Assembly (NCBI GenBank): GCA_947463515.1
Contig: CANHRI010000004.1
Coordinates: 1-64,000 of the forward strand
DNA: 64,000 bases
From: Flavobacteriaceae bacterium
Lineage (GTDB): Bacteria > Bacteroidota > Bacteroidia > Flavobacteriales > Flavobacteriaceae
Reading direction: 5' to 3'
Shown: positions 1-64,000 of the stretch, in pieces
How positions within the stretch are numbered: position 1 is the first letter of the stretch
How the letters are laid out: each line of letters starts with the position of its first letter
Notes under the pieces: generated by a model
Database searches by the model: none
Told to the model about the DNA's origin: nothing
What the model saw: only the letters and a program-made list of their open reading frames with translations
Program-made: the position numbers and the translations under genes

Positions 1-695
1 ATACTTTCCCCTTTAATTTGTTTTTGGTAGTCCATCATGCTGGGTAAGGTACGTCCCGTTTTTCCCAACAATTCTTCTTTGATCACTACTAGCGTTGTTC
101 CTGCTGGCCCCATATTCTTTTGGGCTCCCGCGTAAATCAACGCAAACTGAGAGAAGTCCAACGTGCGCGAAAAAATATCCGAACTCATATCGCAAATCAT
201 CGGAATATCGGTTTTCGGGAAGGATTTCATTTGCGTGCCAAAAATCGTATTATTACTCGTACAATGGAAGTAATTGGCATCTGAAGGAATGGAGTATCCT
301 TTTGGAATATAATTGAAATTGACGTCTTTAGATGTTCCCACGATTACCGTTTCTCCAAAAAGTTGCGCCTCTTTGATAGCATTGGCGGCCCAGGTTCCTG
401 TTTCTAAATACGCGGCTTTACCATCGACTTTCATAAAATTGTAGGGAACGCGTAAAAATTCCATACTCGCACCGCCTTGTAAAAACAAAACTTGATAGCC
501 TTTTCCCTCCAAGCCAAGCAATTCCAAAACCAAAGCGCGGGCTTCTTCCATGACGGCAATAAAATCCTTACTGCGGTGCGAAATTTCTAAAATCGACAAG
601 CCCGATTGATTAAAATCCAAAATCGCTTGCGCCGATTGTTCAAATACTTCTTGGGGTAGAATGCAGGGGCCTGCGCTGTAATTGTGTTTTTTCAT
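1..695 (-). CDS. serC: Phosphoserine aminotransferase, partial (C-terminus off the left edge)
   Basis: PLP-dependent aminotransferase of serine biosynthesis, converting 3-phosphohydroxypyruvate plus glutamate to phosphoserine. The reverse strand opens at an ATG at 693-695 with MKKHNYSAGPCILP, the classical SerC N-terminus. It continues through LFLQGGASMEF and reaches the PLP-lysine motif AGAQKNMGPAG at about 95-130. About 231 residues are present; the family is about 355-360, so roughly the last third lies outside the window. The upstream neighbour on the same strand is a T9SS protein with 139 bp between them, so serC probably has its own promoter. Identity is secure. Confidence 0.96.
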   Translation of the reverse strand, partial: MKKHNYSAGPCILPQEVFEQSAQAILDFNQSGLSILEISHRSKDFIAVMEEARALVLELLGLEGKGYQVLFLQGGASMEFLRVPYNFMKVDGKAAYLETGTWAANAIKEAQLFGETVIVGTSKDVNFNYIPKGYSIPSDANYFHCTSNNTIFGTQMKSFPKTDIPMICDMSSDIFSRTLDFSQFALIYAGAQKNMGPAGTTLVVIKEELLGKTGRTLPSMMDYQKQIKGES

Positions 696-801
696 GATCA
701 ACTATCCAATAAATTCCTGTTATGTTGTTGTGTGGGTGCAAATTTCAACATTAAGCGAGAGATATCCGATTTTGGACGAATGGAATCCAATTCGACTTAT
801 T

Positions 802-819
802 AACTAAAACGTTTTAGTT
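802..819. promoter_or_regulatory. Perfect 18-bp palindrome AACTAAAACGTTTTAGTT
   Basis: Both 9-base arms match exactly around a central CG. It lies 107 bp upstream of the serC start and 15 bp after the stop of the T9SS gene. No U-tract follows on either strand and the stem is AT-rich, so an intrinsic terminator is unlikely. The CG-centred symmetry resembles operators of LacI-type regulators. Which protein binds, if any, is unknown. Confidence 0.4.
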
Positions 820-834
820 GATAAATGACGCTTC

Positions 835-2259
835 TTAGTTTTTTATGAATTTTGATGTAAAATTCTCACCGTTCACAAACAAAGCTTGGAGGAAATACAT
901 TCCCGGGACCAAGTTAACAACAGAAACCGATGCAGTATTATTAGCGGTCAATACTTTTTTTCCAGTGAGGTCGTAAACAGTTAAGGTTGTAGGAACATGA
1001 GCGCTAGAAAGATGAAGTTGTTCGGCGGCGGGATTGGGATACAGCACTGCATGTTTTGAGTTAGCTGTTATTAAATTTAGTCCAATTTCGTTCGTGTAAT
1101 AAGCTTTTCCAAACGATTGCGTTGAAAATTCTCTGGAGGCACCAATAAGTATGTGACTTGCATTACTCTCCATTGTCGAGCCAAAACTATCATCGGTCAA
1201 TTCTGGACCTTCACCATAAATAGTGTTTTCTAGGATGTAGCTATTATTCGTTTCACTGTAGATCCAAACGGGATATTTGCGTGACATTTGAAATAAATAA
1301 AAAATTGCACCAATAACAATTTTGTTATTAAGCGTTTGAATACGGTTTAAAATGTAATCTTCAATGATAGGTTGAAACGAGGTCGTTTCTTGCCACATAT
1401 TTCCGATGAGGTTAAAGAGGCACACTTTATATCCCGTTAGGTTGTTGGAGTTGGTAAAGATTCCACATAATTGATTGCCTTTCATTGTTAAATCTACCAA
1501 AGTATTCAGGTTGGTATTGGATGCTGAAAAGTTAAAGGAGTAATTCATCATGACCCATTCCGTTCCATTCCATTCAAAGGTAATGGGTAGGGAATACGTT
1601 GGAGAGAGATTGGTAGATGGGTTGCTGGCTAATAGCAAGCGTTGATTTAAGAGGTAAGGTTTTGCTCCAAATTTATTAACCAGAGTAGATTGCAATTTTT
1701 GTAAATATTGAAAAGAAGTACCATTCCAACGATAGATGTACACAGCACCGTTAAAGTTGGTGTTGTTGGGATTAACGGCGTTTGAAGAGATGAATAAAAA
1801 ATCATTGTAGAGAACGACTGCTTTTCCGAAATTATCATTAGAGGCTGCATCGTTTGGAGTTATTTTTTGAATGAAACTGCTTGCATTGTCATTGCCGTAG
1901 ACATATACTGCGCCTGCATTGCTTCCTGCGGCATCATGAAATGGTGCACCAATGGCTAGAAAAGAAGTGTTACTGTCAAGGGAACTTCCAAATGAATCAC
2001 CAGGGAGTCCATCATTTGGAAACAGGATATGGGTCTGTTGAAAACCTGAACCATTGGGGGTAAAACGAAAAACTTTTGGCTGAATGCTATTTTGTATAGA
2101 AGTGCGATTTGCAATGTGTATCACGCTGTTATCATCTAAACTGATTGCAGTACCAAAATTGAGTCCATCGTTGCCACTCGAGGGAAAAATAGGGATTAAT
2201 GATTGTGCTTTTATAAGACTACAAATGAGAAAAAAAACAACAATAAACTTTGGCTTCAT
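835..2259 (-). CDS. T9SS type A sorting domain protein with FG-GAP-like repeats
   Basis: Secreted or surface protein of 474 residues. A signal peptide ends near residue 18 (LICSLIKAQS). The body contains repeated FG-GAP-like segments such as DSFGSSLDSNTSFLAIGAP, NFGKAVVLYNDFLFISS and DDSFGSTMESNASHILIGA, the pattern of integrin-like beta-propeller blades. The last about 75 residues form a type A Por-secretion sorting domain (LYPNPAAEQLHL, VYDLTGKKV, LVPGMYFLQ), which directs export through the type IX system and cleavage at the cell surface. It stands alone between serC and the acyl-CoA reductase. Ligand and role are unknown. Confidence 0.85.
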   Translation of the reverse strand: MKPKFIVVFFLICSLIKAQSLIPIFPSSGNDGLNFGTAISLDDNSVIHIANRTSIQNSIQPKVFRFTPNGSGFQQTHILFPNDGLPGDSFGSSLDSNTSFLAIGAPFHDAAGSNAGAVYVYGNDNASSFIQKITPNDAASNDNFGKAVVLYNDFLFISSNAVNPNNTNFNGAVYIYRWNGTSFQYLQKLQSTLVNKFGAKPYLLNQRLLLASNPSTNLSPTYSLPITFEWNGTEWVMMNYSFNFSASNTNLNTLVDLTMKGNQLCGIFTNSNNLTGYKVCLFNLIGNMWQETTSFQPIIEDYILNRIQTLNNKIVIGAIFYLFQMSRKYPVWIYSETNNSYILENTIYGEGPELTDDSFGSTMESNASHILIGASREFSTQSFGKAYYTNEIGLNLITANSKHAVLYPNPAAEQLHLSSAHVPTTLTVYDLTGKKVLTANNTASVSVVNLVPGMYFLQALFVNGENFTSKFIKN

Positions 2260-2291
2260 ACAATACTATTTTAAGTAAATGTAGTGTTTTT

Positions 2292-3350
2292 TTATATCGA
2301 TTGTAAAAAAGCCAAGGTGTCTACATGATCGGCATAATCCCATAATTCGGGACGTTGTGTCGTGCCAAAACCTATGCTGTGCGCTACAAGAGCGTTGGAA
2401 ACAATACATTGCAATTGCTCTGCATCGTTGGTGAGTTGTGTTTTTACCTGATCCAAGTCGTTGTAATATTCATAAAAAACGGAGGAAATGGGTGACGCAT
2501 AGCCCGAATCTTCTTTCAACGTTAAAAAACCATTATCCAAAATCGTAAACAAACTCATCAAAAACACCGCTTTGTTGTAATCATAATTGTTGGCGTATTT
2601 GATATAGTGAATGCAATCCTTATAGGTGTACATCGCTTCAAAAAAAGGCTCAAACGAGTAGCCTTCGGGAACAAATAACTTGGAAACATTGCGGCATCCG
2701 AGTCCAAAGTAGCGAAAAATATCTTCCCCCAACTGAATTAAGTCTTCTTTGGATTCAGTACCGTCTAAAACCGCGACCGAATTTCGGTTTTTACGAATAA
2801 TAGACGGTTTGTCTTTGAAATAATACTCAAAATAGCGCGCCGTATTGTTGCTTCCTGTAGCGATAACCGCCTCAAAACCTTCGAGTTTTCCCTCAGTAAA
2901 TGTGATGTAATCAGCTATTCTAGGTTCACAAGCTATCAAATACTCCACTAGAAAAGGCACTATTTTTTGATCGTTTGACGATGTTTTTACCAGCGCTTTA
3001 TGTCCTGAAACCAATACACTCAAGACGTCATGAAATCCTACCAACGGAATATTTCCCGCCAACACCAAGCCCACCGTTTTGGGTGTCACACCTCCAAAAT
3101 CATAGGGTTGCAGCCACTTATTTAGGTTGGATTCGGTGAGTGCTTGAGCCCACGATTGCACCGCAAAGCGCATTTGTTCGGGGGTAAACCAACCGTTGTA
3201 ATTTTGCGCTGATTCGAGTTGCTCAACCATGCGGTCAAAAAACAATTCGTTGTGCAAAACCGCTGGATTTTTGGTGGGAGTCGTGGTGCCAAATTGGTGT
3301 AAAAAATGGCCTAAGTGAACCAACGCTGATTTTTTATCGAATTGTAACAT
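2292..3350 (-). CDS. LuxC-family acyl-CoA reductase
   Basis: 352-residue member of the LuxC/aldehyde dehydrogenase-like acyl-CoA reductase family, which reduces acyl-CoA or acyl thioesters to aldehydes with NAD(P)H. Visible hallmarks are VGLVLAGNIPLVGFHD near residue 95, an IATGSNNTARYFEYYF stretch near 160, and GLGCRNVSKLFVPEG near 215, whose cysteine is the likely acyl-accepting nucleophile. It is divergent from the ferredoxin, with 60 bp between starts. This neighbourhood (serC, acyl-CoA reductase, ferredoxin) recurs in flavobacteria from memory. The physiological substrate cannot be told from sequence. Confidence 0.85.
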   Translation of the reverse strand: MLQFDKKSALVHLGHFLHQFGTTTPTKNPAVLHNELFFDRMVEQLESAQNYNGWFTPEQMRFAVQSWAQALTESNLNKWLQPYDFGGVTPKTVGLVLAGNIPLVGFHDVLSVLVSGHKALVKTSSNDQKIVPFLVEYLIACEPRIADYITFTEGKLEGFEAVIATGSNNTARYFEYYFKDKPSIIRKNRNSVAVLDGTESKEDLIQLGEDIFRYFGLGCRNVSKLFVPEGYSFEPFFEAMYTYKDCIHYIKYANNYDYNKAVFLMSLFTILDNGFLTLKEDSGYASPISSVFYEYYNDLDQVKTQLTNDAEQLQCIVSNALVAHSIGFGTTQRPELWDYADHVDTLAFLQSI

Positions 3351-3357
3351 GGGTTGC

Positions 3358-3388
3358 TTGTGTATGAAGGGTATTGATTGTAAATTTG
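3358..3388 (+). promoter_or_regulatory. Bacteroidota-type promoter of the ferredoxin gene
   Basis: A TTG at 3358-3360 is followed 20 bases later by TAAATTTG at 3381-3388, matching the flavobacterial TTG / TAnnTTTG consensus. It predicts a leader of about 17 nt before the ATG at 3411. Confidence 0.6.
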
Positions 3389-3410
3389 CACAAAACTAAT
3401 AAAATTCGCT

Positions 3411-3761
3411 ATGGCAATCAAAATAACTGACGAGTGCATCAATTGTGGTGCTTGCGAGCCGGAATGTCCGAATACTGCGATTTATGAAGGTGCGGATAAT
3501 TGGCGGTATAAAGACGGTACAAAATTGCGCGGAACGGTAGTTCTTCCTGATGGAACTTCCATTGATGCGGATGTGCCACAACGACCAATTTCCGACGATT
3601 TGTATTACATTGTGCCCGGAAAATGTACTGAGTGTAAAGGGTTTCACGAAGAACCACAGTGCGCTGCCGTATGTCCCGTGGACTGTTGTGTTCCCGATGA
3701 GGACCATGTGGAAAGTGAAGAGACCTTATTGAACCGTCAATCGTTTTTACACAACGAGTAG
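3411..3761 (+). CDS. 4Fe-4S dicluster ferredoxin
   Basis: Small cytoplasmic electron carrier of 116 residues with two cysteine clusters. The first is [13 protein letters not shown], starting at residue 9. The second is [13 protein letters not shown] followed by AAVCPVDCC near residues 72-92, with a wider C-x2-C-x8-C-x3-C spacing. This is the YfhL-like/bacterial 2[4Fe-4S] arrangement with an inserted loop between the clusters. It has its own promoter and a strong terminator after it, so it is monocistronic. The reductase partner is unknown; the divergent acyl-CoA reductase is only a positional suggestion. Confidence 0.93.
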
Positions 3762-3787
3762 GTCCAATTTACTTGTAAGAAAATATC

Positions 3788-3817
3788 AAACACCTGTTGC
3801 TTTCAGGTGTTTTTTTA
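3788..3817 (+). terminator. Intrinsic terminator after the ferredoxin
   Basis: Stem AAACACCTG / CAGGTGTTT with a 7-nt loop, followed by a T-run. Confidence 0.85.
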
Positions 3818-3886
3818 TGTCTTTTTGCTAAAAGTTTACATTTTTTAAGACGTTTTTCTTAAATTTGAGAACAAACCCTACTAGCG

Positions 3887-5056
3887 ATGCGTACGTTTCT
3901 ACTGTTTTGGTTCGGATGTCTCTTGACGATCGCTCATGCCCAACAAGGGGATATACATTTGGTGTTTAAAGACGCCGAAACCCAAGTACCCATTGAAGAT
4001 GTCACCGTTACGGTTTTACGCACCAAGCAAAATTACATGAGCAATCCCGAAGGTCGCGTTTCCTTTGCCCTCACTGGGGTTTCTAGCATTCAAATCGCCC
4101 ATTCGAGTTATGAAAGTCAAAGTGTTCGCTCAACGGCTTTAAAATTAAAAGAAAATGTAATTTTTCTTAAAAGTGCTGTCAATACTTTAGATGAGATTGT
4201 CATCACCAAGCAGCATCCACAAAAAATTCTCAAAGGATTAATCGAGAATTCAGTCGAAAAACTGACGACTCCTTGTCGCTTAAAAGTTTATTCGCGTGAA
4301 TTTTTTAAACGCAACGGTAACTATTTGTTTTACAACGATGGTTTGCTACACTTTCAGATTTCAGGAAAAAATAAAGACTTTAAAAATGACATTCTCGTCG
4401 AGCAGAATCGTTCCATTGGGTTGGTAGATACCGATGTTTCGCAGGACTTATTGGGGTATGATTTGAGTAATATCATGGGGAATTATTACAATTTTAAATA
4501 CCTCGAACCCTTGCTGGAGGCCCGCGCACGAAAGGATTACGATTTTTTAATTAAATCCTACACCAAAAATGATAACTATTATTTAATGGTCATCAATCCC
4601 CTCGATCCCGTAAAAGGATTTAAAGATGATTACACCATTTTATATGATAAAAAAAAGAAAATTATTCTTGAAGTTAGCTCCTCCGTCACGCCCAATGCTG
4701 TGGCCAACACCCCCGAAAAGCGAAGTGTGGGCGCCCGCAATCTTTACAAATCCAATTACAAAAACATTTATCGATATGCGGGAGATAACGAATATTATTT
4801 GTTGAGTTCTCGCGAGGAAATTGGTTTTGAACGGGTCGATAAAAAGGAGGTTCGTACCGAAATTGAAGTACGCAATTACTTCATCACCACAGGATTTAGT
4901 CGCAATGAATTTTCTTTTAAGGAGAGCGAAATTTTTAAAGATAAAGCCCTTTTTAACCTAAAAGATAAAATTCTCACCGATTACTGGAATGTTTCGGGAT
5001 TGGTGCCTACTCCTGAAGAAGAAGCCATTATCAAAAATATCTCCGACGAGCCTTAG
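3887..5056 (+). CDS. Carboxypeptidase-like regulatory domain protein
   Basis: 389-residue exported protein. A signal peptide ends near residue 18 (LTIAHAQQG). A CarboxypepD_reg-like beta-sandwich follows (about 20-100: DAETQVPIEDVTVTV, NPEGRVSFAL) and ends with LDEIVITKQ, the linker that in TonB receptors leads into the plug. The rest (about 105-380) has no receptor barrel signature and is rich in charged and aromatic residues. Such proteins are common in flavobacteria and are inferred to sit in the periplasm or outer membrane. A TAAATTTG -7-like box lies at 3860-3867. Function is unknown. Confidence 0.75.
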   Translation: MRTFLLFWFGCLLTIAHAQQGDIHLVFKDAETQVPIEDVTVTVLRTKQNYMSNPEGRVSFALTGVSSIQIAHSSYESQSVRSTALKLKENVIFLKSAVNTLDEIVITKQHPQKILKGLIENSVEKLTTPCRLKVYSREFFKRNGNYLFYNDGLLHFQISGKNKDFKNDILVEQNRSIGLVDTDVSQDLLGYDLSNIMGNYYNFKYLEPLLEARARKDYDFLIKSYTKNDNYYLMVINPLDPVKGFKDDYTILYDKKKKIILEVSSSVTPNAVANTPEKRSVGARNLYKSNYKNIYRYAGDNEYYLLSSREEIGFERVDKKEVRTEIEVRNYFITTGFSRNEFSFKESEIFKDKALFNLKDKILTDYWNVSGLVPTPEEEAIIKNISDEP

Positions 5057-5070
5057 ATTTTTGCTGTTTT

Positions 5071-5097
5071 TTGAATGGGTTTAATGCGCTATATTTG
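5071..5097 (+). promoter_or_regulatory. Promoter of ychF
   Basis: TTG at 5071-5073, a 16-base spacer and TATATTTG at 5090-5097, with the ychF ATG 21 bases further on. Confidence 0.55.
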
Positions 5098-5117
5098 CCC
5101 CACAAAAATAAAAATCA

Positions 5118-6212
5118 ATGAAAGCAGGTATCGTGGGATTGCCCAATGTAGGGAAATCAACTCTTTTTAATTGTTTGTCCAATGCAAAAGCGCAAAGTGC
5201 CAACTTTCCGTTTTGTACCATTGAACCGAATATTGGGGTAGTCAATGTACCCGATCCACGTTTGGAGAAATTGGAAGAATTGGTCAATCCAGAACGGGTA
5301 TTGCCCGCTACCGTTGAAATTGTAGATATCGCGGGATTGGTAAAAGGCGCCAGTAAAGGCGAAGGTTTAGGAAACCAGTTTTTGGCCAATATACGTGAAT
5401 GTAATGCGATTATTCACGTGCTCCGTTGTTTTGACAACGACAATATTGTACACGTAGATGGCAATGTGAATCCGATTCGCGATAAAGAAACCATCGATAT
5501 CGAATTACAGTTAAAAGACTTAGAAACAGTCGAAAAACGCTTAGAGAAAGTCAACCGAACGGCCAAAGCGGGAATCAAAGAAGCCGTTTTGGAACAATCC
5601 TTGTTGAATCAAATCCGCGATTTATTGTTGCAAGGAAAATCCGCACGAACCGTGGTGGCGCAAAACCAAGATGAAGCCGATTTGTTGGAAGCCTTTCAAT
5701 TGATTACGACCAAACCGGTGCTTTACGTTTGTAATGTTGATGAAAATTCAGCTGTAAGTGGCAATGCTTATGTTGATCAAGTTCGTGAATTGGTCAAATC
5801 AGAAAATGCAGTAGTACTTGTATTGGCTGTAGCTACTGAAGCCGATATTACTGAATTGGAGACCTATGAGGAACGCCAAATGTTCTTAGAAGACATGGGC
5901 TTGGACGAACCAGGGGTTTCCAAATTGATTCGGGCGGCCTATCGTTTGTTGAATTTACAAACGTATTTCACGGCAGGTGTAAAAGAAGTACGCGCTTGGA
6001 CCATTCATGTAGGCGATACTGCTCCGAAAGCAGCGGGTGTCATCCACACCGATTTTGAAAAAGGATTTATCCGCGCGGAGGTTATTGCTTACGATGATTA
6101 TGTACAATTCGGTTCAGAAGCTAAAGTAAAAGAAGCGGGAAAACTACGCGTGGAAGGAAAAGAATATATCGTGAAAGACGGCGATGTGATGCATTTCCGT
6201 TTCAATGTATAA
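5118..6212 (+). CDS. ychF: Redox-regulated ATPase YchF (Obg-like)
   Basis: Ribosome-associated P-loop NTPase of the Obg family, 364 residues (normal length). G1 is GLPNVGKST at residues 7-15 and G3 is DIAGLVKGASKGEGLGN. The G4 position reads NVDE instead of NKxD, which is the feature that makes YchF prefer ATP over GTP. A coiled-coil stretch lies at about 130-180, and the C-terminal TGS domain ends with KEYIVKDGDVMHFRFNV. It is transcribed alone, with its own promoter and a terminator at 6237-6263. Confidence 0.97.
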   Translation: MKAGIVGLPNVGKSTLFNCLSNAKAQSANFPFCTIEPNIGVVNVPDPRLEKLEELVNPERVLPATVEIVDIAGLVKGASKGEGLGNQFLANIRECNAIIHVLRCFDNDNIVHVDGNVNPIRDKETIDIELQLKDLETVEKRLEKVNRTAKAGIKEAVLEQSLLNQIRDLLLQGKSARTVVAQNQDEADLLEAFQLITTKPVLYVCNVDENSAVSGNAYVDQVRELVKSENAVVLVLAVATEADITELETYEERQMFLEDMGLDEPGVSKLIRAAYRLLNLQTYFTAGVKEVRAWTIHVGDTAPKAAGVIHTDFEKGFIRAEVIAYDDYVQFGSEAKVKEAGKLRVEGKEYIVKDGDVMHFRFNV

Positions 6213-6236
6213 TTTCATAAAAACAAACAAATAAAG

Positions 6237-6263
6237 CACGGTTTATGACCGTGTTTTTTTTTT
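6237..6263 (+). terminator. Intrinsic terminator after ychF
   Basis: CACGGT / ACCGTG stem with a short loop, followed by ten T residues. Confidence 0.8.
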
Positions 6264-6362
6264 GAGTAAATGTCAAAAACATTTTTAATAACTTTCCATT
6301 TTTTACCTTCTAAAACCGCTTCGGAAGCCTTATATTAGCTGAAATTCGTTACAATTTTGAAT

Positions 6363-8216
6363 ATGGCTGAACAGGTGCAATATAATGAAGATAACATACG
6401 ATCACTCGATTGGAAGGAGCATATTCGGATGCGTCCGGGTATGTATATCGGAAAATTAGGGGACGGTTCTTCACCCGACGATGGTATTTATATTTTACTC
6501 AAAGAAGTCATCGACAACTGTATCGACGAATTTGTGATGGGTACAGGGAAAACCATCGAGGTAACCATTAAAGATAAATTAGTTACCGTTCGTGATTATG
6601 GGCGTGGCATTCCACTCGGAAAAGTGGTAGACGTCGTATCCAAAATGAATACCGGAGGAAAATACGACTCCAAAGCCTTTAAAAAATCAGTGGGTTTGAA
6701 TGGCGTCGGAACCAAAGCGGTGAATGCGTTATCCAATTTTTTCCGTGTCGAATCGATGCGGGATAACCAACAAAAAGCTGCGGAATTCTCGGCAGGAAAT
6801 CTTACGGTCGAAGAAGATATTCAAGAATCGACCAAACGCCGTGGAACCAAAGTGTCGTTCATCGCCGACGATACCATTTTCAAAAATTACAAATACCGCA
6901 ACGAGTATGTGGTGCGGATGTTGAAAAACTATTGCTACCTCAATACGGGGTTGACGATTTATTTCAATGGAGATAAATACTATTCCGACTTTGGTTTAAA
7001 GGATTTGTTGCAAGAAACTATTACAGAAGAAGATTCGGTCTATCCAATCATTCATTTGGTAGGTGACGACATCGAATTGGCCTTAACCCACAGTAAAACG
7101 CAATATTCCGAGGAATACCACTCGTTTGTGAACGGGCAGAATACAACCCAAGGCGGAACACACTTGAACGCTTTTCGCGAATCGGTGGTTAAAACCATAC
7201 GGGATTTTTATAATAAAAACTTTGAAGCCTCCGATATTCGTAAATCGATTGTAGCAGCGGTTTCGGTGAAAGTTGAAGAGCCGGTTTTTGAGTCCCAAAC
7301 CAAAACCAAATTAGGGTCTACCGATATCGGACCCAACGGTCCCTCGATTCGAACATTCATCAACGATTTTATATCGACCAAGCTGGACAATTATTTGCAT
7401 AAAAATCCAGAAGCGGCCGAAGCGTTATTGAAAAAGATATTGCAAGCCGAACGCGAGCGGAAAGAATTGTCAGGCATTCGTAAATTGGCTCGTGATCGTG
7501 CCAAAAAAGCGAGTTTGCACAATAAAAAACTCCGCGATTGCCGTATTCACCTTACCGACACCAAAAACGAACGTTGCCTCGAAAGTACGTTGTTCATCAC
7601 CGAGGGGGATTCGGCTTCGGGATCGATTACCAAAAGTCGCAATGTAAATACCCAAGCTGTTTTTAGTTTGCGCGGGAAGCCGTTAAATTCCTACGGCATG
7701 TCCAAAAAGATTGTCTATGAAAATGAGGAGTTCAACTTGCTCCAAGCCGCTTTGGATATTGAAGAAGATTACGACAGCTTGCGCTACAATAACATCGTAA
7801 TTGCAACCGATGCCGACGTCGACGGGATGCACATCCGATTATTGTTGATCACCTTTTTCTTGCAGTTTTTCCCCGAATTAATCAAAGAAGGACATTTGTT
7901 TATATTGCAAACGCCGCTATTTCGGGTGCGTAATAAAAAAGAAACCATCTATTGCTATAGTGACGAAGAACGTGTCGCGGCCATTGAAAAGTTAAAACCC
8001 AAACCCGAAATCACGCGATTCAAAGGATTGGGTGAAATTTCCCCCGATGAATTCAAGCATTTCATTGGCGAGGATATCCGACTCGATCCGGTGATGTTGG
8101 ATAAAGCCACGTCGATTGAAACGTTATTGGAGTTTTATATGGGCAAAAACACCCCCGACCGCCAAGATTTCATTATCAATAACTTGAAAGTGGAATTAGA
8201 TGTGTTGGAGAATTAA
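6363..8216 (+). CDS. parE: DNA topoisomerase IV subunit B
   Basis: ATPase subunit of the type IIA topoisomerase that decatenates daughter chromosomes. The ATG at 6363 was preferred over an in-frame TTG at 6357. GHKL ATPase motifs are [21 protein letters not shown] and GRGIPLG, with [14 protein letters not shown] as the ATP lid. The Toprim region contains [10 protein letters not shown] and [14 protein letters not shown], and the C-terminus has [10 protein letters not shown]. At 617 residues it is of ParE rather than long GyrB size. parC follows after a repeat-containing spacer of about 150 bp. Confidence 0.95.
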
Positions 8217-8219
8217 GTT

Positions 8220-8357
8220 ACTGAGCTACTAAGTTTCTGAGTAGCTGAGCGAGCGGTTGTTAAATGAAAGTAAATATAATTAGAAGCACGAAGTCATAAT
8301 AGTCATTGAGTTATTGAACGCAGGTTCAAGCTCAGTGACTTAGCGACTTAGCGACTT
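8220..8357. repeat. Degenerate 8-bp tandem repeats in the parE-parC spacer
   Basis: At 8220-8251 there are four octamers (ACTGAGCT, ACTAAGTT, TCTGAGTA, GCTGAGCG). At 8334-8357 there are three (AGTGACTT, AGCGACTT, AGCGACTT). The sequence between (8252-8333) has no gene. Confidence 0.75.
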
Positions 8358-8368
8358 AGCAGCTATAT

Positions 8369-11089
8369 ATGAGAGACGAAGAAGAGGATATCGTTCCCCA
8401 TGAAGACGGATCGCAAGACGATTCAAGTAACGATACACCGCAAGAGCAAACGGAAGAAGGTTTTGACGACGTAATTCGTCCCGCCTCGGGTAGTCATTTT
8501 TACGAAAACAACGAAAATCCTGAAGATACCATTACCAAAGTAACGGGTATGTACAAGGATTGGTTCTTGGATTATGCGTCGTATGTAATCCTAGAACGTG
8601 CGGTGCCTGCGATTGAGGATGGATTCAAACCCGTACAACGTCGTATTATGCACTCCATGAAAGAGTTGGACGACGGTCGCTACAACAAAGTGGCGAATAT
8701 CGTGGGACATACCATGCAGTACCACCCGCACGGCGATGCGAGTATCGGTGACGCCATCGTGCAAATTGGTCAAAAAGATTTGCTCATCGATATGCAAGGA
8801 AACTGGGGGAATATCCTCACCGGTGACGGGGCTGCGGCTTCCCGTTATATCGAAGCGCGCATCTCCAAATTGGGGCAGGATATTTTGTATTCTCCCAAAG
8901 TAACCAATTGGCAACTGAGTTATGACGGTCGGAAGAATGAACCGATACATTTACCAGTAAAATTCCCGTTATTGCTGGCGCAAGGGGCTGAAGGGATTGC
9001 CGTTGGATTGTCGACCAAAATTTTACCGCATAATTTCAACGAACTCATCGACGCCTCAATTAAGGTGTTGAAAGGAAAGTCGTTTACTATTTACCCCGAT
9101 TTCCCCACGGCGGGAATTGCAGATATGTCCAATTACAACGATGGGATGCGCGGTGGTCGTGTTCGCGTGCGGGCCAAAATCTCACAATTGGACAAACAAA
9201 CTTTAGTGATTACCCAAATTCCGTTTTCAACCAATACGTCCACTTTGATTGACAGTATTTTGAAAGCGAATGAAAAAGGGAAAATCAAAGTCAAAAAAAT
9301 TGAAGATAACACCGCAGCCGAAGTGGAGATTCTGATTCATCTTCCGCCCGGCGTGTCTCCCGATAAAACCATTGATGCCTTGTATGCGTTCACTGCGTGT
9401 GAAACGTCTATTGCGCCATTGGGCTGTGTAATTGTGGATAACAATCCGATATTTATGGGCGTTTCGGAAATGTTGCGCATTTCGACCGAACGCACCAAGA
9501 ACTTGCTCAAACGCGAGTTGGAGATCCAGTTAGACGAACTCGAAAACAAGTGGCATTTGTCCACCTTAGAGAAGATTTTCATTCGCGAAGAAATGTACAT
9601 TGATTTCAAATTGTACTCCGATCGCGAAAACTTATACCAGTACTTATACCAACGTTTTGAGCCGTTTAAAAAGGATTTCGTACGCGATATCCACGACGAC
9701 GACTTGCAGAAGTTGACGCAGATTCCGATGATTCGAATTACGCGATTTGACTCGGATAAAGCGGATGATGCCATTGCCAAATTGGAGGCCGAAATGGAAC
9801 AAGTGAAACACGACTTGGATCATTTGACCGACTATGCGATTGCGTTTTTCCAAAACATCAAAGACAAATACGGCAAAGGTCGGGAACGTCAAACAGAAAT
9901 TCGCAATTTCGATACCATAGAAGCGACCAAAGTGGTGTTGCGCAATACCAAATTGTACGTCAACCGCGAAGAAGGTTTTATTGGAACGAGTTTGAAACGC
10001 GATGAATATGTGGCCGATTGCTCAGATATCGATGACGTAATTGTCTTTTTGCGCGATGGGAAAATGATGATTTCTAAAGTAGACGATAAAAAGTTCATCG
10101 GGAAAGACATCATCCATGTGGCGGTTTTTGACAAAAACGACAAGCGTACCATTTACAATATGATTTACCGCGATGGGAAGAACGGCGCATCGTTCATCAA
10201 GCGTTTCAACGTAAGCGGCGTTACCCGCGATAAGTTTTATGACCTTACCCAAGAAAAAGCGGGTAGTATGGTTTTGTATTTCTCGGCGAATCCCAATGGA
10301 GAAGCAGAAACCGTGACTATTTTGTTACGCCAAGTGGGTAGTGTGAAAAAACTGAAATGGGATGTCGACTTTGCCGAAATCATGATTAAGGGTCGGGCCT
10401 CCCGCGGAAATACCGTGAGCAAATACCCTATTAAGAAAATTGAATTAAAGGAGAAAGGGATTTCGACACTCCGTCCGCGTAAAGTTTGGTTTGACGATAC
10501 GGTACAGCGTTTGAATGTGGATGGTCGGGGCGAACTCTTGGGCGAATTCAAACCCAACGATCGTTTGTTGATCATCAACCAAAGTGGGAAACTGAAAACG
10601 ATTATTCCCGAGTTGACGACCCATTTTGACGAAGACATGATCGTATTGGAAAAATGGAATCCGAAGAAACCGATATCTTGTATTTATTACGATGGCGAAA
10701 AAGAACGCTATTTTGTCAAGCGTTTCTTGGTGGAGAATGAAAACAAAGAGGAAATCTTTATTTCAGAACACGAAAAATCACAATTGGAGATTGTCTCTAC
10801 CGATTGGCGTCCTGTGGCTGAGGTGATTTATGCCAAAGTGAAAGGCGTGCAAAAGGAAAATCAGGTGGTCGATTTGGAGCAATTCATTGCCGTAAAAGGA
10901 ATCAAAGCACTCGGTAACCAATTGACGGCTGATAAACTGAAACAAGTAAATTTATTAGATCCGTTGCCGTATGAAGAACCCGAAGAAGAACCGGAAGTAA
11001 TGGCAGCAACGGAAGGCGAAGAAGGTGAAAACCCCGATATTCCCACCGAATTGGATGACGACGGTCAAATTACGTTGGCCTTAGAATAA
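8369..11089 (+). CDS. parC: DNA topoisomerase IV subunit A (DNA gyrase/topo IV A family)
   Basis: 906-residue breakage-reunion subunit partnering ParE. It has an acidic, low-complexity N-terminal extension (about 1-50). The winged-helix/tower core follows with GFKPVQRRIMHSM and GDASIGDAIV. The catalytic tyrosine motif reads GAAASRYIEARIS instead of the common AAAMRYTE; the tyrosine is kept. A coiled-coil tower lies near residues 370-500 and a beta-pinwheel-like C-terminal region at about 530-850, ending in a second acidic tail (EEPEEEPEV and beyond). Assignment as ParC rather than GyrA rests on adjacency to parE. Confidence 0.93.
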   Translation: MRDEEEDIVPHEDGSQDDSSNDTPQEQTEEGFDDVIRPASGSHFYENNENPEDTITKVTGMYKDWFLDYASYVILERAVPAIEDGFKPVQRRIMHSMKELDDGRYNKVANIVGHTMQYHPHGDASIGDAIVQIGQKDLLIDMQGNWGNILTGDGAAASRYIEARISKLGQDILYSPKVTNWQLSYDGRKNEPIHLPVKFPLLLAQGAEGIAVGLSTKILPHNFNELIDASIKVLKGKSFTIYPDFPTAGIADMSNYNDGMRGGRVRVRAKISQLDKQTLVITQIPFSTNTSTLIDSILKANEKGKIKVKKIEDNTAAEVEILIHLPPGVSPDKTIDALYAFTACETSIAPLGCVIVDNNPIFMGVSEMLRISTERTKNLLKRELEIQLDELENKWHLSTLEKIFIREEMYIDFKLYSDRENLYQYLYQRFEPFKKDFVRDIHDDDLQKLTQIPMIRITRFDSDKADDAIAKLEAEMEQVKHDLDHLTDYAIAFFQNIKDKYGKGRERQTEIRNFDTIEATKVVLRNTKLYVNREEGFIGTSLKRDEYVADCSDIDDVIVFLRDGKMMISKVDDKKFIGKDIIHVAVFDKNDKRTIYNMIYRDGKNGASFIKRFNVSGVTRDKFYDLTQEKAGSMVLYFSANPNGEAETVTILLRQVGSVKKLKWDVDFAEIMIKGRASRGNTVSKYPIKKIELKEKGISTLRPRKVWFDDTVQRLNVDGRGELLGEFKPNDRLLIINQSGKLKTIIPELTTHFDEDMIVLEKWNPKKPISCIYYDGEKERYFVKRFLVENENKEEIFISEHEKSQLEIVSTDWRPVAEVIYAKVKGVQKENQVVDLEQFIAVKGIKALGNQLTADKLKQVNLLDPLPYEEPEEEPEVMAATEGEEGENPDIPTELDDDGQITLALE

Positions 11090-11093
11090 GAAT

Positions 11094-11124
11094 AAAAACC
11101 TGTTCAGTTGAGCAGGTTTTTTTA
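11094..11124 (+). terminator. Intrinsic terminator after parC
   Basis: Stem AAACCTGTTC / GAGCAGGTTT with one T-G wobble, followed by a T-run. Confidence 0.85.
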
Positions 11125-11154
11125 TTATAAGCGTTCGTGAACCTTGCACTTCCC

Positions 11155-11240
11155 CCGCGTTAGGGATGGGAGCAAGGTACCCTGCCGGAGCCGTGAGGCA
11201 GGCCGGTACCGCGGACAGCCCGGCGGGAACCGCAACGCCC
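11155..11240 (+). ncRNA. GC-rich structured intergenic element 1 (Flavo-1-like candidate)
   Basis: A GC-rich block in an AT-rich genome. A closing helix can form between GCGTT (11157-11161) and AACGC (11234-11238). Inside is a long hairpin, GGTAC-CCTGCC (11176-11186) against GGCAGG (11197-11202) and GTACC (11206-11210). The 5' segment TTAGGGATGGGAGC and the 3' segment GCGGACAGCCCGG are shared in modified form with elements at 25.9 and 35.7 kb. It resembles my memory of the Rfam Flavo-1 motif, but that could not be tested. Strand is inferred from this resemblance. A short open frame crossing it looks non-coding. Confidence 0.5.
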
Positions 11241-11266
11241 AAAAAAAAGCACCCCGAAAGGTGCTT
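11241..11266 (-). terminator. Intrinsic terminator of terC
   Basis: AAGCACC (11248-11254) pairs with GGTGCTT (11260-11266). On the minus strand it is followed by a U-tract (A-run at 11241-11249). Confidence 0.8.
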
Positions 11267-11272
11267 TACTTT

Positions 11273-12127
11273 TTAATTGGTGATATCGGTATCTTTCAGT
11301 TTTTCGTCGTGGATGGTATTGTTGCGTAATTGCACGGGTTTCTTGCTCGATTTTTTCATTTTCATGTTTAAAAATTCAACGAATAGCGAGAAGAAAATCG
11401 CGAAATACAAATATCCTTTGGGGATGCTGTGGACTTCGTTGTGGCCAAAGAAGGTGAAATGCGCAAGGTGTGACCCTTCGGCGAGCAACATGACACCGAT
11501 CAAGATGAGGAACGACAACCCGAGAATTTGAATCGTAGGATGCTCGTTGACGAACTTCGATACGGGTCCGGCGAAAATCATCATAATAATAATCGAAATC
11601 ACTACCGAGAGAATCATGATAAGGATTGCGGCTTCACCAAACCCTTTCGGTGCGGGATCACTACTTACCAAACCGACGGCTGTCAGGATACTGTCAAACG
11701 AGAATACAATGTTTAAAAGGGCAATTTGAAGGATCGCACCCGACAAGGAGGTTGAGGCCTTGCCGCTTTCGCTATCCTCTTCGCCTTCGAGTTTGTGGTG
11801 AATTTCGGTCACCGATTTGTACAATAAAAAGAGTCCCCCTGCAAAAATGATCAAACTTTGTCCGGTTACCTGACCCGAGAGGAAGCCCCAGTCGAAATCT
11901 AAGATACTGGCTTTCAAACTCATGACCCAAGTGATGCCGAAAAGGAGTATGATACGAAAGGCCATCGCCAAAATTAATCCGATACGGCGTGCTTTGGGTT
12001 GGTCTTCGGACTTGAGTTTTCCGGAAACAATCGATAAAAAGACAATGTTGTCAATCCCGAGAATAATCTCCAAAAAAGTAAGCGTCAATAACGCAATCAG
12101 CGCATTGGACGAAAATAAAATTTCCAT
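11273..12127 (-). CDS. TerC family integral membrane protein
   Basis: 284-residue polytopic inner-membrane protein of the TerC/Alx family. The N-terminal hallmark LTFLEIILGIDNIVFLS contains the conserved E and D residues of the proposed metal or ion path. A second conserved segment is LLNIVFSFDSILTAVGL. About seven to eight hydrophobic helices are visible, with a loop rich in acidic residues near residue 115 (LEGEEDSESG). Members have been linked to tellurite resistance and Mn2+ efflux; substrate is not determinable here. The gene ends at its own terminator. Confidence 0.9.
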   Translation of the reverse strand: MEILFSSNALIALLTLTFLEIILGIDNIVFLSIVSGKLKSEDQPKARRIGLILAMAFRIILLFGITWVMSLKASILDFDWGFLSGQVTGQSLIIFAGGLFLLYKSVTEIHHKLEGEEDSESGKASTSLSGAILQIALLNIVFSFDSILTAVGLVSSDPAPKGFGEAAILIMILSVVISIIIMMIFAGPVSKFVNEHPTIQILGLSFLILIGVMLLAEGSHLAHFTFFGHNEVHSIPKGYLYFAIFFSLFVEFLNMKMKKSSKKPVQLRNNTIHDEKLKDTDITN

Positions 12128-12166
12128 ATGAGGTTAGGTTTAGGTTTTCAGTCGGTTGTACGGAAA

Positions 12167-12544
12167 TCAATCGCGTTTTGTTACGGTTCCGAGTTGTTTA
12201 TTGACATCACCGACGAAAGAATATTCCATAATGTATTGATTGTCTTTGGTTTCGACAATTTTCATGCTGATGGCTTTTTTCTCTTCGCGGTTACGTGGAT
12301 TTTTTTTCTGAATAATGAGTTCGCAATCGTTGACCCAGCGCACATTGGCGGTGTCGGTGCGCCCTTGATAGGTTTCGATTTGCTCGTCGGCAGTGCGCAC
12401 AAAGCGGGTGGTGTCTTGCTTCCCGTTGATGGTTTGTACAAACTCGAAGGTACCGGTTTTAAAATCAGTACAATTGCATTCCGGCATTTTTTGACAGGCC
12501 GAAACGGTGAGAAGAAGTAAAAAGAGGCTAGTTATTTTTTTCAT
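12167..12544 (-). CDS. Small lipoprotein of unknown function
   Basis: 125 residues. The N-terminus MKKITSLFLLLLTVSACQK is a lipoprotein signal with a lipobox ending at Cys17. The remainder is a small beta-rich domain (FKTGTFEFVQTINGKQDTTR, WVNDCELIIQKKNPR) resembling small outer-membrane-anchored lipocalin-like or DUF domains, but I do not recognise a family. It is transcribed in the same direction as terC, with about 40 bp between. Confidence 0.7.
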   Translation of the reverse strand: MKKITSLFLLLLTVSACQKMPECNCTDFKTGTFEFVQTINGKQDTTRFVRTADEQIETYQGRTDTANVRWVNDCELIIQKKNPRNREEKKAISMKIVETKDNQYIMEYSFVGDVNKQLGTVTKRD

Positions 12545-12557
12545 CTTATTTTTTTAG

Positions 12558-12577
12558 AGCCTGCCTACTGGCAGGCT
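12558..12577. repeat. Perfect hairpin AGCCTGCC-tact-GGCAGGCT
   Basis: 8-bp perfect inverted repeat 13 bases upstream of the lipoprotein start. On the minus strand it would fold in the leader. The spacer 12545-12672 also holds two GGCTAGGGG words (12585-12593 and 12629-12637). No gene was seen there. Confidence 0.55.
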
Positions 12578-12672
12578 GATCTGGGCTAGGGGTTAACGGT
12601 TTATTTCGCGATCCGTGAAAGAATGAGGCTAGGGGCATTCCCCGATGCGTTACCGCGTTCAACACGATAAGG

Positions 12673-12900
12673 TTAGGGATTGCCATCGAAAAGCGCTTTC
12701 ATCATGGTTTGTAATCCTTTAAACGCCAGCACGACCGAAGTGATGCATATTCCACACCCTATGGCTAATACCAAATAATGCCAATTCGTGTGTTTGTTCA
12801 TAAAGGCATTGTACATCACACTCGGACCGATGAACATGAGTGGCAATGCCCCGAAGAGGAATTTAATGCCTTTGGCTAAGAGCGTTTTGTTGGTACTCAT
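12673..12900 (-). CDS. DUF6095 family protein
   Basis: 75-residue membrane protein with two hydrophobic helices (LFGALPLMFIGPSVMY and WHYLVLAIGCGICITSVVLA). The sequence, including NKHTNWHYLV, matches the DUF6095 family that I know from flavobacteria, where it commonly sits beside murQ as here. Function is unknown. Confidence 0.8.
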   Translation of the reverse strand: MSTNKTLLAKGIKFLFGALPLMFIGPSVMYNAFMNKHTNWHYLVLAIGCGICITSVVLAFKGLQTMMKALFDGNP

Positions 12901-12907
12901 TTTTTAA

Positions 12908-12942
12908 AGTTATGAATTATGAGTTATGAATTATGAGTTATG
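12908..12942. repeat. 7-bp tandem repeat ARTTATG x5
   Basis: Five exact heptamers alternating AGTTATG and AATTATG, in the spacer between DUF6095 and murQ. Confidence 0.85.
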
Positions 12943-12953
12943 GAACCCAACAT

Positions 12954-13766
12954 TTATAATTTAAAATTTTCAACAGCTTTTCGCACGCTGCCGTGGGTTA
13001 AGAGCAAGTGGTTGGCGGTTTCATAATCGACGCCAATTTCGTCCATGATCATGCGGGTGCCGCGGTCAACGAGTTTGGCGTTGCTCAATTGCATATCGAC
13101 CATTTTGTTGCCCTTGACACGCCCGAGCTGAATCATGGTGGCGGTGGAGAGCATGTTGAGGACTAATTTTTGGGCAGTTCCGGCTTTCATGCGACTGCTT
13201 CCGGTGACAAATTCGGGTCCGACCACCACTTCCACTGGGAATTGCGCTACCAAGGCCAGCGGACTTCCAGCATTGCAGGTGATGCTTCCCGTGACAATAC
13301 TATTTTTGTGGCAGGCTTCCAAGCCCGAAATCACATAGGGTGTAGTGCCCGAAGCTGCGATACCCACCACGACATCTCCCGCTGCAATTCCCGCTGCTTT
13401 CAAATCGAGCCAGGCTTGCGTTGTACTGTCCTCGGCGTTTTCTACGGCGCGCCGAATGGCTTGATCGCCACCCGCAATAATACCGTTGACCAATTCGTGT
13501 GGTACTCCAAAAGTGGGTGGGCATTCAGACGCATCAACAATACCTAAACGGCCTGATGTTCCCGCACCAATATAAAATAAACGTCCGCCTTCATTTAAGG
13601 CTTTGACCGTAGCGTTAACGAGCGCTTCGATTTGTGGCAAGGCTTTTTCAACAGCCAAGGGAACCGTTTTGTCTTCGTTGTTGATGTGGGTTAGTAATTC
13701 ATGAACCGACATCTGTTCCAAATGCTCATATCTTGAGGGCTGTTCGGTGGTTTTTGTAAAAGTCAT
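12954..13766 (-). CDS. murQ: N-acetylmuramic acid 6-phosphate etherase
   Basis: Cytoplasmic SIS-domain lyase of peptidoglycan recycling that cleaves the lactyl ether of MurNAc-6-P to GlcNAc-6-P plus lactate. Family motifs are FYIGAGTSGRLGIVDASECPP (about 63-83, with the catalytic glutamate in ASECPP), GIAASGTTPYVISGL (about 135) and TGSSRMKAGTAQKLVLNML (about 190). The length of 270 is usual. Only 2 bp separate it from the upstream PH-domain gene, so they are probably co-transcribed. Confidence 0.96.
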   Translation of the reverse strand: MTFTKTTEQPSRYEHLEQMSVHELLTHINNEDKTVPLAVEKALPQIEALVNATVKALNEGGRLFYIGAGTSGRLGIVDASECPPTFGVPHELVNGIIAGGDQAIRRAVENAEDSTTQAWLDLKAAGIAAGDVVVGIAASGTTPYVISGLEACHKNSIVTGSITCNAGSPLALVAQFPVEVVVGPEFVTGSSRMKAGTAQKLVLNMLSTATMIQLGRVKGNKMVDMQLSNAKLVDRGTRMIMDEIGVDYETANHLLLTHGSVRKAVENFKL

Positions 13767-13768
13767 AA

Positions 13769-14149
13769 CTATTTACAGGTGTAATAGGTAATGATTTTTT
13801 GCACGTCGTATACATTCACCGATTTGTTGAATTGTTTAATGATACTCGCATTGGCTTCGCTAGACACCCAAATTTTCAATTCAGCATCCAAATCAAACGT
13901 ACCGGCACTTTCTACACTAAAACGGGTGATGCTTTTGTAAGGAATCGATTTGTATTCAATTTTACTTCCGGTAATTCCTTGTTTTTCAACAAGAAGGATG
14001 CGTTTGTTGGTAAATAAAAACGTGTCGCGGATGAGTTTGAAACCGATTTCAATCGTTTCTCCTTCGATCATTAATTTTCCGTATTCGTTTTGCAAGCTTT
14101 CCAGACTTACTTGTCCTGCGTTGCCCATTAAGGCTGAAAATAATCCCAT
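13769..14149 (-). CDS. PH domain-containing protein
   Basis: 126 residues from MGLFSALMG. An upstream in-frame ATG at 14194 would add 15 unlikely residues. The fold looks like a bacterial PH (bPH) domain: RDTFLFTNKRILLVEKQ and YKSIPYKSITRFSVESAG are typical. No signal or membrane segment is present, so it is probably cytoplasmic. It is operonic with murQ. Ligand is unknown. Confidence 0.8.
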   Translation of the reverse strand: MGLFSALMGNAGQVSLESLQNEYGKLMIEGETIEIGFKLIRDTFLFTNKRILLVEKQGITGSKIEYKSIPYKSITRFSVESAGTFDLDAELKIWVSSEANASIIKQFNKSVNVYDVQKIITYYTCK

Positions 14150-14234
14150 GGTTTTTGTATTTTTCGATGGAATAAAGGTACACATTCTAAGCAAAAACCC
14201 ACGATGACCTTTCGCTAAAGTTTTATCAAAAAAA

Positions 14235-14906
14235 TTACAATAGCGACGCCATGATTACCCCAAAAATGATGACGGTGATTTTGGCCACATTAAATTTGTG
14301 TCCTTCACTGCTTTCAAAAATGATGGTAGAAGAAATATGGAAGAGAATGCCAATTACAACCGCGGTGATTTCTTGATAATACAATCCAATATATGGTGCA
14401 GTGTGGGATAAATAAGTCCCAAGAGGGGTCATTAAGGCAAAAGCGACCATAAAGAGCAATAAAAGTTTTTTGGACATGCCTGCTTTGAGGAAAAACAAGG
14501 TCAATATCATCGCAATTGGGAAATGATGTACGGCAATACCAAAAGCCAAATGTTGGTGGTGTCTCACGGGGAATCCTTCCAACAAAGCGTGTAAACACAA
14601 ACTGATGAATAAAGACCAAGGCATGGTTTGAATTTTCTCGTGTCCATGCACATGACCGTGTTCGGCTCCTTTGGAAAAAAATTCGAGTATAATTTGAAAA
14701 ACAATTCCAACCATTATGAAAAAACCAACATGAGTATGGGGGTTCTTCGTGTAGACTTCAGGCAATAAATTGATGACCGTAAGCGAGAGCAAAAACGATC
14801 CACTAAAGGCCAAGAGTAGTTTTAAATTCTTTTTTCCCTGCGGTTGCCACCAAAGTGCCGCACCAAAACCAAGTAGCACAGAAAGTAAGGGAAGGATATA
14901 GTTCAT
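14235..14906 (-). CDS. ZIP family metal transporter
   Basis: 223-residue membrane protein of the ZIP (Zn/Fe uptake) family. A histidine-rich loop (EHGHVHGHEK) lies between transmembrane helices 3 and 4. The transport-site motifs are LHALLEG in helix 4 and IAVHHFPIA in helix 5. The length is slightly below the usual 240-260. It could import Zn2+ or related divalent cations; direction and metal are inferred from the family. Confidence 0.85.
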   Translation of the reverse strand: MNYILPLLSVLLGFGAALWWQPQGKKNLKLLLAFSGSFLLSLTVINLLPEVYTKNPHTHVGFFIMVGIVFQIILEFFSKGAEHGHVHGHEKIQTMPWSLFISLCLHALLEGFPVRHHQHLAFGIAVHHFPIAMILTLFFLKAGMSKKLLLLFMVAFALMTPLGTYLSHTAPYIGLYYQEITAVVIGILFHISSTIIFESSEGHKFNVAKITVIIFGVIMASLL

Positions 14907-14916
14907 GGGTGTTGGG

Positions 14917-14990
14917 TTTCAAGTTTCAAGTTTCAGGTTTATTTCGCTTCGCTTCATCAGTCGGCTAAAGCCTCGTGTCAGGTTTCAGGT
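14917..14990. repeat. 7-bp repeat TTTCARG and decayed repeat spacer
   Basis: Three head-to-tail heptamers (TTTCAAG, TTTCAAG, TTTCAGG) at 14917-14937. More TTTCAGG and AGTTTAA-like words follow to about 15010. Between them lies a segment with a GGCTAAAGCC hairpin. No gene is seen in 14907-15087. Confidence 0.65.
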
Positions 14991-15087
14991 TAGTTTAAGA
15001 GTTTAAAAGGTTTAAATAGTGTAATTGGGGTGTAATGGTTGATTGTTTCCACATTCTTTTCTCTTGCTTCTTTTTTGCTTCTTTCCA

Positions 15088-15843
15088 CTACTTAAATACC
15101 ATAATGAGTCGTTCACTTGTTTTTTTATAGTATTTCTTCAATTTATAGTCGCCAAAAATATCCAAAAGATAAATACCAGCTCTTTCCATCATGGATTGGA
15201 AGTCTTCTAACGAAAGCATGCGAACCTTTTCGAAGTAACAAAAATCTTGTCCTTGGTCTTCAAAACGAATTTCTTTTATAATATATTTCGAATCGGTGTA
15301 GCGTTTGATGTGAAACGTGATGCCATCGACTGTTTTGGTTTCTTCTGGCACCAAATCGTGCAACACGTAATCCACATTCATAAAATCAATCACTCCAAAA
15401 CCATACTCGCTTAAACTATTATGGATGGCCTGCAAAGTTTTAAAATTATCCTCATCCTCATCAAAATACCCAAAACTGGTAAACAAATTGAAAACGGCAT
15501 CAAATTGAGCAGGAAAAGGTTGACGCATGTCGTGAACTTCAAAACGCAAATTTTTATTCGCATTTTTGGACGCCTCTTGAATGCTATTAGGTGATAAATC
15601 AACGCCGGTGACATCATAACCCAACTGATTTAAATAAATAGAATGTCTCCCGCGACCACAGGCTAAGTCCAAAACTTTGGCTTTTTCAGGCAAGTTGAGG
15701 TACTGCGTCAAGTTATCCATGAATAATTGCGCTTCCCGATAATTACGTTCTTTATACAAAATATGGTAATAGGGGGTATCAAACCAAGAGGCATACCATT
15801 GTTCGGGGGATAGGGCCGTGGTTGAGGAGTTCAATTCAGACAT
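15088..15843 (-). CDS. Class I SAM-dependent methyltransferase
   Basis: 251 residues. The SAM-binding motif I is KVLDLACGRGRHSIYL near residue 60, followed by VTGVDLSPNSIQEA (motif II) and FDAVFNLFTSFGYF (motif IV region). The N-terminal WYASWFDTPYYHILY is a common signature of this flavobacterial methyltransferase group. The substrate is unknown. It is divergent from the THUMP methyltransferase gene. Confidence 0.88.
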   Translation of the reverse strand: MSELNSSTTALSPEQWYASWFDTPYYHILYKERNYREAQLFMDNLTQYLNLPEKAKVLDLACGRGRHSIYLNQLGYDVTGVDLSPNSIQEASKNANKNLRFEVHDMRQPFPAQFDAVFNLFTSFGYFDEDEDNFKTLQAIHNSLSEYGFGVIDFMNVDYVLHDLVPEETKTVDGITFHIKRYTDSKYIIKEIRFEDQGQDFCYFEKVRMLSLEDFQSMMERAGIYLLDIFGDYKLKKYYKKTSERLIMVFK

Positions 15844-15980
15844 TTATTCGCTTCAAATCAATTTCAACGTGCAAATTTAATGTATTTTTGCGCATTACTA
15901 TCCTTTATATTGGATTTTTGGTGGGAGGTTCCGAAGTAGTTTTCTTCATTTTTCACCTGCTGAACTGTTATTCCTTGTTT

Positions 15981-17138
15981 ATGGAAAATTTTCAAATGAT
16001 TGCCAAAACCCTCTTTGGGTTTGAAGAAATTTTAGCCAAAGAATTACGCGACCTCGGCGCCCAAGAGGTGCAAATGGGAACCCGAGCCGTTCGATTTGTC
16101 GGAGATAAAGGATTTATGTACAAAGCCAATTTGGCCTTGCGAACCGCGCTAAAGATTTTAAAACCCATTCATCAATTTCGGGCATTCAATGAAAACGCAT
16201 TATACCAAGGTATTCAAACGATAGATTGGAGCCAGTATTTGAATCCGCATCAAACTTTTGTGGTCGATGTAACCTTGCATTCGGAAAATTTTAAGCACTC
16301 TCAATTTGTAGCCTTAAAAACTAAAGATGCCATCGTTGATCAGTTTCGCGAAAACCACGGAATTCGTCCCAGTATCGATAAAGACCATCCCGATTTACGT
16401 ATCAATGTACATATTGATCGCGAACAAGTTTCGGTAGCTTTAGATACCTCAGGTGCCTCGCTGCACCATCGTGGGTATCGAAAAATCACCAATATTGCCC
16501 CGATTAACGAGGTTTTAGCCGCCGGCATGTTATTGTTGTCAGGTTGGAAAGGGCAATCGGACTTCATAGATCCCATGTGCGGGTCGGGCACCTTATTAAT
16601 CGAAGCCACGATGATTGCTTGTAATATTCCCGCCAATATCAATCGGAAAGAATTTGCCTTTGAAAAATGGGCCGATTGGGATAACGATTTGTTTGATACT
16701 ATCATCGATAGCTTGATGAAAAAAACGCGTGATTTTCCCTATACTATAAAAGGTTTCGATAAAGCCCCTAGCGCGGTTGCCAAGGCCCGTGAGAATATAC
16801 AAAATGCCAATTTGGACGACTATATTTTGGTTACGCAAGCCAATTTTTTTGAGACCGAAAAAGAAACGCAAGGACCGTTGCAACTCGTATTCAATCCGCC
16901 TTATGGGGAGCGTTTGGAAATCGATTTAGAGCGGTTTTATCGGGAATTGGGCGACACCTTAAAACAAAGTTATCCTGGTACTGAAGCTTGGTTTATAACA
17001 GCCAATTTAGAAGCCTTGAAGTTCGTGGGACTCAAACCTTCAAAGAAAATAAAATTATTTAACGGAAGTTTGGAATCCCGTTTGGTCAAATATGAATTGT
17101 ATGCGGGCAGTCGCAAAGCTAAATTTCAAAATCAATAA
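15981..17138 (+). CDS. THUMP domain class I methyltransferase (RlmL N-terminal type, 23S rRNA m2G)
   Basis: 385 residues from MENFQMIAKT at 15981; the open frame extends upstream to 15822 but those residues lack family features. A ferredoxin-like/THUMP RNA-binding domain occupies about 1-155. It is followed by an UPF0020-type Rossmann methyltransferase with DPMCGSGTLLIEA (motif I), FDKAPSAVAKARENI and the catalytic NPPYGERL. This corresponds to the N-terminal half of E. coli RlmL, which makes m2G2445 in 23S rRNA. The downstream small membrane protein begins immediately after the stop. Confidence 0.92.
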   Translation: MENFQMIAKTLFGFEEILAKELRDLGAQEVQMGTRAVRFVGDKGFMYKANLALRTALKILKPIHQFRAFNENALYQGIQTIDWSQYLNPHQTFVVDVTLHSENFKHSQFVALKTKDAIVDQFRENHGIRPSIDKDHPDLRINVHIDREQVSVALDTSGASLHHRGYRKITNIAPINEVLAAGMLLLSGWKGQSDFIDPMCGSGTLLIEATMIACNIPANINRKEFAFEKWADWDNDLFDTIIDSLMKKTRDFPYTIKGFDKAPSAVAKARENIQNANLDDYILVTQANFFETEKETQGPLQLVFNPPYGERLEIDLERFYRELGDTLKQSYPGTEAWFITANLEALKFVGLKPSKKIKLFNGSLESRLVKYELYAGSRKAKFQNQ

Positions 17139-17375
17139 ATGATGTCTAAAAAAACAAAAGCTTTACTCTATAATTTTGGTGTCTTTGCACTGTTGTTCAT
17201 TGGTGCGCGGTATTTGGTATCGACCTATTTTTGGTATCAGGGCATTTGGATTTCGGTTGCAGCCTTTGTCATTACCTTATTGTTGTCGCCCAAATTTCAA
17301 GCTATAAAAACGCCACAAGGTGAGCAAATTTTCATGAGTTGGTTGTTTTTAAAAGGGGTGAAGAAGGTAGGTTGA
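17139..17375 (+). CDS. Small membrane protein, unknown
   Basis: 78 residues (or 77 from the second ATG at 17142). Two hydrophobic helices are visible (NFGVFALLFIGARYLV and GIWISVAAFVITLLL), then a basic C-terminus. It directly abuts the rRNA methyltransferase stop and is surely co-transcribed. I know no named family. Confidence 0.7.
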   Translation: MMSKKTKALLYNFGVFALLFIGARYLVSTYFWYQGIWISVAAFVITLLLSPKFQAIKTPQGEQIFMSWLFLKGVKKVG

Positions 17376-17376
17376 T

Positions 17377-18207
17377 TTACCGTTTCTTTTTGGCCTCTCG
17401 CGCTAATTTAGCTTCCATTTTTTTCGCTTTTGCCGCTTCCTTGGCTTTGCGTTCCTTTTCTAGTGTCGCGGCATCTTTTACGGTGACCTTAAACAACGGA
17501 ACTAAGTAGGAAACCGTATAGTTGAATCCAACGCCAAAGCGACCCTCGTAGGTTCGATTAAACCCAGGAATATACAAATTAGCAAAGGTTGCAGGCGTTT
17601 TTTCTGAAATCAAATAATTAAGTCGAAAACTGAATCCCATGAAAAAATTGGAGAAGATTTCGGCTTTCACCCCCGCCACAACTTCGGCCCAATGCGCAGT
17701 GAGTCCTGAAAATTCGGTATTGGGAGCTATTAACGGTGTTGGGAACGTGCTGTTGGGGTAATAAATCGAGTAGGAGTTCAGGGTTTGGCTAAATGAACTG
17801 AATCCATAGCGTAAACCGGTATATACTTGATTGTTCATGCCCGTCCAGTTTTCGTAACTGTTGTAGTCAAAGCCTACGCGAATAAAACTTCCGTTGGTTG
17901 TAAAGTTAAAATGATCTTCTTGAACGGTTTTCTTTTCATTTCCTAATTCCACAGCGAGGTAATGCTTCCGTGTTAATCGAAAATCCCCAGTGAGTTCCAA
18001 CCCTCGATAATTTTCATCATAAAACGAACGCGATAGCTTAAATAAGTCCACACCCACACGTAACCCGTATTTGTCTTTTTTAGGAGCAACGGTGTCTTTT
18101 TTTACGGGGATACTGTCTTTGGTAGCGGGAGTTGTGGTTTGTCCCCAAGCCATCATTCCCCCAAATAAAAGACTAAAAGTAAAGCTTAAGATGGACTTCA
18201 TTTTCAT
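17377..18207 (-). CDS. DUF6048 family protein (outer-membrane barrel-like)
   Basis: 276 residues. A signal peptide ends at MMAWGQTTT, about residue 22. The central part alternates beta-strand-like aromatic segments (RVGFDYNSYENW, YTGLRYGFSSFSQT, FGVGFNYTVSYLV), suggesting a small outer-membrane beta-barrel. The last 40 residues are lysine/alanine-rich (KERKAKEAAKAKKMEAK). The position next to DUF6452 and rlmD is the arrangement I associate with DUF6048. Starts at 18207 or 18201 are possible. The gene overlaps DUF6452 by 35 bp, so translational coupling is likely. Confidence 0.75.
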   Translation of the reverse strand: MKMKSILSFTFSLLFGGMMAWGQTTTPATKDSIPVKKDTVAPKKDKYGLRVGVDLFKLSRSFYDENYRGLELTGDFRLTRKHYLAVELGNEKKTVQEDHFNFTTNGSFIRVGFDYNSYENWTGMNNQVYTGLRYGFSSFSQTLNSYSIYYPNSTFPTPLIAPNTEFSGLTAHWAEVVAGVKAEIFSNFFMGFSFRLNYLISEKTPATFANLYIPGFNRTYEGRFGVGFNYTVSYLVPLFKVTVKDAATLEKERKAKEAAKAKKMEAKLAREAKKKR

Positions 18208-18682
18208 TGGTAAGATTCGATTGAACTAGGGTGGGATTACTTATCCATAAACCGTCTGCTGGGGTGTTGTCTTCAATAACTACACCATTGGTGGTATTGA
18301 GTTGAAAATTCAATTTGTACCCACAAGCACGGGAAACATAAAAGGTACTTCGGGAATAATTGAAGGTAATCCGATCGGTATTGTCGTTGGTGGTGTCTGT
18401 ATCAGCACCGTTTTGAATAAATTCATAGGTGGCTGTATCCAAACCAGGATTTAAGGGTACTTGTATTTTATTGACGTTATTGAACGTAATATCATCCGAC
18501 ATGCCTTGCGCTTTGATTCGCAAATTAGTGACATTTTTTAAAGTATCGGTATCGGTTACGTTATAGAATTCAATCACCAATCGCGGTGTTGTAGGGCTGG
18601 TGTCACTACAAATATCGTCTTTCTCACAACCGGAGAAGACAAATAGGAATCCCAAAAGTAAAAGTGCAGTATAACGCATCAT
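18173..18682 (-). CDS. DUF6452 family lipoprotein
   Basis: 169 residues. A lipoprotein signal ends in GFLFVFSGCEKDD (Cys19). A single beta-rich domain follows with the CxxxxPTTPRLVIEFYN start that I associate with DUF6452. It sits between rlmD (5 bp) and DUF6048 (35-bp overlap), forming a three-gene operon. Function is unknown. Confidence 0.78.
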   Translation of the reverse strand: MMRYTALLLLGFLFVFSGCEKDDICSDTSPTTPRLVIEFYNVTDTDTLKNVTNLRIKAQGMSDDITFNNVNKIQVPLNPGLDTATYEFIQNGADTDTTNDNTDRITFNYSRSTFYVSRACGYKLNFQLNTTNGVVIEDNTPADGLWISNPTLVQSNLTNENEVHLKLYF

Positions 18683-18687
18683 AAGAG

Positions 18688-20100
18688 TTATCGTAATTCC
18701 AAAAGTACAACATTTTCCACATGATGCGTTTGTGGAAACATATCCACGGGGCGCACACGGGTGACTTTATATTTTTCGTCCATTAAGGCTAAATCGCGGG
18801 CCTGGGTGGCCGAGTTGCAACTGACATAAACAACGCGTTTGGGGACAATTCGTAATATTTGTTCTACGACATCTTTATGCATGCCATCACGCGGTGGGTC
18901 GGTGATAATAACATCGGGAGTACCGTGTTGTGCAATGAAATCAGCGTTGAAGACATTTTTCATATCCCCAACAAAAAAATCACAGTTGGTAATGCCATTG
19001 CGTTTGGCATTCTCTTTGGCATCGGCTATCGCTTCGGGAACGGCTTCTACCCCAATGACATTCTTGGCTTCTTTGGACACAAATTGTGCAATAGTTCCTG
19101 TTCCTGTATACAAATCGTACACCAATTCTTGTCCCGTTAATCCCGCAAATTCGCGCGTTACTTTATATAATTCATAGGCTTGGGCGGAATTGGTTTGGTA
19201 AAACGATTTGGCGTTGATGCTAAAATGCAATCCCTCCATTTCCTCCAAAATATAGTCGCGACCTTTGTAAAGGATGATGTTTTGGTCGTATAAGGTGTCA
19301 TTAGCCTTTTGGTTGATGACATATTGTAAGGACGTAATCTCAGGGAAGGTGTTTGCAAGATAATCCATTACCAATTCACGTTCTTTATTGTTATCGTCAA
19401 AAAATTGAACAACCACCATAATTTCGCGGGTCGAAGCGGTGCGAATCATCAACGTTCGTAACAGTCCACTATGATTTCGAGCGTCAAAAAAGGAAAGTCC
19501 GTTCGCATTGGCAAAGGCTTTGAGCCCGTTGCGAATTGCATTCGACGGATCGGCTTGTAACCAGCATTTTTCAATGTCTAAAATTTTATCCCACATTTTA
19601 GGAATGTGGAATCCTAGTGCATTTTGATTGTCAAAGGTAGTATCTGATTGAATTTCAGCTTCGGTAAGCCATCGGGCATTTGAAAATCCAAATTCCATTT
19701 TATTGCGGTAAAAAAACTGTTCTTTGGAACCTAAAATAGATTCGAATTCAGGGAGTTCAATTTTACCAATGCGCTTTAAGTTATTATAGACTTCATTGTG
19801 TTTGTACACCAATTGCTGGTTGTAGTTCATATTTTGCCATTTGCAACCGCCACAAACTCCAAAATGCGCACATACAGGTTCGATACGATGCTCCGAATAC
19901 TGATGGAAGCGAATCGCTTTCCCTTCGTAATAGGCTTTGCGTTTGCGAAAAGTTTGCACATCTACGATATCGCCGGGCACCACATTGGGAATAAAAATTA
20001 CTTTTCCATCCGGTGCTTTGGCCACCGATACCCCTTTGGCACCTGCATCCAATATCGCTATATTTTCAAAAATGACGCGGTCTTGTTTACGTTTTCCCAT
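18688..20100 (-). CDS. rlmD: 23S rRNA (uracil-1939 C5) methyltransferase
   Basis: 470 residues. An N-terminal TRAM domain (about 5-65) is followed by iron-sulfur cysteines in CAHFGVCGGCKW (about 77-88) and a fourth in IEKCWLQ. The SAM-binding motif is VYDLYTGTGTIAQFV. The catalytic cysteine motif near the C-terminus is VYVSCNSATQARDL. Length and motif order match RlmD/RumA, which methylates U1939 of 23S rRNA; the related RlmCD or TrmA-type specificity cannot be fully excluded. Confidence 0.93.
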   Translation of the reverse strand: MGKRKQDRVIFENIAILDAGAKGVSVAKAPDGKVIFIPNVVPGDIVDVQTFRKRKAYYEGKAIRFHQYSEHRIEPVCAHFGVCGGCKWQNMNYNQQLVYKHNEVYNNLKRIGKIELPEFESILGSKEQFFYRNKMEFGFSNARWLTEAEIQSDTTFDNQNALGFHIPKMWDKILDIEKCWLQADPSNAIRNGLKAFANANGLSFFDARNHSGLLRTLMIRTASTREIMVVVQFFDDNNKERELVMDYLANTFPEITSLQYVINQKANDTLYDQNIILYKGRDYILEEMEGLHFSINAKSFYQTNSAQAYELYKVTREFAGLTGQELVYDLYTGTGTIAQFVSKEAKNVIGVEAVPEAIADAKENAKRNGITNCDFFVGDMKNVFNADFIAQHGTPDVIITDPPRDGMHKDVVEQILRIVPKRVVYVSCNSATQARDLALMDEKYKVTRVRPVDMFPQTHHVENVVLLELR

Positions 20101-20265
20101 TGCGCAAAAATAGGGGATTGCTTGGGAAACGAAATATTTTTTGAAGAATTAATTGGTAAGGAAACTCAAAAATCACATCAAAGTTTATATCTCTACGTGT
20201 TTTTGGTTACTAAAGTCAAATATCATTTTAGAAGCATTACATTTGAACTATAAACAATGTAAGCT

Positions 20266-20733
20266 ATGAAAAAACATACAGAGATTGAAAGTATTATCGA
20301 ATTGGATGAAAACGATGATCAACGCACCCTTGGACAACGGATAGCCGATAAAGTAGCCGATTTCGGGGGGAGTTGGACCTTTATTTTGAGTTTTTTCTTT
20401 TTTCTACTTCTTTGGATTATGGCGAATGTGTTTTGGTTTCACAATCAAGGTTTTGACCCGTACCCGTTTATTTTGCTGAATTTGATTTTGTCGTGTATCG
20501 CAGCCTTACAAGCGCCCATTATCATGATGAGTCAAAATCGTCAAGAGGAGAAAGATCGCGAACGGGCTAAAAAAGATTTTATCATCAATCTGAAAGCAGA
20601 ACATGAGATTCGTGTGTTGCAACAAAAAATGGATCATATCTTAAAGCATCAACACGAAGAATTAATGGCTGTACAACGCCAGCAAATCGTGTTGTTAGAG
20701 CAATTGACTCAAAATAACAACGAAGACTTATAG
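20266..20733 (+). CDS. DUF1003 domain-containing membrane protein
   Basis: 155 residues. The DUF1003 core reads GQRIADKVADFGGSWTFI, then two transmembrane helices (LSFFFFLLLWIMANVFWF and FILLNLILSCIAALQAPII) and MMSQNRQEEKDR, the family's invariant segment after helix 2. The rest is a cytoplasmic coiled coil. Some members are annotated as cyclic-nucleotide-linked, but no such domain is present. Function is unknown. Confidence 0.9.
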   Translation: MKKHTEIESIIELDENDDQRTLGQRIADKVADFGGSWTFILSFFFFLLLWIMANVFWFHNQGFDPYPFILLNLILSCIAALQAPIIMMSQNRQEEKDRERAKKDFIINLKAEHEIRVLQQKMDHILKHQHEELMAVQRQQIVLLEQLTQNNNEDL

Positions 20734-20883
20734 TTAATTTATAAATTTAATTAAATTATTTCAAAAGTCTGATTTACAAAGTTATAATATTTAAAAATAG
20801 CATCAATTTATACGGCAATTTAATATGTTCGAAATCGATTGCGAAATTTAAAAATAGGTCTATGAAGTTGAATGAAGAATCCG

Positions 20884-20891
20884 TAGTTTTG
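20884..20891 (+). promoter_or_regulatory. -7 box TAGTTTTG upstream of rocD
   Basis: Matches TAnnTTTG. It implies a leader of about 65 nt. That leader holds a weak AGCA/TGCT hairpin and an 8-T run at 20941-20948, 14 bases before the start codon, which may be an attenuator or chance. The rest of spacer 20734-20962 is AT-rich without genes. Confidence 0.4.
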
Positions 20892-20962
20892 TAGCTTTCA
20901 ACGGATGATTTCTCTCCGAAAGCAGGAATACTCAAGTTGCTTTTTTTTAAAAACTATCAGGT

Positions 20963-22249
20963 ATGATTAGTGAAAAATTACGGTCTCAAGAAGCCATCGA
21001 ATTGGAAGATCAATACGGCGCACACAATTACCATCCGCTTCCAGTTGTATTAAGTCGTGGCGAAGGGGTGTATGTTTGGGATGCTGAAGGAAAACAATAT
21101 TATGATTTTCTTTCCGCCTATTCTGCGGTTAATCAAGGCCATTGCCATCCTAAAATTGTAGGCGCCATGGTAAATCAGGCACAAACGCTTACCCTGACAT
21201 CGCGCGCCTTTTATAATGATAAATTGGGAGTCTATGAGCAGTTTATCACGCGTTATTTTGGTTTTGACAAGGTTTTACCTATGAATACGGGAGCTGAAGC
21301 AGTAGAAACCGCATTAAAGATTTGCCGTAAATGGGCATACGAGCGCAAAGGAATTGCTGAAAACGAGGCACAAATTATTGTTTGTGACGGGAATTTCCAC
21401 GGGCGTACGACTACGATTATTTCTTTTTCTAACGATACGAATGCACGCGCTAATTTCGGTCCCTATACTGCTGGGTTTGTAAAGATTCCTTACAATGATA
21501 TTGACGCTTTAGAACGCGCTCTAGCTGCTTCACCCAATGTGGCAGGTTTCTTAGTGGAACCTATTCAAGGGGAGGCGGGAGTGTATGTTCCCGATGAGGA
21601 CTTTTTGGCGCGTGCTCGGGCTTTGTGTACCAAATATAACGTACTTCTTTTGGCAGATGAAGTTCAAACCGGAATTGCGCGCACGGGATCGCTACTGGCG
21701 GTTTGCGGAAATTGCTCTTGTGAAAAGCAGTGTGAGCGCCAAGCAACGTATGTGCGCCCTGATGTTTTAATTCTCGGAAAAGCATTGTCAGGAGGAGCTT
21801 ATCCCGTTTCGGCGGTCTTGGCGGATAATACAGTGATGGATGTTATTCGTCCAGGACAGCACGGCTCGACCTTTGGCGGAAATCCTGTGGCTGCGGCCAC
21901 TGCGATTGCGGCATTGGAGGTCGTTAGTGAAGAAGATTTAGCACAAAATGCCCGTCGATTGGGTCAAATTTTCCGTGAAAAATTAGGGGAATATGTGGCG
22001 CAAAGTAAAATTGTTCGCTTGGTACGCGGCAAAGGTTTGTTAAATGCGATTGTAATCAACGATACGGAAGAAAGTGAAACCGCATGGAATATTTGCGTAA
22101 AGTTGGCCGAAAATGGTTTATTAGCCAAACCAACCCATGGAAATATTATTCGTTTTGCTCCGCCATTGGTGATGACAGAAGAGCAATTAATGGCTTGTGT
22201 GGCGATTATTGCCAAAACGTTGGCTTTGTTTGAGCCTGTATCGGAATAA
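20963..22249 (+). CDS. rocD: Ornithine aminotransferase
   Basis: 428-residue PLP enzyme converting ornithine plus 2-oxoglutarate to glutamate-semialdehyde plus glutamate. Family motifs include [39 protein letters not shown] and the PLP lysine in [18 protein letters not shown]. Between GSLLAV and the lysine is an insertion with four cysteines (C248, C251, C253, C257; [11 protein letters not shown]) absent from the classical eukaryotic enzyme. I believe related flavobacterial proteins have it too. The next gene is a pseudogene. Confidence 0.95.
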
Positions 22250-22252
22250 CAA

Positions 22253-22690
22253 ATGGAACGTCAAAATCCTATTTAACTCAATGATTTGGCCAAAGTAGCG
22301 CTTCGAGTGAGTACACGTTGGTGCTTGTTTTTGGTTGTATTGGGTTTTATTGGACTCGCCTCAATGTTGTTGGTAGGCGTTTTTTGGGTATTTAGTACAC
22401 AGAGCAATCCTAGTTTTGGTATTGTTGGAGCGACCAAAAAAGGCATAAGTATCTTTTACATTTTATGTACCGACTTTTTCAATCCGCTGGTAGTATTTGT
22501 ATCGACATGCGACCAAAACGACGGAAGATTTGCTAACCAATAATACTGAAAGTCTGACTTTTGCATTGCAAAACTTAAAGTCACACCATAAGTGTCTCGG
22601 CATCTCGATGATTGTCTTAATCGCGTTGTATATTCTTTTATGGTGATCGGAATGGTTGTATACATGATGCGTATGGCGAGTGGCGTTTAA
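22253..22690 (+). pseudogene. Decayed DUF5362-like membrane protein gene
   Basis: Four nucleotides after rocD an ATG opens MERQNPI and hits TAA at 22274-22276. The same frame then continues LNDLAKVALRVSTRWCLF with two hydrophobic helices to about 22495. It must shift frame once there to continue HATKTTEDLLTNNTESL, LTFALQNLKSHHK and MIVLIALYILL. A second shift near 22635 gives MVIGMVVYMMRMASGV and a stop at 22688-22690. The composite resembles DUF5362 proteins (LxxAFxNLKSHYKFLGI-like motif). One nonsense codon (CAA to TAA would explain it) and two frameshifts are needed. Sequencing error is an alternative but would require three events. Confidence 0.72.
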
Positions 22691-22710
22691 TCACGTCCCT
22701 GAATAAAAAA

Positions 22711-22744
22711 AAGAGGCTGTCTGAATAACGACAACCTCTTTTGT
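22711..22744. terminator. Bidirectional intrinsic terminator
   Basis: Stem AAGAGGCTGTC / GACAACCTCTT with one mismatch and an 8-nt loop, flanked by A and T runs. It serves the decayed gene and the convergent CCC-motif gene. Confidence 0.75.
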
Positions 22745-22752
22745 GTTTAACT

Positions 22753-23088
22753 TTAACGTTTCCCGAAGAGCTCTTCGACTCGGCGGCGAACCATTTCTTC
22801 GTCCTGCATGTTTTCTGGACCGATTTTCATGATAATCCAAATGAAGAAAATGAGTGTTAATACCCCTAAAATCAAACCGATAAGTGATAAAATTTTACCG
22901 ACCGTGTGAACATTTTGGTTGCCGTACTCCCCTGGATTTTCTTGTAGTCTTTTGGAGTCGCTTCGGCTCATGAGGTAGCCTACTAGTCCAAATACAATTC
23001 CAAATATCCCATAACAACAGAATGTTAGAAAAGAGAGGATTCCAAGAACGAGAACGGCGGTAGCATTCGGTAATTTTTGTTTTTCCAT
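22753..23088 (-). CDS. CCC-motif membrane protein
   Basis: 111 residues. Starts MEKQKLPNATAVLVLGILSFLTFCCYGIFG-like, the N-terminus of the family annotated in flavobacteria as CCC motif membrane protein; here the motif reads FCCYG. Two transmembrane segments (about 12-40 and 62-85) and a charged C-terminal tail are visible. It is 17 bp downstream of the DUF2752 gene and probably co-transcribed. Confidence 0.78.
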   Translation of the reverse strand: MEKQKLPNATAVLVLGILSFLTFCCYGIFGIVFGLVGYLMSRSDSKRLQENPGEYGNQNVHTVGKILSLIGLILGVLTLIFFIWIIMKIGPENMQDEEMVRRRVEELFGKR

Positions 23089-23105
23089 AGTGTTTGTTTT
23101 TAAGG

Positions 23106-23390
23106 TTAAAAAAAGAAATCTTTCATTTTAATACAATAGGCTCCCAGAATTACAATTACATTGAGTAGGGCAACAACCAGCACTTGACGGCCGTTTTTTT
23201 GTGTGGGTTTAAAACTAAAACGCGCAGTGATACCCAACAGGAGAAGCAAGGTGTAAAGGGGAGGGTACAGCACAAAGGCGCCATAAAAATCGCCTTGGAC
23301 AAGAAGATAAAATGCGCGTTGTAAACCGCATCCCATACAATCAAAACCAAAAGTTTGTTTAAACATACATGGCAACATGTAGTCTTCCAT
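23106..23390 (-). CDS. DUF2752 domain-containing membrane protein
   Basis: 94 residues. Contains MLPCMFKQTFGFDCMGCGLQ, the CxxCGxxR-like hallmark of DUF2752 (here C-x2-C-G-L-Q-R-A), followed by a helix FVLYPPLYTLLLLLGI and a C-terminal helix. Typical of this family, which often accompanies CCC-motif genes. Function is unknown. Confidence 0.85.
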   Translation of the reverse strand: MEDYMLPCMFKQTFGFDCMGCGLQRAFYLLVQGDFYGAFVLYPPLYTLLLLLGITARFSFKPTQKNGRQVLVVALLNVIVILGAYCIKMKDFFF

Positions 23391-23485
23391 ACCTTGAACT
23401 TTTTTACAATTTTACAAAAAAAAGAAACATAAATACAGGGAACTGGAGGTAGGTTCGTTATTTTTGAAAACAAAACAGAATTCCT

Positions 23486-23662
23486 ATGGATAAATGGTTG
23501 ATTCCACTTTTATTGGTGGCAGCAGGAGTAGCCTTGTACGAACAAAGTAAGGCAGAACCCAATTATTATTTGATGGCTTTTGCAGGACTCGTTTTTGTTT
23601 TTTGCATGGCCAAATTATCAGCAAAAATACCTTCCAAAAAAGAGCACGATGAAACAGAATAA
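23486..23662 (+). CDS. Small membrane protein (58 aa)
   Basis: Short frame MDKWLIPLLLVAAGVALYEQ continuing to KKEHDETE, with two hydrophobic helices (about 4-17 and 29-44) and a charged tail. It ends 14 nt inside the following Smr gene, whose ATG is at 23649, so the two are likely translationally coupled. I recall similar short proteins upstream of Smr/DUF2027 genes in flavobacteria. No function is known. Confidence 0.72.
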   Translation: MDKWLIPLLLVAAGVALYEQSKAEPNYYLMAFAGLVFVFCMAKLSAKIPSKKEHDETE

Positions 23663-24212
23663 GTTCGAAGTAGGGGACACCGTTGCGGTTTTGGATGAGG
23701 CAATTCGCGGCGTTGTCATGGCGGTGCAAAACGATCAAATTACCCTCAAAACAACCGATGATTTTGTGATGACATTTTTTGTCAACGAGTTGGTTAAAGA
23801 GCACGATGCCAATATATTAAAATCTTTTAATAAAAGTGATGCATTACATAAATTAAAAGTTGACAAAACGCCTTCAAACGCTTCCAAAAAAATCCTTTTT
23901 AAGTCGGAAAATCGCGATCGTGGTACGCCTGAATTTGATTTGCACATTGAAAAATTAGTCAAAAAAGTTGCGGGCTTATCGCACTATGATATACTCACAT
24001 TGCAACTCGAAACGGCGCAACGTCATATTGAATTTGCGTTAAAAAATCGCATCCCAAAAATCGTATTGATTCATGGTGTGGGTGAAGGTGTTTTGAAAAC
24101 GGAGTTGGAATTTTTAATGCGCAAGTACCCGCAAGTTTCTTTCCAAGAGGCGAGCTATCAAAAATATGGAATGGGTGCTACTGAAATCTATTTTCAACAA
24201 AATGTAAAATAG
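23649..24212 (+). CDS. Smr domain protein (MutS2/DUF2027-like)
   Basis: 187 residues from MKQNKFEVGDTV. The N-terminal about 60 residues form a DUF2027-like SH3-type domain (VGDTVAVLDEAIRGVVMAV). The C-terminal Smr domain (about 105-185) contains FDLHIEKL and the signature LIHGVGEGVLKTEL. Smr domains are nucleases or nucleic-acid nicking modules in MutS2 and SMR proteins. The upstream in-frame extension to 23580 lies in the neighbouring small gene and is rejected. Confidence 0.88.
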   Translation: MKQNKFEVGDTVAVLDEAIRGVVMAVQNDQITLKTTDDFVMTFFVNELVKEHDANILKSFNKSDALHKLKVDKTPSNASKKILFKSENRDRGTPEFDLHIEKLVKKVAGLSHYDILTLQLETAQRHIEFALKNRIPKIVLIHGVGEGVLKTELEFLMRKYPQVSFQEASYQKYGMGATEIYFQQNVK

Positions 24213-24214
24213 CC

Positions 24215-24222
24215 TACTTTTG
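24215..24222 (+). promoter_or_regulatory. -7 box TACTTTTG close to the desulfurase start
   Basis: Exact TAnnTTTG match ending 8 bases before the first ATG at 24231, predicting a leaderless or near-leaderless mRNA. If transcription begins near 24228, the second ATG at 24240 would have a 10-nt leader. Confidence 0.55.
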
Positions 24223-24230
24223 TCGGGCAA

Positions 24231-25361
24231 ATGAACAACATGAAACGAGTTTATCTGGATAATGCTGCCACCACTCCTTTACGCCCTGAGGTAATCGATT
24301 GTATGGTGGACGTCATGCAAACGGAATACGGTAATGCCTCCTCTAACCATAGTTATGGACGAAGCGCCAAGTCAATTATTGAGTCGGCGCGAAAATCCAT
24401 TGCGCTATGGATGGGATGTGAGGCGCGGGAACTGATTTTTACGGCCAATGCCACGGAGGCAACCAATATGATTTTGACCAGTGCGGTGCGTGATCTGGGC
24501 ATCAAACGCTTGATTACGTCTCGAATGGAACATCATGCTACCTTGTATACGGTAGAGAAATTGGCTCAGGATTTTGGTGTTGTAGTAGAGTATCTTCCTG
24601 CAAATGCTGATGGTACGGTAGCCATTGATGGCTTAGCCGACTTGTTGCAACAGGAGATTCCGACTTTGGTTACTCTGATGCATGTCAATAACGAAACCGG
24701 TGCTGTTTTAAATATTATTGAGGTTGGAGATCTTTGTCATGCACATAAAGTCCTTTTTCATTGCGATACAGTGCAATCGGTAGGGAAAACGCTGTTGCAT
24801 TTTCATGATTTGCCCTTGGATTTTGCGGTGGCCAGTGCGCACAAGTTCCATGGGCCGAAAGGCGTTGGATTTGCTTATATTTCAAAAAATGTGGTGTTAA
24901 AACCCATGATTGTAGGTGGTGAACAGGAAAAAGGCTTGCGGGCCGGGACAGAAGCGGTGCATCAAATTGCAGGGATGGCTAAAGCCTTAGAATTGGATAT
25001 GACTGATTTGGAGCATGATCAAGGGTATATTGAGGCGTTGAAATTTTACTGCTGGGAACAGTTGCAAATGGCGTTTCCGGGAATCAAAGCCAATGGGGAA
25101 CATACGTTTTACAATATTTTGAATGTAACCTTACCCATGCCTGAGGAAAAGGCAGCGATGTTGTTATTTAATTTAGACATCAAAGGAATTGCGGTTTCTA
25201 GAGGCAGTGCTTGTCAAAGCGGGAGTTCGAAGCCTTCACATGTTTTGGCGCAATTTGTAGCAGAAGACGATTTAAAACGACCTGCGTTGCGGATTTCCTT
25301 TAGTAGATTTAACACCAAAGATGATATTGATGCTTTATGCGATGCCTTGAAAGGGGTGTAA
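24231..25361 (+). CDS. Cysteine desulfurase family protein
   Basis: 376-residue NifS/IscS-type PLP enzyme that removes sulfur from cysteine. Motifs: YLDNAATTPLRPEV at the start, TANATEATNMIL, the PLP lysine in SAHKFHGPKGVGF, and the catalytic cysteine in GSACQSGSSKPSHVL. Initiation may be at 24231 or 24240. No isc or suf genes are nearby, so its acceptor (tRNA thiolation or Fe-S assembly) is open. Confidence 0.93.
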   Translation: MNNMKRVYLDNAATTPLRPEVIDCMVDVMQTEYGNASSNHSYGRSAKSIIESARKSIALWMGCEARELIFTANATEATNMILTSAVRDLGIKRLITSRMEHHATLYTVEKLAQDFGVVVEYLPANADGTVAIDGLADLLQQEIPTLVTLMHVNNETGAVLNIIEVGDLCHAHKVLFHCDTVQSVGKTLLHFHDLPLDFAVASAHKFHGPKGVGFAYISKNVVLKPMIVGGEQEKGLRAGTEAVHQIAGMAKALELDMTDLEHDQGYIEALKFYCWEQLQMAFPGIKANGEHTFYNILNVTLPMPEEKAAMLLFNLDIKGIAVSRGSACQSGSSKPSHVLAQFVAEDDLKRPALRISFSRFNTKDDIDALCDALKGV

Positions 25362-25369
25362 CACTAGCT

Positions 25370-25397
25370 ACCGAAGGACTTACACTTCGGTTTTTTT
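25370..25397 (+). terminator. Intrinsic terminator of the desulfurase gene
   Basis: Stem ACCGAAG / CTTCGGT with an 8-nt loop and T7. It overlaps the 3' end of the convergent membrane-protein gene. Confidence 0.8.
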
Positions 25398-25580
25398 ATA
25401 GGCGTAGAAAAAGTAAATACAAATACTTAGTAGAAAAGGAAGTTGCATTCCTACCATGGTCCATTTTTGCGTAATGAAACCTACAAGCATCAAAAATCCC
25501 ACAATAAGTGCCAGCATACTTACCGTTATTGTGTTTAAGGTGCGATTCCAACGGCGTCTAAAAGCATGCATGAGCAACAT
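25380..25580 (-). pseudogene. Membrane protein, 5'-truncated or start-less
   Basis: From the first ATG, 66 residues with two helices (VSMLALIVGFLMLVGFI and QLPFLLSICIYFFYA). The same frame is open upstream to 25685 and clearly protein-like: TPLEFQLFSESQSI, VANLSHPLIILGILGQI. No ATG, GTG or TTG precedes it before the stop. The intact flavobacterial relatives I remember include that upstream part. So the 5' end has probably been lost or frameshifted, and the shorter form from 25580 would lack its first transmembrane region. Confidence 0.6.
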
Positions 25581-25841
25581 GATTTGACCGAGTATTCCTA
25601 GAATGATTAAGGGATGTGAGAGATTCGCTACGATTGATTGACTTTCACTGAAAAGCTGGAATTCTAATGGGGTATGCAGGTGATTTTATTCTTCCAGACG
25701 AAGCCACAGCATTGAAACGTGAGCCACAAGGCTATATTGATGAAATGAATTGCTCGGGAAATAGGGTAGGTTTTGAATACCATTATGATGCGAAAATACA
25801 GGTAAAGATACTTTTTTTCTGTGATGCATTTACGTTCAACG

Positions 25842-25996
25842 CCCTCGCAGGTCCGGCCCTGATGGGAGTGAAAAGCCCGGAGTGGGTGGACCGAAGTTTT
25901 TTTTGTGGTGCTGTGGGGCGCCCTTGGAAGCCCACAACGGCGCCCAAAAAACAGGGCCAACCACGAGGACTTGTAGCGGACAGCAGGAGAAGCCGC
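25842..25996 (+). ncRNA. GC-rich structured intergenic element 2 (Flavo-1-like candidate)
   Basis: GC-rich block with 5' CCCTGATGGGAGTG and 3' TTGTAGCGGACAGCAGGA, matching the GGGATGGGAGC and GCGGACAGC words of element 1 at similar relative positions. A long central arm can form between GGGGCGCCC-type and GGCGCCC-type segments (25915-25945). Open frames across 25664-26035 on both strands look like shadows. The remainder of 25686-25841 is without a supported gene. Confidence 0.45.
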
Positions 25997-26000
25997 AAAA

Positions 26001-26027
26001 AAAACCGTTCGCAGGGAACGGTTTTTT
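26001..26027. terminator. Bidirectional terminator, also serving lpdA
   Basis: AACCGTTC / GAACGGTT stem with a 5-nt loop, flanked by A-run and T-run. Confidence 0.75.
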
Positions 26028-26030
26028 ATG

Positions 26031-26100
26031 AGTGACTAGTGATTAGTGATTAGTAATTAGTAACTAGTGATTAGTAATTAGTGACTAGTAACTAGTGACT
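26031..26100. repeat. Ten 7-bp tandem repeats AGTRAYT
   Basis: Exactly ten heptamers with purine at position 4 and pyrimidine at position 6: AGTGACT, AGTGATT (x2), AGTAATT, AGTAACT, AGTGATT, AGTAATT, AGTGACT, AGTAACT, AGTGACT. More degenerate 8-bp-like words (CAGAAGCTTAGAAGCTCAG) continue at 26123-26141. Confidence 0.92.
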
Positions 26101-26158
26101 TTGTATGGGGGTACTTTCGACTCAGAAGCTTAGAAGCTCAGTGTCTAAGGGGCTTATC

Positions 26159-27547
26159 TTACATATGAATCACTTCGCCGTAGGCATCGGCAACGGCTTC
26201 CATCACCGCTTCACTCATTGTAGGGTGGGGGTGAACGGCCTTGAGAATTTCATGCCCAGTGGTTTCTAATTTACGAGCCACTACAGCTTCGGCGATCATA
26301 TCGGTTACACCAGCGCCAATCATGTGGCAGCCCAACCATTCTCCGTATTTGGCATCGAAGATCACTTTCACAAAACCATCGGGGGTTCCTGCGGCTTTCG
26401 CTTTTCCTGAGGCGGTGAACGGGAATTTTCCAACTTTGATTTCGTAGCCTTTTTCTTTGGCGGCTTTTTCGGTGAGTCCCACAGAAGCGATTTCAGGAGT
26501 CGCATACGTACAGCCTGGAATATTGCCGTAATCTAGGGGTTCAACATGGAGCCCTGCAATTTTTTCAACACAGATAATCCCCTCAGCAGAAGCTACGTGT
26601 GCCAAAGCTTGTCCGGGAGTTACATCGCCAATAGCATAATATCCTGGAACATTGGTTTGGTAATAGCTGTTGACTAAGATTTTATCGCGATCGGTGGCGA
26701 TACCGGTTTCTTCAAGACCAATATTTTCAATGTTAGTTTTGATACCAACGGCAGAAAGTACGATATCGGCTTCCAAGACTTCTTCTCCTTTGGCTGTTTT
26801 GACAAATGCTTTTACGCCTTTGCCTGATGTGTCTACACGTTCCACAGAAGCATTGGTCATGATATTTACGCCTGATTTTTTCAAGGAACGCTCAAATTGT
26901 TTGGAAATATCTTCATCTTCTACAGGAACGATGTTGGGCATAAATTCAACAATGGTAACTTCGGTACCCATCGTATTGTAAAAATGCGCAAATTCAACAC
27001 CAATTGCTCCCGAACCTACTACAATCATTTTTTTAGGTTGCTCAGCAAGTGTCATGGCCTGACGGTAGCCGATGATTTTTTTACCATCTTGCGGCAAGTT
27101 GGGCAATTCCCGTGAACGTGCTCCTGTAGCAATAATTATGTGATCGGCACTGTATTCGGTCACTTTACCATCGGCCGCAGTGACATCGACTTTTTTTCCG
27201 GGTTTGATTTTCCCAAAGCCATCAATGACCTCGATTTTATTTTTCTTCATTAAAAATTGTACCCCTTTGCTCATGCCGTCAGCGACCGAACGTGAACGTG
27301 CAATAACCGCATTAAAATCCTTGTCAAATTCTTTCACGGTCAATCCATAATCGGAGGCGTGTTTTAAATAGTCAAAAACCTGTGCTGATTTCAACAAGGC
27401 TTTGGTGGGAATACATCCCCAATTCAAACAGATTCCACCTAGGTTTTCTTTTTCAATAAGCGCTACTTTAAAGCCCAATTGAGAAGCACGGATAGCCGTT
27501 ACATATCCACCGGGTCCGCTTCCTAAAACAATAATATCGTATTTCAT
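26159..27547 (-). CDS. lpdA: Dihydrolipoyl dehydrogenase
   Basis: 462-residue FAD/NAD disulfide oxidoreductase, the E3 component of 2-oxoacid dehydrogenase complexes and the glycine cleavage system. The FAD motif is VLGSGPGGYVTAIRA, the redox disulfide GGICLNWGCIPTKALL (about 40-55), and the NAD motif VVGSGAIGVEFAHFY. The C-terminal active-site base lies in HPHPTMSEAVMEA. No E1 or E2 genes are adjacent. The gene stands alone with its terminator at 26001-26027. Confidence 0.96.
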   Translation of the reverse strand: MKYDIIVLGSGPGGYVTAIRASQLGFKVALIEKENLGGICLNWGCIPTKALLKSAQVFDYLKHASDYGLTVKEFDKDFNAVIARSRSVADGMSKGVQFLMKKNKIEVIDGFGKIKPGKKVDVTAADGKVTEYSADHIIIATGARSRELPNLPQDGKKIIGYRQAMTLAEQPKKMIVVGSGAIGVEFAHFYNTMGTEVTIVEFMPNIVPVEDEDISKQFERSLKKSGVNIMTNASVERVDTSGKGVKAFVKTAKGEEVLEADIVLSAVGIKTNIENIGLEETGIATDRDKILVNSYYQTNVPGYYAIGDVTPGQALAHVASAEGIICVEKIAGLHVEPLDYGNIPGCTYATPEIASVGLTEKAAKEKGYEIKVGKFPFTASGKAKAAGTPDGFVKVIFDAKYGEWLGCHMIGAGVTDMIAEAVVARKLETTGHEILKAVHPHPTMSEAVMEAVADAYGEVIHM

Positions 27548-27774
27548 TGCAAAAAGGTATTTCTTAAATTAGTGTATTGACGGGTTGTCAATTCGATTGC
27601 GAATTTACGGATTTTTTTTTAGTCCTCTATGTCGTATTTATGGTTTAGATTGATGAAATTATTGCGAGTAATTAGCGAAGCGATGTTGCCTTGAAAAGGC
27701 GATGGATTTCATTTCAAATCTTAACTTAAAGAACGGTTATATTTTCGTAAGGGTATTCATTGGTAACTTCTTTC

Positions 27775-27782
27775 TATCTTTG
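27775..27782 (+). promoter_or_regulatory. -7 box TATCTTTG
   Basis: Exact TAnnTTTG with TTG at 27760-27762 upstream. The next ATG is at 27788. Spacer 27548-27774 is AT-rich and holds no gene. Confidence 0.5.
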
Positions 27783-27787
27783 TTTTT

Positions 27788-27946
27788 ATGGAGTTGAAAT
27801 CAGATCACATAACCATTCAACACTTGCGGCAATCGGATCCCAAAGTAAAATTAAAAGTCCCAATGGAAGCAGTGGCAGCGCAATGGGGCGATCAAATCTC
27901 GTTGGCAGTTTTTTATTTGTTGGCATCAAAGCAGTTTTCAATGTAA
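27788..27946 (+). CDS. Possible small protein (52 aa)
   Basis: Frame MELKSDHITIQHLRQSDPKV continuing to LLASKQFSM, soluble, with a helix-like second half. Support is only the promoter box 5 bases upstream and protein-like composition. I recognise no family. It precedes the deformylase-like gene by 28 bp and may be its leader or co-transcribed partner. Confidence 0.35.
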   Translation: MELKSDHITIQHLRQSDPKVKLKVPMEAVAAQWGDQISLAVFYLLASKQFSM

Positions 27947-27974
27947 TTTTCAAAGTAATTTTTAAGATTAAAGT

Positions 27975-28727
27975 ATGGCCGTATCTATTTCTTTCCGTTG
28001 GCTCCTTGTTACATTCGTTTTTTTGGCTATGCAAAAGTGTCAAAACGAACCGATAGCGCTGACGTTGGCCATTCCCAAAGAGGGGTTTTCGGTGGTGCAA
28101 CACCAACCTGCTACATCGTCGGGCAGAGCTACCAATACGCTCTATCAAACGCCGCGAAGCATTCGACCAGAGGAATTCGGAACACCCGAGTTACAGCGGT
28201 TTACCGATAGCTTGTATGCGGTGATGGTTCGTCAAGCGGGGGTAGGCATTGCGGCCAATCAGATTGGGAAACATTTGCAGATTTTTTTTATTGAGGCCAA
28301 GGCAACGAATCCGCGGTACAAGGTTTTGGGGCCCGTGGCCAAGCAATTGTTTATTAATCCGAGGATTACTCAGGTTTCCTCAGGACGAAAAAACTTTTGG
28401 CATGGTTGTTTGAGTGCTGCCGATGAAAAACGGGGGAATGTAGCTACGTTTGAGTGGATTGTCTACCGCTGCCAAAATTTAGATGGAAGCTGGCGGGAGG
28501 GGCGATTGGACGGATTTGCAGCGGTCATTTTTCAGCATGAATTTAGACACTTAATGGGGGGCACGTATATGGACATAGCACGTCATTTTGAATCCAAAAC
28601 CGATTTGGATCAAAAAATTCAGCAGGGTTCACTTCCTTTTTTTGAGGTAGCTTCCGATTCGTTACCGCTGCTTATTCAAGGGTTTGAGCGGGATAAAACG
28701 GTGGATGAATTTGGTTTGAAAAAATAA
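27975..28727 (+). CDS. Exported peptide deformylase-like protein
   Basis: 250 residues. The three deformylase motifs are present in order: GVGIAANQIG (about 93-102; canonical GxGxAAxQ), HGCLS (143-147; canonical EGCLS, with the metal-ligand cysteine kept) and QHEFRH (187-192; canonical QHExxH, so HExxH kept). Ahead of them is a hydrophobic N-terminus (FRWLLVTFVFLAMQKCQNE) like a signal or lipoprotein anchor, then a linker to about 65. Cytoplasmic PDF acts on nascent chains; a membrane-targeted version would have another substrate. The first motif-2 residue is E to H. Confidence 0.78.
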   Translation: MAVSISFRWLLVTFVFLAMQKCQNEPIALTLAIPKEGFSVVQHQPATSSGRATNTLYQTPRSIRPEEFGTPELQRFTDSLYAVMVRQAGVGIAANQIGKHLQIFFIEAKATNPRYKVLGPVAKQLFINPRITQVSSGRKNFWHGCLSAADEKRGNVATFEWIVYRCQNLDGSWREGRLDGFAAVIFQHEFRHLMGGTYMDIARHFESKTDLDQKIQQGSLPFFEVASDSLPLLIQGFERDKTVDEFGLKK

Positions 28728-28743
28728 AGTGAATACCGATTTA

Positions 28744-30501
28744 TTACATCGGTGTTTCCGAAAATTGCGATTCGTAGAGTTTTCGGTAATAGCCTTTTTC
28801 CAACTGCAATAGTTCTTGGTGGTTTCCTGTTTCAACGATTTCTCCTTTTTCCATCACAATAATGGTATCGGCGTTGACAATGGTGGCCAAGCGGTGTGCA
28901 ATCACTATAGCTGTTCGTCCTTTGGTGATGGTTTCGGTAGCGTGTTGAATGCGTTCTTCGGCGTGGGTGTCGATAGAGGAGGTGGCTTCATCCAAAATTA
29001 AAATACTCGGGTTGCTAAGGTAAGCCCGCAAGAACGCAATGAGTTGGCGTTGTCCCGACGAAAGCATAACCCCACGTTCTTTTACGTCATGATCATAGCC
29101 TCCTGGGAGCGATTCGATAAAATCAGCAATTCCGATTCGGGCGGCGGCAGCTTCGACCTCTTTTCGGGTGATATTGGGATTGCCCAAGGTTATGTTGTTG
29201 TAAATTGTATCGGCAAAAAGAAAGACATCTTGTAAAACGACCGCAATTTGTCGACGAAGACTCGTAAGGGTAAACTCATGGATTGGGGTATCATCAATGG
29301 TTATGGTTCCCGAATCGATTTCGTAAAAACGATTTAACAAATTGATAATCGTCGATTTTCCGGCTCCAGTGGCTCCAACAATGGCAATAGTTTGCCCGGG
29401 TTGTATGCGAATGGAGATTCCTTTTAAAACTTCTTCACCGGGGATATAACTGAAACGTACGTTTTGTAACTCAATTTTACCTCTAAATTGAGGTGCCTCG
29501 ATTGTTCCGCCTTCTTGCTTATCTTCTTGGGTATCGAGGACGTCAAAAACGCGATTTCCAGCAATCATACCCATTTGCATTTCATTGAATTTATCGGCAA
29601 TTTGACGTAAGGGATTGAAAAGCATTCCGATAAACATCGTATACGAAATCAGGTCGCCAAACGTGGTGAATTTGTCACCGTCTAAAATTCGAAATCCACC
29701 ATACAAGACCACCAGAGCAAGGCAAAGAGAGGAGATGATGTCGGCAATCGGGAAGAAAATGGAGTTGTACAAAATGGTTTTCATCCAGGCTTTATTGTGC
29801 TTCTGATTGATTTCTTTAAACTTTTGGTATTCAATAGTTTCACGGTTAAAAAGTTGGACGATTTTCATGCCAGTGACCCGTTCTTGCACAAAAGTATTCA
29901 TGGCGGCTACTTGGTGGCGAACTTCTTCGAAGGCAACTTGCATTTTGCGTTGAAAAATGCGCGTAACATAGACCAAAAGGGGCATGGCAGTGACCACAAT
30001 AAGGGTAAGCCTCCAATTCATGTAAAACATAAATCCGAGTACCACTACCATTTTCAGTAAATCACTGATAATCATAAAAAGGCCTTGGCTGAAGATACGT
30101 GCAATTTGTTCAATATCCGAAACCGTGCGGGTCACCAATTGCCCTACGGGTGCGGTATCAAAATATTTCATTCGAAAGCGAAGTAAATGGGAAAACAATT
30201 GCTGACGAATATCGCGAATGATGTTTTGTCCCAACAAATTGGCCCAGTAGACAAAGAAAAATTGGAAAACACCTTCCAAGATGAGCACAATCCCCATGAG
30301 GATTACGTACCATAACAAGCCATAGCTGTCCTTGGGTTCGATATACACATCGACTGTTTTTTTTAATAAAAAGGGACGTAAAGCTGTCACTATTGAAAGA
30401 AGAATTGCCGTAGCCACAACGCCCCGATACAAGAGTTTATAAGGGGTAGTGTAGGTAAGAATTCGCCGAAAAAGTTTGGAATCAAAGGCTTTTGCTTTCA
30501 T
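28744..30501 (-). CDS. ABC exporter, fused permease and ATPase (MsbA/MDR type)
   Basis: 585 residues. Six transmembrane helices (about 20-310) form the type IV exporter fold. The nucleotide-binding domain has Walker A GATGAGKST, Q-loop AVVLQDVFLF, signature MLSSGQRQLIAF, Walker B ILILDEATSSID and switch histidine VIAHRLATI. As a half-transporter it must dimerise. Lipid or drug substrate is unknown. It is 3 bp downstream of truA on the same strand. Confidence 0.93.
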   Translation of the reverse strand: MKAKAFDSKLFRRILTYTTPYKLLYRGVVATAILLSIVTALRPFLLKKTVDVYIEPKDSYGLLWYVILMGIVLILEGVFQFFFVYWANLLGQNIIRDIRQQLFSHLLRFRMKYFDTAPVGQLVTRTVSDIEQIARIFSQGLFMIISDLLKMVVVLGFMFYMNWRLTLIVVTAMPLLVYVTRIFQRKMQVAFEEVRHQVAAMNTFVQERVTGMKIVQLFNRETIEYQKFKEINQKHNKAWMKTILYNSIFFPIADIISSLCLALVVLYGGFRILDGDKFTTFGDLISYTMFIGMLFNPLRQIADKFNEMQMGMIAGNRVFDVLDTQEDKQEGGTIEAPQFRGKIELQNVRFSYIPGEEVLKGISIRIQPGQTIAIVGATGAGKSTIINLLNRFYEIDSGTITIDDTPIHEFTLTSLRRQIAVVLQDVFLFADTIYNNITLGNPNITRKEVEAAAARIGIADFIESLPGGYDHDVKERGVMLSSGQRQLIAFLRAYLSNPSILILDEATSSIDTHAEERIQHATETITKGRTAIVIAHRLATIVNADTIIVMEKGEIVETGNHQELLQLEKGYYRKLYESQFSETPM

Positions 30502-30504
30502 AGG

Positions 30505-31254
30505 TTATCGTGCCCGAAAGGGGATATAGGGGTAATGCACTTCGGTAAGGTATAGTCCGTGAGCAGTGGCCGAGAATCCAGCTTTATTTCGGTTTTTACT
30601 CGCTAAAATTTGTTCTAAGTCGTCTAAACTTGTTTTTCCTGTTCCTACATCGATCAATGTTCCCACAATGGCGCGCACCATATTGCGGAGAAAACGATCG
30701 GCGCTGATGGTGAAAATCCAGCGGTCACCGTGGGATGTCCATTCGGCATGGGTGAGTTTGCAAAAAAATGTTTTTACATCGGTATGCAACTTCGAAAAGC
30801 ACTCAAAATCAGTGTGTTTTAAAAGCAGTTTACAGGCATCATTCATCCGGTCAATGTTTAAGGGATGCGAGAATAACCAACTGTTTTGGCTTTCAAAGGC
30901 ATCTTTCCGACGGTGAATGTGGTATTCATAGGTTCGTTTTGTTGCATCAAAGCGCGCATGTGCTTCGGGTGCAACCGTGTAGAAGTCCCAAACTGCAATG
31001 TCTTTGGGAAGGTAAGCGTTTAATTTTTTGATTAAATCAGGGAAAACAAAAGGAACTTCACTATCAAAATGCGCAAACATTTGTCGGGCATGCACACCGG
31101 TATCGGTTCGTCCTGCGCCGGTGAGATCAACCGATTCCCGAAGCATTAACGACAATGCTTGGGCCAGTGTTTCTTGAACCGACGAGGCATTGGGTTGGTA
31201 TTGCCACCCGTGGTAGTTAGAGCCTTTGTAAGCAAATTCGATGAAATATCTCAA
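30505..31254 (-). CDS. truA: tRNA pseudouridine(38-40) synthase
   Basis: 249 residues, typical for TruA. The catalytic aspartate is D51 in GAGRTDTGVHA. MVRAIVGTLIDVGTGK and the C-terminal FSATAHGLYLTEVHYP are family signatures. Forms an operon with the ABC exporter. Confidence 0.97.
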   Translation of the reverse strand: MRYFIEFAYKGSNYHGWQYQPNASSVQETLAQALSLMLRESVDLTGAGRTDTGVHARQMFAHFDSEVPFVFPDLIKKLNAYLPKDIAVWDFYTVAPEAHARFDATKRTYEYHIHRRKDAFESQNSWLFSHPLNIDRMNDACKLLLKHTDFECFSKLHTDVKTFFCKLTHAEWTSHGDRWIFTISADRFLRNMVRAIVGTLIDVGTGKTSLDDLEQILASKNRNKAGFSATAHGLYLTEVHYPYIPFRAR

Positions 31255-31362
31255 AGCATTATGGGGTTTTCACGGGCAAAGGTACAAAGATTTGCTTAGG
31301 GAATAGTGAATCATTTCTTAAGAAAACCATGTATCTTGCAAAGCCTTTTTTAGTTTGTTTTG

Positions 31363-31875
31363 ATGCGAAAAATTTTAGTTTTATCCGACACCCACAGTCA
31401 CATTGATTCCCGAATAATGCATCATGTGGAATGGGCAGATGAGGTGTGGCACGCTGGAGATATAGGCGATTTAGCGGTTACGGATGCGATTAAAAAGGTC
31501 CGTCCCTTACGCGCTGTGTATGGCAATATTGACGATCATCAAGCGCGTGCTGAATTTCCGTTGCATAACCGTTTTTTTTGCGAACAGGTTTCCGTTTGGA
31601 TCACCCACATTGGGGGATATCCTGGGAAGTATCATCCAGCGATTCGTGAAGAGCTAAGGGCTCAACCACCCCAAGTGTTTATTTGTGGACACTCTCATAT
31701 TTTAAAAGTGCAGTTTGACAAAACGCTAAATCTTTTGCATTTAAATCCAGGTGCGGCCGGCATTCATGGATTTCATCAAGTTAGAACCCTATTGCGGATG
31801 GTTATTGAGGGGACGAACATCAAAGATTTGGAAATCGTTGAACTGGGTCCGCGTGCGCTGCCTCGTGGGGTTTAG
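31363..31875 (+). CDS. YfcE/MJ0936-type metallophosphoesterase
   Basis: 170 residues from the ATG at 31363 (a TTG three bases upstream is less likely). The dimetal phosphodiesterase motifs are LSDTHSH, HAGDIGD, YGNIDDH, a conserved ITHIGGYP and CGHSHILKV. The family hydrolyses phosphodiesters in vitro; the true substrate is unknown. It overlaps the convergent barrel-protein gene by 4 bp. Confidence 0.93.
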   Translation: MRKILVLSDTHSHIDSRIMHHVEWADEVWHAGDIGDLAVTDAIKKVRPLRAVYGNIDDHQARAEFPLHNRFFCEQVSVWITHIGGYPGKYHPAIREELRAQPPQVFICGHSHILKVQFDKTLNLLHLNPGAAGIHGFHQVRTLLRMVIEGTNIKDLEIVELGPRALPRGV

Positions 31876-32426
31876 AATAAATAGCCCACGGAGAATTGTA
31901 CAACAGCATTTTTGACATCGGCCTCGCGTTTGGGTTCGGTGAGACCTGTGAGATACCTTCCCGAAACAAATACTTCTTTGGTGATTTTATAACATAGCCC
32001 TCCTGCCAGCGCAAAGTCAAAGGTTTGGGTATCTCCTAAGGAAAAAGAATTGCGTTGGCTGACCAATAGCGAGGCTTGCGTTCCCATTTCAAGGCTTAGG
32101 CCGTCTTTGGTGAGGTAGAATTTGGCTAAAACGGGAACCGCTAGATACCCTAATTCATTTTTTACTTGTGTACCGAAGCCACTTAATTCGGCGCCTTGGG
32201 TAGAGTATAAAAGTTCCGATTGAAGCGAAAAGTTTTCCAATAGCTTAGCTTCGAGTACCAAGCCCGCATGGTAGCTGGTGAGTGTGGAGAAATCAATACC
32301 TTGTACAGATCCACCATTAAAGTTAGCAAAATTGACTCCGGCTTTGACTCCAAATTTTAAAAATTGAGCGTTTACGAATGGACTTGCGCTAAAGCAAAGC
32401 AGTAGAATGACGAAATACTTTTTCAT
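31872..32426 (-). CDS. Outer-membrane beta-barrel protein (PorT-like)
   Basis: 184 residues from MKKYFVILLLC with a signal peptide ending at VNAQ (an in-frame upstream ATG at 32465 would bury it). The mature part has alternating strands (FGVKAGVNFANFNG, GLVLEAKLLENFSLQSELLY, LGYLAVPVLAKFYL) as in the porin-family or PorT-like 8-stranded barrels. It ends in QFSVGYLF, with an aromatic C-terminus. Confidence 0.85.
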   Translation of the reverse strand: MKKYFVILLLCFSASPFVNAQFLKFGVKAGVNFANFNGGSVQGIDFSTLTSYHAGLVLEAKLLENFSLQSELLYSTQGAELSGFGTQVKNELGYLAVPVLAKFYLTKDGLSLEMGTQASLLVSQRNSFSLGDTQTFDFALAGGLCYKITKEVFVSGRYLTGLTEPKREADVKNAVVQFSVGYLF

Positions 32427-32502
32427 GGGACATTTTTTTACAGAGTAACGAAAAACACGAATCAATCATTGTGCCATGGCTTGAAAAAGAGATTGAAGCA
32501 AT

Positions 32503-33012
32503 TTATTTATGGTGTTTTTCCCACTCGGATTCAAGCAGTTGATGCAATTGTGTGATGTTATACCGAACACCATTGCCGTTGATGGTAAAAGGAGTGCCAA
32601 ATCCTTGTTGGTTTTTTCGCAGGATGCGTAAGGATATTCCAGAAACTTTCTTGAGGTATACTTCAGGGTCTTTGGTATATATAAAAATGAAATGATTGTT
32701 AACTACTTTTTGGTGTGTTATTTTGGTTATCGAATGCCATGAAATGAGTCCAACTTGCATAAACGTGGTATTATCCCAAATTCCTTTGTCATTGATAATT
32801 AAAGCGGGATGGGAATCCATGAGTTTTTTAATACTTAACACACCCGTTAATCCAAAAAAGAGGATACTGGCCCAACCAAAAATTGGGGCCCATGAATCCT
32901 TGGATTGGGGTTTGGAAAGGATAAAGAAGCCCATGCTTACAAAGCAAATTGCGCCGAGTAATGAAATCCAAAGTTTTGTTTTCTTTTGTGGGATGTGCAG
33001 GGTGGTTGCCAT
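32503..33012 (-). CDS. STM3941 family protein
   Basis: 169 residues with two N-terminal helices (ISLLGAICFVSMGFFIL and GWASILFFGLTGVLSI), then a cytoplasmic domain. That domain has ALIINDKGIWDNTT and VGLISWHSITKI, which I associate with the STM3941 family. Function is unknown. Confidence 0.7.
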   Translation of the reverse strand: MATTLHIPQKKTKLWISLLGAICFVSMGFFILSKPQSKDSWAPIFGWASILFFGLTGVLSIKKLMDSHPALIINDKGIWDNTTFMQVGLISWHSITKITHQKVVNNHFIFIYTKDPEVYLKKVSGISLRILRKNQQGFGTPFTINGNGVRYNITQLHQLLESEWEKHHK

Positions 33013-33041
33013 GGAGAGGTTATTTAAAGTGGTAAAAATAA

Positions 33042-33069
33042 AAAATCCGTTCCCAAAGAAACGGATTTT
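33042..33069 (-). terminator. Intrinsic terminator of the DUF4293 gene
   Basis: Perfect stem AAAATCCGTT / AACGGATTTT with an 8-nt loop. A U-tract follows on the minus strand. Confidence 0.8.
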
Positions 33070-33097
33070 AACGCACTAATAAACTAAGTTTACAGGT

Positions 33098-33511
33098 TTA
33101 TCGAATACGGTCCACAGATTTTACGAGATCTTCATCCTTTTTAATGGCTTTATTGGCTAAAGCCAAAAGTACGATAGAAAAAATAGGAAGGAACATCCCA
33201 ATACCCTTCTCTGAAACCGTTGGGGTTTCTCCGGATACATTTAGTGAGCGGTAGATCAATAATCCTAATAAAATTAAATTTAATATGATTGACAGTCGGT
33301 TGAATACGAACTGTTGTTTTCGGTTTTTAAAGGAAATTATACTCATGGCAATTAGCGCTGTTGCTGCCCCGGAAAGCGCTAAGTAAGAAACCTCCATCAT
33401 GAAGAAGAAATCCTTACCGTTGCTGTCTTTCCATAGTGGAAAAACATAGCCTAGAAATCCAGAAGTAAGAATGGCTCCAGCCATGTAAAGTGTTTGAATG
33501 CGTTGAAACAT
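33098..33511 (-). CDS. DUF4293 domain-containing membrane protein
   Basis: 137 residues, four hydrophobic helices, beginning MFQRIQTLYMAGAIL as DUF4293 proteins do, with a C-terminal charged tail. The position divergent from rho is common in flavobacteria from memory. Function is unknown. Confidence 0.85.
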   Translation of the reverse strand: MFQRIQTLYMAGAILTSGFLGYVFPLWKDSNGKDFFFMMEVSYLALSGAATALIAMSIISFKNRKQQFVFNRLSIILNLILLGLLIYRSLNVSGETPTVSEKGIGMFLPIFSIVLLALANKAIKKDEDLVKSVDRIR

Positions 33512-33701
33512 TTCCTATTCAAATTTGAGGCTCAAAAATAGTATTTCTTTTTTTAAAAAACTATTGCGCCCTGAATTTTTATTCGTATTATTGCATGGCA
33601 ATTCCGTAAATACTTCAATCTCACGGAATTTATTTTTCGAGCAAAACTCCACTGTATTGTATTTAGAAAGACCCCTAATTTAATCGCTTTGTTATCATTA
33701 T

Positions 33702-35609
33702 ATGTTTGACATTTCAACGTTAAAAACCATGAAGCTTTCTGAGCTTCAGGATATTGCCAAATTGGCACAAACCATAAAATTTGCCGGTGTAAAAAAAGAA
33801 GCGCTCATTGAATTGATTATTGCGCATCAAGAAGCTCTCAGTCGTGGGGAAACACCCCAACCCAGCGAATCCAAGCGCGGAAGAAGACCCCGAATTTCGA
33901 CACAAGAATCCGACACTACTGATTTGTTTTCCACTAACGAGTTGCCCAAAGCAAACCAAAGGGATACGATAGTTGAAGATACTAATGAAGAGCCAAAACG
34001 TCGTGGACGGAAACCAAAACAAGTTGAGTCACTACCTTTTTTGGCTACTGAAACCACAATACCTCCTGCGGAGGAAACACCAAAATCTTTTGTTAGGGAA
34101 GGTCGTGAAAACGCACAAGATCGTCAACGAAAACCGTTTCAACGCAACATTGTTACTCCCAATATTACTGGAGCTCCTGTGGATTACGAGCCTTTTATGC
34201 CGCCACAAATCACTACGGAATCCCTTCCTACTGATTTTATGGAGCCTATCCGTGGAGCGAAACAAGAGGAGCGAAAACCAGTCGGAACACCACCTCAAAA
34301 AAGTCGCCCCGAGTTTGTGCCACCTGGTCCTAATGTAGATATTCCGGTATCGGAACCCGCTTTTGTGTCGAATGCCAATGGAAACGGTAACACAAATGGA
34401 AACGGTAACCCGAATGGAAATGGAAATTCATCGTACGCCAATCAAAATAATAAATTTAAGAAAACCCAAAATGTTCGGGATGCCGACTATGAGTTTGATG
34501 GTATTATAGACTGTGAAGGCGTTTTGGAAATGATGCCCGATGGCTATGGTTTTTTACGCTCTTCAGATTATAATTATTTGGCTTCTCCTGACGATATTTA
34601 TTTATCAACATCTCAGATTCGTTTGTTTGGTTTGAAAACTGGAGACACGGTCAAAGGGGTGGTTCGACCTCCTAAAGAAAGTGAGAAGTTTTTCCCTTTG
34701 GTAAAAGTTTTAAAAATTAACGGACATGACCCGCAAGTGGTGCGTGATCGAGTATCTTTTGACCATTTGACTCCGGTTTTCCCTCAGGAAAAGTTCAAAA
34801 TGGATGCCAAGCAAGCGTCGGTTTCTACCCGAATCATCGATTTGTTTTCTCCGATTGGTAAAGGGCAACGCGGGATGATTGTGGCGCAGCCTAAAACAGG
34901 GAAGACTATGTTGTTGAAGGATATTGCCAATGCGATTGCAGCCAACCATCCTGAAGTATATCTTTTGGTGTTATTGATTGATGAGCGTCCTGAGGAGGTA
35001 ACCGATATGCAGCGCAGTGTACGTGGGGAAGTGATTGCTTCTACCTTTGATCGTGAACCGCAAGAACACGTAAAAATTGCCAATATTGTTTTGGAAAAGG
35101 CCAAACGATTGGTTGAATGTGGTCATGACGTTGTGATTTTATTGGATTCGATTACACGTTTAGCCCGTGCCTACAATACGGTACAACCGGCTTCAGGAAA
35201 AGTGTTGAGCGGTGGGGTAGATGCCAATGCACTGCAAAAACCGAAACGATTCTTTGGAGCGGCGCGTAATGTTGAAAATGGAGGTTCGTTAAGTATTATT
35301 GCTACGGCATTAACGGAAACGGGATCTAAAATGGACGAGGTAATTTTTGAGGAATTTAAAGGAACGGGGAATATGGAACTTCAATTGGATCGCAAGATTG
35401 CCAACCGACGTATTTTCCCAGCGATTGACCTTACATCGTCGAGTACGCGTCGTGATGATTTGTTGTTGGATGAGAAAACCTTACAGCGCATGTGGATTTT
35501 ACGCAAGTTTTTGGCCGATATGAATCCGGTGGAAGCGATGGATACCATCAACGATAAAATCAAAAAGACGCGCACGAATGACGAGTTTTTGATTTCGATG
35601 AATGATTAA
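33702..35609 (+). CDS. rho: Transcription termination factor Rho, long Bacteroidota form
   Basis: 635 residues against 419 in E. coli. The N-terminal Rho-N helical domain (about 1-45) is followed by a disordered, charged and Asn/Gly-rich insertion (about 50-255) with a repetitive [16 protein letters not shown] run near 225-240. Then come the RNA-binding OSF domain ([16 protein letters not shown]) and the hexameric helicase with Walker [26 protein letters not shown] (Walker B), [13 protein letters not shown] and [15 protein letters not shown]. In Bacteroides thetaiotaomicron the equivalent insertion drives phase separation; that the same happens here is inference. It starts at 33702; a second ATG at 33729 is less likely. 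Confidence 0.96.
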
Positions 35610-35650
35610 ATAGTGCAGGCTTTAAGAGGGTTTGTATTGAAATAGTAGTA

Positions 35651-35690
35651 AACCTAACAGGTTTTTAAAACCTGTTAGGTTTTATTTTTT
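35651..35690 (+). terminator. Intrinsic terminator after rho
   Basis: Long stem AACCTAACAGG / CCTGTTAGGTT extended by T/A pairs, then a T-rich tail. Confidence 0.85.
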
Positions 35691-35706
35691 TTACCTAAGT
35701 TCTTTC

Positions 35707-35806
35707 TCGCACCATCCGCGATAGGGATTGAGGCATTGTTGAAGCTCGCCGGAGGAACGGAGGCAGCGACTGCCGAAAGCCCGACCCGTAGGGGGTCGCC
35801 CGGATC
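35707..35806 (+). ncRNA. GC-rich structured intergenic element 3 (Flavo-1-like candidate)
   Basis: Closed by ATCCG (35714-35718) and CGGAT (35801-35805). Contains GATAGGGATTGAGGC near the 5' end and GCCGAAAGCCCGACCC with GGGTCGCCC near the 3' end, plus a GACCC/GGGTC hairpin. Shares the AGGGAT and GCGGAnAGCCCG-type words with element 1. It sits between rho and trxB terminators. Confidence 0.5.
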
Positions 35807-35827
35807 AGTGATTAGTGTTCAGTAAGC
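35807..35827. repeat. 7-bp repeats (AGTGATT, AGTGTTC, AGTAAGC)
   Basis: Three units related to the AGTRAYT heptamers at 26031-26100, directly after structured element 3. Confidence 0.55.
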
Positions 35828-35834
35828 ATTTTGT

Positions 35835-35864
35835 TAAAAAAAAGAGCCGCAATGGGCGACTCTT
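35835..35864 (-). terminator. Intrinsic terminator of trxB
   Basis: Stem AAGAGCCGC / GCGACTCTT with one wobble on the RNA strand. A U-tract follows on the minus strand. Confidence 0.75.
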
Positions 35865-35887
35865 CTCTCGGTTATTTTTTGTGTAAA

Positions 35888-36835
35888 TTATTCTTTAGAG
35901 GCAAGATAGCGTTCGGCATCCAACGCGGCCATACACCCTGTTCCCGCAGCCGTGATCGCTTGACGGTACACGTGATCGGCGGCATCACCGGCTACAAAAA
36001 CGCCCGATACATTCGTTTTGGATGTGCCGGGAGTGTTAATGACATAGCCTGTTTCATCCAATGTAATGTAGTCCTTAAAAATTTCGGTATTGGGTTGATG
36101 TCCAATGGCCACGAAGAAACCAGTCGCTGAAATTTCACGGGTTTCGCCGCTAGCTCGATTGACAACTTTTACGCCCGTGACAACTTGTCCATCGCCCAAA
36201 ACTTCAACTGTTTCGGTGTGCATTAGAATCTCAATATTTTCGGTTTTTCGCACGCGATCTTCCATGATTCGGGAAGCTCTAAACTTCTCACTGCGCACTA
36301 GCATCGTTACTTTTTTGCAAAGTTTAGATAAATAATGGGCTTCTTCACAAGCCGAGTCTCCGGCTCCCACAATAACGACTTCTTGATTTCGGTAAAAGAA
36401 ACCATCGCATACGGCACAGGCGGAAACACCTCCTCCCATTTGAAGGTAATGTTGCTCAGAAGGTAATCCCAAATATTTGGCGGAAGCCCCTGTGGAAATA
36501 ATGACCGTCTCACAATGAATTTCCTTGTTGTCATGAATCCAAACTTTATGAATGGGGCCGCTGAAATCAACTTTGGTAACCCACCCATCACGAATGTCAG
36601 CACTAAAGCGTTTGGCTTGCTCTTGCAGTTGTACCATCATTTCTGGACCCGTAACGCCCTCAGGATAGCCCGGGAAATTCTCTACTTCGTTGGTGGTGGT
36701 TAACTGACCGCCAGGTTGTGTTCCTTGGTATAGCACAGGAAACATATTGGCGCGGGAGGCATAAATTGCAGCGGTGTAACCGGCTGGCCCCGAACCAATA
36801 ATTAGGCATTTTACTTTTTCTATTGCGTCTGACAT
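35888..36835 (-). CDS. trxB: Thioredoxin-disulfide reductase
   Basis: 315-residue FAD/NADPH enzyme reducing thioredoxin. The FAD motif is IIGSGPAGYTAAIYA. The redox-active disulfide is in SACAVCDGFF (CxxC). The NADPH motif is VVIVGAGDSACEEA and the C-terminal FAD motif VFVAGDAADHVYRQAITAAGTG. It is monocistronic with its own terminator. An inverted repeat AAATTGT-aatta-ACAATTT lies about 65 bp upstream of the start. Confidence 0.97.
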   Translation of the reverse strand: MSDAIEKVKCLIIGSGPAGYTAAIYASRANMFPVLYQGTQPGGQLTTTNEVENFPGYPEGVTGPEMMVQLQEQAKRFSADIRDGWVTKVDFSGPIHKVWIHDNKEIHCETVIISTGASAKYLGLPSEQHYLQMGGGVSACAVCDGFFYRNQEVVIVGAGDSACEEAHYLSKLCKKVTMLVRSEKFRASRIMEDRVRKTENIEILMHTETVEVLGDGQVVTGVKVVNRASGETREISATGFFVAIGHQPNTEIFKDYITLDETGYVINTPGTSKTNVSGVFVAGDAADHVYRQAITAAGTGCMAALDAERYLASKE

Positions 36836-36978
36836 GATGTAATGTGTTTTTTAAGCGACACAAAGTTACTTTTTTCTCTTTTTGATTTACGTGAAAACTA
36901 AATTGTAATTAACAATTTTATCATAAGTTCAGGTTATATTGATTTAGTAGTTAAAATGAATTTAAAATTATAAAGCAT

Positions 36979-37362
36979 GATTGCATATCCTAAAGTAGGA
37001 AAGTTGCTCAAGAAAAGTAGACACGCCATATCAGGCTGTGTCCCCAGTATATTTAAAAAAAAGGTTTGGACTTGAAAAAGCAGGATTGCATATCCTGAAG
37101 TAGGGAAAGTTGCTCAAGAAAAGTAGACACGCCTTATCAGGCTGTGTCCGCAGTATATTCAAAAAAATGGTTTGGAATTAAAAAAGCAGGATTGCATATC
37201 CTGAAGTAGGGAAGTTGCTCAAGAAAAGTAGACACGACTTATCAGGCTGTGTCCGCAGTATATTCAAAAAAATGGTTTGGAATTAAAAAAGCAGGATTGC
37301 ATATCCTGAAGTAGGGAAGTTGCTCAAGAAAAGTAGACACGCCTTATCAGGCTGTGTCCGCA
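36979..37362. repeat. 105-bp tandem repeat array, three full copies and one truncated
   Basis: Units start with GATTGCATATCCT at 36979, 37084, 37190 and 37295 (spacing 105, 106, 105). The last copy stops after GGCTGTGTCCGCA at about 37362. Units 2-4 are nearly identical; unit 1 has diverged most. Each unit can form two hairpins: CAGGAT-tgcat-ATCCTG at the unit junction (broken in unit 1) and GACACGCC-ttatca-GGC(t)GTGTC. There are no variable spacers, so it is not CRISPR. It lies between trxB and tRNA-Pro; no annotated gene explains it. Confidence 0.9.
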
Positions 37363-37363
37363 C

Positions 37364-37422
37364 TTTTTTTTGCACTACACTTAGCTCAAAAGTGAACTTT
37401 TGGCACGTGTAGTGCAAAAAAA
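37364..37422. repeat. Long inverted repeat between array and tRNA-Pro
   Basis: Arms of T8-GCACTACAC (37364-37380) and GTGTAGTGC-A7 (37407-37422) are perfectly complementary apart from one extra T. They surround 26 nt that contain an inner AAAAGT/ACTTTT palindrome. It can form a cruciform or RNA hairpin and coincides with the truncation point of the 105-bp array. Confidence 0.8.
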
Positions 37423-37444
37423 GTGGAACTCTCGTTCCACTTTT
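37416..37444 (-). terminator. Intrinsic terminator of tRNA-Pro
   Basis: Perfect stem AAAAGTGGAAC / GTTCCACTTTT with a 4-nt loop. A U-run follows on the minus strand. Confidence 0.8.
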
Positions 37445-37446
37445 CT

Positions 37447-37524
37447 TGGTCGGGGTGGCAGGATTCGAACCTGCGGCCTCCTGCTCCCAAAGCAGGCGCG
37501 ATAACCGGGCTACGCTACACCCCG
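37447..37524 (-). tRNA. tRNA-Pro (anticodon TGG), CCA encoded
   Basis: Minus-strand cloverleaf. Acceptor CGGGGTG pairs with CACCCCG. The anticodon arm is CCTGC-TTTGGGA-GCAGG with anticodon TGG in a 7-base loop. The T-arm is GCAGG-TTCGAAT-CCTGC. Discriminator A is at 37450, followed by genomic CCA at 37447-37449. A terminator follows immediately, so it is probably a single-gene transcript. Confidence 0.95.
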
Positions 37525-37585
37525 AAGTTTTTTTTGCGTGGGCAAATATAGTATTATTTTTTGCATTGTATCGCGTGTTACCCAA

Positions 37586-38419
37586 TTATTTCAGGGGTTT
37601 TTTCGATAACACAGCACTGTCTGTAAAAACGGATAACTCTATTTTGGGTTCACCATATAAATCCAATTGAGATTTTCCTGCCATAGAAAGGGTAAGTTGC
37701 TTATCTACTTTAATACTGGCACGGGAATAGGATTCCGTTGTGATTTTTCCAGACTTGCAATCGAGATTTTTCCCTGTAAAACCACTGTTGTTGTCTAAAC
37801 GAAGGGTAATGTTTTCAACATCGCCTTCCACTTCGGCCGAAGCTTTTTGATAGGCATCAAAGATCAGGTCATGCCCGGTAATCAAGGCTTTACACTGGGC
37901 ACTTTTGCTCAAATTGATCCGACACTCATCACTTTTTACATTGAGTTCCGATTTTGAATGGTCGTTGGCAATGAGTTCAAACTTTTTGCATTGGGCATTT
38001 ACAAAAACCTTAGAATCGTCAAAACTGGTAAACGTAATGGCATCCAATTTCATTTCTGCAAGGGCATTAATTTTAGCTTCATCTTTAGTGGTTACCGCTA
38101 TAAAATCGTCAGTATACGTAACCCGAATGCTTAATTTCTTGTAGCCGAAAGCACTCTTTAAAGTAGATAAACGCAATTCACGACCCACTACACTAATACC
38201 GATGGCATCGTGTAAATTATCGTCGGCTTCAATTTCAAGCCCGCATTCACTCCCTTTTATCAAAAAGACTTCAAGATTATCGGAAATTTCTAAAGCATTG
38301 AAGGCCTCAATCTTTTTTTGCTCAACGGTAACAATTTTCGACCCCTTTACTTTTTCCTTTTTTTGGGCTTGTACTCCCAATGTAAACACAAGGGCAATTA
38401 TAAAATAGATACGATTCAT
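37586..38419 (-). CDS. GIN domain (DUF2807) protein
   Basis: 277 residues. A signal peptide ends at TLGVQAQ. The rest is a right-handed beta-helix-like GIN/auto-transporter adhesin domain with short repeating strands (FNALEISDNLEVFLIKG, LRLSTLKSAFGYKKLSIRV, FDAYQKASAEVEGDVENI). It probably acts in the periplasm or outer membrane. It is a distant paralogue of the GIN protein at 41763. Function is unknown. Confidence 0.8.
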   Translation of the reverse strand: MNRIYFIIALVFTLGVQAQKKEKVKGSKIVTVEQKKIEAFNALEISDNLEVFLIKGSECGLEIEADDNLHDAIGISVVGRELRLSTLKSAFGYKKLSIRVTYTDDFIAVTTKDEAKINALAEMKLDAITFTSFDDSKVFVNAQCKKFELIANDHSKSELNVKSDECRINLSKSAQCKALITGHDLIFDAYQKASAEVEGDVENITLRLDNNSGFTGKNLDCKSGKITTESYSRASIKVDKQLTLSMAGKSQLDLYGEPKIELSVFTDSAVLSKKPLK

Positions 38420-38451
38420 AAATTATTTTTTTTCAAAGGTAACAATTCTCA

Positions 38452-38910
38452 CTATTTCGATTTTAATTTTAATGTCCATTCAAAATCCATGACAGAAACC
38501 ACTTCCCCTTGCTGATCAACCCCAACTGATTGCAACCAAATCGTTTTACCCTCCCCTGATTGGACCACTTCATCGATTAATGTTGCAATTGCGGTGCCTT
38601 GTTGGCAAGTAAATGTTATTTTTCCCGTTGCTTTCTTGGTATAGGTTGCCTTATTGTTGAGGACCAACATAGAGATGGGCATTTTTTTGCGTTGAATTTC
38701 AGCCATAACCAAAGCTCCTGTTGTCAACTCGGCTGCCATGGCTTGGACGGCAAAATACATGGATTGAAATGGATTTTGATTGATCCAACGGTGGGTGACC
38801 GAAGCAATACAAGTGCTTTCGGAAATGCTTTTAACGCGAACACCACACCAAAATGCGGCCGGTAATCGCCATGCCAAAAACAGATTTAATTTGCGAGGAG
38901 AAAGTTGCAT
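38452..38910 (-). CDS. DUF4442 hotdog-fold protein (putative thioesterase)
   Basis: 152 residues from MQLSPRKLNLFLAW at 38910; the longer frame to 39009 adds residues that do not look like the family. Contains NPFQSMYFAVQAMAAELTTG, the central helix of a hotdog fold, and the PaaI/YiiD-like pattern typical of DUF4442. Thioesterase activity is inferred from fold only. Confidence 0.8.
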   Translation of the reverse strand: MQLSPRKLNLFLAWRLPAAFWCGVRVKSISESTCIASVTHRWINQNPFQSMYFAVQAMAAELTTGALVMAEIQRKKMPISMLVLNNKATYTKKATGKITFTCQQGTAIATLIDEVVQSGEGKTIWLQSVGVDQQGEVVSVMDFEWTLKLKSK

Positions 38911-39027
38911 AAAGCCTTTATTTTCGGTAAATATACACATACCTTTTGAAAAATGGTGCATTCCGCCAAATGTTAATATATTGTTAAATCTTAGTACTTT
39001 GTAATGCATAATACCTGTTTTTGGTTG

Positions 39028-39035
39028 TATCTTTG
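39028..39035 (+). promoter_or_regulatory. -7 box TATCTTTG of the DUF4870-PadR-PspC cluster
   Basis: Exact TAnnTTTG 31 bases before the ATG at 39067. The nearest upstream TTG (38999-39001) is somewhat far. Confidence 0.5.
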
Positions 39036-39066
39036 TTTAAGAAAATAATAGCTTATAAAAAGTATT

Positions 39067-39615
39067 ATGGAGTTTCAATCCTCAAAATCAAAAGTTATGA
39101 CGGCTAATGAACGAAATATAGGAACCATTTTGCATCTCAGTGCGCTAGGGCAATATTTATTTCCTTTTGGGAACTTTATTTTACCTGCTTTTATATGGTC
39201 GTCCAAAAAAGAAACTTCCACCGTAATCGAGGCACAAGGACGAAGTGTATTGAATTTTCAACTGAGTGTTTTTGTGTACACCATCGTTTTGGTTGGGTTA
39301 GGGTTACTACTCACTTTAAGTGCTTTTACCAAAGGAATGATCGCTTTTCAATGGGATGACCAATCGTTTGCCATTCGAAATCTTGAAAATATTTCCTTTT
39401 CAACCGGGCTTGTTGTTGGAATTACTGCCTTTGTCTTATTCGCTTTGCTAAAAATTACTGAGTTTGTACTTATCGTTTACGGAGCGTTGGAGGCTACCCG
39501 AGGAAAGGTGTATCATTATCCTTTATCAATTCCGTTTTTAAGACAACGCGTTCAAAATAGTAATGCCCAAACCATTGACAGTTCTTCTGAACCTGCTGTT
39601 TCAACATCTGAATAA
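39067..39615 (+). CDS. DUF4870 domain-containing membrane protein
   Basis: 182 residues. Three to four helices: LHLSALGQYLFPFGNFILPAF (DUF4870 start), FVYTIVLVGLGLLLTL and VVGITAFVLFALLKI, with QGRSVLNFQLSVF between as in the family. Starts at MEFQSS or at Met13. It heads a cluster with PadR, PspC and GIN proteins. Function is unknown. Confidence 0.85.
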   Translation: MEFQSSKSKVMTANERNIGTILHLSALGQYLFPFGNFILPAFIWSSKKETSTVIEAQGRSVLNFQLSVFVYTIVLVGLGLLLTLSAFTKGMIAFQWDDQSFAIRNLENISFSTGLVVGITAFVLFALLKITEFVLIVYGALEATRGKVYHYPLSIPFLRQRVQNSNAQTIDSSSEPAVSTSE

Positions 39616-39679
39616 TATCATCAATCATCAATCATCAATCAAAAAACGAACATCCACGTGGATTAAAAAAAGAAATTTT

Positions 39680-40012
39680 ATGAACATCGAAAACACAAAA
39701 GCTCAAATGCGAAAAGGCGTTTTGGAGTTCTGCATCTTGTCGGTTCTAAAAGACAAAGAGGCTTACACTTCCGAAATTTTGGATACGCTCAAAGCAGCCC
39801 GGTTACTCGTGGTTGAGGGAACTGTCTATCCGTTGCTGACCCGCCTAAAAAATGATGGCTTGCTCAATTATCGTTGGGAAGAATCGACATCGGGACCACC
39901 GCGTAAATATTACGAGTTGACCGAATTAGGAAAAACATTTTTAAACGAATTAAATGGCACGTGGACCGAACTCTCCGATGCTGTAACCATTATCACTAAA
40001 CAAAACCAATAA
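39680..40012 (+). CDS. PadR family transcriptional regulator
   Basis: 110 residues from MNIENTKAQMRKG; the open frame upstream is non-coding. Winged-helix repressor with EFCILSVLKDKEAYTSEIL, VVEGTVYPLLTRLKNDGLLNY and GPPRKYYELTELG, all hallmarks of PadR. It starts 2 bp before the PspC gene and likely regulates this cluster (envelope-stress type), by analogy with similar Bacteroidota operons. Confidence 0.93.
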   Translation: MNIENTKAQMRKGVLEFCILSVLKDKEAYTSEILDTLKAARLLVVEGTVYPLLTRLKNDGLLNYRWEESTSGPPRKYYELTELGKTFLNELNGTWTELSDAVTIITKQNQ

Positions 40013-40014
40013 TC

Positions 40015-41760
40015 ATGAACAAGACCGTAAATATCAACATAGGTGGTTTATTTTTCCACATTGATGAAGACGCTTACCAAAAACTTTCCCGCTACTTTGA
40101 TGCGATAAAAAATTCGCTTACAGACGCTACCGGAAAAGATGAAATCATGAAAGATATCGAAATGCGTGTAGCCGAACTTTTTGTCGAGCGCCAGCTTTCG
40201 GACAAACATGTAATCAACAGTCAAGATGTGGATGAAGTTGTCAATGTTATGGGGCAACCCGAAGATTATCGTTTGGATAATGAAGGAGAGTCCAAAAAAG
40301 AGACCGATTTTAAATACGCCTTGCCTCCACGTCGTCGCAAATTATACCGCGATGAAGAACGTGGTGTAATTGGGGGAGTTTGTACCGGTTTGGGTCATTA
40401 TTTCGGCATAGATTCGTTTTGGTTTAAATTGGCATTTTTGATACTTGGTTTTGGAACAGGGATGGGATTTTTAGCTTATTTAATCCTGTGGATTGCCATG
40501 CCCAAAGCCATCACCACTGCTGAAAAGTTGGAAATGACCGGAGAGCCTGTAACCATCTCCAATATTGAGAAAAAAGTACGTGAAGAATTTGAACAAGTTT
40601 CCCAGCGAATTCAAAATGCAGATTACAACGAAATTGGAGAAAAAGTCAAATCCGGAGCAGAATCTTTCGGTAACCGTTTAAGTGGGTTTATTACGACAGT
40701 ATTTGGTGTTTTTGCCAAAATTATTGGGGCCTTTGTATTGATTTTCGCGTCTTTATCCTTGTTAGGAGTGTTAATAGGTTCCGTCATTCTGATTTTCACC
40801 TCTCAATTGCCTCAAAATGCTGCGATAAATAGGGTAGTTACGCCTATCGGACTAGAAACGCCGTACTGGATTCAAGGGCTCTTATTTATGTTTTGCTTTG
40901 GGATTCCGCTGTTCTTTTTAATGTTATTGGGTTTAAAATTACTGATGAATCATGTTCGTTCCCTTGGCAATGTTGTAAAATATACTTTGATTGCCGTGTG
41001 GATCGTTTCTTTAGGCGCTTTGATTACCATTATCATCAATGAAGTGACGCAAGCGGCCTTTGACGGTAAGGATATTGTGAAAGAGCAAATCCTTTTACAG
41101 CCTCAAGATACGCTGCAAATACGATTTGTGAACAATGATTTTTATGCCAAAGACATAAATCCTTCACACGATTATCGTTTAACGACCAACGAGCAACAGA
41201 AAGAGGTGATTTACTCCAATCAAATTAGTTTTGAAGTATTGCCCACTGATGCCGCAACTCCTTATGTACGAATCGAAAAAGTAGCCGTAGGTAAAACAGC
41301 AGGAGAAGCCAATGCAAGAGCTCAAAAAATAGCGTATGGTTTCAAAATTGAAGGCAATCAATTGTTGTTGAATAATTACTGGACTACGGCCATAAATAAC
41401 AAGTTTCGTCAGCAAGAAGTAACCGTTTACTTGTATTTGCCCAAAGGTGTGAAGTTTAAAACTGACCGCTCGGTACGTCATTACGATTACAGCGATAATT
41501 CCTACTTCAATATGCATCATTCTTCCGAAGATTATGTGTACCTTGTTGAGGAAAATCAAGTAAAATGTACCAATTGCCCTCCCGACGAAGATGAATACGA
41601 TGACGTTATCGAAACCGAAACGATTGAAAAAGTTAATGATTCAGTCGATAAAGTAACGGTTAAAGTCAACGGAGTCGAAATCATTCGCGAAGAAAAAACG
41701 GGCGAAAAAGGAAGTCTCATTATTAACAAAGATGGCGTTGTCATCAAAAAATCAAATTAA
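40015..41760 (+). CDS. PspC domain-containing protein
   Basis: 581 residues. An N-terminal cytoplasmic helical domain (about 1-95) is followed by the PspC domain (about 108-168: RDEERGVIGGVCTGLGHYFG and two helices ending in LILWIAMPK). Several more transmembrane segments lie at about 225-365 and a periplasmic beta-rich C-terminal part follows. PspC senses envelope stress in enterobacteria; here it pairs with PadR and a GIN lipoprotein. There is 2-bp spacing on both sides. Confidence 0.9.
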   Translation: MNKTVNINIGGLFFHIDEDAYQKLSRYFDAIKNSLTDATGKDEIMKDIEMRVAELFVERQLSDKHVINSQDVDEVVNVMGQPEDYRLDNEGESKKETDFKYALPPRRRKLYRDEERGVIGGVCTGLGHYFGIDSFWFKLAFLILGFGTGMGFLAYLILWIAMPKAITTAEKLEMTGEPVTISNIEKKVREEFEQVSQRIQNADYNEIGEKVKSGAESFGNRLSGFITTVFGVFAKIIGAFVLIFASLSLLGVLIGSVILIFTSQLPQNAAINRVVTPIGLETPYWIQGLLFMFCFGIPLFFLMLLGLKLLMNHVRSLGNVVKYTLIAVWIVSLGALITIIINEVTQAAFDGKDIVKEQILLQPQDTLQIRFVNNDFYAKDINPSHDYRLTTNEQQKEVIYSNQISFEVLPTDAATPYVRIEKVAVGKTAGEANARAQKIAYGFKIEGNQLLLNNYWTTAINNKFRQQEVTVYLYLPKGVKFKTDRSVRHYDYSDNSYFNMHHSSEDYVYLVEENQVKCTNCPPDEDEYDDVIETETIEKVNDSVDKVTVKVNGVEIIREEKTGEKGSLIINKDGVVIKKSN

Positions 41761-41762
41761 AT

Positions 41763-42497
41763 ATGATACGAGTTGTAGTTTATTGTACCAAGTTTTTAGT
41801 AGCTATCATTACTGCATTATTGTTCACGTCATGTAATCCCATGCTGAATGGCGTGGATGGAAATGGAAATGTGACCACCGAAGTGCGAAACATTACAGGA
41901 AAGTTTACAGCTGTTCAAGCCTCAGCGGGTATTGAAGTTGAAATGAAACAAGATAGTACTGCCAAAGTTGAGGTAGAAGCCGATTCTAATTTGTTGGAGT
42001 TTGTCAAAACAGAATTAGAAGGTGAGACACTGAAGGTGTATATCGACAAAAGTATTTCTGGGGCTAAAGAACTCAAGGTGTATATCCACATGCCCGAGTT
42101 AAAAAAGGTAACCTCGAGTAGTGGGGCCAATGTACTACTCACGGGAACGTTTGTGGGAACCAATTTGGTTATGGATTCAAGTAGTGGAGCCCATTTGGAA
42201 GGTAAAGTTGAGTACGACACCATTGATGCCGAAACATCAAGCGGTAGTTCTATGGATATCAAAGGAATCGCATTGAAGTTGAAAACGAGTTCATCTAGCG
42301 GAAGCACGCTGAATGCCAAAGGATTGTTGGCCAATGACGTCAATGCCGATGCCAGCAGTGGTAGTGAATCTTCTGTCAATGCAAGAGTTACGCTAGAGGC
42401 GAGTGCTTCCAGTGGGGCCAGTATAAAATACACAGGAATTGCCAAATCCGTTGATAAGAATGAATCCTCGGGAGGCAGTATTCGAAAAATTGATTAA
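41763..42497 (+). CDS. Head GIN domain lipoprotein (DUF2807)
   Basis: 244 residues with a lipobox LLFTSCNPM (Cys24). DUF2807 beta-helix with regularly spaced SSGAN, SSGAH, SSGSS and SSGST turn motifs, one per coil. Last gene of the PadR-PspC cluster before a terminator. Confidence 0.88.
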   Translation: MIRVVVYCTKFLVAIITALLFTSCNPMLNGVDGNGNVTTEVRNITGKFTAVQASAGIEVEMKQDSTAKVEVEADSNLLEFVKTELEGETLKVYIDKSISGAKELKVYIHMPELKKVTSSSGANVLLTGTFVGTNLVMDSSSGAHLEGKVEYDTIDAETSSGSSMDIKGIALKLKTSSSSGSTLNAKGLLANDVNADASSGSESSVNARVTLEASASSGASIKYTGIAKSVDKNESSGGSIRKID

Positions 42498-42517
42498 TTT
42501 GTTTTTTTGCGTGAAAG

Positions 42518-42546
42518 ATCCTGGCTTTGGCTGGGATTTTTTTTCA
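42518..42546 (+). terminator. Intrinsic terminator after the PspC-GIN cluster
   Basis: Eight-bp stem ATCCTGGC / GCTGGGAT with wobble pairs and a TTTG loop, then a T9 run. Confidence 0.7.
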
Positions 42547-42633
42547 TGAATACAACCCTAAACAGACGTTAAACCTTTTATAGTGAGAAACTAGTTTTGT
42601 TCCAAATTGGATAATTTTGACAAAAAAATAAGT

Positions 42634-43542
42634 ATGCGCATTTTAATTACGGGAGGTTCAGGATTAATTGGTCATGCATTGACGAAACATTTGGTGCAAA
42701 AGGGCCACCATGTCCATTGGTTGACCACACAAAAATCAACCAAGAATGTGCCCGAAGGTGTACAAACCTTTTATTGGAATCCAGCTGAAGGAAAAATTGA
42801 CGATCAATGTTGGAATGGAGTTGACGCCCTCGTGCATTTAGCTGGAGCGACCATTGCCAAACGATGGACACCCCATTACAAAACGATTTTGTTGGAAAGT
42901 CGCGTGGTTTCAGCCAATGTTTTGTATACTAGTTTAAAAAAACTGCCGCATCATCAAGTTAAACAAGTGGTATCAGCTTCGGGAACCGCCATCTATCCTG
43001 ACGATTCTCAAACTGTTTACACAGAAGATACCCACATACAATCCAATACTTTTTTGGGGACATTAGTACAACGCTGGGAAGCTGCTGTGGATCAATTTTC
43101 AAAACTCGATCTACCGGTAACCAAAGTGCGAACTGGCGTGGTATATGCTCGTGAGGGCGGTGCTTTGAAACCTATCGTTCAGCCCATTCGATGGGGTATG
43201 GGAGCCATTTTTGGGACGGGTAAGCAAATGCAATCCTGGATTCACCTTCACGATATTGTGCAATTGTATGCTTGGTTACTAGAGCAGGGTCATGCAGGGG
43301 TTTTTAACGGTGTCGCTCCTCATGCCGTCAGCAACAAAGAGCAAACCAAAATCATAGCGCGCCTACTGAAACGCCCCATTTGGTTGCCTCCCGTACCGCG
43401 ATGGGTTATGCGACTCGTTTTGGGAGACATGCATGAACTGTTGTTTAATGATAAAAAAATTCTTCCCCAACGAGCCTTGGATTTGGGATTTACTTTCACG
43501 TATCCTGATGCTGAAAAGGCGTTCAACGATTTATTACCCTAG
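42634..43542 (+). CDS. TIGR01777 family NAD-dependent epimerase-like protein
   Basis: 302 residues from MRILITGGSGLIGHAL. Rossmann motif GGSGLIG, then VDALVHLAGATIAKRW and the C-terminal DUF1731-type tail (LLFNDKKILPQRALDLGFTF). Belongs to the YfcH/SulA-like extended short-chain dehydrogenase group. Substrate is unknown. Confidence 0.93.
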   Translation: MRILITGGSGLIGHALTKHLVQKGHHVHWLTTQKSTKNVPEGVQTFYWNPAEGKIDDQCWNGVDALVHLAGATIAKRWTPHYKTILLESRVVSANVLYTSLKKLPHHQVKQVVSASGTAIYPDDSQTVYTEDTHIQSNTFLGTLVQRWEAAVDQFSKLDLPVTKVRTGVVYAREGGALKPIVQPIRWGMGAIFGTGKQMQSWIHLHDIVQLYAWLLEQGHAGVFNGVAPHAVSNKEQTKIIARLLKRPIWLPPVPRWVMRLVLGDMHELLFNDKKILPQRALDLGFTFTYPDAEKAFNDLLP

Positions 43543-43684
43543 CATTCTCTTCCAGAGCAGATTTTTTATTTATTGTCGAATCTGCTGTCCTTCGCGGCAT
43601 TCTTAATCCAATGCCATATGCTTAGCGATTTCGTGAATGCAATAGAATTGCTCCTCCTTTTTTTTAATAAAAATAAATGACAAT

Positions 43685-43716
43685 TTGACATTTTTAAGGA
43701 AATGGCAGTACTTTTG
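43685..43716 (+). promoter_or_regulatory. Promoter of grpE-dnaJ
   Basis: TTG at 43685-43687, a 21-base spacer and TACTTTTG at 43709-43716, 30 bases before the grpE ATG. Confidence 0.6.
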
Positions 43717-43745
43717 CACGGAATTTTGCGAAGCAATACATTCGA

Positions 43746-44330
43746 ATGAAAATCAACAACCCATTTAAAGGAAAGAATACCATGAATACTGAGACAAACG
43801 AACATGAAGCTCCTGAGTTAGCCCCTGAAGTGCAACCCGAAGTATCGGAATCAGAAGGAAGTGCGTCAGCGGAAGAATTGTCAGCAGAGCAAAAGTTGGA
43901 GTTGCAATTGGCCCAAGAAAAAGATAAATTTTTGCGTTTGTTTGCCGAATTTGAGAATTATAAAAAACGTACCGCCAAAGAGCGATTAGAGTTGTTTAAA
44001 ACAGCCAATCAAGAAGTTTTGGTTGCGATGTTACCGGTTTTAGATGATTTTGATCGAGCAATGGAACAAATTCAAAAATCAGCCGACGAAGCTTTGTTCA
44101 AAGGAGTTGAATTGATTCATGAAAAATTTAAATCTACTTTAGTTGCGAAAGGTCTTGAACAAGTTTCCCTTCAAGCGGGGGATGCTTTTGATGCGGATTT
44201 TGCAGAAGCGATTACTCAAATTCCTGCGCCCACAGAGGATTTGAAGGGTAAAATCGTAGATGTGATTGAAAAAGGGTATAAATTAGGCGATAAAATTATC
44301 CGTTTTCCTAAAGTGGTCATCGGACAATAA
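43746..44330 (+). CDS. grpE: Nucleotide exchange factor GrpE
   Basis: 194 residues. An acidic, disordered N-terminus (about 10-55) is followed by the long coiled coil (EQKLELQLAQEKDKFLRLFA) and the conserved FENYKKRTAKE. The C-terminal beta-wing has VIEKGYKLGDKIIRFPKVVIGQ, close to the universal GYxxxxRVLRPAxVxV. Start is 43746, with Met13 at 43782 an alternative. Forms an operon with dnaJ (8-bp gap). Confidence 0.96.
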   Translation: MKINNPFKGKNTMNTETNEHEAPELAPEVQPEVSESEGSASAEELSAEQKLELQLAQEKDKFLRLFAEFENYKKRTAKERLELFKTANQEVLVAMLPVLDDFDRAMEQIQKSADEALFKGVELIHEKFKSTLVAKGLEQVSLQAGDAFDADFAEAITQIPAPTEDLKGKIVDVIEKGYKLGDKIIRFPKVVIGQ

Positions 44331-44338
44331 TTTAAGAT

Positions 44339-45457
44339 ATGAGTAAAAAAGACTTTTACGAAATACTAGGCGTCGGTAAAAATGCCAGTGCGGAGGAAAT
44401 AAAAAAAGCCTACCGTAAGAAAGCGATTGAATTTCACCCGGACAAAAACCCCGGCAATAAAGAAGCAGAAGAAAACTTCAAGTTAGCCGCAGAAGCCTAT
44501 GAGGTTTTGAGTGATCCCGATAAAAAAGCACGTTATGATCAATACGGTCATGCAGCATTTGATGGGGCAGGTGGCTTTGGTGGTGGTCATCACATGAATA
44601 TGGATGATATTTTCAGTCAGTTTGGCGATATTTTTGGTGGTGCTTTTGGGGGGAGTTTTGGCGGTGGATTTGGCGGCGGTGGTTCCCGCAGAATGAAAGG
44701 CAGTAATCTACGGATTAAAGTCAAACTCACACTAGAAGAAGTAGTCAACGGCGTTGAAAAGAAAGTAAAAGTTAAGCGTAAAATACAAGCGCCAGGCGTT
44801 CGGTATAAAACGTGTCCTACCTGTAATGGTGCGGGTCAAGTATTAAAAGTTACCAATACGATTCTGGGTCGCATGCAAACCGCAACAACGTGTCATATGT
44901 GTGGCGGTTCTGGGCAAACTATTGAAAGTAAACCGAACAATGCCGATGCCTACGGTATGATTATGGAAGACGAGACCGTTTCTATTAAAATACCAGCAGG
45001 TGTTGCCGATGGAATGCAATTGAAAGTGTCGGGCAAAGGAAACGATGCTCCTGGAAATGGAATCCCCGGCGATTTAATTGTAGTGATCGAAGAAACGGAG
45101 CACGAATGGCTTAAACGGGATGGCGAAAACCTTCACTATGATTTATACATCAGTTTTGCAGAAGCCGCATTAGGGGTTTCGAAGGAATTAGATACGGTTA
45201 ATGGAAAAGTCCGTATTAAGTTGGAAGAGGGCATTCAATCCGGAAAAATTTTACGATTGAAAGGAAAAGGAATCCCCAGTTTAAACAGTTATGGGAATGG
45301 CGATTTACTTGTACATGTCAATGTTTGGACCCCTAAAGCATTGTCTAAAGAGCAACGCCAATTTTTTGAAAAAGCATTGACCGACGAAAACTTTATACCG
45401 TGCCCCGAAAAGAGCGAAAAATCTTTTTTTGAAAAAGTTAAAGATATGTTTTCGTAG
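44339..45457 (+). CDS. dnaJ: Chaperone DnaJ with a reduced zinc finger
   Basis: 372 residues. J domain (HPD at about residue 32), a Gly/Phe-rich linker (about 75-115), two substrate-binding beta domains and a C-terminal dimer region. Only two CxxCxGxG motifs are present (CPTCNGAG and CHMCGGSG), instead of the usual four, so one zinc site instead of two is expected. I recall this as normal for flavobacterial DnaJ. Hsp70 co-chaperone. Confidence 0.96.
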
Positions 45458-45472
45458 TTAAAAAAATAATTT

Positions 45473-45558
45473 TACTTTTGAGCATTACTTGGGAACAAGT
45501 AATTTCTTTTTCATAGCAATTTTTCCCATCCTTGTGTCACCATAAGGGTGGGTTTTTT
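45473..45558 (+). ncRNA. Candidate small RNA or attenuator leader downstream of dnaJ
   Basis: A TACTTTTG -7 box (45473-45480) is followed by a perfect hairpin ATTACTTG-GGAA-CAAGTAAT (45484-45503). Further on is a terminator, CCCATCCTT (45525-45533) with AAGGGTGGG (45544-45552), and T6. This gives a possible RNA of about 70 nt. No clear -33 TTG was found. It could instead be the dnaJ terminator region or a leader controlling the ABC genes at 45621. Confidence 0.45.
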
Positions 45559-45620
45559 GTTTTTAGTTATGCCCCATTCTGTTGGGAATTCCGTATTTTT
45601 ACCCGAAGATTTAAAAACAT

Positions 45621-46541
45621 ATGCAATCCATTTTAACTGTTGATAAAGTTGTCAAACAATACGGTGACTATACTGCTTTGAATGCCGTTTCACTCACGGT
45701 GCCCCAAGGAAGCATTTATGGTTTATTGGGACCCAATGGCGCCGGTAAAACATCTCTTATTCGCATCATCAATCAGATTACTTTGCCCGATAGCGGTTCG
45801 ATTATATTGGATGGTGAACCCCTTCATCCAAAGCATGTTCATGAAATAGGGTATATGCCCGAAGAGCGTGGATTGTATAAAACCATGAAAGTAGGAGAGC
45901 AATGTCTGTATCTAGCGCAGCTCAAAGGGATGTCAAAAAATGATGCCAAAACACAACTCAAGTATTGGTTTGAAAAGTTTGAGATCACTTCTTGGTGGGA
46001 CAAAAAAATACAAGAATTGTCCAAAGGAATGGCGCAAAAAGTGCAATTTATTGTGACGGTATTGCATCAACCGAAGCTTTTGATCTTGGACGAACCCTTT
46101 TCGGGTTTTGACCCTGTTAATGCCAATTTGATTAAAGATGAAATTATCGCTCTAAATCGACAGGGAACTTCGATTATTTTTTCAACCCATCGCATGGAAT
46201 CGGTAGAGGAGATGTGCGATTATATTGCTTTGATCCATCGATCGAATAAGTTGATTGAAGGAAAGTTGTCGGAGGTGAAAAAGCAATACAGAACCCATTC
46301 GTATGACGTTGGGATTTTGACCGATAATGTGGAAGGTGTTTGGTATGATTTGTCCCAAAAATTCACCCTGAAAACAACTGATTTCAAGTCGTTGAATCAA
46401 GAGTTAAAATTGGAAATTCAATTAGGAAATCATTCCGCCAATGAACTTTTACACACGCTGATGCAACGTGGGCAAGTAACCCATTTTGCAGAAAAAATAC
46501 CCACTGTGAATGACATTTTTATCCAAACTGTAACGGATTAA
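45621..46541 (+). CDS. ABC transporter ATP-binding protein (NatA-like)
   Basis: 306 residues. Walker A GPNGAGKTS, signature LSKGMAQKVQF and Walker B LLILDEPFSGFDP, then switch H in FSTHRMESVEEM. The C-terminal 80 residues are the DUF4162-type extension found in NatA/CcmA-like ATPases. Its partner permease follows after 9 bp. Confidence 0.93.
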   Translation: MQSILTVDKVVKQYGDYTALNAVSLTVPQGSIYGLLGPNGAGKTSLIRIINQITLPDSGSIILDGEPLHPKHVHEIGYMPEERGLYKTMKVGEQCLYLAQLKGMSKNDAKTQLKYWFEKFEITSWWDKKIQELSKGMAQKVQFIVTVLHQPKLLILDEPFSGFDPVNANLIKDEIIALNRQGTSIIFSTHRMESVEEMCDYIALIHRSNKLIEGKLSEVKKQYRTHSYDVGILTDNVEGVWYDLSQKFTLKTTDFKSLNQELKLEIQLGNHSANELLHTLMQRGQVTHFAEKIPTVNDIFIQTVTD

Positions 46542-46550
46542 TCGGCTATT

Positions 46551-47852
46551 ATGAGCAAACTTGTATTGATAATTAAGCGAGAATTTACCGCCAAAGTGCG
46601 CAATAAGTCTTTTATTGTGATGACTTTTTTGAGTCCGTTACTTTTTGTTGGAATTGCAGTTTTTGTCGGCTATTTGAGTACGTTGAAAGCCGATCAAAAA
46701 ACCATTGCCATTCATGACGAAACGGGTCGTTTTTTTGCACAGTTTAAAAGTGACGAAGAGTATAAATATGTTGATTTTTCACAAACACCTGTACCTGTTC
46801 TAAAAGATAGCATCCAAGCCGAACATTATGAGGGTTTGTTATTGATTCCGAATGAAACTGAAAACAAGGACTTGGAAAAAACGATAGAATACATCTCCAA
46901 TGATAGTCCGAGCGTCATGTTTATTGCCGATTTAGAGTCGGTTATTACCAAAAAAATGACCCAAGAAAATTTTAAAGCAGTCGGTTTAGATACACTGAAA
47001 ATACAACAAGCCCAAGCTAAAGTTGCCATTAATTTGGTCAAAGCTTCAGGGGAACAAGCTTTGAAAGGGATTAACGAAATAAAGATTGGAATTGGAGGTG
47101 CTTTTGGTTATCTAATTATGATGTTTATCGTTATCTATGGAAATATGGTGATGCGTAGTGTCATTGAAGAAAAAACATCGCGTATTATTGAAGTAATTAT
47201 TTCCTCAGTAAAACCGTTTCAGTTGATGATGGGCAAAATTATTGGTACGTCCATTGCAGGGATTCTTCAGTTTTTGATTTGGGCCTTGTTAGGTTTGACC
47301 GCAATGTTTGTACTGTCCGTTGTTTTTGATGTGCCGCTGGGAGCTACCTCTGGGCAAACGCAAAAAATAATGGCTACTTCAGGACAAGATTTAAGCAAAG
47401 TAGCTTTGTATTTGAATGAGTTATGGAAGTTGCCGGTGGGGACGATACTCGTTTCGTTTATTTTTTATTTTATCGGAGGGTATTTTCTATACAGTTCGTT
47501 TTATGCCGCAATTGGTGCCGCTGTTGATAACGAAACCGATTCACAGCAGTTTTTATTGCCCATTATCATGCCGTTGATTTTGGGAGTTTATATTGGATTC
47601 TTCACGGTCATGAATGATCCACACGGCACGATTGCTACTACATTTTCTATGGTACCGCTTACTTCCCCCATCGTAATGATGATGCGTATTCCTTTTGGAG
47701 TGCCTTGGTGGCAGTTGGCGATTTCTTTGGTGTTATTGTTTGGTACATTTGTTTTTGTCGTATGGTTTGCTTCCAAAATTTATCGTGTAGGAATTTTGAT
47801 GTATGGGAAACGTCCCACCTGGAAGGAATTATTGCGTTGGATTTCCTATTAA
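46551..47852 (+). CDS. ABC transporter permease (NatB/ABC-2 type)
   Basis: 433 residues. One N-terminal helix (about 20-42), a large extracytoplasmic domain to about 175, and about five C-terminal helices. VIEEKTSRIIEVIISSVKPFQLMMGKI is the ABC-2 core motif (shown here in part: EEKTSRIIEVIISS). Na+ extrusion is known for B. subtilis NatAB; the substrate here is unknown. Confidence 0.9.
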   Translation: MSKLVLIIKREFTAKVRNKSFIVMTFLSPLLFVGIAVFVGYLSTLKADQKTIAIHDETGRFFAQFKSDEEYKYVDFSQTPVPVLKDSIQAEHYEGLLLIPNETENKDLEKTIEYISNDSPSVMFIADLESVITKKMTQENFKAVGLDTLKIQQAQAKVAINLVKASGEQALKGINEIKIGIGGAFGYLIMMFIVIYGNMVMRSVIEEKTSRIIEVIISSVKPFQLMMGKIIGTSIAGILQFLIWALLGLTAMFVLSVVFDVPLGATSGQTQKIMATSGQDLSKVALYLNELWKLPVGTILVSFIFYFIGGYFLYSSFYAAIGAAVDNETDSQQFLLPIIMPLILGVYIGFFTVMNDPHGTIATTFSMVPLTSPIVMMMRIPFGVPWWQLAISLVLLFGTFVFVVWFASKIYRVGILMYGKRPTWKELLRWISY

Positions 47853-47906
47853 AGCCGAAAGTGGCATGTCCTTTGTTACAATCTGAAAATAAATAAAATA
47901 CAACTT

Positions 47907-49070
47907 ATGCCTAAAATATTGGTCATAGAAGATGAATCTTCCATCCGTCGTGTGCTTACGCGAATTTTAACAGAAGAAAGCGATACCTATCAAGTGGAAG
48001 AAGCTGAAGATGGGGTGCAAGGCCTAGAAAAAATTAAAGTCACTGATTTTGATTTGGTTTTGTGCGATATAAAAATGCCCAAAATGGATGGGGAAGAACT
48101 CCTTGAGGCGGTAAAAAAAATAAAGCCTGAAATTCCTATTGTGATGATTTCAGGGCATGGTGATATGGAAACAGCCATCAATACCATGCGATTAGGAGCT
48201 TTCGATTATATCTCCAAACCCCCTGATTTAAATCGATTACTCAATACCGTTCGCAATGCGTTGGATCGCAAGCAATTGGTTGTTGAGAATAAAATTTTAA
48301 AAAAGAAGGTTTCCAAAAACTATGAAATCATTGGAACGAGCGCACCGATTCAGCATATCAAGGAAATGATTGAAAAGGTTGCCAAAACCGATGCCCGCGT
48401 TTTAATCACGGGGCCAAATGGAACGGGTAAGGAATTAGTCGCCCACCAATTGCATCAAAAAAGCGATCGCTCTGAGGCCCCTATAGTTGAAGTAAACTGT
48501 GCGGCGATTCCCTCGGAGTTGATTGAAAGTGAATTGTTTGGCCATGTAAAAGGCGCTTTTACTTCGGCGGTTAAAGATCGTGCGGGTAAGTTTGAAGCAG
48601 CCGATGGTGGCACCATTTTTTTGGATGAGATAGGCGATATGAGTTTGGCCGCACAGGCTAAGGTTTTACGCGCGTTACAAGAAAATTTAATCCAGCGAGT
48701 TGGAGCCGATAAGGATATCAAAGTCAATGTTCGCGTAATTGCAGCAACGAATAAGGATTTGAAAAAGGAAATCGAAGAAGGAAAATTTCGGGAGGATTTA
48801 TACCATCGATTAGCCGTTATTTTAATAAAAGTTCCTGCATTAAATGAACGCCGAGATGATATCCCATTGTTGATAGAACATTTTACAGCAAAAATTGCTG
48901 AGGAACAAGGAAATGCTCCCAAACAGTTTTCACATGCCGCTGTTCAATTGCTTCAAGAATATGATTGGACGGGTAATATTCGCGAATTACGCAATGTCGT
49001 GGAGCGTTTGATTATTTTGGGAGGCCAAGAGATTTCGGAAAGTGACGTGAAATTATTTGCGAGTAAATAA
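47907..49070 (+). CDS. Sigma-54-dependent response regulator without DNA-binding domain
   Basis: 387 residues. Receiver domain with the phosphorylatable D54 in VLCDIKMPKMDG and a conserved K near 105. The AAA+ domain has Walker A GPNGTGKE, the sigma-54 contact loop GAFTSA (canonical GAFTGA) and Walker B GGTIFLDEIGD. The protein ends soon after the C-terminal AAA+ helices (IRELRNVVERLIIL, then DVKLFASK), so the usual Fis-type helix-turn-helix is absent. Activity from solution, or on DNA through a partner, is inferred. No cognate histidine kinase is next to it. Confidence 0.9.
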   Translation: MPKILVIEDESSIRRVLTRILTEESDTYQVEEAEDGVQGLEKIKVTDFDLVLCDIKMPKMDGEELLEAVKKIKPEIPIVMISGHGDMETAINTMRLGAFDYISKPPDLNRLLNTVRNALDRKQLVVENKILKKKVSKNYEIIGTSAPIQHIKEMIEKVAKTDARVLITGPNGTGKELVAHQLHQKSDRSEAPIVEVNCAAIPSELIESELFGHVKGAFTSAVKDRAGKFEAADGGTIFLDEIGDMSLAAQAKVLRALQENLIQRVGADKDIKVNVRVIAATNKDLKKEIEEGKFREDLYHRLAVILIKVPALNERRDDIPLLIEHFTAKIAEEQGNAPKQFSHAAVQLLQEYDWTGNIRELRNVVERLIILGGQEISESDVKLFASK

Positions 49071-49086
49071 ATTAAAAAAAGTATTT

Positions 49087-49716
49087 ATGCAGTTAAAAAA
49101 AATAAACCCAATACTTCAGCAAGCCTTGATAGAATCGGGTTTAACATCGGCGAATGACCTGCAAGATGGAACGTATGCTGCGATAAAAAGTGGTACTGAT
49201 ATGGTCATTCAAAGTGATGTTGGAAGTGGGAAGTCGACCACAATTGCACTCCATGTCATTCAGCGCTTGAACAAGCCTTTTGAATTGTCTCCAAGGGCCT
49301 TGATTATTTGTAATGATAAAGTCAAAGTGTTAGAGATGGTTGAGGTGTTCAACCAATTAAATAAGTACAATGCCTTGCGTATTTATCATGTTCATGATCG
49401 TTCGGATTTGGATGAAGATAAAAATCAAATTTCTCTGGGAATCGATGTTTTAATTGGCACGCCAAATCAATTGACGACCATGTTTGGTTCGGCTGGTTTT
49501 GATGTAAACCAATTGAAAATGTTTATATTAGATGATGCAGAGGTAATCATAAAAAATCGATACGAGCCCAAAATTCTTCGTTTATCTGAGAGTATTGAAA
49601 AAGTACAGCGGATTTTCTTTTGTTCTCAAATTACAGAACGCCTCGAAATCATCGCCGAAAACATCATGATTGAACCTTTGTTTTTTGAAGTGGAAGACGA
49701 AGAAGACGAAAATTAA
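49087..49716 (+). CDS. Half-size DEAD/DEAH-box helicase-like protein
   Basis: 209 residues from MQLKKINPILQQ; the frame upstream to 49057 overlaps the previous gene. Contains one RecA-like domain: a Q-motif-like region (DLQDGTYAAIKSGTDMVIQ), Walker A SDVGSGKST at 43-51, GTPNQLTTMFG (motif Ib) and LDDAEVI in place of DEAD. The second RecA domain is missing, so it cannot be a complete helicase. An RNA-related role is guessed from the family. Confidence 0.8.
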   Translation: MQLKKINPILQQALIESGLTSANDLQDGTYAAIKSGTDMVIQSDVGSGKSTTIALHVIQRLNKPFELSPRALIICNDKVKVLEMVEVFNQLNKYNALRIYHVHDRSDLDEDKNQISLGIDVLIGTPNQLTTMFGSAGFDVNQLKMFILDDAEVIIKNRYEPKILRLSESIEKVQRIFFCSQITERLEIIAENIMIEPLFFEVEDEEDEN

Positions 49717-49740
49717 TAAAAATTGAAAATTTAGAAACCC

Positions 49741-49765
49741 ATCCCGATACTTTCGGGATTTTTTA
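49741..49765 (+). terminator. Intrinsic terminator
   Basis: Stem ATCCCGA / TCGGGAT with a 5-nt loop, then T-rich sequence. Confidence 0.8.
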
Positions 49766-49813
49766 TTTTTGTTAAAATTAATATCGGATAGTAATAATTA
49801 AAGAATAAAACGA

Positions 49814-49821
49814 TACCTTTG
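49814..49821 (+). promoter_or_regulatory. -7 box TACCTTTG before the Fic gene
   Basis: Exact match ending 4 bases before the ATG at 49826, so a leaderless transcript is predicted. Confidence 0.5.
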
Positions 49822-49825
49822 TGGT

Positions 49826-50782
49826 ATGTGGGAGATTGATAGAAGTTACTATGTAGAATTTGAAGAAACGTTCCAACGCTTGTTTGACAAAAAACAAATG
49901 TTAGATCAAGGGCGGCCATTACCTCAAAGTGCCCTCCAAAAAATCAAAGAATCCTTAACTATCGAATGGACCTACAATTCCAATAGTATCGAAGGAAACA
50001 CTTTGAGTCTTCGCGAAACCCAGCTTGTGCTTCAAGAGGGGATTACCATCAAAGGGAAGTCGTTGCGAGAGCATTTTGAAGTCAAAAACCATGAAGTTGC
50101 CATTGCGTATTTATATTCTATTGTGCATGATTCCTATCAGCTTCAAAGCCGCGATATTTTAACCTTACATGCTTATGTGTTGCGTTCGATCGAAGAAGAG
50201 TTCGCGGGTCGACTTCGCAATGGAGGAGTACGTATTTCAGGCGCAAATTTCATCCCTCCCAATGCGCTCAAAATTCCTGCACTCATTGATGAATTGATTG
50301 CTTTTGTGCATGATAATCCACAAGGCTTAAACACTATTGAATTAGCTACTATTTTTCATCATAAATTTGTTTGGATTCATCCATTTTTTGATGGTAATGG
50401 TAGAACTGTTCGTTTGGTTATGAATTTGTTATTAATGCAAGAGGGTTTTCCCCCAGCCATCATCTTAAAAAATGATAGAAAAAAATATTATGAAGCCCTT
50501 AATCAAGCCAATAATGGTAATTATCAAAAGCTCATTTTGTTGATGTGTCAAGCTGTAGAACGATCCTTAAACATCTATTTAAATGCTTTTCCGGGTCAAG
50601 AGCCTTACGAATCGATTGCCACAATAGTGAGTGAGCCGGGTACTCCATATGGGCAAGAGTACATCAGTTTATTAGCCCGTCAAGGCAAAATTGACGCCTA
50701 CAAAGAAGGCAAAAACTGGTACACCACCCGTAAAGCGATCACTGATTACATCCAAAACCGTCGCAGAACAAGACAACTTTAG
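49826..50782 (+). CDS. Fic family protein
   Basis: 318 residues. The core motif HPFFDGNGRTVR (about 184-195) matches HPFx(D/E)GNGRxxR, the AMP-transferase active site. The N-terminal inhibitory helix motif NSNSIEGN (about 50-57) fits (S/T)xxxE(G/N), so this is a class II, self-inhibited Fic protein. A winged-helix-like C-terminus follows (YGQEYISLLARQGKIDAYKE). Target is unknown. No antitoxin gene is needed because inhibition is internal. Confidence 0.93.
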   Translation: MWEIDRSYYVEFEETFQRLFDKKQMLDQGRPLPQSALQKIKESLTIEWTYNSNSIEGNTLSLRETQLVLQEGITIKGKSLREHFEVKNHEVAIAYLYSIVHDSYQLQSRDILTLHAYVLRSIEEEFAGRLRNGGVRISGANFIPPNALKIPALIDELIAFVHDNPQGLNTIELATIFHHKFVWIHPFFDGNGRTVRLVMNLLLMQEGFPPAIILKNDRKKYYEALNQANNGNYQKLILLMCQAVERSLNIYLNAFPGQEPYESIATIVSEPGTPYGQEYISLLARQGKIDAYKEGKNWYTTRKAITDYIQNRRRTRQL

Positions 50783-50796
50783 GGTTGTCTTTTTTC
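50770..50796 (+). terminator. Intrinsic terminator overlapping the fic stop codon
   Basis: Stem AAGACAAC / GTTGTCTT with a 6-nt loop containing the TAG stop, then a T-run. Confidence 0.75.
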
Positions 50797-50830
50797 TTTT
50801 ACTCCATTCTCAAGAAGTCCTTAATTCCGC

Positions 50831-50838
50831 TATCTTTG
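50831..50838 (+). promoter_or_regulatory. -7 box TATCTTTG of the ABC-F gene
   Basis: Exact match 27 bases before the ATG at 50866. Confidence 0.5.
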
Positions 50839-50865
50839 CCGCTTTATTTTAAAGCTATTACATCT

Positions 50866-52497
50866 ATGATTACCGTAAACGATATCGCTGTTGAATTTGG
50901 AGGAACTACCCTTTTTAGTGAAGTTACTTTTGCTATAAATGAAACCGATAAAATAGCCTTAATGGGCAAAAATGGTGCGGGAAAATCTACCTTATTAAAA
51001 ATTGTAGCCGGTCAAAACAAACCTACACGCGGTGCTGTTTCGGCCCCCAAAGAAGCGGTAATCGCTTATTTACCCCAGCATTTATTGACGCAAGATGATG
51101 TGACGGTTTTAGAAGAGACTTCCAAAGCTTTTGCGGAAATTTTTTCGATGAAAGAAGAAATTGATGCGCTAAATGAACAGCTTACAGTGCGTACCGATTA
51201 TGAAAGCGACGATTACATGAAGTTGATTGAACGCGTTTCAGAGTTAAGCGAAAAATTTTATTCTATCGAAGAAATCAATTACGAAGCCGAAGTCGAGAAA
51301 GTTTTAAAAGGGCTAGGATTTGAACGGGATGATTTTCATCGGCCTACTTCTGAATTTTCGGGGGGATGGCGAATGCGCATTGAATTGGCCAAAATACTTT
51401 TGAAAAAACCCGATTTGATTTTGCTCGATGAGCCCACCAATCACTTAGATATGGATAGTATTCAATGGTTGGAAGATTTTTTATTAAATCAAGCCAAGGC
51501 CGTAATGGTGATTTCCCACGACCGTGCTTTTGTTGACAACATCACCAACCGCACGATTGAAGTGACGATGGGGCGTATTTATGATTACCGTGCGAAGTAT
51601 TCCCATTATTTAGAGTTGCGAAAAGAACGTCGGGCACATCAACAAAAAGCCTACGAGGAGCAGCAAAAAATGATTGCTGAAACCACTGAATTTATCGAGC
51701 GATTCAAAGGAACCTATTCTAAAACTTTGCAAGTGCAATCTCGTGTGAAAATGTTGGAAAAACTCGAGTTAGTTGAGGTTGATGAGGTCGATACATCGGC
51801 TCTTCGTTTAAAATTTCCACCCTCCCCACGTAGTGGACAATATCCCGTTGTTGTTGAACATTTGTCCAAAAAATATGATGATCATGTGGTGTTTAAAGAT
51901 GCCAATATGGTTATAGAACGGGGACAAAAAGTGGCTTTTGTAGGGAAAAATGGGGAAGGGAAATCAACGATGATCAAAGCCATTATGAATGAAATCGATT
52001 TTGAAGGAAAATTAGAAATCGGTCATAATGTGCAGGTAGGGTATTTTGCCCAAAATCAAGCGGCTTTGTTGGATGGTGAATTGACGGTTTTTGAAACGAT
52101 TGATCGAATAGCTGTGGGTGAGATTCGAACCAAAATCAAAGATCTTCTCGGCGCCTTTATGTTTGGCGGCGATGATGTACATAAAAAGGTAAAAGTTTTA
52201 TCAGGCGGTGAGCGTACCCGTTTGGCGATGATTAAATTATTGCTTGAACCCGTAAACGTCTTGATTTTGGATGAGCCTACGAATCATTTGGACATGAAAA
52301 CAAAAGATATCATCAAAGAGGCGCTTAAAGACTTTGACGGCACGTTAATCCTTGTGTCGCACGATCGGGATTTCCTAGATGGCTTGGTTACTAAGGTTTT
52401 TGAATTTGGAAACAAGCGCGTACGAGAGCATTTTGAGGATATTAAAGGATTCTTGGAATATAAAAAAATGGAAAACTTAAAAGAGATTGAAAAATAA
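50866..52497 (+). CDS. ABC-F family ATPase (Uup/EttA type)
   Basis: 543 residues from MITVNDIAVEFGG; the upstream extension to 50785 crosses the promoter and is rejected. Two ATP-binding domains: Walker A GKNGAGKST and GKNGEGKST, signatures FSGGWRMRIEL and LSGGERTRLAM, and Walker B LILLDEPTNHLD and VLILDEPTNHLD. The charged P-site linker (about 235-300, RRAHQQKAYEEQQKM) joins them. No membrane segments. ABC-F proteins act on ribosomes at the E-site. Confidence 0.94.
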   Translation: MITVNDIAVEFGGTTLFSEVTFAINETDKIALMGKNGAGKSTLLKIVAGQNKPTRGAVSAPKEAVIAYLPQHLLTQDDVTVLEETSKAFAEIFSMKEEIDALNEQLTVRTDYESDDYMKLIERVSELSEKFYSIEEINYEAEVEKVLKGLGFERDDFHRPTSEFSGGWRMRIELAKILLKKPDLILLDEPTNHLDMDSIQWLEDFLLNQAKAVMVISHDRAFVDNITNRTIEVTMGRIYDYRAKYSHYLELRKERRAHQQKAYEEQQKMIAETTEFIERFKGTYSKTLQVQSRVKMLEKLELVEVDEVDTSALRLKFPPSPRSGQYPVVVEHLSKKYDDHVVFKDANMVIERGQKVAFVGKNGEGKSTMIKAIMNEIDFEGKLEIGHNVQVGYFAQNQAALLDGELTVFETIDRIAVGEIRTKIKDLLGAFMFGGDDVHKKVKVLSGGERTRLAMIKLLLEPVNVLILDEPTNHLDMKTKDIIKEALKDFDGTLILVSHDRDFLDGLVTKVFEFGNKRVREHFEDIKGFLEYKKMENLKEIEK

Positions 52498-52501
52498 ATC
52501 A

Positions 52502-52533
52502 AAGGCCGGAAGCACTCAACTCCCGGCCTTTTC
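52502..52533. terminator. Bidirectional intrinsic terminator
   Basis: AAGGCCGG / CCGGCCTT stem with a 13-nt loop between the ABC-F gene and the convergent VWA gene. Confidence 0.75.
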
Positions 52534-52554
52534 GTTAACCAAAATTAACCCTAA

Positions 52555-54474
52555 CTAATTATGCTGAAAAGTGTTTACCAAACGAATCAGTTCGTAGCGA
52601 TAGCCTTCCTTATCTTGTCCAATAGCTGTATTGGCTAAGTTTTCTATATCGGTAATCGATTTATTTTGAATCAATTTTGAGTCGCGTAAATACAAGCCAA
52701 ACCAAGCCACAGCCGCTGCAAAACGAAAATCGGGTGATGCATTAAGGGCGCCGACCTCAATATTTTGTATCACACGGGTCATTTCGGTACTACGATCACC
52801 GTCAGGTTTTTTATAGCGAAACTTAACTGTTGCCAATTCACTATTTAATTGAGCATCAGGGGCGACTTTTGGCGTATATTTCAAATCATCAGTAGCAACA
52901 AATAGATTGGATTCTATGCCTGTGGGAATGATTTCATAAAATGCCGTTACCGTATGACCACTTCCCAACTCGCCTGCATCAATAGCATCATTTTTAAAAT
53001 CTTCGGGACGTAATTTCCGATTTTCATACCCAATCAAGCGATAGGCCTTGACCAAGGAAGGATTAAATTCGATTTGAATCTTGACATCTTTCGCAATGGC
53101 GAACATCGTTCCTTTGAATTCTTTGACCAAAAAACGGTTGGCTTCTTGTAAGGTATCGATGTAGGCATAATTTCCATTGCCTTTGTTGGCCAAAGTTTCT
53201 AAAGTAGTGTCTTTATAATTCCCCATTCCGAAGCCTAAACAGGTTAGAAAGACACCCGTTTTTCTTTTTTCCTCAATCAATTGGCCCAAATCACTGGATG
53301 AATTGTATCCAACATTGAAGTCGCCGTCGGTGGCCAAAACTACCCGATTATTGCCTCCTTGGATAAAGTTTTCCTGTGCCACTTTGTATGCCAATTCAAT
53401 CCCTGCTCCTCCAGCGGTACTTCCACCCGCCGAGAGATGATCGAGTGCAGGAATGATTTTATCTTTTTGATTTCCCGCCGTAGAAGGCAATACCAATCCA
53501 GCAGCCCCAGCATACACCACGATGGCGATGCGGTCATTTTCACGCAATTGTGAGGTTAAAGCCTTTAACGATTGAATAACGAGAGGTAATTTATTGGCAG
53601 CTCCCATTGAACCCGAAACATCGATAAGAAATACCAAGTTGGAGGGAGGCAAAAGGTCGCTTTCCAATGTTTTTCCTTGAAGTGCAATACGCAACAGTTT
53701 GGAGTTTGTATTCCAGGGACAAGCGCTGTATTCGGTATGAATGGCAAAAGGGTGTTCTCCTGTAGGTTGTGCGTAATTGTACTTGAAAAAATTGATCATT
53801 TCTTCAATACGAACGGCGTCTTTGGGAACGTTTTGACCATTATTAATCATGCGCCGAATGTTGGTGTACGAGGCATTATCAACATCGATGGAAAAGGTCG
53901 ACAGCGGATTGGCGCGTGGACTTTCGAAGACGTTTTCAATTAAAGCGCCATAGGATTCATCGGGGTTAGAGTTGATTCCTTTTTTATCTTTTAGTTCTAA
54001 TTTTGAATCATAAGTTGGAAAGGAAACACCCGCAATTTGCCCTTGTAATGTATTCATTACATTGGCATTGGGTCGGTTTTCTACTATTTTACTCGTGACA
54101 GCAACGCTAGTGGCAGAAACACTTGTTTTCTTTGAGACAAGTCGGTATCCTTGCGTGATGACTACTTCGTCCAATACCTTTGCTTCAGCATTTAATTGAA
54201 TGGAGTAATGATTTTCTTTACCCACGACCACTTCTTTGGTTTGGTACCCAATATAACTCACGGTTAATGTTGCGCCAATATTCACTGACATACTAAATTT
54301 TCCATCCAAGTCTGAGGTCACATATTTTTTTGTTCCTTTAATGGAGATGTAGGCTCCGGGGAGTAATGTTCCCTGGTCATCGACAACTTGGCCTGTGATG
54401 GTTTTTAATTGCCCAAAGCTTACGAAATGAATAAGCATAGCAAGGGCTAACGAAAGATGTTTTACATATTTCAT
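52555..54474 (-). CDS. VWA domain protein with CarboxypepD_reg and partial SusC plug
   Basis: 639 residues. A signal peptide ends at FVSFGQ. CarboxypepD_reg domain at about 23-100. Then KVLDEVVITQGY and the start of a SusC-type plug (about 100-150: VVITQGYRLVSKKTSVSAT to NVMNTLQGQIAGV), where the plug breaks off. A YfbK-like N-terminal region follows (SYTNIRRMINNG), then the von Willebrand A domain with MIDAS DVSGSM near 287. C-terminal YfbK/DUF3520-like region (about 480-639). Predicted to be exported. It is third in the operon after sigma and anti-sigma, and so likely under the sigma factor's control. Confidence 0.88.
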   Translation of the reverse strand: MKYVKHLSLALAMLIHFVSFGQLKTITGQVVDDQGTLLPGAYISIKGTKKYVTSDLDGKFSMSVNIGATLTVSYIGYQTKEVVVGKENHYSIQLNAEAKVLDEVVITQGYRLVSKKTSVSATSVAVTSKIVENRPNANVMNTLQGQIAGVSFPTYDSKLELKDKKGINSNPDESYGALIENVFESPRANPLSTFSIDVDNASYTNIRRMINNGQNVPKDAVRIEEMINFFKYNYAQPTGEHPFAIHTEYSACPWNTNSKLLRIALQGKTLESDLLPPSNLVFLIDVSGSMGAANKLPLVIQSLKALTSQLRENDRIAIVVYAGAAGLVLPSTAGNQKDKIIPALDHLSAGGSTAGGAGIELAYKVAQENFIQGGNNRVVLATDGDFNVGYNSSSDLGQLIEEKRKTGVFLTCLGFGMGNYKDTTLETLANKGNGNYAYIDTLQEANRFLVKEFKGTMFAIAKDVKIQIEFNPSLVKAYRLIGYENRKLRPEDFKNDAIDAGELGSGHTVTAFYEIIPTGIESNLFVATDDLKYTPKVAPDAQLNSELATVKFRYKKPDGDRSTEMTRVIQNIEVGALNASPDFRFAAAVAWFGLYLRDSKLIQNKSITDIENLANTAIGQDKEGYRYELIRLVNTFQHN

Positions 54475-54509
54475 GGCGTTACTTTTTTACGTTAAACAAT
54501 ACTTTTGGT

Positions 54510-55433
54510 TTACTTTTTCGGCGTAGGTTTTCCTGTTTTAGTAGTGATAATCACTACTCCATTTTCTGCTTTTTTACCATAGATTTCAATCGCTTTTTCG
54601 GCCTGCAGCACCGTAACCGATTCAATAGGTTGTTCTTTAAGTGGGGCATAAGGACAAGTCGGGTTGGGACCAAACACTTCCTTTTCAGTGTATTCTGTTC
54701 CATCAATAATATAGAGCGGATTATTTAAATACACCACAGAGTCGGCATCCTCAAGGTTGTAATTTTCGGTGACCTCGCCATCCACGACAACCAAAGGTTC
54801 CTCTTTTTGCGCTGTATTTTTACTTTTCCCTCGTAGGACCATTTTTGGACTTTCTTGTACACCGATTGCGTCAAATTTTCGTTGGGGAAGCAATGTTCCT
54901 CTCAAATTAGACGAGGCAGTATTGTAGGCTCCGGGTTGCACGATTACTTCTTTGGAGTCCATACTTCTTGGAGTAACACCATCGGTTTCTTTTTGAACCT
55001 CTTCTCGAATTTCCAGTTTTTTCTCGGTAGTAGCCACTGTAGGGTTCGATTGGACAGATTTTTCTACCAAGTCTTCAATGTTGGGTTGAAGCGCGGGATG
55101 ATTTGGAGTTTCCACAGGGTGAGCGACCGCTGGGGGATTGTTACGGGTTTGAACGGTGACCTCATTTGAAAGGGTTTCCTTTTTGGGCAAATGGGGAGAA
55201 GTTGGCGTAGGACTTTCAGCGCTATTCCAAATCAAATAGCTGATTGAAATGACCAACGTCACCGATGCAGCTACAGCAATTTTCTTCCATTTCCATTGCT
55301 CTTGAACCGCTACTTTATGATCCAGCTTGGTTTCAACACGGTCCCATATTTTTTCCATACCAGGAAAAGTATCTTTGGGCGTCTTTGCATCGAGTTGCTG
55401 AAATTGGTTCCAAAATTTATCGTTATGTTCCAT
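54510..55433 (-). CDS. Anti-sigma-like membrane protein with plug-like C-terminus
   Basis: 307 residues. Cytoplasmic N-terminus (about 1-47), one transmembrane helix (about 50-68: KKIAVAASVTLVISISYLIW), then a disordered periplasmic stretch. The C-terminal about 110 residues look like the second half of a SusC plug: VLRGKSK, EEPLVVVDGEV, NPLYIIDG, PIESVTVLQ and NGVVIITTKTG. Anti-sigma role is inferred from position 3 bp after the sigma gene and the one-helix topology; no FecR domain is seen. Confidence 0.7.
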   Translation of the reverse strand: MEHNDKFWNQFQQLDAKTPKDTFPGMEKIWDRVETKLDHKVAVQEQWKWKKIAVAASVTLVISISYLIWNSAESPTPTSPHLPKKETLSNEVTVQTRNNPPAVAHPVETPNHPALQPNIEDLVEKSVQSNPTVATTEKKLEIREEVQKETDGVTPRSMDSKEVIVQPGAYNTASSNLRGTLLPQRKFDAIGVQESPKMVLRGKSKNTAQKEEPLVVVDGEVTENYNLEDADSVVYLNNPLYIIDGTEYTEKEVFGPNPTCPYAPLKEQPIESVTVLQAEKAIEIYGKKAENGVVIITTKTGKPTPKK

Positions 55434-55436
55434 AAT

Positions 55437-55973
55437 TTATTTCGCCTGTTGGTAATAATGTAGGTTAACCAATTCCTTGAGTTTGGATTTGGCAAAATTG
55501 AGTTGTGATTTGGAGGTTCCTTCCGTGATCGAGAGTAGGGTTGAAATCTCTTTATGACTATAGCCTTCAATGACAAAGAGCGAAAAAATAGTTCGACTTC
55601 CATGCGGCAACGTGTCCAACAATTTCAGTAAGTCAGCTTCCAAAAGCGGTTGCTCTTGCTCGGCTTCTACACCGGGAATTTGCGGGCGGTCTTCTAGGTA
55701 CAAGTTGAAATTGACTTTCTTCTTCAAATGCCGTAAACATTCGTTTATAGTGATGCGTTTCGCCCAACTCCAAAACGCTTTGTTTTCGTTGAGTTGATCA
55801 ATTTTTGTAAAAAGAATAAAAAATGAATCGGCTAATACCTCTTCAATTTCCTCTTCTTTCTTTAAATACATTTTACACAAACGAAACAAATACGGACCTA
55901 ATTTTTCATAGACCTGTCGTTGTGCCTCGCGTTGTTTTTTTCGGCAGCCCTCTATTAGTTTTTCATCAATCAC
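55437..55973 (-). CDS. ECF-type RNA polymerase sigma factor
   Basis: 178 residues. Region 2 reads LFRLCKMYLKKEEEIEEVLADSF with the RNA polymerase-contacting helix, and region 4 TIFSLFVIEGYSHKEISTLLSITEGTSKSQL is a typical helix-turn-helix (shown in part as SHKEISTLLSITEG). First gene of the sigma, anti-sigma, VWA operon. The regulon is unknown, but autoregulation would be usual. Confidence 0.93.
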   Translation of the reverse strand: MIDEKLIEGCRKKQREAQRQVYEKLGPYLFRLCKMYLKKEEEIEEVLADSFFILFTKIDQLNENKAFWSWAKRITINECLRHLKKKVNFNLYLEDRPQIPGVEAEQEQPLLEADLLKLLDTLPHGSRTIFSLFVIEGYSHKEISTLLSITEGTSKSQLNFAKSKLKELVNLHYYQQAK

Positions 55974-56073
55974 GGGGTAGGTGTTTTATAGTAAAGAGAT
56001 ACCTCTTCTTCAAAAGGTTGGAAACCCAATCGATTTTTTTTCAAAAGTATTGATTTTAAGGAGAGTGATTGCC

Positions 56074-56096
56074 AAAAAAAAACCTCCCGAAGGAGG
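56074..56096 (-). terminator. Intrinsic terminator of the T9SS cargo gene
   Basis: CCTCC-cgaa-GGAGG stem. A U-run follows on the minus strand. Confidence 0.7.
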
Positions 56097-56101
56097 CTTT
56101 C

Positions 56102-57109
56102 TTAATTAACCATCAATTTTTTTATGAATTCTTGTTTGTATTTATCTTGGAAATGTAGGATATACATGCCCGGACTTAAATTTGAAGGAACCTGAATACG
56201 AGTAGTTCCCGAATCTAAATTTATTTTTGTAGTTGTAATGGATTGTCCCAAGGTGGAATATAATGTCATCGTTGCTGGAGTGGACGCTTGGGAGTTTTGA
56301 ATGGTAATTTCACCAGCCTCATACTGCGCGATGAATTGCGTGGCATTAAATTCCGTTTGACTCAACGCACTGTACCGCAAGCTTTCCCATGTTTGGGCAA
56401 TACTTACCAATCCCATGCGACCCACAGGGGCATTGGCATTTCGTAAGTTGATTACCATCCGGTCTAAAGTATTGCTTACATCTTCACCATTATTAGTCAG
56501 GGCATTGGGTAAGGCAGGTTCATCGGCCATTACAACAGGGTTAGTATACAAACGCAAGATATCATCCGAACCACCATTAAACATGCTGTAACGAACCACC
56601 ACCAACTGATTGCTGTTTAAGGTAAAGGGAACGGAAGACCATACAATGTTGCCACTATTCTTAGAAATACCTACACTGTATTGCGAGGAATTCAATCGGA
56701 CAACATAAACTTTTAATGCCGCTGTTGCACTACTTGAACCACTAATCCGAAGGAATTCTTGACTTGAGTATGCACAACTCGTAAGTCGCAATACAAATCC
56801 AATGTAGATTTCACCTGCATTTTGAGTAGGAAAAGGAACGCCACACCCGTCACCGTTGGCAATTAATTCAACAGAACGGTTAGAAGTCCCCCAATTTAAA
56901 AATCCAACCGTCTGTTGAATCACTTTAGCATTTGAGCAATTTGACGTGCTGCACGAACCTAATCCGTAGGAGTTTTCAGCATTCGTCCATTGACCTTGAC
57001 CCGAAAGATTTTGATTGACCACATAGGTGTTAAAATCTTCGCGAAATACATTTTGAGCAGTGGCACTAAGCACTACTACTTGTAGCAGAAATAAGGTAAT
57101 TGTTTTCAT
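56102..57109 (-). CDS. T9SS type A sorting domain-containing secreted protein
   Basis: 335 residues. A signal peptide ends at LSATAQNVF. The middle (about 20-255) is a cysteine-containing beta-rich domain starting REDFNTYVVNQNLSGQGQW, a pattern shared with secreted lectin-like or LamG-type proteins. The last about 75 residues form a type A sorting domain (TMTLYSTLGQSITTTKINL, NLSPGMYILHF). Exported by T9SS; ligand is unknown. Confidence 0.82.
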   Translation of the reverse strand: MKTITLFLLQVVVLSATAQNVFREDFNTYVVNQNLSGQGQWTNAENSYGLGSCSTSNCSNAKVIQQTVGFLNWGTSNRSVELIANGDGCGVPFPTQNAGEIYIGFVLRLTSCAYSSQEFLRISGSSSATAALKVYVVRLNSSQYSVGISKNSGNIVWSSVPFTLNSNQLVVVRYSMFNGGSDDILRLYTNPVVMADEPALPNALTNNGEDVSNTLDRMVINLRNANAPVGRMGLVSIAQTWESLRYSALSQTEFNATQFIAQYEAGEITIQNSQASTPATMTLYSTLGQSITTTKINLDSGTTRIQVPSNLSPGMYILHFQDKYKQEFIKKLMVN

Positions 57110-57288
57110 CGGTTTTATTTTGATTTGGCTATACTAAATTACAACTTAAGTAATATAATACTTACAAACGACGATAAAAATCGACGAATAACCTTACAAA
57201 AGTGCATTTTGTCGAGTTTTGATGGGTTGAAATTAATAATTGTAAGAATAATATTACAAAAAAATAGCAGTTCTATTACGTATTCTTT

Positions 57289-57319
57289 TTGCATAGCCCA
57301 AAAAAGGGGTCTACCTTTG
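57289..57319 (+). promoter_or_regulatory. Promoter of the MATE gene
   Basis: TTG at 57289-57291, a 20-base spacer and TACCTTTG at 57312-57319, 17 bases before the ATG at 57337. Confidence 0.65.
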
Positions 57320-57336
57320 TTCCTAATTTGATAAAG

Positions 57337-58716
57337 ATGTCTTGGCAATCTTACCGTAAAGAGTTTACCTATAATATACAATTGGCCTATCCTGTGATTT
57401 TGGGTATGGTGGGACATACCTTAATTGGTATCGTTGATAATATTATGGTAGGTCGATTGGGAAGTACTGAATTGGCCGCGGTATCTCTTGGTAATAGTCT
57501 CATTTTTGTTGCAATGTCCTTGGGAATTGGTTTTTCAACAGCTTTGACTCCTCTGATTGCGCAAGCGGATACGTCTAACGATATCCAACAAATTCGTACC
57601 TTTTTTCAGCACGGTTGGGTTTTATGTACTCTTTTGGGCTGGATATTATTTGGCTTGGTAGTGTTGTCAGTTCCTCTACTTAAACTATTGGAACAGCCAG
57701 CGGAAGTGTTGGTGCTCGCCGAACCTTTCTTGATACAGGTTGCTTTTTCATTGGTTCCTTTAATTATGTATCAGGCTTACAAGCAGTTTGCTGATGGATT
57801 ATCCCTGACCAAGTATTCTATGTATGCCATTTTGTTGGCTAATGTGGTGCATATCGTACTCAATTATATTTTTATTTACGGTTGGTGGATTATTCCTGAG
57901 ATGGGCATTCAAGGTGCTGCTTTAGGTACCGTTTTATCTCGAATTGCGATGCTAGTATTTATGCATGTTTTACTTTTTCGGCAACCGCAACTCCGAGCCT
58001 ATTTTTCGAAATTTCATTTTCAAAATTTGCAGTACCGTGTTGCAAAACAAATTGTTGATTTGGGAATTCCCTCGGCATTGCAAATGTTGTTTGAAGTGGT
58101 TTTGTTTACCGCGGCCATTTGGTTATGTGGAACCCTAGGAAAAACAAGTCAAGCGGCCAACCAAATCGCGTTGAGTTTGGCGTCGCTGACTTTCATGTTT
58201 GCTATGGGCCTTAGCGTAGTTTCGATGATTCGTGTGGGCAACTTCAAAGGAATGCAAGATTATAGAGGACTAGTGCGCGTTGCCCGTTCCGTTTTCTTGC
58301 TTGCAGTTTTGGTTGAAATCGTATTTGCGCTATTCTTCATACTTTTTCATACCTATTTGCCTCATTTATTTCTCGATGTCGACAACACTTTGGAATTGTC
58401 AAATACCATGGAAGTGCTAACGATAGCCTCTAGTTTATTAATTGTTGCTGCTTTTTTTCAAATTTCCGACGGCATACAAGTAGTGGTTTTGGGGGCGCTA
58501 CGGGGACTCCAAGATGTGAAAATACCGATGTACATTACTTTTATAGCCTATTGGATTATTGGATTTCCATTATCATTTTACCTCGGGAAGTATACCACGT
58601 TGGGTGCAGTTGGGGTTTGGATAGGATTATTGGCTGGGTTGACGTTTGCTGCAATTTTTTTGTATATTCGCTTTCATTATTTAACCAAGAAATTAATCCA
58701 AAACACAGTAACTTAA
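57337..58716 (+). CDS. MATE family efflux transporter
   Basis: 459 residues from MSWQSYRKEF; the open frame from 57289 includes the promoter and is rejected. Twelve transmembrane helices. MATE hallmarks: PVILGMVGHTLIGIVDNIMVG (shown in part) and LGIPSALQMLFEVVLF in the second half. Exports cationic drugs or metabolites with Na+ or H+; substrate is unknown. Confidence 0.94.
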   Translation: MSWQSYRKEFTYNIQLAYPVILGMVGHTLIGIVDNIMVGRLGSTELAAVSLGNSLIFVAMSLGIGFSTALTPLIAQADTSNDIQQIRTFFQHGWVLCTLLGWILFGLVVLSVPLLKLLEQPAEVLVLAEPFLIQVAFSLVPLIMYQAYKQFADGLSLTKYSMYAILLANVVHIVLNYIFIYGWWIIPEMGIQGAALGTVLSRIAMLVFMHVLLFRQPQLRAYFSKFHFQNLQYRVAKQIVDLGIPSALQMLFEVVLFTAAIWLCGTLGKTSQAANQIALSLASLTFMFAMGLSVVSMIRVGNFKGMQDYRGLVRVARSVFLLAVLVEIVFALFFILFHTYLPHLFLDVDNTLELSNTMEVLTIASSLLIVAAFFQISDGIQVVVLGALRGLQDVKIPMYITFIAYWIIGFPLSFYLGKYTTLGAVGVWIGLLAGLTFAAIFLYIRFHYLTKKLIQNTVT

Positions 58717-58822
58717 AACACTTTGCCACATTGCTCTACTACTTTAAGTTGTAGATCTAGATTTAAAGCCAAATTTAGTCGCAACGCAGCCTTTGTTTTA
58801 TCACTTCAATTAATTATTTTTC

Positions 58823-59047
58823 ATGAATCTTCCAAAATTTGTACTGGCTGATAACTCTCAGTTTCCCGACGACCTTTTCGTTATTCATTTAGATTATCCT
58901 CGATTCATTATTAACTTGGCCAATGATGAGGTCGAAATATTTGATGATGTCGATGATGAAGATCAGGCTGAATTGGAGGCCGAAATGGAAGCCCTAATCC
59001 AACAAGCAGGCGAATTCTACGATGCTGAAATGGAAGATTTTGAATAA
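58823..59047 (+). CDS. Small acidic protein (74 aa)
   Basis: Begins MNLPKFVLADNSQFPDDLFV and ends in a long acidic stretch (DDVDDEDQAELEAEMEAL) with helical heptads. I recall close relatives throughout flavobacteria but no named function. It is soluble, with no signal. The spacer 58717-58822 before it has no gene. Confidence 0.78.
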   Translation: MNLPKFVLADNSQFPDDLFVIHLDYPRFIINLANDEVEIFDDVDDEDQAELEAEMEALIQQAGEFYDAEMEDFE

Positions 59048-59077
59048 ACATTTTTTTATCTATAATCCTATCTTATT

Positions 59078-60547
59078 ATGATCAAGAACAATTTGAAAGC
59101 CTTACTATTGCTTTGTTTAGTAAGCACTGTAATGATTTCATGTGGAGGCAATTCCAATGAAGTAGTATTGAAATATGTAACCGACAAAACGTTGGCCGTT
59201 TCTAGAATCAATTTAAACGAACTCGATGGGAAACTTCCCAAAGAGGAAATTGCCAAAGATCCCAATATGCAAAACATGTCTGACAATGAGAAAGAAGCTT
59301 TTCAATTGCTCATGAATGGCGAAAGTGCGGGGATCAACATGGACGAACCCATGTATGTGATGGTTGATAATGTGAATAATGATATGGCGGTTTCTATCAT
59401 CATGAGTTTGGATGATGTCAAAATTTTTGAACAAAAGTTTTCAAAACTCACCCGCAAAGAAGTTAAAGTTGATGCCACCAAAAAAACGGTTTATGCAGGA
59501 AGCGAACTGATAGGAACACTCGATGATGATGTGCTTATTTTGTCAAAGTTCACCAACTATAACAACAGTTACGGTCAAAATTACCAAGAAACGGATGAGA
59601 AATATTACGCCGATTTCCGAGCACGGAAGGCTATCGAAAACGAATCCGTTCAGGAGCAAATAAAAACGGCGCTTACCGAAGACACCGATATGAGTCTTTG
59701 GGTTAATTTGCATGGGGTGATAAATACGGCTTCCAAAGGATATATTGAATCGTTGGCAGTGAATAAATTGCTTTTAAATGCCGCATTAGCCGTGTCAGTT
59801 CGTTTTGAAAAAGGGGAGATTGTTATGGCATCACAAACACATTTTAATGACGAAATGCGAAAGGTGGTTGAAAAATATTACCAAGGGAAAGGAGTCAATT
59901 ATGATATGGTGAAAAACATTGAATTGGATGATACTTCGGGCTATGGAATTGGATTTTTCAGTATGGATTTGGTGCGTTATATGGTCAAAGAAGCAGGCTT
60001 GGAGTCGGCTGCCAATAATATGTTGGCTTCTCAAGAGTTAACCCTAGATGATGTGATGAATGCGTTTACTGGGGATTTTGCGTATGCCAACTTTAAGTTC
60101 TTCCAAAATTACAGCGAAGACAATATGCAATATGGGGTTTATCCCAAACAAAATATGCTACTTGCCCTGGGAATCGATAAAGCAAAAGGTAAAAAGATGA
60201 TGGATTTTATCAATACCAAAATGATGCCTATGATTCAAAGTCAAGGTACCGTTCTCATGACCAATTCGATGATGGTATTTGCTACAGAACCTGCCAAATT
60301 GGAAGGTATAAAAAAGAGTAAAGTCGCCAACAATACCAAGTTAAATAAGGAATCAGGGTTAAACAGTATCTCGTGGATGGATGGCTCGCAAATTAATGAA
60401 GGTTTGCGTTATACCAACATGCGCGCCAATGTCAAAGAGATTGTTTCCTCTGCCAAAGTTACCGATGGAGCTTTTACATCGGAAATAAAAATTACATTAG
60501 ACAAGAACAAAGAAAACGCGATTCATTACTTCATGGGGTATGAATAA
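59078..60547 (+). CDS. DUF4836 family lipoprotein
   Basis: 489 residues with lipobox VMISCGG (Cys22). The body matches the DUF4836 pattern (YVTDKTLAVSRINLNELDG, paired lipoprotein domain halves). It ends inside the following ATPase gene by 8 bp, so translation is coupled. May be an accessory lipoprotein for the LolD-like/FtsX-like transporter; this is inferred from gene order. Confidence 0.82.
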   Translation: MIKNNLKALLLLCLVSTVMISCGGNSNEVVLKYVTDKTLAVSRINLNELDGKLPKEEIAKDPNMQNMSDNEKEAFQLLMNGESAGINMDEPMYVMVDNVNNDMAVSIIMSLDDVKIFEQKFSKLTRKEVKVDATKKTVYAGSELIGTLDDDVLILSKFTNYNNSYGQNYQETDEKYYADFRARKAIENESVQEQIKTALTEDTDMSLWVNLHGVINTASKGYIESLAVNKLLLNAALAVSVRFEKGEIVMASQTHFNDEMRKVVEKYYQGKGVNYDMVKNIELDDTSGYGIGFFSMDLVRYMVKEAGLESAANNMLASQELTLDDVMNAFTGDFAYANFKFFQNYSEDNMQYGVYPKQNMLLALGIDKAKGKKMMDFINTKMMPMIQSQGTVLMTNSMMVFATEPAKLEGIKKSKVANNTKLNKESGLNSISWMDGSQINEGLRYTNMRANVKEIVSSAKVTDGAFTSEIKITLDKNKENAIHYFMGYE

Positions 60548-61184
60548 ACTCGGATTACATGCGGTTTTCCCCGTTTATTTCTCCCCTAAATTGGCGGAAT
60601 CTTCGCTTTGGAAACAAGAAATCACCTTTGAAAAAGGCAACCAATATTTAATTGTTGCCCCTTCTGGGAGTGGGAAATCTACCTTAGCTACAGCGCTTTT
60701 CGGGAATCATTTCCACTATGAAGGGACAATCACCTACGACGGCCAAATCCTCCAAAATTTATCCTTGGAGGAATTGGTGCGTTTTCGTCAAAAAGGAATT
60801 CAACTGCTTTTTCAGGATGTACGTCTTATTCCTGAACAAACCATTCGCGAAAATGTAGTGATGCGAACTTTTGGTAAAGCTGATGCAGCAACCCAAAACT
60901 TGTTGGAAACCTATGCCCAACGTTTGGGTATTGCCAAAGTGCTCGATCAAAAAGCGGCGCAATGTTCTTATGGCGAGCGGCAACGTGGTGCCATCTTACG
61001 GAGTTTGATTCATCCAGCCGATTTTTTGGTGTATGACGAATGTTTTAGTCATTTGGACGCCGCCAACCGGAAAGCAGCCTATGATTTGATTATTGAAGTC
61101 GCGCTTTCCCACCAATCTGCAGTCCTTTTCTTTGAACTGAATGCTTTTGCATTCTCTCACCAATGTAACGTTTTACAGCTCTAA
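60540..61184 (+). CDS. Degenerate LolD-like ABC ATPase
   Basis: 214 residues. Walker A PSGSGKST (about 41-48) is intact. The signature motif is CSYGERQRG instead of LSGGQ. Walker B reads LVYDECFSHLD (DE kept, P replaced by C). No switch histidine is seen: the equivalent reads LFFELNAF. It overlaps DUF4836 (8 bp) and the FtsX-like permease by 1 bp. ATP hydrolysis is questionable. Confidence 0.82.
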   Translation: MNKLGLHAVFPVYFSPKLAESSLWKQEITFEKGNQYLIVAPSGSGKSTLATALFGNHFHYEGTITYDGQILQNLSLEELVRFRQKGIQLLFQDVRLIPEQTIRENVVMRTFGKADAATQNLLETYAQRLGIAKVLDQKAAQCSYGERQRGAILRSLIHPADFLVYDECFSHLDAANRKAAYDLIIEVALSHQSAVLFFELNAFAFSHQCNVLQL

Positions 61185-62347
61185 TGAATCAATCTGTTTC
61201 CAAATCGGTTTGGGTTATCCCAGGACTTTTACTTGCATTTTTACTCGTGTTAGGGTGTGTTCAATTGTATAGCAATGCCAATGCGCTTTTTGGTGCCAAA
61301 AACGAGGCGTCTAATTATTGGATTACCTTATCCAAAACGATTACTCCCGACAATATCGGACGAAAAGAATTAATCGGTTTTAATGCCAATGATTTGGCCG
61401 AATTGCGAAAATGGAGTGAAGTAAAACAAGTGTTCCCCATCATTTCCAATGATTTCAAAATCTCAGCGGATGGCGGCAATTTTATACCATTTTACACCGA
61501 TATGTATCTAGAAGCCGTTGACAATGAGGCAATCGATATTCAAGATTTGTCAGCGTTTAAAGTGGAAAACAACGTTATTCCCATTGTGATCTCCAGGGAA
61601 TATTTGAATTTGTACAACTACGGATTTGCGCTAAACCAAGGCTTACCTCAGATTACCGAAGATTTTGCCAAAAAAATTGAAGTCAATATCAATTTGACCC
61701 TAAAAGACAAAAATGTAACGTATAAAGGGAGGTTGATCGGACTCAGTGATCGCATTCACTCGGTTTTAGTTCCCAAAGCTTTTTTGGATTCCCTTAATGC
61801 TTCCCAATATTTTTCACAAAAACATCGCGATATTTATACCCGTGTTTTGGTAAAAGTCAACGATGCAAAAGATGGCGGATTGATTGCCAAAATGGAGCAA
61901 AAAGGATACGAATCCAATCAAGAATCGCTGCGTTCGGCCAAGATTAAAGGGAAAATCATGTTGGTGTTGCAAGCCATCGCTTTACTCGGCGTTTTTATTC
62001 TATTGTTGAGTGTTGTGTTGGTGATTAACTACATTAAAATGGCTTTTTTAGAGCGTCGGGAAGAAGTTTCCATCAAATACGCTTTAGGCTATTCTCCCAA
62101 AAAAATGGTGCAACAAATTAGTTTCCGATTTAGCCGAATGCTGTTGGTGATATTGTTATTTACGGTGGGAATTCTATCAGTAGCTCAATATTCACTCTCA
62201 AAACTTTCCCTAAGTCAAGGCATGCTTTTACCGTATCTCGATCCTTGGTTGGGAGTAATGGCTCTTGTGATTCCTTTTGTGATGTATGCGGTCGTATTTC
62301 AACTTATTTACCGTTGGTTAGTTCGGTCTTGGCGATTGATTACTTAA
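61184..62347 (+). CDS. FtsX-like ABC permease
   Basis: 387 residues with the LolC/MacB topology: one N-terminal helix (about 10-30), a large extracytoplasmic domain, and three C-terminal helices (about 263-375). ERREEVSIKYALGYSPKKMV, the coupling-helix region of FtsX permeases, is present. It pairs with the upstream degenerate ATPase. Confidence 0.87.
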   Translation: MNQSVSKSVWVIPGLLLAFLLVLGCVQLYSNANALFGAKNEASNYWITLSKTITPDNIGRKELIGFNANDLAELRKWSEVKQVFPIISNDFKISADGGNFIPFYTDMYLEAVDNEAIDIQDLSAFKVENNVIPIVISREYLNLYNYGFALNQGLPQITEDFAKKIEVNINLTLKDKNVTYKGRLIGLSDRIHSVLVPKAFLDSLNASQYFSQKHRDIYTRVLVKVNDAKDGGLIAKMEQKGYESNQESLRSAKIKGKIMLVLQAIALLGVFILLLSVVLVINYIKMAFLERREEVSIKYALGYSPKKMVQQISFRFSRMLLVILLFTVGILSVAQYSLSKLSLSQGMLLPYLDPWLGVMALVIPFVMYAVVFQLIYRWLVRSWRLIT

Positions 62348-63426
62348 TCGTTGGGCGTTTTCGCAAGCTCCAGTAACGCATGGGCCGCGGCGAAAGGCGA
62401 CATTTGATGATTTGAAACGGCTTCTTTATAATGGTCAAGTGCTGCCAATACTTTAGGATGTGTAAAAAAGGTTGATTTCAACTGTTCCTGTATGGTTTCC
62501 AGCATCCAATATTCATTCTGGGCATTCCGTTTGGTTTCAAAATACCCATTATGTTGAGCCATCTTTTGGTAGGTTACAATGGTTTCCCAAACCGTATCAA
62601 CGCCTTTTTTTTCAAAAGCACTGCATGTACTCACAAGTGGTGTCCAGCCACTTTTTTTGGCAGGAAAAAGATGCAAGGCACGTTGAAATTCGGTTTTGGC
62701 TAATTTCGCTTTGGCAATGTTATCTCCATCGGCTTTATTAATTACAATCGCATCGGCCATCTCCATTATTCCGCGTTTGATGCCTTGAAGTTCATCACCG
62801 GCTCCCGCAATTTTTAAGAGTAAAAAGAAGTCCACCATGCTATGTACCGCAGTTTCGCTTTGTCCGACACCCACGGTTTCAATAATGATGGTATCAAATC
62901 CAGCCGCTTCACATAAAATAATGGTTTCCCTTGTTTTTCGGGCTACGCCACCCAAACTATCACCCGCTGCACTGGGACGAATGTACGCGTTGGGTTCCTT
63001 AACCAATTCTTCCATACGAGTTTTGTCACCCAAAATACTACCATGCGATAACATACTACTAGGGTCAACGGCCAAAACGGCAACTTTTTTCCCCAGTCCA
63101 GTCAAGTGCATCCCTAACGCTTCAATAAACGTACTTTTTCCTACGCCAGGAACACCCGTGATTCCAATACGCAAGGATTGATTAGCATAAGGTAGACAAT
63201 CATTGATTACTGAATTGGCTTTTTCAAGATGTTGGGGTTGCGCACTTTCAATAAGGGTAATCGCCCGACTCAACGCAGTAATGTCGCCCTGACGTATGCC
63301 CTGAATTAAATCGGAGGCTGTGGGTTGCATGCGGCGTTTGGAAACTACCTGTTGCAACGCTTTTGCATTGACAGTAGGAGGGGGACTAATCCCTTCCTTT
63401 TCTTGTAAAGCCGATTTTTTCCCCAT
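62344..63426 (-). CDS. meaB: Methylmalonyl-CoA mutase-associated GTPase MeaB
   Basis: 360 residues from MGKKSALQEKEG at 63426. The open frame extends upstream to 63537, but those 37 residues are not MeaB-like and overlie promoter-like AACTTTTG on the minus strand. G1 GVPGVGKSTF, IIIETVGVGQSE (G3) and VINKADGDN (G4) are intact. The protein chaperones methylmalonyl-CoA mutase; no mutase gene is in the window. It overlaps the permease stop by 4 bp. Confidence 0.93.
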   Translation of the reverse strand: MGKKSALQEKEGISPPPTVNAKALQQVVSKRRMQPTASDLIQGIRQGDITALSRAITLIESAQPQHLEKANSVINDCLPYANQSLRIGITGVPGVGKSTFIEALGMHLTGLGKKVAVLAVDPSSMLSHGSILGDKTRMEELVKEPNAYIRPSAAGDSLGGVARKTRETIILCEAAGFDTIIIETVGVGQSETAVHSMVDFFLLLKIAGAGDELQGIKRGIMEMADAIVINKADGDNIAKAKLAKTEFQRALHLFPAKKSGWTPLVSTCSAFEKKGVDTVWETIVTYQKMAQHNGYFETKRNAQNEYWMLETIQEQLKSTFFTHPKVLAALDHYKEAVSNHQMSPFAAAHALLELAKTPND

Positions 63427-63711
63427 TTGTTTAGCCACAACAAAAGTTTTCGTAAAGATATTAATTTCAACATGGGTTACCACATCAAATTTAGGGTTTA
63501 AAGAGGAATCTGCTAAACCATTAAATTGTATTTTCATTCAAGCTTTTACTATTTTTTTTAGTTGGTGTTAAAAAGGAGTATGTTCTGCATTGAATTTCCA
63601 ATTTCATGGTTAACGGTATATTTGTGTTACAGATTGCTGATTTAATAGGCCGAAAGCTTCCTTTTTTGGGAACAAAACTTTATTTTTACGCGAACTATAC
63701 TGAAAATAAAA

Positions 63712-64000
63712 ATGGCTATTTCTCCAGAAATTTTAGCCCGTCTTGAAGCGATTGTCGGGCCTTCCTATATTTCCATCGACCCTGAAGTATTGAAGCACTA
63801 CGGACATGACGAAACGGAAGATTTGGTTTTTCCTCCCAATGTAGTGGTAAAACCCGGTTCAACACAAGAGATTGCGGAGCTCATTAAGGTGGCTAATACG
63901 TATAAAATGCCTGTTACTCCAATTGGTGCACGTACGGGTTTGAGTGGAGGCGCATTGTGCGTTTACGAGGGTATTGGGTTGTCAATGGAGCGATTGAATA
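63712..64000 (+). CDS. FAD-linked oxidase (GlcD type), partial
   Basis: First 96 residues only; the gene runs off the right edge. Starts MAISPEILARLEAIVG and has the flavoprotein pattern FPPNVVVKPGSTQEIAELIK and IGARTGLSGGA, the FAD-binding PCMH-domain glycine-rich segment. Resembles glycolate oxidase subunit GlcD or D-lactate dehydrogenase; substrate is unresolved. Confidence 0.9.
   Translation, partial: MAISPEILARLEAIVGPSYISIDPEVLKHYGHDETEDLVFPPNVVVKPGSTQEIAELIKVANTYKMPVTPIGARTGLSGGALCVYEGIGLSMERLN

Follow-up and report, generated by a model that had tools for sequence, protein, structure and literature searches.

The 178-bp tyrT repeats of E. coli (rtT RNA) are tandem, lie 3' of the tRNA gene and include some 19 nt copied from the tRNA 3' end. 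Tyrosine-integrase elements use the tRNA 3' end as their site, leave the tRNA intact and are bounded distally by a copy of the 3' end; tRNA attachment blocks typically span a segment like nt 58-74. GTAG- and CGTC-tagged REPs are described as short palindromic non-coding repeats with short loops, which occur in clusters and are thought to be mobilised (PMC3733652). They are dispersed and tagged at one end, and the GTAG type is associated with RAYT transposases (PMC3733652).

We analysed a window of 64,000 nucleotides from a genome of Flavobacteriaceae. The spacer between trxB and tRNA-Pro contains a tandem array, which is a partial tandem amplification, confined to the distal part, of a non-coding structured element starting at the tRNA-Pro 3' end. 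In many Bacteroidia, relatives of this element follow a limited set of tRNAs at an equal distance, and their last hairpin, H3, imitates the T-arm of their own tRNA. A limited literature search found no published description of the element. We infer, with a probability of about 0.5, that the element is small and non-coding, inserts site-specifically, acts through hairpins formed in DNA and depends on an enzyme supplied in trans.

The nearest kind would be the tRNA 3'-end repeats such as tyrT, and the element may be regarded as a variant of that broad kind. Both occur in tandem on the tRNA 3' side, and some loci of the element have a full copy of the tRNA 3' end. However, the element has a conserved hairpin architecture with compensatory change, it occurs with many kinds of tRNA and in many genera, and a hairpin replaces the T-loop. 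The use of the tRNA 3' end as a site, the intact tRNA and, in some loci, the distal 3' end copy are shared with the tyrosine-integrase elements, whereas the 126-150 nt between the tRNA and H3, the lack of an integrase and the left arm of H3, which follows the T-stem, are not. The element resembles the REPs in being short, palindromic, non-coding, clustered and short-looped, but it is placed behind tRNAs and not dispersed, and the presence of Y1 transposases does not track it. No invariant GTAG or CGTC tag was seen by eye in a 16-row alignment. A link to REP/RAYT was considered and is not supported, given the tRNA-bound placement and the distribution of PF01797 (Y1 transposase), found in 14 of the 22 genomes with the element and in 14 of the 18 others; this comparison tied no recombinase or transposase to the element.

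At the gathering scores of Rfam 15, only the tRNA was matched on the spot in the window region and in sets of 12 and 20 relative loci. Elsewhere in the relative loci the matches were to Flavo-1 and DUF805. Flavo-1 (RF01705), a non-coding RNA of Flavobacteria, scores above the gathering threshold near two elements (L024, 832-916; L030, 246-335) but lies outside both.

The array and the parts of the element at tRNA-Pro

The tRNA-Pro (TGG) gene is on the minus strand with trxB downstream on the same strand, and thus the array is on the 3' side of tRNA-Pro. The array has period 105, 3.7 copies, 95% matches and score 703 in TRF, the top score among 10 TRF rows in the window; a short tandem repeat with 7-bp units (AGTGATT) is at 26031-26098. 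On the tRNA strand the order is tRNA, P1, T1, H1, H2, P1', about 19 nt, H3. The features are the following, with the evidence in parentheses.

37447..37524, minus strand: tRNA-Pro (TGG) with encoded CCA, host gene of the element (tRNA search, Rfam)
37439..37448, minus strand: P1, CAAGAAAAGT, abutting the tRNA 3' end and forming the 5' arm of T1 (the predicted fold pairs P1 with P1')
37417..37445, minus strand: T1, terminator-like hairpin with GAGA loop and T-run (sequence, inverted repeat)
37365..37422, minus strand: H1, long inverted repeat with perfect arms of 16 nt and apex AAGTTCACTT (inverted repeat, folds)
37336..37358, minus strand: H2, hairpin GACACAGCC/GGCGTGTC, tRNA-proximal copy (sequence, fold)
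37325..37334, minus strand: P1', ACTTTTCTTG, complementary to P1 and present in each array copy (inverted repeats, P1-P1' tests)
37309..37324, minus strand: linker AGCAACTTCCCTACTT (pattern AGCAAC..CCC..TTC common to relatives)
37292..37308, minus strand: H3, T-arm-like hairpin CAGGAT ATGCA ATCCTG, whose right arm equals nt 59-64 of tRNA-Pro (sequence; covariance model match at 37292-37332)
37187..37253, minus strand: second copy of H2 - P1' - linker - H3, with H2 broken (covariance model match at 37187-37227, 16.7 bits)
37081..37159, minus strand: third copy (covariance model match, 13.2 bits; sequence)
36976..37042, minus strand: fourth copy, most diverged, with H3 damaged (sequence, inverted repeats)
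36972..37362, minus strand: tandem array, 3.7 copies of the 105-bp unit (TRF, inverted-repeat listing, sequence)

Read on the tRNA strand, the array unit is H2 - P1' - linker - H3 - spacer. An earlier note, made from the sequence of the window, had described units of about 105 bp, which are present, with spacings 105/106/105; on the plus strand, the start-to-start distances are 106/105/105. Counting from the trxB side, copies 2-4 are nearly identical and copy 1 is the most diverged, as the note had said. It had assigned two hairpins to each full unit. Of these, the junction hairpin CAGGAT/ATCCTG is damaged in copy 1 but preserved in copies 2-4, and the second hairpin, GACACGCC/GGCTGTGTC, is broken without compensation in copy 3 (GACACGAC) but preserved in the other three copies, 1, 2 and 4.

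The claim that the array fills almost the whole spacer was overstated, as it takes about 390 of 611 bp. The tRNA-side remainder contains a terminator-like hairpin and a perfect 16-bp inverted repeat (37365-37380 / 37407-37422), and these belong to the same structure as the array. The array is not a CRISPR, as the entire 105-bp unit is repeated and not identical short repeats with unique spacers; and no open frame of 60 aa is confined to the element in the window. BLAST of the unit against its own genome gave 11 matches, namely the four array copies and seven matches of 14-28 nt (E 0.2-2.7), and thus no further copy of the unit elsewhere in this genome. The only remnant of a tRNA 3' end copy in the window is AATCCTGC of H3.

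Relatives of the element behind other tRNA genes

An exact BLAST search with the unit in 60 relatives produced short chance matches only (6 of 60 genomes, best E 0.0035), and the homology came to light only via synteny on the tRNA side. In 30 loci of the same genus, the flank in the trxB-tRNA-Pro region is often repetitive and contains additional fragments of the tRNA 3' end. One of them, L030, contains TTCAGGATATGCAATCCTGCCACCCCGAC, in which the junction hairpin of the window is joined to the tRNA-Pro 3' end, and therefore what had been described as a 6-bp hairpin is T-arm-like. The nearest relative seen, with TrxB 97% identical, carries the unit twice, the copies having differences in common. 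At a contig end of the latter genome, a possible transposase start, MNFKHYNQRQTT..., presumably IS1182-like, occupies the expected place of tRNA-Pro.

The H3 pattern with the loop left free had 44 matches in 27 of 199 genomes of the same genus, compared to 2 for the reversed control. A tRNA was present in 20 of 30 loci fetched from this pattern, and 8 of the other 10 were chance or coding matches by eye. RNAalifold on sequence alignments recovered H3 only, because the letters of H2 differ and get misaligned. Therefore a covariance model, R1, was built from six in-register sequences, with the window left out; its seed has GNA loops, and thus the later matches lean to GNA. The best R1 matches in the window are the array copies, and they are weak (16.7 bits, E 0.024), with the inner stem of H3 lost there; strict genome scans with R1 miss the window's own element.

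At E 0.1, R1 matched 44 of 150 genomes, several weak matches being in coding sequence. In the family scan it matched 26 of 299 genomes. A tRNA is located 79-92 nt before the match in 13 of 27 family loci, from 12 genera, and farther away in 5, and none was seen in 9. In the class scan, where 19 of 295 genomes were matched, 14 of 22 loci have a tRNA at 78-95 nt, in six families besides that of the window, 3 have one outside this range and 5 have none. In both scans, the tRNAs at 78-95 nt from the shared architecture are those for Pro, Arg and Ser. These loci are 27 of 30 family and 22 of 30 class loci, the rest being further copies of the same arrays or a locus already read (L230). Among named genomes, the exact H3 pattern was matched 49 times; of the 35 records concerned, 34 carry Bacteroidota names and one is labelled as a Rhizobium bin. 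A tRNA is at most 1000 nt upstream of 39 matches, and some of the 10 without one are at contig ends.

In the relatives, one copy or a tandem array of the element is found behind tRNAs for Pro, Arg, Ser, Tyr and Val. In 143 tRNA contexts, which are the loci in hand and thus enriched by the manner of finding, H3 was found behind Pro-TGG (26 of 51), Pro-GGG (5/6), Tyr (5/8), Ser-GGA (4/5), Ser-TGA (1/2), Val-TAC (2/3), Arg-ACG (2/2), Arg-TCT (2/7) and Arg-TCG (1/2). It was also present in 3 of 6 contexts of Ser-GCT (with an intervening Pro tRNA in at least some), and in none of the contexts of the remaining tRNA kinds, represented by 1 to 6 contexts each. When whole tRNA sets were considered, the element was found at at least 4 of 36 genes in the window's genome (Pro-TGG; Arg-ACG three times; Tyr twice; Ser-GGA) and at at least 5 of 40 in another genome, G142. 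No viral contig contains a 21-mer of the unit; the H3 core occurs in 10 viral contigs, none of which has a tRNA within 250 nt upstream, and one has it at 850 nt.

Folding, co-variation and the choice between DNA and RNA

The tRNA-proximal copy (37292-37450) is predicted to fold into a closed multi-arm domain (-68.5 kcal/mol; z -9.12 with RNA and -9.64 with DNA parameters; 0 of 200 shuffles). In the predicted fold, P1 closes the tip of T1, H1 is lengthened, H2 is formed and H3 is separate. In the alignment of relatives, the apex of H1, AARYTYRYTT, is conserved, and it is followed by H2 of 7-9 bp with widely differing letters, the linker and H3. In the six-sequence register alignment, where H3 is nearly invariant, 9 of 16 pairs of H2 and H3 are changed on both sides, and the observed pairing was reached in 0 of 500 shuffles.

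The longest complementary run between P1 and P1' in 76 elements has mean length 10.04 for own partners versus 5.43 for exchanged ones (maximum 5.97; 0 of 500), although this signal could partly reflect copying, as T1 and the foot of H2 have the same stem letters. In a control window the values are 4.78 and 4.81. Of 61 elements, 26 have tRNA-side bases of P1 that pair only with P1' and find no partner in T1. In 41 of the 61, P1 begins at an offset of 0-2 from nt 73, that is, often at nt 74-76, and in 45 P1' ends 17-20 nt before the GGAT of H3. The minimum energy fold is that with P1-P1' in 47 of 61 elements with RNA parameters and in 54 with DNA parameters, and that with T1 in 10 and 6, respectively. 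The earlier note had also considered repeated small RNAs, which are conceivable here, and a protein-binding cluster. Stems that change sequence but keep pairing argue for a fold over a fixed double-strand binding site.

Another reading is a structured 3'-trailer RNA. A read-through transcript might refold, with P1 leaving T1 for P1', so that the tRNA 3' end is held in a helix controlling maturation, decay or read-through. P1 is indeed able to pair either with the 3' arm of T1 or with P1', and this choice is the chief reason why the trailer RNA remains the main rival of the insertion element. The 47 RNA minima, the frequent start of P1 at nt 74-76 and the wobble pairs of H2, which lean to RNA, agree with it. 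However, the terminator T1 precedes most of the element, and thus little RNA is expected; the loops of H2 and H3 are GNA and GNYA, not GNRA; the element is missing behind the same tRNA in many relatives; and Rfam contains no match. On balance we consider the trailer RNA rather unlikely.

The loops and wobbles were counted in related sequences and are to be taken as indications, not tests. In the first count, GNA loops were found in 43 of 56 H3 hairpins (GNYA in 5), 13 of 35 H2 and 1 of 46 T1 (GNRA in 12). In the second count, H2 has GNA in 34 of 65 cases, T1 has GNA in 8 and GNRA in 16 of 73, and H1 has two-nucleotide loops in 38 of 69. Mini-hairpins with GNA or GNNA loops are described as extraordinarily stable in DNA (PMC4686876). 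The ratio of G-T to A-C wobbles is 42/5 in T1, 23/15 in H1 and 12/4 in H2. Judging by these ratios, T1 appears to behave as RNA, H1 has no clear preference and H2 seems to lean to RNA. H3 keeps a C-A or G-A mismatch. A small RNA on the reverse strand, ending at H2 and a T-run as seen in the window and several relatives, was considered and rejected as a general model, as the Arg-type elements have no T-run there.

Imitation of the T-arm and proposed insertion at the tRNA 3' end

The right arm of H3 repeats the T-stem strand of the tRNA: AATCCTG behind Pro-TGG, AATCCAG behind Pro-GGG and AATCCC behind Ser. In 103 elements, six of them in Ser-GCT contexts, in which a Pro tRNA may intervene, it agrees with nt 63-65 of its own tRNA in 219 of 309 positions, whereas permutation gives mean 160 and maximum 187 (2000 trials). 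One exception is L062, where an H3 of the Pro-TGG type is found behind Pro-GGG; perhaps this copy has moved. The left arm of H3 follows the tRNA too, and both the fixed-attachment and the simple target-duplication models fail to explain this. In one genome, G016, the elements at three tRNA loci (L112, L113, L056) have the inner stem AGC-GNA-GCT instead of the usual AC-GNA-GT, as if adapted together.

In the Ser-Pro-Arg operon, the Pro-Arg spacer is 1-45 nt in all 30 loci read, which were the best matches to a compact query, so that short spacers were favoured. In five other loci it is 159-403 nt and contains the element. The native spacer before tRNA-Arg is common to the empty loci L273 and L272 and the filled loci L121, L120 and L116. 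The order in L121 is tRNA-Pro, element, AATCCTGCCACCCCGAC (17 nt, tRNA nt 58-74), native spacer. This order is that of an insertion followed by a copied tRNA end rather than of simple tandem duplication, and the element looks inserted in at least one operon. The full 17-nt copy of the tRNA 3' end is also present in L092 and L030, but the distal copy is absent from many elements, including that of the window.

The same data bear on two other explanations. Firstly, the elements could be relics of tandem duplication and slippage, the tRNA 3' end and the terminator being duplicated and the copies decaying neutrally, like the repeats at tyrT of E. coli. The tandem copies differ in few bases, distal tRNA 3' copies exist, and behind tRNA-Pro (TGG) in the relatives L035 and L048 there are tRNA pseudogene-like arrays (units of 131 and 145 bp in L048 and L035, respectively), in which a GAAA-capped hairpin replaces the anticodon arm. 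However, the stems have compensatory changes, the layout is constant across the family and the class, and in L121 the native spacer that follows the distal copy is no duplicate. The co-variation counts against such relics as the whole story, which we regard as improbable, although the extra copies may be so explained. Slippage near a tRNA hotspot, suggested in the earlier note, is thus compatible with the extra copies, but what was multiplied is a structured element of older origin. The evidence argues against the neutral duplication named in the note, as copies exist in relatives and the stems co-vary.

Secondly, the element could be an attachment-site remnant of larger tRNA-integrating islands, with H3 and the distal tRNA copy as an old attR and the rest as a left-over island end. 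The copied segment, about nt 58-74, coincides with a typical tRNA attachment block, and in L087 and L098 the tRNA preceding the element lacks its 5' part and is reduced to a 3' end, as would be seen where an integrated island meets its flank. On the other hand, the size is constant at 126-150 nt with the same order of hairpins at many tRNAs, the element is too short for an integrase reading frame, and the left arm of H3 varies with the tRNA. The island remnant is therefore very improbable.

The preferred reading, a site-specific insertion element, would involve entry at the tRNA 3' end with the tRNA left intact and a copy of about nt 58-74 placed behind the element. P1-P1' pairing would bring the ends of the element together in single-stranded or extruded DNA, and the hairpins would serve a recombining enzyme supplied in trans. 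Tandem copies might arise by repeated insertion, slippage or unequal exchange, the surplus copies decaying; the array in the window would need only local amplification of H2-P1'-linker-H3 and the spacer. More tentatively, we suggest that the element is a minimal mobile or host-tamed non-coding DNA of about 130-150 nt, found only at certain tRNA 3' ends, closing on itself by a CCA-end helix, with an imitation of the T-arm at its far end that follows the tRNA of each lineage, and recognised by shape as single-stranded DNA by a putative enzyme.

If this is true, a structured neighbour missing from RNA and repeat libraries is attached to tRNA genes across much of Bacteroidia, and the frequent repetitiveness of tRNA 3' flanks in these genomes is explained. 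The coupling of H3 with the T-stem would be a natural record of insertion-site co-evolution, and these tRNA genes a concrete place to seek an enzyme reading DNA hairpins.

Several further arrays and inserts were observed at tRNA genes. In the window's genome, a second tandem array with period 70, containing hairpins CAAAGCGGAGCTTTG and GGATGTTGCGCAGCAAAATCC, is located behind tRNA-Arg (ACG) and ends near another copy of the tRNA 3' end. Behind tRNA-Leu (TAG) of the same genome there are T1 and tRNA 3' end copies with palindrome CCCCGAATGTTCGGGG replacing the T-loop, and a similar insert is found behind Pro in L035 and L036. Finally, a large array with spacing of about 116 nt behind a Ser-Pro tRNA pair (G503:C1:157713-158827) holds most of the 12 model matches of its genome.
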